NCBI GenBank assembly: GCA_003661385.1
Contig: QMWA01000005.1
Coordinates: 1-27,982, forward strand
Direction: 5' to 3'
DNA from: Thermoproteota archaeon
Lineage (GTDB): Archaea; Korarchaeota; Korarchaeia; B14-G2
DNA: 27,982 nt
Positions 1 to 27,982 of the stretch are shown one piece after another. The number at the start of each line of letters is the position of its first letter. Within the stretch, counting starts at the first letter, position 1. Under the pieces are notes generated by a model. The model saw only the letters and a list, made by a program, of their open reading frames with translations. It did not search any database and was not told where the DNA came from. The translations under genes and the position numbers were made by a program.

Positions 1-1
1 C

Positions 2-1006
2 AACTTCGCTACAGTACAGCAAGAAGGGAAGCTGCTTAAGGTAGTCGACAGGAGAGCTGGGAGGATACCTACTGAGCAGGCAGCTGAGCTGGCCAGCAGC
101 CTCAACAGCGAGCTGGAAGAGGTGGCTGGATTCAGGTGCAGGTTCTACTCCACAGTAGAGCATAGAGGAGTCCTGGTGATGACTGGAGGAGAGCTGAGCC
201 CTCACATCACAAGCTGTGATCCTCATGAGGAGGGCAGGCCTCTGCTTAAGGTCAAGCCAGCTAAGAGGAAGATAGGATACCCCTTTGACTATGCTGTAGC
301 CAAGAAGACAGCAGAAGCAGTCAATGAGGTCGTAGTGAGGGCATATGACATGCTAAGCAAGCACCCTCTCAATAGGAGAAGGAAAGAGGAGGGGAAGCCT
401 CCTGCTAACGCTATTCTCCTCAGAGGAGCAGGAATTGCATCTGATCTTGAGAGCTTCGCGGAGAGATGGAAGCTAAGGGCTGCATGCATAGCTGGTGGAG
501 CTATGTATAAGGGTGTCGCTAGAGCTCTAGGCTTTGATGTACTAGAGGTTGAGGGGGCGACAGGGGGAGTTAACACCAACCTGAGGGCAAAGTTCTCTGC
601 TGCCATGAACGCGCTGTCCACGTACGACTTCGTCTTCCTTCACATCAAGGCTACTGACTCACTGTCACATGATAAGAAGCCCCTTGAGAAGGCCATGTTC
701 ATCGAGAGAGTAGACTCTGAGCTAGCTAACTTGGTTGAGAAGCTGGATAAAGCAGTCTTGTGTGTCACAGCAGACCACACGACATCTAGCATGCTAGGAA
801 AGCATACTGGAGACCCTGTTCCCCTGGTGGTGTACTACAGGGGGGCTAGAGGATCTGATTGCAGGTTTGATGAGAGAAGCGTGGTGTCCAGAGGGCTAGA
901 AGTCTATGGCCTGGAGCTCATGAATATTCTGCTGAACGCAGCAGGCAGACTCGAGGAGCTTGACTATGATGTCAGAGACGAAGCAGACTACCTTGAGCTT
1001 GCATAG
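2..1006 (+). CDS. apgM: 2,3-bisphosphoglycerate-independent phosphoglycerate mutase, archaeal type (5' truncated)
   Basis: This enzyme interconverts 3- and 2-phosphoglycerate in cytosolic glycolysis and gluconeogenesis. The frame is open from base 2 and reads NFATV, then VVDRRAGR, which are typical early-middle ApgM segments. A GTG at 122 is therefore internal and not the start. Downstream are the alkaline-phosphatase-superfamily metal-site segments HIKATDSLSHD and TADHTTSS, followed by KHTGDPVPLVVY, which belongs near the C-terminus. About 334 residues are visible. The family is about 400-410 residues, so roughly 75 N-terminal residues lie outside the window. The stop is TAG at 1004-1006. 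The next gene has its own TATA-like box just downstream, so apgM probably ends a transcription unit. Family assignment is confident; the missing end is simply cut by the window. Confidence 0.93.
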   Translation, partial: NFATVQQEGKLLKVVDRRAGRIPTEQAAELASSLNSELEEVAGFRCRFYSTVEHRGVLVMTGGELSPHITSCDPHEEGRPLLKVKPAKRKIGYPFDYAVAKKTAEAVNEVVVRAYDMLSKHPLNRRRKEEGKPPANAILLRGAGIASDLESFAERWKLRAACIAGGAMYKGVARALGFDVLEVEGATGGVNTNLRAKFSAAMNALSTYDFVFLHIKATDSLSHDKKPLEKAMFIERVDSELANLVEKLDKAVLCVTADHTTSSMLGKHTGDPVPLVVYYRGARGSDCRFDERSVVSRGLEVYGLELMNILLNAAGRLEELDYDVRDEADYLELA

Positions 1007-1021
1007 CTTGTAGGTGTGAAC

Positions 1022-1030
1022 TTAATTATA
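1022..1030 (+). promoter_or_regulatory. TATA-like box for the first PAC2 gene
   Basis: TTAATTATA sits in the short gap after apgM, about 38 bases before the ATG at 1068. That spacing fits a short-leader archaeal transcript. It also argues against the GTG at 1032, which begins directly after the box. Assigned by sequence and spacing only. Confidence 0.45.
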
Positions 1031-1067
1031 TGTGGCCTCAGATAGTACTCTGGATGGTGTAGCTGAG

Positions 1068-1895
1068 ATGAAAGTGGAAAGGCATATTGTAGGAAGCCTC
1101 ATCAGAGATGTCGGAGACGAGCTTGGGGTATTCTCACTGGAGGTCTATAGGAAGATAAGCCCTAGGAAAGCCACGTTGCTGCAGGGGCTGCCAGGCCTAG
1201 GGCTTGTTGGGAAGCTAGCGGTTGAGATGCTCATCGAGCACTTCTCAGCTGAGCCTGTGGCTAGGCTTTACTCAGAGTACATGTTTCTTCCAGATGGAAA
1301 CGTTGGAGTAGGGATATCAAACGGGAAGGAGCTCTCCTACATAACGATAGACTTCTACTATGCAGCTACCAGCTCAGGAGAGGAGCTTATACTGATGACT
1401 GCTCAGACTCAGCCAGTAAACTGGGGGCAGTATAGGACGCTTCAGAAGGTCCTTGACCTTGCAAGGTCTTGGAGAGTCAGGAGGGTGGTGTCGCTTGGGG
1501 GCTTCGCGATGGATAGGGTTGGAGAGGAGAGAGAAGCGTATGTCGCAGCAAGCAGTAAAGCCCTTCTCAGGGAGTTCACTAAGTGTGGTGCTAAAGTGCT
1601 GAGAGGAGGGTATGTGACGGGAGCATGTGGGCTCATAGTCGGGTTAGCTGCGATAAGCGACTTCGAGAGCGCAACTCTGCTAGGAGTGACACATGGCAAG
1701 TACCCTGACCCAAGGGGAGCTAAAGCGGTCATAGATGTGCTCGATAAGATGTATAAGATCGACTTCAGGACGGAGATAGTTGAGAGGAAGATAAAGGAGG
1801 TTGAGAAGACACTTAAGCTGACTAGAGAGATGAAGGAGATAGTGTCCAGGAGAGGGGAAGCTATTCAGAGGCCAGAGTACCCATATACTGTGTGA
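1068..1895 (+). CDS. PAC2 family protein (proteasome assembly chaperone-like), copy 1
   Basis: This is a PAC2-domain protein of about 275 residues. Archaeal members are related to proteasome-assembly chaperones (PbaA/PbaB-like) and were formerly labelled ATP-grasp superfamily. The glycine-rich N-terminal turn GLPGLGLVGKLAVEML, the segment TQPVNW, and the late motif HGKYPDPRGAKAVIDVL are characteristic. A charged helical tail follows, rich in Lys and Glu. I chose ATG 1068 over the in-frame GTG at 1032 because a TATA-like box occupies 1022-1030 and the conserved part begins well after 1068. A second PAC2 gene starts 9 bases downstream, so the two are probably cotranscribed and may form a heteromer (inference). 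The exact client is unknown. Confidence 0.85.
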   Translation: MKVERHIVGSLIRDVGDELGVFSLEVYRKISPRKATLLQGLPGLGLVGKLAVEMLIEHFSAEPVARLYSEYMFLPDGNVGVGISNGKELSYITIDFYYAATSSGEELILMTAQTQPVNWGQYRTLQKVLDLARSWRVRRVVSLGGFAMDRVGEEREAYVAASSKALLREFTKCGAKVLRGGYVTGACGLIVGLAAISDFESATLLGVTHGKYPDPRGAKAVIDVLDKMYKIDFRTEIVERKIKEVEKTLKLTREMKEIVSRRGEAIQRPEYPYTV

Positions 1896-1904
1896 GGTGA
1901 TTGC

Positions 1905-2648
1905 TTGAAGTACTGGGTTAAGACCATAAGGTACAGCAACAGAGAGTACAGGAACCCAATTGTGGTGATAGGATTCCCTGGGATAGGCCTTGTAGGCCTC
2001 CAGGCCATAAGGTACATGGCTGAAAAGCTAAATGCAGAGAAAGTCGCTGAGATATACTCAGAGTACCTCTACCTCCAGAGCGCATCAACTGGGATCATGG
2101 TTGGGCCAGATGGCACATTTACGCTCCCAAAGTACACGATCTACGGTTACAGTGGGACACCTAGCATGCTTCTAGTAGAGTCAGATACTCAGCCTGTCGT
2201 ATGGGCTGTCTACAAGTCACTAGACACAGTCTTCTCCTTCCTCAGGCAGTTCAGGCCAAAGGGTGTGATAGTGCTCACTGGGTACAGTAGCCGTGGTGAG
2301 AGAGAGGTCTTCTACGTTGCTAGCTCAAACTGGATGCTTGATAAGCTCAAGAAGCTAGGTATTAGCAGCAGGGCTAAGGTTGGGTCTGTTATAATGGCAG
2401 CTGGCGCCAGCATAGTGCTCTCCAAGCTCTATGGGTGGCCCTGCATATCGCTTACAGCATCGGTTAAGAGCGCAGTCGATATAGAGGGGACTAGGATCCT
2501 CATAGAGACGCTGTCTAAGCTCTTGGGGTTCAGCATAGAGCTAAGCGACTTAGATGAGATGGCTAAGGAAGCTGAGAGAGCTGAGATGGTGATAAAGCTC
2601 ATTGCACCCACTACACCACGAGAAGGTAGAGTAGACTACATACTCTGA
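1905..2648 (+). CDS. PAC2 family protein, copy 2
   Basis: This second PAC2-domain protein has 247 residues and starts with TTG at 1905 behind a GAGGTGA ribosome-binding site. It shares with its upstream neighbour the N-terminal GFPGIGLVGLQAIRYM turn, the SEYLYLQSAS region and DTQPVVWAVY. The late family motif differs. Where copy 1 has HGKYPDPRGA, this protein reads TASVKSAVDIEGT, so the conserved Gly-x-Tyr-x-Asp-Pro is missing. The pair looks like an old tandem duplication with one copy diverged. It lies 9 bases from the DUF354 gene that follows, in one operon. Family assignment is firm and function is inferred from the family. Confidence 0.83.
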   Translation: MKYWVKTIRYSNREYRNPIVVIGFPGIGLVGLQAIRYMAEKLNAEKVAEIYSEYLYLQSASTGIMVGPDGTFTLPKYTIYGYSGTPSMLLVESDTQPVVWAVYKSLDTVFSFLRQFRPKGVIVLTGYSSRGEREVFYVASSNWMLDKLKKLGISSRAKVGSVIMAAGASIVLSKLYGWPCISLTASVKSAVDIEGTRILIETLSKLLGFSIELSDLDEMAKEAERAEMVIKLIAPTTPREGRVDYIL

Positions 2649-2657
2649 GGGCGATAC

Positions 2658-3734
2658 ATGCTTGAGGGAACTACTGTATGGATAGACATTACAACCCCAA
2701 AGGATGTCAGGCTTTTCAGAGCTCTGGGAGAGAAGCTGATAAAGCTTGGAGCTGCCGTTGAGTATACTGCTAGGAAGCATGGTGAGATACTTAAGCTGAT
2801 GAAGAGGTTTAAGATGAGCTATCATGCTGTAGGGAGATATGGTGGGTGGAGGAAGCTAGACAAGCTCCTGTCCTCCAGCAAGAGGATAGAGAAACTGGCA
2901 TCGCTTATAAGCAGGAGGAAGCCCAGCGTTCATGTCTCCTTCTCTTCTCCAGAAGGCTGTAGAGTAGCTTTTGGACTGGGTATACCGATAATATGCGTCA
3001 ACGACACACCTCACGCATACCATGTTGGAAAGCTTACACTGCCGCTAGCAGACTATGTGGTGACGCCGGCAGCGATACCAGTAGAGAAATTTGAGGCACT
3101 TGGAGCTAAAAGGAGCAGAATAGTACAGTACAATGGAGTAGATGAAGTCGCCTGGATGAAAAGCGAGAAACCCAACCCAGATGAGCTGCTTAAGCTTGGC
3201 ATCGACCCTGATAAGAAGCTGGTTTTGGTGAGACCAGAGGAGAGCTTCGCAGCATACCTTGAGAACATAGTGGATAGAGAGAAGATGTACGTGGAGCCTG
3301 TTATGGAGGTTGCTATAAACCGAGGCGACTGCGAGGTAGTCTTCCTTCCGAGGTATGATGAGCAGGCTAGAGCAGTGAGGAGGCGTTATCGAAGAAGAGT
3401 GAAGGTCCCTCAGAGGGTGGTTGACACAGCGAGCATATACAGCTTCTGCACTCTAGTGGTGAGCGGTGGAGGAACCATGGCTAGAGAGGCAGCCTTGGTA
3501 GGTACTCCATCGATATGCTGCTTTCCAGGTGGAGAACTTGATGTCAACAGGTTCTTGATTGAGAGAGGGTTTCCGATATGGCATGCTTCAAGCTACTATC
3601 AAGCCGCTGGGATAGCTGAGAAGATCTTAGATGCTCCAGGGCAGTTTAAGGTGAACACTAAGGGAGCTCTAGCTGAGCTTGAAGACCCTATTCCAGTGCT
3701 AGTCAGGCTTATCGAGAAGGTGTCTTCTAGCTAG
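2658..3734 (+). CDS. DUF354 (COG1817) glycosyltransferase-like protein
   Basis: This 358-residue protein belongs to DUF354, whose archaeal members have a GT-B glycosyltransferase-like fold but mostly unknown substrates. Visible features are the N-terminal WIDITTPKDVRLF, the middle INDTP-like segment VNDTPHAYH, and a C-terminal half with VVSGGGTMAREAALVGTP, the glycine-rich loop expected to bind a nucleotide-sugar phosphate. FPGGELDVNRFLIERGFP follows. It starts with ATG at 2658, 9 bases after the PAC2 gene, and completes the PAC2-PAC2-DUF354 operon. Its last 36 bases overlap the convergent deoxyhypusine synthase gene. A role in surface polysaccharide or glycan synthesis is only a family-level inference. 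Confidence 0.85.
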   Translation: MLEGTTVWIDITTPKDVRLFRALGEKLIKLGAAVEYTARKHGEILKLMKRFKMSYHAVGRYGGWRKLDKLLSSSKRIEKLASLISRRKPSVHVSFSSPEGCRVAFGLGIPIICVNDTPHAYHVGKLTLPLADYVVTPAAIPVEKFEALGAKRSRIVQYNGVDEVAWMKSEKPNPDELLKLGIDPDKKLVLVRPEESFAAYLENIVDREKMYVEPVMEVAINRGDCEVVFLPRYDEQARAVRRRYRRRVKVPQRVVDTASIYSFCTLVVSGGGTMAREAALVGTPSICCFPGGELDVNRFLIERGFPIWHASSYYQAAGIAEKILDAPGQFKVNTKGALAELEDPIPVLVRLIEKVSSS

Positions 3735-4679
3735 CTCCTTCCACTTCTCACTGCTCCAGGCATTGACCCTCTCTGGGACCTTCTCAAGCAGATAGCATGC
3801 TAGGAGCGGAAGAGTAACTGTAGCATCTCCCTCGACTGTGATAGCCTTAGCTCTCGGCTTTATCTTCCCCCAGGTAACTGCCTCTCTGGGGTAAGCTCCT
3901 GATAGGCTTCCATCCCATTCTACTGCTGTAGTCATGTAGATGGCGTAGTCCAGACCTCCCTTGAACTGGTTCCACCATATCAGGTGGTGCTTTGATATGC
4001 CTCCCCCGACTACGAGGCCGCCGCTCTTCTCAAGCTCGAATGCTATTGAGAAGAGAAACTTCATGTCTGATAGCAGGTCGAGTTTTATTCCTCCTGTGAC
4101 CGCGAGTGCAGTGCCGAACGCTGAGTCGAGGATGCCAGGGCTGAATACAGGTATTCCAGCCTCTGAGGCAGCCCTAAGTATGGAGTTCTCGTCTTCTATC
4201 ATGCTTCCAGCCTCCATCAGCAGCTTTGACGCAGACATCTCACCACCGAGCCTGGCTGCGAGGCTTCTGACAAACTTCTCAACGGGAATACCGTAGCTCT
4301 CCTGTGGTATGAACACGTTGCCAAGCCTATGTATGCCAGCTTCCTTGAGCTGCGAGTCATCTGCCTCAAAGGAGCCACAGTAGTACTTGTGTCTTGCTCT
4401 AGCTATGTCATGGTCTATAGCTCCTCCTGTGGTTATAATAGCGTCAACTAGCCCTCTTTTAATGAGCTGAGATATCACACCACGGAGACCTGTTGCAACC
4501 AGGTTTCCAGTGAAAGACATGAAGATAAAGCAGTCTGGATCAGATGCCATTTCAACAGCTATCTCAGCTGCTTGAGCTAGCTTCCTCGAAGTGAAGCCTC
4601 CAGCCTCGCTCCAGTACCTTATGAGGTCTGTAACCTTCAGTGATGGGGCGACCCCATAGTCTCTGACTTCAGGTAGCAT
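3699..4679 (-). CDS. dys: Deoxyhypusine synthase
   Basis: This enzyme transfers the aminobutyl group of spermidine to a lysine of translation factor aIF5A, the first step of hypusine formation. The 326-residue protein has the NAD/spermidine-site signatures MSFTGNLVATGLRG, TTGGAIDHDIAR, and SPGILDSAFGTAL. It also has GGGISKHHLIWWN, which contains the lysine that forms the covalent enzyme intermediate, and EWDGSLSGAYPREAVTWGKI near the end. Length and motif order match the family. It starts with ATG at 4679 and shares a 53-base intergenic region with the divergent gene at 4733. Its 3' end overlaps the DUF354 gene by 36 bases on the opposite strand. Confidence 0.93.
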   Translation of the reverse strand: MLPEVRDYGVAPSLKVTDLIRYWSEAGGFTSRKLAQAAEIAVEMASDPDCFIFMSFTGNLVATGLRGVISQLIKRGLVDAIITTGGAIDHDIARARHKYYCGSFEADDSQLKEAGIHRLGNVFIPQESYGIPVEKFVRSLAARLGGEMSASKLLMEAGSMIEDENSILRAASEAGIPVFSPGILDSAFGTALAVTGGIKLDLLSDMKFLFSIAFELEKSGGLVVGGGISKHHLIWWNQFKGGLDYAIYMTTAVEWDGSLSGAYPREAVTWGKIKPRAKAITVEGDATVTLPLLACYLLEKVPERVNAWSSEKWKELARRHLLDKPD

Positions 4680-4699
4680 AGGATGGTAATGTAGGAGAC

Positions 4700-4706
4700 T
4701 TATTAA
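4700..4706. promoter_or_regulatory. TATA-like core in the divergent dys / 4733 intergenic region
   Basis: TTATTAA lies about 27-33 bases from both divergent start codons (4679 on the minus strand, 4733 on the plus strand). It is the only AT-rich core in this 53-base gap. It could serve one or both genes with very short or no leaders. Assigned by composition and spacing. Confidence 0.35.
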
Positions 4707-4732
4707 CGGAGGGGGAGCAAGAGGCTGGGAGC

Positions 4733-5455
4733 ATGGGGTTCACGCACTACATTGCTAGAGCATCTCTGGGAGATGTAGACTGGGAGGTGCATAGGAGGTT
4801 CGTAAAGTATGGGCGGGGAAGCTTCCCAGGGCCAGCTCTCAAGGTTACTGTGCGAAGAGGAACAGCTATCCTGAAGTCTAGCTTTGAGCTTGAGGACCTG
4901 GTTGGGTGGGCCACACTTAAGGCGATGCCTGAGCCTAAGGTTTCTGTAAGCGGAGTCATATACGGGTACAAGGACTTCAGCAGCATATTAGCTGAAATAG
5001 GCTGCAGAGAGGGCGCCAGAAAAGCTGAGAGGGGGATGTTCAAGGCCAAGGTGGAGCTGGAGGAGATAGACGCAGGGAAGCTAGCTGAGCTCTATGAAGC
5101 AGCTAGCCCAACCTGCATAATGCTGCTGAACGTGAAGCCCATCAGCTCAACGACCCCTAAGCTGACAGTAAAGAAGAGGATCCCAAAGCCGCTAGTTGAC
5201 GTGCTTAAGACAGACTTTGCTGTCGGAAGGACTAGAGCAGATGACATCTATAAACTGCTTTCAGAGGGGTTGTTCCCAGATCTTGACCTCAAAGCCTTCA
5301 GAGAGCTTAGCTGCAGGTATACGCTGAGGGTTATGAGGATAATACTGCCTGAGCATGGTGATATACGGCTAGACTCGAGAAGAGAGCTTGAGATACTGCG
5401 GGAGCTTGAGATAGACGGGGTAAAGAGGGTTGACAGCTTTAGGTGTACTGTGTAA
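4733..5455 (+). CDS. Conserved-looking protein of unknown function, first gene of the fumarase/IOR operon
   Basis: I do not recognise this 240-residue protein. It has no signal peptide, membrane segment, P-loop or cysteine cluster. The N-terminal half looks alpha/beta, with a basic and glycine-rich stretch RRFVKYGRGSFPGPALKV and a motif VSGVIYGYKDF. The C-terminal half is mostly helical and charged (RTRADDIYKLLSEGLFPDLD and later RRELEILRELEIDGV). It starts with ATG at 4733, about 30 bases after a TATA-like element. The fumarase beta gene starts 42 bases after its stop, so it heads the fum-ior operon. Codon use matches its neighbours, so it is very likely a real gene. A link to fumarase or ferredoxin-oxidoreductase maturation is only a guess from position. 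Confidence 0.75.
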   Translation: MGFTHYIARASLGDVDWEVHRRFVKYGRGSFPGPALKVTVRRGTAILKSSFELEDLVGWATLKAMPEPKVSVSGVIYGYKDFSSILAEIGCREGARKAERGMFKAKVELEEIDAGKLAELYEAASPTCIMLLNVKPISSTTPKLTVKKRIPKPLVDVLKTDFAVGRTRADDIYKLLSEGLFPDLDLKAFRELSCRYTLRVMRIILPEHGDIRLDSRRELEILRELEIDGVKRVDSFRCTV

Positions 5456-5496
5456 GGAACTTTAAGATCAGGTTGAGCTGGGGGCTTGGTGTAAGC

Positions 5497-6096
5497 TTGG
5501 AGGTAGAACTCAAGACACCTATAAGTGAGGATGAAGTTAGAAAGCTGAAAGTTGGAGACACATTGTACATAACAGGAACAGTAGTCACTGCAAGAGATCA
5601 AGCCCACAGAAGAGCCCTAGAGTATGTTAGAGAGGGGAGAAAGCTGCCGATAGACTTCAATGGGCTAGCAGTCTACCACTGTGGGCCTATAGTCAGGAAG
5701 GTGGGAGAGGAGTGGGAGGTTGTCTCAGCTGGGCCAACTACATCGAAGAGAATGGAGATGTTTGAGTACGATTTCATAGAGAAGCTCAAGGCTAGGGTTG
5801 TAATAGGTAAAGGGGGAATGGGGGACAAGACTGCAGAAGCCTGTAAAAGGTTTGGCGCAGTCTACGCGGCATTCACTGGTGGAGCAGGGGTGCTAGCAGC
5901 TAAGGCGATAAAGAGGGTAGTGGGGGTGTACTGGGACGACCTAGGGATGCCTGAAGCTCTATGGGTCTTCGAGGTAGAGAGGTTTGGGCCTCTCACCGTG
6001 GCCATAGACTCAAGCGGACGTAACATGTTCAAGGAGGCTCAGGAGAGGTCAGCTGGGATGAGAGAGAGCGCTCTGAGGGAGCTTGGGGTGATGTAA
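5497..6096 (+). CDS. fumB: Fumarate hydratase (class I) beta subunit
   Basis: This is the small, C-terminal-domain subunit of two-subunit Fe-S (class I) fumarase, related to L(+)-tartrate dehydratase beta. It partners the alpha subunit encoded next to interconvert fumarate and malate. Signatures are ELKTPISEDEVRKLKVGD near the start, GTVVTARDQAHRRA, YHCGPIV, SAGPTTSKRME and IGKGGMGDKT, then DLGMPEALWVFEVE. I use TTG 5497 (199 residues), because the family begins right at this ELKTP segment. An in-frame ATG at 5443 would add an atypical 18-residue extension overlapping the upstream gene. The alpha gene's GTG follows the TAA with no gap. A tartrate-type substrate is possible, but fumarate is more likely in this context. 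Confidence 0.88.
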   Translation: MEVELKTPISEDEVRKLKVGDTLYITGTVVTARDQAHRRALEYVREGRKLPIDFNGLAVYHCGPIVRKVGEEWEVVSAGPTTSKRMEMFEYDFIEKLKARVVIGKGGMGDKTAEACKRFGAVYAAFTGGAGVLAAKAIKRVVGVYWDDLGMPEALWVFEVERFGPLTVAIDSSGRNMFKEAQERSAGMRESALRELGVM

Positions 6097-6984
6097 GTGG
6101 AGCTTGAGAAGATAATAAGGGATACTGCTAAGAACCTGCTTAAGCTATCGGCTATAGTGCTGCCTCCAACTGTAGAGAAGGCTCTAAGAGATGCTTACGA
6201 GAGAACTCCAGAGGGGCCAGGCAAGGTGCAGCTTAAGGCCATAATCGACAACATAGAGGCAGCCAAGAGACTTAAGAAGCCAATTTGCCAAGATACAGGG
6301 GTGGTTTCATTCTACTTGAAAGTCGGCGACGACTTCCCGCTGAAAAGCGGCCTGAAGAGGATTTTAACTGAAGCTACCGTGGAGGCTACAAGGGAAGTAC
6401 CTCTCAGGCCTAATGCTGTTGAGATTCTGGGCTCAAATACAGGGACCAATGTAGGAACGAACATACCATGGGTTGTTATAGAGCTAACTGAGGGAGACTA
6501 CCTCGAGATAACGGCATTCCCAAAGGGAGGGGGGTCAACTAATGTGTCTCAGGTGAAGATGCTGAGCCCAGGGCTGGGAATGAAGGGAGTTCTGACATTC
6601 TACATTGATAGCTTGCTGAACGCAGGAGCTGCTGGATGCCCACCATACTTCGTTGGAGTAGGGATAGGAGGAGGAGAGAATGTCTGTGTTGAGCTAGCTA
6701 AGAAAGCTCTTCTCAGGCCAATAGGGGTGAGAGCAGAGGGCGAGCTGGGTAAGCTAGAGGAGAAGATGATTGAAGCAGGGAACCTCTTGAAGATAGGTGC
6801 TATGGGGACTGGAGAGGGGCCTACAGTGCTGAATGTGTCTATTGAGACAGCTTGCAGGCATCCAGCTTCGCTTCCAGTGGCTATAGTCTTCAGCTGCTGG
6901 GCACTGAGGTACTCTACAGCTAGAGTAGCTAAGAGTGGAGAAGTAGAGTACCTTACTCACAGAGGGATAGTACTTGGGACTTAA
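6097..6984 (+). CDS. fumA: Fumarate hydratase (class I) alpha subunit
   Basis: This 295-residue catalytic subunit carries the oxygen-sensitive [4Fe-4S] cluster of class I fumarase. It converts fumarate and malate in a partial or reductive TCA pathway. Cys ligands are visible in KPICQDTG, AAGCPPYFVGVGIGGG and the late segment ETACRHPASLPVA. GSNTGTNVGTNIPW and FPKGGGSTNVSQ are also typical. It starts with GTG at 6097, immediately after the stop of the beta subunit. The iorA start at 6974 lies inside its last codons, so the order is beta, alpha, iorA with coupled translation. The Fe-S cluster and the ferredoxin-linked neighbour suit an anaerobe. Confidence 0.92.
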   Translation: MELEKIIRDTAKNLLKLSAIVLPPTVEKALRDAYERTPEGPGKVQLKAIIDNIEAAKRLKKPICQDTGVVSFYLKVGDDFPLKSGLKRILTEATVEATREVPLRPNAVEILGSNTGTNVGTNIPWVVIELTEGDYLEITAFPKGGGSTNVSQVKMLSPGLGMKGVLTFYIDSLLNAGAAGCPPYFVGVGIGGGENVCVELAKKALLRPIGVRAEGELGKLEEKMIEAGNLLKIGAMGTGEGPTVLNVSIETACRHPASLPVAIVFSCWALRYSTARVAKSGEVEYLTHRGIVLGT

Positions 6985-8830
6985 GCTTAACGACCTGATA
7001 GCATCAGGTGAACCTGGGAGGAAAGTGCTGCTGCTAGGTAATGAGGCTATAGCTAGAGGAGCTGTTGAGGCTGGGGTTTCTGTAGCAGCATCTTACCCAG
7101 GGACCCCAAGCAGCGAGATAGGGCTCACGTTAGCTCAGATTGCTGAACAAGTTGGGATGTACTTTGAGTGGTCTGTGAACGAGAAGGTTGCCTTTGAGAC
7201 AGCGGCGGCGGCAGCTATGTCAGGGCTCAGAGCGCTAGCATTCATGAAGCATGTCGGGCTTAACGTCGCTGCTGACGCGTTCGTAAGCCTAGCTTACACA
7301 GGGTGCCCAGGAGGATTCCTGCTGGTTACAGCAGACGACCCTAGCTGCCACAGCAGCCAGAACGAGCAGGACAACAGGTATTATGCTAAGCTGGCGCTGA
7401 CCCCAGTTCTGGAGCCCTCAACCCCCCACGAAGCAAAGGAGATGACTGTAAGAGCATACGACCTGTCTGAGAAGCATGAAATGCCATTCATCCTCAGGAC
7501 CACAACTAGAGTAAGCCATACACGTGGGATAGTAGAGCTTGGAGAAGCTAGGGATAGACCTAAGATAGGAGAGTACAAGAAGGACTGGAGAAGATACGTG
7601 CTGATACCAGCGAATGCCAGGGTTAGGAGGGCAGTCCTGCTCGAGAAAGAGAGAGACCTCAGAGAAGAGGCTGAGAAGAGCGAGTTCAACGCGGTAGAGG
7701 AAGGGGAAGGCGAGATCGGGGTGATAACTTCAGGAGTAAGCTACTGCTATGTCAAGGAGGCTGCTAGAGAGCTAGGTGTGAGCCCTCCAATATTGAAGCT
7801 TGGCTTCACATCACCTACACCCTACTCCCTTATAGAGAGCTTCTCAAAGGATCTCAGAGCAGTGCTGGTTGTAGAGGAGCTTGAGCCAGTCTTAGAGACT
7901 GAGGTCAGGTGCACACTACAGAAAAGCAGGCTCCGAGTGGAGGTTCTTGGAAAGATGACTGAGCACATACCAAGAGCATATGAGCTTAACACGGGCATAG
8001 TAGGCGCTGCGCTCGCAAAGTCGCTAGGCTTAGAGTGGACAGTAGAGGAGATACCAGAGGGGAAGGCTAAGGCTCCACCTAGACCTCCAGTCTTGTGCCC
8101 AGGTTGCCCACACAGAGGGACAGCTTATATCCTCAAGCAGGTTGTTGGAGATGAAGCAGTATACAGTGGAGACATCGGATGCTACAGCTTGGTTGCAATA
8201 CCTCCATATAACCTGATGGATAACATACACTGCATGGGAGCTAGCATAGGGCTAGCAAACGGCTTCAGTAAAGCTCAAGGCAGGCCTGTGGTAGCTCTGA
8301 TAGGAGACTCAACGTTCTTCCATGCAGGAATCCCAGCGCTCATCAATGCGGTATACAATAGGCACCCTATGCTAGTTGTCGTCATGGATAACAGGATAAC
8401 CGCCATGACAGGATTTCAGCCCCATCCAGGGACTGGTATGACAGCTACAGGAGCGAAGGCTAGAGAGGTCTCCATAGAGGACATTGCAAAGGCATGCGGA
8501 GCAGACTACGTAGCTACATTCGACCCATATGACATCGATAAGGGGATAGCTGAGGTGAAGAAGGCTTTAAGCCATGAAATACCAGTTCTAGTGGCTAGGA
8601 GACCCTGCGCAATACTAGAGTGGAGAGAGAAGAGGAGAAGAGGAGAGAAGCCCAAAGTCTACCACGTAGACGAAGACAAGTGTGTAGGCTGCCTTAAGTG
8701 CATAAGAGATACAGGATGCCCAGCGTTGATCGCCATAGGAGAGAAGGTTCAGATAGAGAAAGAGCTCTGCGCTGGCTGTGGGCTCTGCGCCAGAGTATGC
8801 CCGACTAAGGCAGTAGAGGTGGTGGATTGA
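6974..8830 (+). CDS. iorA: Indolepyruvate:ferredoxin oxidoreductase alpha subunit
   Basis: This is the TPP- and Fe-S-containing large subunit that oxidatively decarboxylates aryl-pyruvates (from Trp, Phe and Tyr) to aryl-acetyl-CoA, reducing ferredoxin. The 618 residues contain the N-terminal pyrimidine-binding domain (SYPGTPSSEIG, WSVNEKVAFE, ADDPSCHSSQNEQDNR). The TPP-binding domain follows (CPGCPHRGT, SGDIGCYSL, IGDSTFFHAGIPAL, VMDNRITAMTGFQPHPGTG). The C-terminus has two ferredoxin-type clusters (CVGCLKC...GCP and CAGCGLCARVCP, about residues 567-618). It starts at TTG 6974 with GAGGGAT upstream and overlaps fumA by 11 bases. iorB starts inside its stop codon. Function is well supported by domain order and the adjacent beta subunit. 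Confidence 0.95.
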   Translation: MGLKLNDLIASGEPGRKVLLLGNEAIARGAVEAGVSVAASYPGTPSSEIGLTLAQIAEQVGMYFEWSVNEKVAFETAAAAAMSGLRALAFMKHVGLNVAADAFVSLAYTGCPGGFLLVTADDPSCHSSQNEQDNRYYAKLALTPVLEPSTPHEAKEMTVRAYDLSEKHEMPFILRTTTRVSHTRGIVELGEARDRPKIGEYKKDWRRYVLIPANARVRRAVLLEKERDLREEAEKSEFNAVEEGEGEIGVITSGVSYCYVKEAARELGVSPPILKLGFTSPTPYSLIESFSKDLRAVLVVEELEPVLETEVRCTLQKSRLRVEVLGKMTEHIPRAYELNTGIVGAALAKSLGLEWTVEEIPEGKAKAPPRPPVLCPGCPHRGTAYILKQVVGDEAVYSGDIGCYSLVAIPPYNLMDNIHCMGASIGLANGFSKAQGRPVVALIGDSTFFHAGIPALINAVYNRHPMLVVVMDNRITAMTGFQPHPGTGMTATGAKAREVSIEDIAKACGADYVATFDPYDIDKGIAEVKKALSHEIPVLVARRPCAILEWREKRRRGEKPKVYHVDEDKCVGCLKCIRDTGCPALIAIGEKVQIEKELCAGCGLCARVCPTKAVEVVD

Positions 8831-9423
8831 AGCCCTGCAGCGTAGTGGTCTGTGGTGTAGGAGGGCAGGGAGTGCTCTTGCTAGCTAGAACGCTGGCAGA
8901 GGCAGCTTTCATCGAGGGGCTCGACGTAGTTCAGTCTGAGATACATGGACTAGCACAGAGAGGAGGAGCAGTAGTAGCACACGTCAGGTTTGGCAGTAGG
9001 GTACATAGCCCTCTCGTAGACCCCTATAAGGCCGACCTGCTGCTCTCTCTTGAGGCGCTAGAAGCCCTTAGAAATAGGGTGTATGCTGGCAGAAAGACTA
9101 GTGTCGTATGCAATATGCTAATACTCCCTCCACCATCTGCAGCAGCTATGAGAATGAAGATACCTAAGCTAGATGAGATCAAAGAAGCGTTTGCACACGC
9201 TAAGCTCTTCGAGTACGTTGAAGCCCAGAGGATAGCAGGGGAGAAAGGGCTTCCACAAGGAGCCAACATGGTCGTACTGGGATTTAGCTTTGGGCTGGGC
9301 TTGCTACCGCTCAGTGAGAAAGGGCTGTTAGAGGCTATAAAGACCGTTGTACCTGACAGATACATCGAAAAGAATATTGAGCTGTTCAATGTAGGGAGGA
9401 AAGTGGCAGAAAGCCGCAAGTAA
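8827..9423 (+). CDS. iorB: Indolepyruvate:ferredoxin oxidoreductase beta subunit
   Basis: This 198-residue gamma-domain-type subunit completes the IorAB enzyme. It opens with VVCGVGGQGVLLLARTLAEA, then SEIHGLAQRGGAVVAHVRFG, both hallmarks of the family. Its late segment VPDRYIEKNIELFNVGR is the usual C-terminal end. The start is TTG 8827, which overlaps the iorA TGA (TTGA) behind GAGGTGGTGGA, so translation is coupled. The last codons (AGC CGC AAG) fall inside an 11-base sequence that recurs 182 bases downstream. If the intervening DNA is removed, iorB runs in frame into the orphan ORF at 9615. The present length is already normal for IorB, so the enzyme is probably intact. Confidence 0.92.
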   Translation: MKPCSVVVCGVGGQGVLLLARTLAEAAFIEGLDVVQSEIHGLAQRGGAVVAHVRFGSRVHSPLVDPYKADLLLSLEALEALRNRVYAGRKTSVVCNMLILPPPSAAAMRMKIPKLDEIKEAFAHAKLFEYVEAQRIAGEKGLPQGANMVVLGFSFGLGLLPLSEKGLLEAIKTVVPDRYIEKNIELFNVGRKVAESRK

Positions 9424-9602
9424 ACGTGAGTGGCGCTGAAGGCATCAAGGCATGACAGCAGCCTTGATCTCCACATAATCTGTTGCAAAAACGTTTCGAA
9501 ACGGAAAAAGGCGAGTACGTGTAGCGTTTTGAGGCTCAATTGGACCCTAATCGACGACATTGAGTTCGTCGGATTGTTGAATAGCTTTAAAAAAGCCGCA
9601 AG
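9410..9602. repeat. Direct-repeat-bounded, hairpin-rich non-coding insertion after iorB
   Basis: The 11-mer AAAGCCGCAAG occurs at 9410-9420 (end of iorB) and again at 9592-9602. Between the copies lie 171 non-coding bases. They hold a perfect 8-bp hairpin (ATCAAGGC at 9444-9451 with GCCTTGAT at 9461-9468), a perfect 12-base palindrome CGTTTCGAAACG at 9492-9503, and a 6-bp hairpin (CGACGA at 9552-9557 with TCGTCG at 9566-9571). I see no convincing terminal inverted repeats and no transposase. The two repeat copies fall in the same codon phase (AGC CGC AAG), so excising 182 bases would fuse iorB with the next ORF. It looks like a small MITE-like insertion with a target duplication, or a structured RNA locus. 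The origin is unproven. Confidence 0.45.
9586..9593 (+). promoter_or_regulatory. TATA-like element at the end of the insertion
   Basis: TTTAAAAA lies about 22-29 bases upstream of the GTG at 9615, the distance expected for a leaderless archaeal transcript. It straddles the 3' boundary of the repeat-bounded segment, so the segment may have brought a promoter to the downstream ORF. Confidence 0.35.
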
Positions 9603-9614
9603 ACAGTAGAATAT

Positions 9615-9821
9615 GTGAGCAAGATGGGTGAGGAAGTAGTTGAGAAGAAGACTTCTCTCATGCCACTTACAACTATAATCAGCGATATGGTGGAGACCCT
9701 TAATGGCATAAATTTTGAAACACAAGAGATAGTTGTAGTATTTACCACGAGAAAGGTCTTGAGGAAGATAGCGGAGCTTGACTATAGTCCACTGCTAGAC
9801 TTCGGATATATACCCCAGTGA
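9615..9821 (+). CDS. Small orphan ORF (68 aa), possible detached 3' part of an ancestral longer iorB
   Basis: This short ORF starts with GTG at 9615 and ends in TGA. The product is charged at its N-terminus (MGEEVVEKK), then mixed helix/strand, with a C-terminal VFTTRKVLRKIAELDYSPLL. I recognise no family. No start codon lies upstream in frame before the stop at 9588. Reading upstream through the repeat copy gives SRK-TVEYVSKM, in the same phase as the last codons of iorB. It is therefore either an independent small gene using the TATA-like element at 9586, or the tail of a gene split by the insertion. Its 3' end contains the probable promoter of the pfkB-family gene. Expression is uncertain. 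Confidence 0.4.
   Translation: MSKMGEEVVEKKTSLMPLTTIISDMVETLNGINFETQEIVVVFTTRKVLRKIAELDYSPLLDFGYIPQ
9805..9812 (+). promoter_or_regulatory. TATA box of the PfkB-family gene
   Basis: GATATATA lies inside the last codons of the small upstream ORF, about 31 bases before the ATG at 9843. It is one of the best TATA matches in the window. The predicted transcription start (about 9833-9836) falls inside the palindrome described next. Confidence 0.5.
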
Positions 9822-9826
9822 CCCTC

Positions 9827-9841
9827 CTTATCTTGGATAAG
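9827..9841. promoter_or_regulatory. Operator-like palindrome before the PfkB-family gene
   Basis: CTTATC-TTG-GATAAG is a perfect inverted repeat with 6-bp arms and a 3-base centre, ending one base before the ATG at 9843. It covers the predicted transcription start given the TATA box at 9805. This is where many archaeal repressors bind. No regulator gene is adjacent, so the binding protein is unknown. Confidence 0.35.
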
Positions 9842-9842
9842 C

Positions 9843-10754
9843 ATGAGTGGAAGCATATTTGACTTCCTGTGTATTGGAAGCATAACACTAGACTTGAATA
9901 CTGTTGCTGGCAGGAGCATTAGAGCTATTGGGGGATCAGCTTACTATACTTCCTTGATCCTAGCTAGGCTAGGGTGTAGAGTAGCCCTCGTCTCTAGAGT
10001 AGGCAGAGAGCTGAAACATGTTGAGGAAAAACTTAACAGCGCAGGAGTCTACGTGGCTAAGCTTGATGTGCTTGACTGCAAGCCAATACAGTTTGAAAAC
10101 ATCTACGATAGCTCTGGGAGGAGAGTTCAGAGGGTATCATGTGAGCTACCTCCAATCACAGTAGAGGACCTACCTGACATAGAGGCTAGATGCATCCACA
10201 TCTGCCCTACTATAGGCGACGTAGATGTCAGTGTGGTAGAGTGGGCATCTGAAAGGAGCTTCACATCAATTGACATCCAGGGGTTCCTTAGAGAAGCTGA
10301 TGAGCAGAGGGTTGTTAAGCTTACTTACAGCAGTGGTGCTATGAAAGCTGTTAGGCTGTCAAACTTCGTGAAAGCCGACCTAGATGAGGCTAGATGCCTG
10401 ACAGGGGAAAAGACAGCAGCTGAAGCAGCTTGTGCTCTAGCTGGAGACAGGAGGATAGGAGCTGTGACCATGGGAGCAGAGGGCTCTGTGATCTGTTGGA
10501 GGAAGCCTATGAGAATCCCAGCTTATAGAGCAAGAAGAGTCGTAGACCCCACTGGGGCTGGTGATGCCTATGCAGCTGGGTTCCTATACTCGCTGGTGTA
10601 CAGAGGAGCTAGCATCGCCGAGTCAGGGCATGTAGCTTCAGCTGTGGCCTCATTCCTGGTCGAGGACTGGGGAGCTAGCTGCAGCTTCACGTGGAAAGAA
10701 GTAGAAAGGAGAATAAGGGGGAACTACGACAAGACGCTTCTAAGGACGCGGTAA
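9843..10754 (+). CDS. PfkB-family carbohydrate/nucleoside kinase
   Basis: This 303-residue ribokinase-superfamily kinase uses ATP to phosphorylate a sugar or nucleoside; the substrate cannot be read from the sequence. Visible motifs are the N-terminal CIGSITLDLNT, the Gly-Gly substrate loop AIGGSAYYTSLILARLG, and VTMGAEGS. The C-terminal signature VDPTGAGDAYAAGF contains the catalytic Asp of GAGD. It starts with ATG at 9843, preceded by a TATA box and a palindrome rather than by a coupled upstream gene, so it is probably controlled separately from iorAB. Its 3' end overlaps the convergent methyltransferase gene by 31 bases. Uridine phosphorylase elsewhere in the window hints at nucleoside salvage, but the link is weak. 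Confidence 0.88.
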   Translation: MSGSIFDFLCIGSITLDLNTVAGRSIRAIGGSAYYTSLILARLGCRVALVSRVGRELKHVEEKLNSAGVYVAKLDVLDCKPIQFENIYDSSGRRVQRVSCELPPITVEDLPDIEARCIHICPTIGDVDVSVVEWASERSFTSIDIQGFLREADEQRVVKLTYSSGAMKAVRLSNFVKADLDEARCLTGEKTAAEAACALAGDRRIGAVTMGAEGSVICWRKPMRIPAYRARRVVDPTGAGDAYAAGFLYSLVYRGASIAESGHVASAVASFLVEDWGASCSFTWKEVERRIRGNYDKTLLRTR

Positions 10755-11320
10755 CCACCTCTTCTCGCTATGATTGCACAGTTGCCAAAGACCTCTCTCA
10801 TCCTCTTTTCTAAGGTTGGAGCACCCTGCTTTGTTTTCGCCACAATATAAAGGCAGCCACCATGGTTCAGGTGAGCAGGAGCCTCATCTATTATCGGGAA
10901 TACTACACGCCACCCGGCTCTGATCGGTGGGTTTGACACTATGATATCGAACTTCTCACCCTTAACTGGCTCATATAGGTTCCCAAGCCTTACCTCAGCA
11001 TTGCCAAGCGAGTTAAGCTTGATGTTCTCTCTAGCAAGCTGCACAGCTCTTCTGTTGATGTCTGTCATCACCACTCTAAGCCTGGGGTAGAGCTTCGCTA
11101 GAGCTATCCCTATGGCCCCGTAGCCGCATCCTACATCAAGCAGCACTTGAGCATTGGAGGCATCTACAGACTTGATCAGGAGAAGAGATCCTCTATCCAC
11201 TTTCTCTCTTGAAAACACTCCGCGGTCAGTCACGTATCTGACCAGTACTCCCACCAGTTTTAGCTCCACTAGAGTTCTAGAGCTGGCAACCTTAGGCTTC
11301 TTAGAGTAGTAGTGTGACAT
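10724..11320 (-). CDS. MJ0882-like class I SAM methyltransferase (RsmC/RlmG-like, methyltransferase-small)
   Basis: This 198-residue Rossmann-fold methyltransferase has motif I LLDVGCGYGAIGIALA, an acidic loop TDINRRAVQLARENI, and motif IV SNPPIRAG. That is the N-P-P-[IYF] type used for base-amino methylation, as in RsmC. It also has VAKTKQGAPTLEKRM and RRGGYRVLRS near the end, which match the archaeal MJ0882 group closely. The probable substrate is RNA (inference from the family). I use ATG 11320, 7 bases after the upstream gene's stop. An alternative start at 11365 would overlap that gene and add 15 unrelated residues. It is cotranscribed with the secreted protein upstream and overlaps the convergent kinase gene by 31 bases. 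Confidence 0.87.
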   Translation of the reverse strand: MSHYYSKKPKVASSRTLVELKLVGVLVRYVTDRGVFSREKVDRGSLLLIKSVDASNAQVLLDVGCGYGAIGIALAKLYPRLRVVMTDINRRAVQLARENIKLNSLGNAEVRLGNLYEPVKGEKFDIIVSNPPIRAGWRVVFPIIDEAPAHLNHGGCLYIVAKTKQGAPTLEKRMREVFGNCAIIARRGGYRVLRSVLS

Positions 11321-11327
11321 CAATTGC

Positions 11328-12494
11328 TCACTTGGACTTACCGCTTTTAACTCTATATGCAGCATAGAGAGACATAGCTAGCGTGGCTAGAGCTATTGCT
11401 GCTATCTGCCAACTAGCAGGAAGCTTTCTAGGAGCTATGTGGACTCTTACCACATACTCCTTTACAGCAGGCTTAACTGACCCTTCACTCATGTAAGCCA
11501 GCTTTACTGCTAGCCTGGTTGTGCTTGGGCCTAGAACCACTCCACTAAGTGATATGGCAGCCTTCTTGCCTGGAGGAAGCTCGCCAATAGACTTGTATGC
11601 TATTATCTTGCCTGTCTCTAGGTTTAGGAGCTTAACTGTAATGTCTGTGGCAGGGTAGCTTCCAGTATTCAGCACAGTGATGTTCACTGTGATTGTGCTC
11701 CCGTTAGCAGCTGAGTCTGGTGCTGACACCTTGAAGTGTATGGCAGCTGGCTTGACCACCAGCACTGAAGTAGAGTCTATTTGGCAGTATCTTCTCTCAG
11801 CAGCAGTATAGCACACTATCATTGTGATCATGTTGGGCCCTGGCTTTGCATCGCTCGGGACAACAAGCGAAATAGAAAGCTTCTTATCTTCTAGCGGGAG
11901 AAGCTGCGGTAATGTCACTGTCCTGTTTAGGTTGAAGCCCTCTGACACAATCTTTATGGTTATGTTGCTTAGTGCCATGTACCTGCCTGGGTATGGGAGC
12001 CTGTTGGAGACTAATGCCATGAGCTTGACTAGAGAGCCTGGCTCAGCTTCTGTTGGAGCTGCGGAGATTTTAGCTGTGATCTTGAACCTGTGGACTTTCA
12101 CCTCAAGCTCCTCTGTGAAGGATATGGTTCGATAGAGGCCTTCACCAACCTCTATTATGCCATCCCCCATCAATGGGATCTTGTAAACTCCAGGAGGGAT
12201 GTCTATGCTCACATTGACCAGGTACCTCTCCTTTACCTCCTCTACACCCAGGAAGAAAGTTCTGCCTTGGACTAGCTGCATTCCCTCTGGGAGTTCTATT
12301 GTTATGTTCAGCTTAGCTATCTTATGTAGGAGAACTCTGGCAGTTAGGTTAAGTGAAATCACAAAGGAGCCGCCCTGCAGGACATCCTTAGGATAGACAT
12401 CTACTTGATAGAACTGGCAAGCAGAGCTCGCAGAGCGAGCTAGAGCAGGACATAGCAGCAGCGCTAGTAGGACAATATGGTTTTTAGGTAGCAT
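11328..12494 (-). CDS. Secreted, membrane-anchored beta-sandwich repeat protein (CARDB/NEW3-like)
   Basis: This 388-residue protein has a signal peptide (hydrophobic VLLALLLCPALA near residues 8-19). Its ectodomain of about 330 residues is rich in Val, Thr, Ile and Asn-x-Thr/Ser sequons. The C-terminal transmembrane segment (IAAIALATLAMSLYAAY) is followed by a short basic tail, so the bulk faces outside. The ectodomain seems to contain about three immunoglobulin-like units. Phrases such as VNVSIDIPPGVYKIPL, LVSNRLPYPGRY and ITVLNTGSYPATDITVKLL are typical of CARDB/NEW3 adhesion-type domains. It starts with ATG at 12494 behind GGGGGGATC and is divergent from the secreted M1 peptidase with only 22 bases between. 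Likely a surface-assembly or binding partner; the ligand is unknown. Confidence 0.75.
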   Translation of the reverse strand: MLPKNHIVLLALLLCPALARSASSACQFYQVDVYPKDVLQGGSFVISLNLTARVLLHKIAKLNITIELPEGMQLVQGRTFFLGVEEVKERYLVNVSIDIPPGVYKIPLMGDGIIEVGEGLYRTISFTEELEVKVHRFKITAKISAAPTEAEPGSLVKLMALVSNRLPYPGRYMALSNITIKIVSEGFNLNRTVTLPQLLPLEDKKLSISLVVPSDAKPGPNMITMIVCYTAAERRYCQIDSTSVLVVKPAAIHFKVSAPDSAANGSTITVNITVLNTGSYPATDITVKLLNLETGKIIAYKSIGELPPGKKAAISLSGVVLGPSTTRLAVKLAYMSEGSVKPAVKEYVVRVHIAPRKLPASWQIAAIALATLAMSLYAAYRVKSGKSK

Positions 12495-12516
12495 GATCCC
12501 CCCATAGCTGGTCAGG

Positions 12517-14319
12517 ATGAAGGCGAGGATATCTCTACTGAGCTTGCTAATACTGGGTTTAGTGCTAGCTCCTTCAGCACATGGAATTAAAGCTTACGCT
12601 GAGAAAAGCAAGTACACAATGTGGGTGAAGCTTGATGAGGAGAGTCTTAAGCTCGACTGCAACCTCACATTTGAGTACTTTAACAGTGAGAGCGAGCCTA
12701 TAGGGGAGCTGTACTTCCACATATATCCGAATGCGTTCATTGAGCATGGTGGTAAGCTAGTAGTGCACGGTGTTGCCAGCAGCAGAGGAGCTTTAGAGTA
12801 CAGCATAGAAGGGTCTGACAGGACAGTGCTGCATGTAGTCTTGGACAGAGAAGTGAAGCCAGGTGAAGTACATGAGATCCTAGTCAACTTCACTGTATAC
12901 ATACCGGAGAAGCCTGATAGGTTCGGGTACAACAGAGGGATTTTCGCACTAGGCAATTGGTATCCCATATTGGCAGTCTACGATGACGAAGGCTGGAACT
13001 TAGATCCCTATTACCCCCATGGAGAGTCCTTCTACAGCGAGGTTGCAGACTATGAGGTCTACCTCATAGTCCCACAGGGGGTGACTGTCGCAGCTACTGG
13101 AAGCTTGGTTGAGGAAAGAAGGCTGGGAGGCTCTGTAGTCCAGCACTGGAAGGCAGTGGATGTCAGGGACTTTGCTATGACATGCTCAAGGTACTATACG
13201 ATGCTTGAAGACACAGCGCTCAATGGAAGAGTTCGTGTAATATCGTATTTCCTCCCAGAGGATGAAATAGGTGGTAAAGCAGCATTGGAGGCGGCAGTTA
13301 AGGCTGTCAATGCGTACAGCAGCTTATATGGAGATTACCCGTTCAGAGAGCTTAGAGTAGCTGAGACAGGAGGATGGTTTGGCGGAATGGAGTACCCTCA
13401 GATAGTATTCATCTCAAGCAGGCTATATGATAGGAGCGACCTCATACTGGAGTATGTTGTGGCACATGAGGTTGGACACCAGTGGTGGTATAGTGCTGTT
13501 GGGAACGATGAGAACGACGAGCCTTGGCTAGACGAGGGGCTTACCGAGTTCTCTACAGTCATGTACTTTGAGTGGAACTATGGCAGAGATTATGCTGAAA
13601 AAGTCTTTGATAGGATGGTTAGAGAGGACTACTATAGGTTCCTTGATAGGAGAGGGGATCTTCCTGTTGCTAGGCCAGTAACGTTCTTTGGAGACGATAC
13701 TCAGGCATACTACACTATAGTCTACAGTAAGGGAGCCTTCATACTCTGGTATCTGAGGCATGTTGTTGGAGACAAGCTGTTCTTCGATGGCATGAGGGAG
13801 TTCTATAGGAGGTATAGGTTTAAGGTGGCTACAATAGAGGGGTTCAAGGAGACTCTTGAGGAAGTCTTTGGCATGAGCTTAAACTGGTTCTTTGAGGACT
13901 GGGTTTACTCCTCTGGAATACCATCATACTCGATCAGAGGAGGAAGCTTAGCCCAGATGGGAGAGATCACAGTCGTCCAGTTCCAGATCCATCGAGCAGG
14001 AAGACAGAGGGCTTTGATTCCATTCGTGCTTGAAGCCAGCGAAAAGGTCGTCTATAGTGGAGTAGCAAATGTGAGCAGCAGCATAACAGTAGTTGAGGTA
14101 GCAGTCAATGGGAGCTTTGAGAGGATAGTCCTCAAGCTAGACCCCCAGGACATTGTACCTGGACGAAGCAACCCAACTGTGGTGATAACTAAGGGGGGAG
14201 CTAAGGTTGAGTACACAGCAGTTGCTGAAAGGGATAGAAAGCTTAGATCTCCGCTAGCAGTGGCTGCTGCATCAAGCGTGCTACTGGTGCTAGTGCTCAG
14301 GTACAGGAGAGTGAAGTGA
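12517..14319 (+). CDS. Secreted, membrane-anchored M1 family zinc metallopeptidase
   Basis: This 600-residue gluzincin aminopeptidase has an N-terminal signal peptide (LLSLLILGLVLAPSAHG) and a C-terminal transmembrane anchor (VAAASSVLLVLVL, then RYRRVK). The catalytic domain is therefore extracellular. The exopeptidase-type motif GGMEYPQ replaces canonical GAMEN. The zinc site is VAHEVGHQWW with the third ligand Glu in WLDEGLTEF, 18 residues after the HExxH. The conserved catalytic-domain Tyr region YYTIVYSKGAFILWYLR follows. It would supply amino acids or short peptides, which fits IorAB-based amino-acid fermentation. It starts with ATG at 12517 behind GGTCAGG and is divergent from the surface protein gene. 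Substrate preference is not visible. Confidence 0.92.
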   Translation: MKARISLLSLLILGLVLAPSAHGIKAYAEKSKYTMWVKLDEESLKLDCNLTFEYFNSESEPIGELYFHIYPNAFIEHGGKLVVHGVASSRGALEYSIEGSDRTVLHVVLDREVKPGEVHEILVNFTVYIPEKPDRFGYNRGIFALGNWYPILAVYDDEGWNLDPYYPHGESFYSEVADYEVYLIVPQGVTVAATGSLVEERRLGGSVVQHWKAVDVRDFAMTCSRYYTMLEDTALNGRVRVISYFLPEDEIGGKAALEAAVKAVNAYSSLYGDYPFRELRVAETGGWFGGMEYPQIVFISSRLYDRSDLILEYVVAHEVGHQWWYSAVGNDENDEPWLDEGLTEFSTVMYFEWNYGRDYAEKVFDRMVREDYYRFLDRRGDLPVARPVTFFGDDTQAYYTIVYSKGAFILWYLRHVVGDKLFFDGMREFYRRYRFKVATIEGFKETLEEVFGMSLNWFFEDWVYSSGIPSYSIRGGSLAQMGEITVVQFQIHRAGRQRALIPFVLEASEKVVYSGVANVSSSITVVEVAVNGSFERIVLKLDPQDIVPGRSNPTVVITKGGAKVEYTAVAERDRKLRSPLAVAAASSVLLVLVLRYRRVK

Positions 14320-14353
14320 GCTAGGCTAGGTAGAAGCTTTAGTCTGCAGGAAC

Positions 14354-14361
14354 ATTTTAAA
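14354..14361 (+). promoter_or_regulatory. TATA-like box before the UPF0173 gene
   Basis: ATTTTAAA lies in the 75-base gap between the M1 peptidase gene and the TTG at 14395, about 34 bases before that start. A strong GGAGGGGG ribosome-binding site follows it. This suggests that the hydrolase-KaiC-HTH-Udp cluster has its own promoter. Confidence 0.45.
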
Positions 14362-14394
14362 CGCCAACTAGGGGGCTCAAGCGGAGGGGGTAGG

Positions 14395-15063
14395 TTGGAG
14401 GTCACATACTATGGGCATGCAGCTGTGAAGGTCAAGTCAGATGTCAAGATGCTGTTTGACCCATGGATAGAGGAGAACCCGAAGTTTAGAGGCGAGCTCA
14501 AGGATGTCGAGGATGTCGATCTGGTGCTTGTCACACATGATCACGCCGACCATGGTTTCAGCGATGCAGTGAGGATATGCAAGAGGACTGGAGCAACTCT
14601 AGTTGGCATATTCGAGCTTGCATCTCAAGCTGAGGCTAGAGGAGTTAAGACGGCTGTTGGAGGGAATATAGGTGGGCCTATTAAGGTGAAGGGAGTTGAA
14701 GTCATCCTTACACCTGCAGTGCACTCCTGTTCAGCTGGCAGTCCAGTTGGCTTTGTGGTCTTGACTAGCGAGGGAGCAGTATACCATGCGGGGGATACAG
14801 GCCTCTTCTATGCAATGAAGCTCATAGGAGAGCTTTACAGGCCTAAGGTGGCCTTCCTTCCAGTTGGGGGCTTCTATACGATGGGCCCCAGGGAAGCAGC
14901 TAAGGCTGTCGAGCTTATATCACCTGAGAAAGTCGTGCCAATACACTGGGGGACATTTCCTGTACTAGAGGAAACACCAGATAGGTTCGTTGAGGAAGTG
15001 AAGAAGCTTGGAGTAGATACTGAGGTCATTGTGCTGAAGCCTGGAGAGAAAGCTGAGGTATAG
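14395..15063 (+). CDS. UPF0173 metal-dependent hydrolase (metallo-beta-lactamase fold)
   Basis: This 222-residue MBL-fold protein belongs to the UPF0173 / YtkL-like group. Metal ligands are visible in GHAAVKV near the start, [10 protein letters not shown] (HxHxDH), [15 protein letters not shown] and the C-terminal [10 protein letters not shown]. It is cytosolic, with no signal peptide. It starts with TTG at 14395 after GGAGGGGGTAGG. The KaiC-like gene begins 11 bases after its stop, so the two are cotranscribed. The natural substrate is unknown for the family; ring- or ester-hydrolysing activities are plausible. Confidence 0.88.
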
Positions 15064-15074
15064 AGTGGGTAGCT

Positions 15075-15824
15075 ATGCCTATTGAGAGGGTTAAAACAGG
15101 GATACCGGGGCTTGATGAGGTGCTTCACGGAGGAATCCCGAGGAGAAACGTTGTACTGCTCTCGGGAGGCCCCGGAACAGGTAAATCCATATTTGGGCAG
15201 CAGTACTTATACAATGGGCTTAAGGCTGGTGAAAATGGCGTTCTAGTCGCATTAGAGGAGCATCCAGTCCAAATAAGGATAAACATGTCTCAGTTCGGCT
15301 GGCACATCCGCGAGTATGAGGAGCAGCATAGGTTTGCTATAGTGGATGCGTTTACAGGAGGGATAGGCGAGGCAGCTAAGCGAGAGAGGTATGTTGTGAG
15401 AGACCCTACAGATATCCCGCTGCTGATAGACATTGTGAGAACAGCTGTCAAGGAAAACGATGCCCAGAGGGTTGTCATAGATTCCGTGTCTACACTTTAC
15501 ATCACTAAGCCATCTATAGCGAGGGGAGTTGTCTTACAGCTGAAGAGGGTTCTTTCGGGCCTAGGGTGCACCTCGATACTGATATCCCAGGTGAGTGTAA
15601 CCGAGAGAGGGTTCGGTGGCCCTGGAGTAGAGCATGCTGCAGATGGTATCATAAGGCTTGACTTAGATGAAGCTGAAGGGAGGCTATGGAGGTCTATGAT
15701 AGTGTGGAAGATGAGAGGGACTAGCCACTCGATGCAGAGGCATCCATTTGACATCACAGACAAGGGTATAATAGTGTACCATGACAAGACACTTAGGATA
15801 TCGAGAGGTGTGGTTGAGGGGTGA
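15075..15824 (+). CDS. KaiC-like RecA-superfamily ATPase (single KaiC domain)
   Basis: This 249-residue single-domain KaiC/RadA-like ATPase has the start motif [19 protein letters not shown], the Walker A loop GGPGTGKS (about residues 31-38), the catalytic-Glu segment LVALEEHP and the Walker B strand [18 protein letters not shown] and a C-terminal basic segment complete it. Archaeal single-domain KaiC proteins have assorted signalling, motility or DNA-repair-related roles; none is a clock by itself. It is followed 4 bases later by an HTH/coiled-coil gene, so the two products may act together (inference). It starts with ATG at 15075 after GTGGGTAGCT. Family assignment is certain, role open. 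Confidence 0.92.
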
Positions 15825-15828
15825 TCAC

Positions 15829-16392
15829 ATGACGGGAGAGGTCCCTCTTACTCCAGTCGGTAGGGAGGATATACATAAGCTTGAAGCTGCTCTCCTCGTC
15901 AACACGCTATTTAGGCCTGAGGTCTTAGAGGCTATAAGGTCGCCTGAGGAGAGGCTGACTTGGATTGATGCGCTAGCTGTGGCAGCTGGCGCGCTAGCTA
16001 GGGAGAAAGCTAGGATGAGCATCAGGGAGATAGCTGAGGACTTGGGTAGAACTGAAGCCACGATAAGAGCGCATCTCACTGGAAAGACTAAGGCAGGGCA
16101 GCTCGTAAAGAAGACTTATGAGGAGATGCTGAGGAAGGGAGGGGAGATAAGCTATATTTCACTCTTAGGCCTACCTGAGATTAGGGAGCTGGTGCTAGCT
16201 CTCGAAGAGGTCCATGGCGTGCTGAAGAAGGCTATGGATGCCCTCTCAAATCTGCTGAAGGAGCTTGAGAGGCTCACGGACATAGGTGGAGCTCTTAAGT
16301 CGCTTTCAGACCTCATAAGCGAGCTTAGGAACCTGACTGAGGCCACTCAGCGGCTGCTGGTGAGGCTAGGTGGAGAAAAGCAGGGCAGCTAG
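15829..16392 (+). CDS. HTH plus coiled-coil regulator-like protein linked to KaiC
   Basis: This 187-residue protein has a helical N-terminal domain with a helix-turn-helix at about residues 63-86 (MSIREIAEDLGRTEATIRAH, a good HTH pattern). GKTKAGQLVKKTYEEM follows, then a long amphipathic helical tail from about residue 112 with Leu heptads (ALEEVHGVLKKAMDALSNLL and onward), probably a coiled coil for oligomerisation. I chose ATG 15829, 4 bases after the KaiC stop, behind GAGGGGTGA. The upstream in-frame ATG at 15781 lies inside KaiC coding sequence. It overlaps the next gene by 23 bases. It is probably a DNA-binding partner or regulator of the adjacent KaiC-like ATPase. That pairing is inferred from context. 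Confidence 0.8.
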   Translation: MTGEVPLTPVGREDIHKLEAALLVNTLFRPEVLEAIRSPEERLTWIDALAVAAGALAREKARMSIREIAEDLGRTEATIRAHLTGKTKAGQLVKKTYEEMLRKGGEISYISLLGLPEIRELVLALEEVHGVLKKAMDALSNLLKELERLTDIGGALKSLSDLISELRNLTEATQRLLVRLGGEKQGS

Positions 16393-17197
16393 GCCCTTTA
16401 TTGGAGGCGCCGTGTACCACCTAGCCTGTAGGAAGGGAGATATAGGGAAGTACGTTCTGATGCCAGGAGACCCAGATAGAGTCGACAAGATAGCAAGCCA
16501 ATGGGATAGCTTTAGAGTGGTTTCAGAGCACAGGCAGTATAGGGTTTACAGCGGGGTATATAGGGGGGTGGAGGTTACAGCATGCTCTAGCGGGATAGGA
16601 GGGCCTTCAACTGCTATAGCTGTGGAGGAGCTAGCTCAGCTTGGCGCTGAGACCATAATAAGGGTAGGAAGCACTGGAGCTATACAGCCGGGAATAGAGT
16701 GCGGAGAGCTCGTGATATCCACTGCAGCAGTCAGACTAGATGGGGCAAGCAAGCAGTACATCATCCCAGAGTACCCAGCGGTAGCAAGCTATGAAGTAGT
16801 GCTAGCACTTATCGAGGCAGCAGAGCAGCTTGGTGTAAGATACCACGTCGGGATAACAGCTTCAACTGACAGCTTCTACACTGGACAAGGGAGACCTGGA
16901 TATGGCGGGTTCCAGCAGAGCTGGATGGAAAGCATACTGAGAGACCTGAGGAGAGCTAGAGTACTTAACTTCGAGATGGAGGCAGCTACACTCTTCACTC
17001 TATGCAGCATATTTGGGCTCAGAGCTGGCGCAGTGTGCGCTGTTTACGCTCAGCGTGTCAGCGACGAGTTCGAGGTTAAAGGCGAAGATGAGGCATGTAG
17101 GGTGGCGAATGAAGCAGTGAAGATCCTACATGAGATGGATGAAGAGAAATCTAGGGCTTCCAAGAGGTTCTGGCATCCATCTCTAGGCTCTCTATAG
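16370..17197 (+). CDS. udp: Uridine phosphorylase
   Basis: This PNP_UDP_1-family enzyme cleaves uridine with phosphate to uracil and ribose-1-phosphate in nucleoside salvage. The 275 residues show VLMPGDPDRVDKIA, SSGIGGPSTAIAVEELAQLG, IRVGSTGAIQPG and the ribose/base-site segment VLNFEMEAATLFTLC, typical of the uridine phosphorylase subgroup. It also has the insert-like SFYTGQGRPGYGG. It starts with GTG at 16370, within the end of the HTH gene (23-base overlap), so translation is probably coupled. Its last 6 bases overlap the convergent thymidylate kinase gene. Activity on other nucleosides is possible. Confidence 0.9.
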   Translation: MEKSRAARPFIGGAVYHLACRKGDIGKYVLMPGDPDRVDKIASQWDSFRVVSEHRQYRVYSGVYRGVEVTACSSGIGGPSTAIAVEELAQLGAETIIRVGSTGAIQPGIECGELVISTAAVRLDGASKQYIIPEYPAVASYEVVLALIEAAEQLGVRYHVGITASTDSFYTGQGRPGYGGFQQSWMESILRDLRRARVLNFEMEAATLFTLCSIFGLRAGAVCAVYAQRVSDEFEVKGEDEACRVANEAVKILHEMDEEKSRASKRFWHPSLGSL

Positions 17198-17782
17198 GAT
17201 GCTGGCTATGGCCTTTACTATCTCCCTAGAGACAGCCTCAATTGGAGGAGAGCTATCTACTATAATGCAGCCCTCTTCTCTAGCAAGCTCTAGGTACCTA
17301 GCTCTCACCTGCGAGAGCACATCCAGCTTCTCAAACAGCTCTAGCCTCCCTCTCTGCTGCCTGAGCTTTCGCTCGATGGCTATCCTGGGGTCTATGTCCA
17401 GTAGGATTGTTAGGTCAGGTCTTCCAACTTGGCTATTTATAGCACGGATCCAGTTGATGTCAACATGAAGAGACTGGTAGGCGTAAGATGAAAGCAGGTA
17501 TCTCTCACAGACGACATCACGGCCTGCTTCTAGGCTTGGAAGGATCAGCTTGTAGTAGTGCTCCACTCTGTCGGCTGCAAACAGCAGGGCTAGAGCCCTC
17601 ATACCGACTTTTACTTCCCCTCTGAGAGCTTGCCTTATCAGGGAGCCTATGGGGCCTTCTGTCGGCTCAGCCGTTTTTACCACCACCCTCCCAGCTCTCT
17701 CAAGCCACTCTGCTGCTATCCTAGCTTGGGTTGATACACCAGCTCCATCTATGCCCTCGAGCACTATGAAAAGCCCCCTCAA
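17192..17782 (-). CDS. tmk: Thymidylate kinase with altered Walker A (Lys replaced by Val)
   Basis: This dTMP kinase phosphorylates dTMP to dTDP for DNA synthesis. The product has 196 residues from TTG at 17782 (RGLFIVLEGIDGAG), preceded by GGGGTGG. An ATG far upstream at 17899 would add an unrelated 39-residue N-terminus and intrude on purB, so I reject it. Family motifs are VVCERYLLSSYAYQ (the DRY/ERY element), LDIDPRIAIERK and ELFEKLDVLSQVRARY. The P-loop reads EGIDGAGVSTQ, where the family normally has GxGKST. The Walker lysine is replaced by Val (codon GTA), which a single base error from AAA/AAG cannot produce. The rest is well conserved, so the enzyme is probably still functional or specialised. 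Confidence 0.88.
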   Translation of the reverse strand: MRGLFIVLEGIDGAGVSTQARIAAEWLERAGRVVVKTAEPTEGPIGSLIRQALRGEVKVGMRALALLFAADRVEHYYKLILPSLEAGRDVVCERYLLSSYAYQSLHVDINWIRAINSQVGRPDLTILLDIDPRIAIERKLRQQRGRLELFEKLDVLSQVRARYLELAREEGCIIVDSSPPIEAVSREIVKAIASIL

Positions 17783-17881
17783 AGTCCACCCCGAGATGCC
17801 TGTCTGCAGCCACTCAGCGGCTGCTAATTGCCTTGTGTTAAAAGTAATAAAGGTACTTCGTCTACTGCTGCTGGTTGCTCT
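17783..17881. promoter_or_regulatory. Divergent tmk / purB intergenic region with TATA-like element
   Basis: This 99-base gap separates the chosen starts of tmk (17782, minus strand) and purB (17882, plus strand). TTAAAAGTAA at 17838-17847 is 35-44 bases before the purB ATG and is the likely TATA box for that gene. A 6-bp hairpin (GCAGCC at 17806-17811 with GGCTGC at 17819-17824) lies in the presumed tmk leader. Nothing else is evident. Confidence 0.45.
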
Positions 17882-19252
17882 ATGAGAGAAGTAGTGCACC
17901 CGGTTGACTACAGGTATGGGTCAAGGGAGATGAGGCGTGTCTTCAGCAGAGAGCATAGGCTTGAGCTCATGCTAAGGGTTGAGGCTGCGCTAGCTGAAGC
18001 TCATGCTGAGATCGGGAATATACCTAAGTGGGCTGCTAGAGTCATCTCGGAGAAAGCTACACCTGAGCATGTGAAGCTGGAGAGGGTTGATGAGATAGAG
18101 AGGGAGATAAAGCATGAGACCATGGCTGTCGTGAAAGCTCTAGCAGAGGTATGCGGCAAAGCAGGAGGCTATGTGCACTTTGGAGCGACATCAAACGACA
18201 TACTCGACTGCACGCTTGCTATTCAGCTTAAGGAGGCCTCAAAGATCATCGAAGGCAGGCTGATGGAGCTCCTCAGGGAGCTAGCTAGGCTAGCCATGGA
18301 GTACAGGAGTACGCCTTGCCTTGGGCGTACCCATGGGATGGCTGCCTTACCTGTGACTTTCGGGTTTAAGATGGCGGGTTTTGCATCAGAGTTCACGAGG
18401 CATTTGAGTAGGCTGCGTGACGTAGCGGGTAGAGTTTGTGTCGGGAAGATGAGTGGGGCTGTAGGCACTATGGCTGAGTTCGGTGAGAACGGGCTTGAGC
18501 TTCAGAGGAGGGTTATGAGCAAGCTTGGCATCAAGTCTGCTGAGATATCTACTCAGATAGTCCCAAGAGACCTCCTCGCGGAGTTTATCTGCTACCTAGG
18601 CTTGCTCTCCTCCAGCCTAGACAAACTAGCCAATGAAGTGAGGAACCTGCAGAGGACAGAGGTAGGGGAGGTTGAGGAGCCGTTTGAGAGGGAGAGACAG
18701 GTTGGCAGCTCTACCATGCCCCACAAGAGGAATCCTATTAGCTGTGAGAGGGTGTGCGGGCTGGCTAGAGTGCTCAGGGGGCTTGTAGTAGCTGCTCTGG
18801 AGAACGTGGTCCTGGAACATGAAAGGGACTTGACTAACAGCTCATGTGAGCGGGCTGTAGTACCTGAAGCCTGCCTTCTAGTTGATGAGCAGCTGAGGAC
18901 TATGGTCAGAGTTCTTAAGGGACTTGTGGTGCACGAGGATAGAATGCTTAGGAACTTGCTTTCTGCTGGAGATCTGATAATGGCGGAAGCTATCATGCTT
19001 GAGGCTGTGAGGAGGGGAGCTGACAGGCAGAGGATGCATGAAGTAGTCAGGCAGCTGGCTATGGAGGCTATTGAGAGCAGCAGGAGCTTCAGGGAGCTGT
19101 TAAAACAGAGCAGTGAGGTCAGGAGGTACTTCACTGAGAGGGAGATAGATGACATCTTGGATCCACGAAGGTATACTGGGCTTGCTGCTGAGCTGGCTGA
19201 GATGGTCGCTAAGTCAGTTATGGAGGCTCTAGGTGCTGAGGAAGTCGCTTAG
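17882..19252 (+). CDS. purB: Adenylosuccinate lyase
   Basis: This fumarase/aspartase-superfamily enzyme acts twice in purine synthesis, splitting SAICAR and adenylosuccinate and releasing fumarate. The 456-residue product has DYRYGSREMRRVFS at the start, VHFGATSNDILDCTLA, GRTHGMAALPVTFGFKMA and the superfamily signature GSSTMPHKRNPIS, then EHERDLTNSSCERAVVPEAC. ATG 17882 is preferred over the in-frame ATG at 17828, whose 18-residue extension is not family-like and covers the promoter. Released fumarate could feed the fumarase encoded elsewhere in the window. The 3' end overlaps hel308 by 24 bases on the opposite strand. Confidence 0.94.
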   Translation: MREVVHPVDYRYGSREMRRVFSREHRLELMLRVEAALAEAHAEIGNIPKWAARVISEKATPEHVKLERVDEIEREIKHETMAVVKALAEVCGKAGGYVHFGATSNDILDCTLAIQLKEASKIIEGRLMELLRELARLAMEYRSTPCLGRTHGMAALPVTFGFKMAGFASEFTRHLSRLRDVAGRVCVGKMSGAVGTMAEFGENGLELQRRVMSKLGIKSAEISTQIVPRDLLAEFICYLGLLSSSLDKLANEVRNLQRTEVGEVEEPFERERQVGSSTMPHKRNPISCERVCGLARVLRGLVVAALENVVLEHERDLTNSSCERAVVPEACLLVDEQLRTMVRVLKGLVVHEDRMLRNLLSAGDLIMAEAIMLEAVRRGADRQRMHEVVRQLAMEAIESSRSFRELLKQSSEVRRYFTEREIDDILDPRRYTGLAAELAEMVAKSVMEALGAEEVA

Positions 19253-21823
19253 TGTCCTCTTCTCGGCTTCTATGACAGGCTCATGCTCCACACCGAGTTG
19301 GCTGAGTATGCTTGCAGCTATCCTCCTCCCTATGCCAGGCACCCTCGCCAGCTCATCTATGCTAGCTGAGGCTAGGTCACTTAGAGACCTGTATCCTGCT
19401 TCATAGAGCCTTCTCGCCCTTACTCTGCCTACCCCCTCCAGCCTCACTAGCTCTAGGAGCTCTTCTCTAACCCCATATCTCACTCTCCTCTCGAGCTTGG
19501 AGATTAGCATGGACTCCTCTACTAAGCCTAGAGCTTTAGCTATCATTGAAGCTGCCTTCAGCAGCCAGCTTGCAGAATCGACTATTCTCGCTAGGTCTCC
19601 TAGCTGGACGTTCAGCTTCTCCTCGATTTCTCTCTCACTTTCCTCGTTTATCCAGCTCATGAGAGCAGCTGTCTTCTTGACAGCTGACAGGAACTCACCG
19701 TACTCTAGCTCATCTAGGGCAGTAGACACCTCAGGCTGGGGCAATTCATCTGAGTGAGCGTAGTAGAAGTCTAGGAGCCTTCTGACCTCGCTTCTCCTAA
19801 CTGGCAGGTCCTCCATATCTGGTGCTGATGCCACCATGTACATGAAGGATATGGGCGTCTTCTTGGATTCGTGCAGCATACGCCTGAACAAGCTTGCTGA
19901 CTTTGGGTCGATGTACGATTTGGCTGTGGCCTGGCCTAATCTGGTTGCTGAAAGCAGGCTGTTTTCCTCTGATATGAAGCTATCAGCAGCTAGGTAGCTT
20001 ATCACCTTGGTGATGCTCTTCTCCACAGCCTTCTTACCGTACTGGACTGCGAACAACGTCTTTGAGAACCTGAGGATTACTTCACCTTGAGCCAGCGGCC
20101 CCCATGTCGCTATCATGCCTAACACATGCGACCTCAAAGCTGGGGGGTTAGAGAGCTTTGACTCTATTGGCTCAGGCTCCCCTCTTATGTAGCTCTCGAG
20201 GAGAGCATCTAGCTCGGCTCTAGACCTGGCTACTATCACAGCCTCTCCTATTTCATCGTATCCTGGCCTACCAGCTCTGCCACAGTTGTGGACGACTACC
20301 CCCTCCGTGATGTAAGCCGGAGTTGGAGCTAGAGTCAGGTTGTACACTCTCTCAGGGTAGCTTAGCTCATGTGTCCATGATACCCTAGCCCACCTGACTT
20401 TGCCGTCCTTGATCACTGCTATCTTGGATTTCTTAGAGAGCGAGGCAGCTGGAGCCCATCCTGTAGGCGTTAGAACAGGGTGCTCTGGGGTTAGGGTTAT
20501 GTAGCTGCTGCCTGCCTTGACCTCTATGACACGGTTAGCTATCCTGCTGCCTGCTCTAGCTATGTAGCTGACACCGGTGTTAGGGCTGGGAGATAGCACA
20601 GCTTCTCCAGGACTCAAGTTCCTGATTTCAACTAGCCCCTGTGGCGTACATACCCTCAAGTCTCCTGGCATGCACATTTGCTTGTACTCCATTACGGGTA
20701 TAGGCCTCTGCCCTATTCCAGCTTCATATCTCCTGTAGTCTCTGATCACCACCAGCCTAGCTGGTAGGTTTACTCCAGCTGCCAGAGTTGGCGTTGAACA
20801 CACTACCTTGATACATCCCTCTCTAAACAGCTCCTCGACAGCTCTTCTGGCTTCGTGGGGGAGCCCTGCGTGGTGGAACGCTATGCCATACTTCATGCAG
20901 TCTGCTAGCTCTATTGTGGTTGGGGTTGCTGGGATCTTGTCCTCTAGCTCTCTTATCATGGAGTATACTCTCTCAGCTTCCTTTCGTGAAAGTATCCTCT
21001 TGAGGCGGCGAGATAGTCTCATAGCAGCCTTCTGAGCTCTAGACCTGCTTCCATAGAAGACTAGTGCTTGCCCTCCCTTCTTTATGTAATGCCTTACCAG
21101 CACTTCTACTGGGGGAGCTGACCGCTTAGCTTCTGAAAGAGGCTTAGTGCCTGCAGGGTAGTAGATTGACCCATTTAGGTAGACACCTTCCAGCAGTGGG
21201 ATAGGCCTCCAGTCGCTTACTACAGGCTCTGCTTCAAGCCACCTCGCTAGCTCGCTTGCGTTGGATACTGTTGCGCTCAGCCCTATTACCTGGCAGCTTG
21301 GAGCCTCGGTCTTCAGGTTAGCTACTATGACCTCGAGGGTACCACCTCTTGTCTCGCTTGAGGTGAGGTGTATCTCGTCCAGGACCACGCACGTTAGTGC
21401 CTGCAGCATGCGGGGGCTATGCCTTGTGAGTGAGTCGAACTTCTCGTATGTCATGACAAGCAAGTCGCTCTTACCTGGGTCTGTGTCTCTAGACGTGTAG
21501 TCACCGAGGCTTATTGAGACCTTCACTCCGAGCTCGCTGTATGTCCTCTGGAACTTATCGTACTTCTCACTAGCTATGGCCTTTAGTGGAGCAAGATACA
21601 CTGCTCTTCCCCCTCTTAGTATGCTGCTCACTGCAGCTATCTCTCCCACTAGGGTCTTTCCGCTAGCTGTTGGCGCAGCTAGGAGGATGCTCTTGCCATC
21701 TAGTACACCGTGCTTGATGGCCTGCTCTTGAGGAGGGTAGAGCTCCCTGTATCCTGCTTTCAGAAGAGCTTTCTTGAGAGCAGGCTCTATTGGAAGATCT
21801 TCAACTAGCATCTTGACTACCAT
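19229..21823 (-). CDS. hel308: Hel308-type superfamily 2 DNA helicase, interrupted by an intein
   Basis: Hel308 is a 3'-5' ATP-dependent helicase that acts at stalled forks and in recombination. The precursor is 864 residues. Removing a 130-residue intein (residues 384-513) leaves 734, normal for the family. Visible are the Q-motif region (YPPQEQAI), Walker A APTASGKT (about 50-57), DEIH at 149-152, motif [11 protein letters not shown], motif IV-like [12 protein letters not shown], and motif [13 protein letters not shown], split by the intein. The C-terminal helix-hairpin-helix reads [15 protein letters not shown] and [15 protein letters not shown] 21823 overlaps the end of mcm by 7 bases behind GAGGA, so it is cotranscribed with gins23-mcm. 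It overlaps purB by 24 bases at its 3' end. Confidence 0.95.
20285..20674 (-). mobile_element. Minimal Hel308 intein (130 aa, no endonuclease)
   Basis: This in-frame intein starts at Cys (residue 384, [17 protein letters not shown], block A) and ends with VVVHN before the extein residue Cys+1 of CGRAGRPG. Block B is LTPEHPVL, with the conserved TxxH. Blocks F and G are [22 protein letters not shown] split at the end as His-Asn. No LAGLIDADG domain is present; only about 30 residues join the splicing halves. The insertion splits helicase motif VI, where Hel308 usually reads QMAGRAGRP; the Ala position is the catalytic Cys+1 here. At 130 residues it is near the lower size limit known for natural inteins. 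All splicing residues look intact, so it is probably active. Confidence 0.93.
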
Positions 21824-24800
21824 CTGGTCCTCATTACCCTGCCTGGTGCAGGCTCGTATATCGTCCCCCTGTCATACTTCTCCCTATACACTCTTAGTAC
21901 AGCTCTCCTTATTCTCTCGGAGTCTAGCTCAGGGTTACTGGCCTTGATGGCGTTTACAACGCGGTCTATCAGCTCGTCTCTTGGGACGCCCATCCTTGGA
22001 GAGCCTGCCCCTGATTCAGCTGCCTCGGCTAGCATCTCATCCAGCACCCTATCGAACACCTCTTTAATCATCACACTGGAGGAAAATACTCCTGCATGTA
22101 CTGCTCTTATGTCTCGTCTTCCTGTGAATGGGTCTATTGCTACGTCAGCGTACATGGCTTCCATCAGAGTTATAGCTGCTAACGCGTCCTCTGCTGTCAC
22201 TTTGCTCCTTAAGTGCATTCTTGCTCTAGCCATTGCAAGCCTGACTAAGGCTTCTAGCTGCCTTGGGGTCACTGCTAGAGACTTCTTTATGTCTCTGCTT
22301 TCATCTCTCAGCTTGACATAGTAGTCCTCAAGTATCTTGCTAGCTTCCTCTGTCATCCTAGGCTTTATCCTCTGCCTAGCATATGCTATGTACTTCCTTA
22401 GGAGTTCTGGCGGGATTATTGGTGTTGCTAGAGCTACATCTCCTCCTCTGGTCTTGAGGATGTGCTTTGCTACAGCCCTATCCTTCTGGGGCTCAGGGAT
22501 GTCATGTAGCCTTAGAATAAGGTCGAACCTTGATGTTATAGTCGGAGGCAGGTTCACGTTCTCGGTTATTGGAAGCTCTGGGTTGTATATCCCATCTTTT
22601 GGGTTAGCAGCAGCTATTATCGTTGTCCTAGCGTTTAGCGTCGCTATTATCCCAGCCTTCGCTATGGATATTGTGTTGTGAAGCACTAACTTGTCTCCTA
22701 TTATGGAGTGGGTGGGGTTGACTGCTATGTCATAGACCCATCTAGCTCTACAGGGCTCTACTCTCTTGGAGGAGACTTCAGCCCATGCTAGCTCTGATTC
22801 CAGGAGGAACATCGCTGACTTGAGCACATGAGATCCCTCTTCCGTGAGGCAGGCCTTCTCTGCAGCTCTTATGGCTTCCAGCGCCTTAGCCCTGCTTGAG
22901 GATATGGCTTCAGGAGATGCTGATGTCAGGCCTGCTTTCTGGGCTAGTCTAGCTAGCTGCTCTGCTAGTGGAGTAGGCAGCACCCTACATCCTGGCGATG
23001 GAGCTGCAGGAGACCAGTCGCCTACATTCACAGACTCAGCTGGGACGGTCTCCAGGAAGCCGTTACTCCTCATTATGTAGACTGGGTGGTCTGGGGTAAC
23101 TCTCAGCACGCTGCCATTCGAGTACTCTATGGTGATGATGTTTGGTGGAGGCTTATGGCGGCTCACTGCTGTGGCGTCAGCTGGGAAGACTTTCTTGAAG
23201 TCTGTTGTAAGCACTCTCAGCTGCCCTTTCCTCAGCGAGAGGATCTCGCAGTCTATCCCCTGCTCTACTCTGGTCTTCTCTTCAGCAAGTAGCTTATCTA
23301 CTAGCCCTCCGATCTGAACAAGCTCTCCGCTCTCGAGCTTGATAAGCTGAGATGGATGGAATGACTGCTGCTCCATTGCCTCGTGTATCGCTACCCTGTC
23401 ATTCTTGTCCATCTTGTCGAACTCGTCTATTGCAGCTATCCCTCTGTCTGCTATGACTAGTGCGCCAGCTTCTAGAGACCACCCTCCAGTCATAGCATCT
23501 TTCACTACAGCAGCTGTCAAGCCGGCTGCTGTAGACCCCTTTCCGGTCGTGTAGATTGCTCTTGGAGCCACCTTCGCTATGAACTTAAGTATCTGGCTGT
23601 TGTGTAGCACTATGAAGTTGCCTATGAAGTTCAGGGTGCTGCTTACCTGGATGTCATAAACCCAGCTTTCACCCTCAACCTCAGATATGCTCACTATCCT
23701 GTCCCAGCTTACATGTGAGTTGGCTACCGCCTTAGCCGCCTGCACGAGCTTTATGTTCTCAGGTGAGGTGAGCTCCTTGCACTTCCTTATCACGTCTAGG
23801 AGCTGCCCTCTTCTTAGCCCGCATCTCTTGGCTAGCTCTTTCACTTCTCTGGCTGATCTGGCTGCGTGAGGGTCTGTTGCAGCAAGCAGCGTATCCTTGG
23901 CTTCCCTTATCTTTCTCTCAGCAGCCCTGACGAGGGCAGCTAAGTATTCTCTCTTGAGGGGGGCACCACTTTTCTCTGCTCTAGCTAAGGTGGATGCTGG
24001 TGCACTTATATCCCTGTACTTGAGCCCGAGCTTCCTCTTGAGAGCTGAGATCAATGAGGATACGCATGGTATTTTGGAGCTTCCATCCACTGTTGGGGTT
24101 TCCTGTGTGTTTATGTGCTCTATTTGGGGCTTGGTTAGGGTTATGCTGTGGTCGCTGTGCTCTTTTGCCACTATGCCTACCTTGAGAAGGAGAAGCCTTA
24201 GGTTGCTTAGATCACTTCTGCTCTGAAGCCTTATCCTAATGGCCTTCCCGTTCTCGTAGCAGCTTAGGAAGCCTCTCAGGAACGCTGCTACCTCTTTTCT
24301 GCCTGCTGAGAGCATGCTTGCTGGGATCTTCCCCCTACCAGCTATTAGCTCGGGGGCTCTCTCCTCGATAAGCTCGCCAAGCTTCTTAGACCTCCAGTAC
24401 ACTAGTATCCCACGCTTTGACTGGGTGATGACCTTGACCTGGCTCTTCACGTTGAGCTTCTGGAGGGCGCTCTTAACCAGCTTTAGGGCATGCCTGCTGG
24501 CTCTCAGCTTGAAGCTATACCAGCTTTTGGACCTTTTGACCTCACCTCGAGCTGCGAGAACTCCGATCAGCGTGTAAAGGGAGCTGTCAACTTCCTTCTC
24601 TTGGAGCTCAGGAGCAGGCAGGAGTCCTAGTATGGCTATGTAGTCTCCTGGCTTGAGGCCTTCTGCCTTCACCGGCGTGAGCATGCCATCTCTGCTCTTG
24701 AAGAAGAGGTGGTCTGGTGTGACTTTGATTTCCAGCCCAGATTCGGTCTTGATCTTCAATAGCTTCCCGCCTGCAGGCTTTTTAGCAATTGCATCTGGTA

Positions 24801-25929
24801 TGGTGAACACAGCTTTTCCGTCCTTGGTGATTGTGAGAACTTCTGGTGGATCTGCTCTATTGTATAGGTCCTCTATGGTGATGAGGCCTTCTCTGGTTAG
24901 GACTAGCGTGTCTCCTGCTACGCACTTCGCTGTCCCTGGGTCACCAACTAGAAGTATGTTTATCTCGCCTCTTATCCTTGTTCCATCTGGTAGCTCTATT
25001 GGTACTCCACCGAAGAGAGCATATGCCACTCCTCTCTTGACCACATCCCAGCCGTATATTGATGGAGCTATCGACTGCACTATCAGCTCCTCTAGCTTTG
25101 GCGACCTCGCTAGTTCAAGTATCTTCTCTTCTTCCTCTGGTGTTATCTCTATCTGCTCAAACTCTCTTGGGGGTGTCTTTACTGAGTTCACATCTAGTAT
25201 CATGTTGAATATCACGTCTACTCTTCCCTTTCTCTTCTCTACGAGCCTTGGTATGCCGACCACTGTCACCCGGTCGCCGGGCTTCACTACATCGACTAGG
25301 TCGTCTAGGAGAATGCAGTCTATCGAGCGGGGCATTGTCCCGGGAGGGAGCTCCTCAGGCATCTCCTGCAGCTTTATCCTCTGCCAGTCTAGAAGCTTGC
25401 TTTCCTCCTGGACTAGCTTGAGGCTCCTGCTCCCGCAGCTCTCACATACAGGAGGCTTAGAAAGCCACCTGCTTGGCTGAGGCACCTCTATATCTGCTCC
25501 ACAGCTCTCACATCTGAACTTAGCTACATCGAGTTTGAAGGCTACCTCTGAGCATGACGTGACTATGCCTTTGACTGAAATCAGCTTGTTTAAGTGCTTA
25601 GATGATACCCCTCTAAGAGGGGTTTCAGCCATTAAGTCTACTATACGCGGATAGAACTTGGTTGCCTCCGCGTAGTCTGGGTCTATTATAGACACTCTTC
25701 TTCTTATGACCTCTGATGCCGCTGGAAGCACCTTATCAGGGTTGTCTACTAGCTCTCTGGCCAGCTTCATGTTAAAGCTCCAGAGGTCTCTGTAGCTTAT
25801 CTCGAGAGACTTCCTCCTCTCAACGGGAAGCTGGCCTATTTGCTCGTAGTATTTCCTTCTTCCATTCTTGTCTCTGAACTCTATGAAGAACTCCTCGAAG
25901 GCCTCTTCTATGCTCCTCCTGTCCATCAT
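21817..25929 (-). CDS. mcm: MCM replicative helicase with two inteins
   Basis: MCM is the hexameric AAA+ helicase that unwinds DNA at archaeal forks. The precursor has 1370 residues. Removing inteins at residues 336-777 and 856-1085 leaves 698, the usual archaeal MCM length. The N-terminal domain has a C4 zinc ribbon (Cys 140, 143, 162 and 165) and the OB-fold segment [14 protein letters not shown]. The AAA+ core shows Walker A GDPGTAK/S (split by intein 1), Walker [25 protein letters not shown] (split by intein 2), sensor 1 TTIIAAANP and the arginine finger [10 protein letters not shown] winged-helix C-terminus follows. It starts with ATG at 25929, one base after the gins23 stop, and overlaps hel308 by 7 bases. 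Confidence 0.96.
22675..23364 (-). mobile_element. MCM intein 2 (230 aa), Ser1/Thr+1, no endonuclease
   Basis: It starts at Ser 856 ([20 protein letters not shown]) directly after EAMEQQ and ends with KLVLHN before Thr+1 of TISIAKAG. Block B is [10 protein letters not shown] (intein residues 88-97). Blocks F/G are [22 protein letters not shown]. No LAGLIDADG motif is present. Residues about 131-196, where an endonuclease would sit, hold an Ala/Glu-rich helical linker ([23 protein letters not shown]). Ser in first position and Thr at +1 differ from the Cys1 chemistry of the other two inteins in the window. The insertion lies between Walker B and sensor 1. Confidence 0.93.
23599..24924 (-). mobile_element. 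MCM intein 1 (442 aa) in the Walker A loop, with degenerate LAGLIDADG endonuclease
   Basis: It starts at Cys 336 ([20 protein letters not shown]) and ends with IVLHN before Ser+1 of SQILKF, so it splits GDPGTAK from SQ. Block B is KVTPDHLFF (intein residues 68-75). Blocks F/G are [10 protein letters not shown] and [13 protein letters not shown] two-motif LAGLIDADG-type domain lies at about residues 110-270. Motif 1 is LIGVLAARG, with Arg126 where the catalytic Asp should be. Motif 2 is LRGFLSCYE, with Tyr223 at the Asp position. A helical, HTH-like region (about 285-340) follows. The splicing residues are intact and the nuclease looks dead, so it should splice but not home. Confidence 0.94.
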
Positions 25930-25930
25930 G

Positions 25931-26311
25931 CTAGCTCCCTCCTGAGGCCTGTTGTATGGCGGTATCCACTAGCAGCCTAGCTAGCTTAAGCACTACACGC
26001 TCTTCTGGTGTGAGCTTACGCTCCTCACTCTCACTTATAGATGGTGAAAGAGCCATTCTAAATACCTTTCTGAGCCTAGCTCTCACAAGGTCTTCTAGAT
26101 AGAGCCTCTCTCTTCCCGCTAGAGCAGAGCTGCTAAGCTTCAGCTGGGAGTAGAAGTCTTCTGGCAGAGGCTGAAGCGTATCCTGCACTCTCTCAAGCTC
26201 AAGCTTCTCAGGCAGATCCAGCTCCTCTGCTTCAGCTAGCTTTGCAGCTCCATGCTTAATGAGAACCGATGCAAGCCAGATTGGCAGCCTAGATACCTCA
26301 CCTCGTGACAC
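25931..26311 (-). CDS. gins23: GINS complex subunit, Gins23 type (true start probably further upstream)
   Basis: GINS binds MCM (and GAN/Cdc45) to form the archaeal CMG-like replicative helicase. The region from GTG 26311 encodes 126 residues: the Gins23-type [19 protein letters not shown], then [11 protein letters not shown] and a helical end with [17 protein letters not shown]. The frame stays open upstream to a stop at 26471. It translates there as [30 protein letters not shown], which resembles the N-terminal beta domain of Gins23. The protein therefore probably begins before 26311, but no in-frame ATG, GTG or TTG exists between 26312 and 26470. Candidates are ATT 26425, ATC 26362 or CTG 26359, or a frameshift. 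It abuts mcm by 1 base, as in Sulfolobus. Assignment to Psf2/3 rather than Gins51 is moderately sure. Confidence 0.72.
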
Positions 26312-26410
26312 GTCTATTCCAAGCTCATCCTGTACTTCCTGAGGAAGGACATCCTCCAGGATTTTTACCCTGACAAAGGTGTAGTACTTTGAGAGAAGAG
26401 TAACCTTGCC

Positions 26411-26416
26411 TTTAAA
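26411..26416 (-). promoter_or_regulatory. TATA-like box for the gins23-mcm-hel308 operon
   Basis: On the minus strand the sequence reads GCGTTTAAAGGC, a good archaeal TATA context, with predicted transcription start near 26386-26390. That lies upstream of GTG 26311 by about 75 bases and close to the start of the conserved open frame. This fits a start codon near 26360 with a short leader. Confidence 0.4.
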
Positions 26417-26432
26417 CGCAAAAATGAGGACC

Positions 26433-26449
26433 CCCCAATTAAATTGGGG
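26433..26449. repeat. Perfect interrupted palindrome between gltB-like gene and gins23
   Basis: CCCCAATT-A-AATTGGGG has 8-bp arms around one base and is followed on the plus strand by TGGGGGGATAAAAGG. It lies in the 159 bases between the glutamate-synthase-like gene (stop at 26471) and GTG 26311, upstream of the gins23 TATA-like box on the minus strand. It could be a transcription terminator for the upstream gene or an operator for the replication operon. The one-base centre makes an RNA hairpin awkward. Confidence 0.35.
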
Positions 26450-26470
26450 TGGGGGGATAAAAGGGTTGGC

Positions 26471-27982
26471 TTAGTCTAGTAGGATGTGCTCTATTAGCTC
26501 TTTCTCGACGTCCTCTAGGAGGGGTATTCCTGTCACTTTGTATGCTCTTTCGGTTAGAGAGGCTAGGTCTCTTCTGTCTATGAGATCTAGCCTCCACTTC
26601 CTGACGCCAGCTATCAGCTGCTGCAAGCCTACCCTTATCCTGTCCCAGTAGGTGTAGAGGCCTATTGCTCCAACTGGGATCTCCTTGACTTTCTCTCCAA
26701 ACATCTGCTCTAAGTCATGGTATGTTATGAACATGGTCTCAGGCTTTTCACCATACAGCTCCTTGAAACTAGGTGGCAGCTTGCCTTCTGAGGCTAGATT
26801 TGTGAAGTACTTTGCCTTGAATACTGCTGTCAGTGGTGCTCTGGCTTGAGCTATCGCCTTGACGTAAGGCTTTCCTGCGAAGTTGCTCATTGCTGCTGCC
26901 TTGAACAGCTGAGTTTCATTTACAAACCCTCCTGCCATCACTATGTCAGGGACATACTTACCACGCTTCCTCAGCAGCTCACAGCAGCTGAGGACCTGAG
27001 CCTCAAGGTACACGGTGGGCGTCCCACACTCCATCATCATGGGGACTGGGCTCGTCTCTGTTCCTCTATCTGCACCGTCAAATGTGACTGCATCCACCTT
27101 CGCTTCTGAAGCAGCTTTCATGGTGAATGCGACTACAGCAGGCCTGTATGAACCTGTCTTAAGGAAGGCCTCCTTGGCGCCCATCTCTCTCAGCTTCTCT
27201 ACGTCCTCTACAAAGGACTCTATAGTAGGCATGCCTATCCTGCTGTGCCTCTCGAATGTCCTGAACTCTCCCCTCTTGAATGCAGCCTGCACCTCCTTGT
27301 CCTCTGGGTCTGGGATTTACGACATAGCCGCGTTTCTTCAGCACTACGGCCTTCTCCAGCGAGTCTACTCTGACCTCTCCGCCTATTGCCTTAGCTCCCT
27401 GCCCCCACTTCCTCTCTATGATGTTCACTTCGAGCTTGGATATCGCATACTCATCTACATCCAGCCTCTGGTCCTCTACATTCGTCTGGACTGCTATGTC
27501 GCCGTGCTTTCCATCCCAGAACTTCCTGTAGGACTCTATCCTGAACTTCGTGTCCTCGCTATGTGTTACCTTTCCATTTGTTATCATGCTGTTGGGATCC
27601 ATGCCACAGACGTTCTCTCCTACAACCTGAATTGCGCCAGATATCGCTGCCCTGGCAGCCAGTCCATCCCAGTTCACCTTCGCCACTGTTGTGGAGCCTA
27701 GTGCAGCTATCATCAGAGGGATCTTCATCGGCACTCCGCCTACACTCGTCGAGACATCAACGTTCGGGAATATGGCCTTATCTGGATCTGGCTCTATGCC
27801 CTTAGCTCCCCTGACTTCAGCGAGTATCTGAAGGTGACTCCAGCCTAGGCCGTAGTCCCTGTTAGATGCTGCTGTGCTGTAGCTGAACTCCTCTGCAATA
27901 GTAGCACTTCTCTGCCTCTGAACGCTGACAGGCTTATCTCACAGAGGACTGGGCAGTGGTCTAGGCATATAGGGCACATCCC
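26471..27982 (-). pseudogene. Archaeal glutamate-synthase-type FMN protein (GltB central domain), 5' truncated, two frameshifts
   Basis: The translated pieces match the archaeal glutamate synthase FMN/Fe-S domain. From the window edge comes a Cys motif CPICLDHCPVLCE, then SAFRGREVL in one frame. The second frame continues as EEFSYSTAASNRDYG, then VGENVCGMD, QTNVEDQRLDVDEY and ERKWGQGAKAIGGE. The last returns to the first frame with PDPEDKEVQAAFKRGEF, ERHSRIGMPT, SPVPMM and MAGGFVNETQ, and ends at 26471. The first break is near 27893-27902. The second is at the TTT of 27316-27318, where removing one base restores VIPDPED. Both are next to short T runs, so sequencing error is as likely as true decay. 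A Gly-to-Arg in the FMN-site segment DGADRGT is also unusual. The N-terminus lies outside the window. Confidence 0.8.

Follow-up and report, generated by a model that had tools for sequence, protein, structure and literature searches.

Three probably independent, homing-dead inteins at adjacent helicase hotspots of an archaeal gins23-mcm-hel308 block

The window analyzed here is a stretch of 27,982 nucleotides that constitutes one whole contig of a 206-contig MAG (91% complete, 1.9% contaminated). Its minus strand carries a tight block of three genes, as the first-pass annotation had proposed:

25931..26311, minus strand: gins23, first gene in the block, at least 126 aa (true start possibly upstream); NCBIfam Gins23 match, E 9.8e-14, model positions 21-153
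21817..25929, minus strand: mcm precursor gene, 1370 aa; joined exteins 698 aa
19229..21823, minus strand: hel308 precursor gene, 864 aa; joined exteins 734 aa

A single base separates the gins23 stop codon from the mcm ATG, and the start of hel308 and the end of mcm share 7 bp. The MCM encoded here was the only one detected in the source genome. A promoter and terminator scan of the locus yielded nothing above chance, and a plasmid search matched only distant MCMs of other archaea. Among the class relatives compared, the mcm-hel308 neighborhood is widespread regardless of whether the genes bear inteins, so that the two insertion hotspots lie side by side with inteins or without. Elsewhere in the window, at 26471-27734 (minus strand), two overlapping reading frames resemble the halves of one glutamate-synthase-like gene, which suggests a frameshift, either real or an assembly error.

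Junctions recomputed from the DNA confirmed the presence of three inteins in mcm and hel308 (carets mark insertion points):

24924..23599, minus strand: MCM-a intein, residues 336-777, 442 aa; Walker A, GDPGTAK^SQILK; C1, TPDH, VYD, HN, +1 Ser
23365..23598, minus strand: MCM middle extein, 78 residues (SQILK...HEAMEQQ), containing Walker B
23364..22675, minus strand: MCM pre-sensor-1 (PS1) intein, residues 856-1085, 230-aa mini-intein; HEAMEQQ^TISIAKAGI; Ser1, TPDH, VYD, HN, +1 Thr
20674..20285, minus strand: Hel308 intein, residues 384-513, 130-aa mini-intein; motif VI, QM^CGRAGRPG; C1, TPEH, VYN, HN, +1 Cys

The same junctions reproduced the reported total of 802 intein residues and both joined-extein lengths. 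The claim that each intein interrupts an ATPase motif held for Walker A and motif VI, and the second MCM site, which lies between Walker B and sensor 1, was refined to the N-terminal edge of the PS1 hairpin; a location in the helix-2 insert was considered for this site and dropped. Alignment to intein-free homologues, the check on extein rejoining that the first-pass annotation had called for, showed all three sites unbroken. The joined MCM exteins gave one continuous NCBIfam match (8-691, 824.8 bits) as opposed to three in the precursor, the joined Hel308 exteins a single match (5-720, 770.4 bits) as opposed to two, and solved MCM and Hel308 structures align to the joined exteins through Walker A, the PS1 hairpin and motif VI.

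All three inteins display class-1 features, namely Cys or Ser as the first residue, a TxxH block B, and a terminal HN followed by Cys, Ser or Thr. Across the whole genome, the intein C-terminal model TIGR01443 returned exactly four matches, all above its cut-off, corresponding to the three inteins of the window and one in HerA. The Hel308 intein reached 22.1 bits against the Pfam intein model, below the cut-off of 35.8, and could therefore be missed by automatic annotation; its identity is supported by the C-terminal block, its same-site kin and the junctions. A structure model of the PS1 intein built with three relatives (pLDDT 85.6) found its best PDB match in 6rpp, the P. abyssi CDC21-1 mini-intein (TM 0.86 by target), while the HINT fold of the MCM-a intein was read from the sequence profile only and the single-sequence model of the Hel308 intein, with a pLDDT of 42, was of too low quality to be used. 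Each intein presumably excises itself from its precursor, most likely constitutively at growth temperature, with predicted spliced peptides across the rejoined junctions of GDPGTAKSQILK, HEAMEQQTISIAK and YKQMCGR.

The best matches of each intein were same-site inteins of other archaea and not its neighbors at the locus. On the intein tree the three site groups cluster (3 changes, versus a shuffled mean of 12.8), and the nucleophile sets (first residue/+1) differ between them (C/S, S/T and C/C). The MCM-a intein has its closest kin at the same Walker A site, the PS1 intein falls in a 9-row clade of PS1-site inteins (support 100/99), and the best match of the Hel308 intein is another motif-VI intein (L077_h, E 2.9e-13), in a group whose support on the tree is weak (31/94). 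The idea that a single intein duplicated inside the locus was rejected, because the closest kin of each sit at the same site in other genomes. Together, these comparisons suggest that the three inteins are independent class-1 lineages of three site-specific allele families, which forms part of an overall reading that we consider probable as a whole.

Each site has counterparts in known systems. The Hel308 of M. jannaschii is listed as intein-bearing. We found the QM^C site of Hel308 (Hjm) filled in four other genomes (G026, G050, G178 and G196), in two of them with a full endonuclease; the window copy is the smallest of the five at 130 aa, and the +1 host Cys is common to all. The MCM-a/CDC21-1 inteins of Haloarchaea and Pyrococcus occupy the same Walker A residue (lysine^Ser) and have class-1 splicing residues like the window MCM-a intein, which differs in that its 442 aa include an inactive endonuclease-sized insert and that it groups with nine further copies, all endonuclease-dead, in a lineage-specific clade. 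By position, 17 residues past the DE-D Walker B motif, the QQ^T site corresponds to residue 415 of Hfx. volcanii MCM, which is one of the haloarchaeal sites A-D (PMC3972481); the site harbors Ser1 inteins with a +1 Thr or Ser in several archaeal phyla, whereas the window copy is a 230-aa mini-intein. The MCM of P. abyssi likewise contains two endonuclease-less inteins (164 and 268 aa; PMC6801210), and MCMs with two inteins, some of them endonuclease-less pairs, are known from the literature (PMC6801210, PMC10643990, PMC3972481). All three inteins are fresh members of known intein alleles, and the three-intein locus is one more case of a known pattern.

A LAGLIDADG endonuclease retaining both catalytic acids is absent from all three inteins. 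Two of them (PS1 and Hel308) are mini-inteins without an endonuclease domain, while the MCM-a intein has kept the length of the domain, at about intein residues 110-375, and lost both acids:

24538..24573, minus strand: degenerate endonuclease block C of the MCM-a intein, catalytic acid lost; aligned with GEG-bearing L076, L087 and L093
24247..24282, minus strand: degenerate endonuclease block E of the MCM-a intein, catalytic acid lost; aligned with D[ACG]EATV-bearing relatives

The sequences are AARGEV in block C and SCYENG in block E, at positions where relatives from other phyla have GEG and D.EATV. None of the window inteins thus appears to be mobile, judging from these motifs. Mobile-type members exist elsewhere at all three sites, comprising MCM-a inteins with GEG/EATV (L076, L087, L093), PS1-site inteins with LAGLIDADG motifs (L035, L036, L038) and full-length, LAGLIDADG-bearing Hel308 motif-VI inteins (L117, L118). 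The window inteins are therefore late, decayed members of three mobile families.

The history of the Walker-A intein can be followed within the class. Its class members form one side of a branch against those of other phyla (100/99), and the endonuclease acids were lost in 10/10 sampled class copies. On the MCM extein tree the source genome sits beside all other class members, early branches of the class carry the MCM-a intein, and the 13 genomes lacking MCM inteins group in a single clade; the supported intein pairs L081/L084 and L080/L082 are compatible with this tree. The empty sites of the 13-genome clade are clean (for example, GDPGVAKSQLLK). In the simplest reading of these trees and alignments, the MCM-a intein appears to have been inherited vertically in the class and lost once, cleanly, in the 13-genome subclade. 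This apparent vertical inheritance of an endonuclease-dead Walker-A intein is new here, as are the constraint on its dead region and the Hel308 +1 Cys association described below. For the PS1 intein, the best tree separates the window copy from that of G020, and joining the two was not rejected (AU p 0.15).

In one species pair (G020 versus G025), the dead endonuclease region had a pN/pS of 0.25 (95% 0.20-0.32) compared with 0.12 for the N-terminal splicing part, values that give only a rough size of constraint because they derive from a single pair with near-saturated synonymous sites; the window copy itself has no close relative for such a comparison. Within these bounds, the substitution pattern indicates that the dead region remains under constraint, for which an aid to splicing is the simplest explanation, as some thermophilic inteins require an endonuclease domain or a long linker (PMC6801210).

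Occupancy of the three sites varied among relatives. G020 and G025, of the same class, carry both MCM inteins and an intein-free Hel308; some other class members have the MCM-a intein alone, and the 13 genomes of the clade described above lack both MCM inteins; there are also class members in which neither mcm nor hel308 is interrupted. In G026, of the same phylum, only Hel308 is interrupted. A distant archaeon sharing only the domain (G050) has all three sites occupied (480, 528 and 146 aa), but its two helicase genes lie on different contigs, hel308 adjoining a thermosome-like gene. A Hel308 profile search of 394 archaeal genomes identified motif-VI inteins in at least five among the readable matches, weaker ones possibly having been missed, and the two remaining genomes of these five have intein-free MCMs. 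By these sequence surveys, mcm and hel308 are occupied independently of each other. An enrichment statistic for triple occupancy was set aside, as it is confounded by intein load and kinship.

The reading that we favor, and regard as probable, is that the locus holds three independent, homing-dead class-1 inteins at adjacent hotspots, constitutively spliced relics of earlier invasions. Ancestral homing endonucleases would have inserted the inteins into conserved motifs, after which the Walker-A intein would have descended vertically with a dead endonuclease and been lost a single time in one subclade, as the tree and alignments suggest. The inteins may have persisted because their removal must be exact and splicing renders them nearly neutral, and the constraint on the dead endonuclease scaffold would reflect its retention as a folding aid for the splicing domain. 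The genes mcm and hel308 would merely be adjacent hotspots.

Against such a relic reading stands the argument that long retention without homing is also expected of a useful element. The Walker-A intein could have been domesticated, its inactive scaffold and HTH-like tail being selected as a folding aid or as a brake that slows MCM maturation by sensing DNA or a partner, with the intein-losing subclade having replaced this control; we judge this to be improbable. Whether inteins persist as selfish or as useful elements is an open question, for which the class offers a natural test, as it combines a dead-endonuclease MCM intein in most lineages, one clean-loss clade and measurable constraint on the dead part.

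Alternatively, one formerly active endonuclease in the block may have spread its neighbors by co-conversion of mcm and hel308. The three inteins do lie inside 4.6 kb, a plausible conversion-tract length, and co-homing has been posed as a question in the literature (PMC10643990), but the same work reports that active neighboring inteins impede each other's homing and offers no evidence of haloarchaeal co-homing. The seemingly vertical descent of the Walker-A intein in the class and the filling of all three sites in G050, where mcm and hel308 are on separate contigs, also speak against such hitchhiking, which we consider unlikely.

The role of Walker A and motif VI in ATPase function is established by biochemistry. 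Given the insertion points, a precursor in which either of these motifs is split is very likely to lack activity, and splicing is likely essential for haloarchaeal MCM function (PMC3972481). On similar grounds, the first-pass annotation had proposed that splicing rate could gate replication and fork repair together, a notion that can be stated as coordinated conditional splicing, in which a joint post-translational switch would delay active MCM and Hel308 under stress. The insertions do fall in ATPase or DNA-contact motifs, the inteins persist without homing, and the dead endonuclease region is constrained. Moreover, published work on mycobacterial DnaB (PMC6195587) and the Pyrococcus RadA intein (PMC5790916) documents conditional splicing of individual inteins in ATPases of replication and repair, so the general idea is not new. 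The mycobacterial DnaB double inteins and the RadA intein resemble those of the window in residing in replication or repair ATPases, but stress- or temperature-dependent splicing was measured in those systems, whereas at the window locus it is only an idea. The proposed joint control is not supported; against it speak the separate lineages and differing nucleophiles of the three inteins, the uncoupled occupancy of mcm and hel308 among relatives, and the 13 same-class genomes that live without either MCM intein. In particular, the PS1 intein uses Ser1 and Thr+1, so catalytic-cysteine chemistry cannot be a shared trigger, and a search for a stress-sensing feature common to all three inteins found none. 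Removal of the polB intein of Haloferax volcanii caused no growth defect (reported in PMC7776575). We therefore view a joint switch as very unlikely.

The Hel308 insertion is associated with a host Cys. Cys occupies the +1 position in 5/5 Hel308 motif-VI inteins and in 0/31 distinct intein-free Hel308 sequences, which have A, M, V, L or S instead; motif VI of the spliced Hel308 thus contains a Cys associated with the intein. A comparable +1 dichotomy, Ser versus Pro, has been published for MCM-d (PMC10643990), and the Hel308 +1 Cys provides an example of an intein linked to a fixed host residue within a helicase motif. The same five inteins, two of them full-length, carry Asn instead of Asp in block F (VYN or VFN). 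That at least one of the three inteins is splicing-dead, leaving a precursor that is dead or only cleaves, might be argued from this atypical block F (VYN) of the Hel308 intein and from the absence of the block-F histidine in both this intein and the MCM-a intein, but is extremely unlikely given that VYN/VFN is kept in all five, that the host motifs are all intact, and that loss of MCM function would presumably be lethal with a sole MCM detected in the genome.

Several further inteins came to light in the survey. The MCM of G057 carries an unrelated intein at the PS1 site QQ^T (L092:1669-2715; Cys1, Gly-Asn end, 349 aa), the product of a separate invasion of that site. Another insertion point in MCM lies right before Walker B (HN^CIDEFDK; L085, L086, L087) and is distinct from haloarchaeal site C, which sits four residues after Walker B. 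Other archaeal Hel308 intein sites were located near residue 350 (L133, L134, L136, L138, L139) and within motif VI after GR (L116). Two additional loci, L121 and L124, encode four and two tandem Hint domains, respectively, each ending in HNKG and joined by glycine linkers; these arrays precede a membrane segment and possibly a Tim44-like C-terminal region (named by eye). The fourth intein of the source genome (L001; G000:C30, 8636-9298) spans 239 aa and interrupts the Walker A motif of HerA (GK^S) beside a NurA-like gene, also named by eye, and all four inteins detected in this genome reside in replication/repair ATPases.
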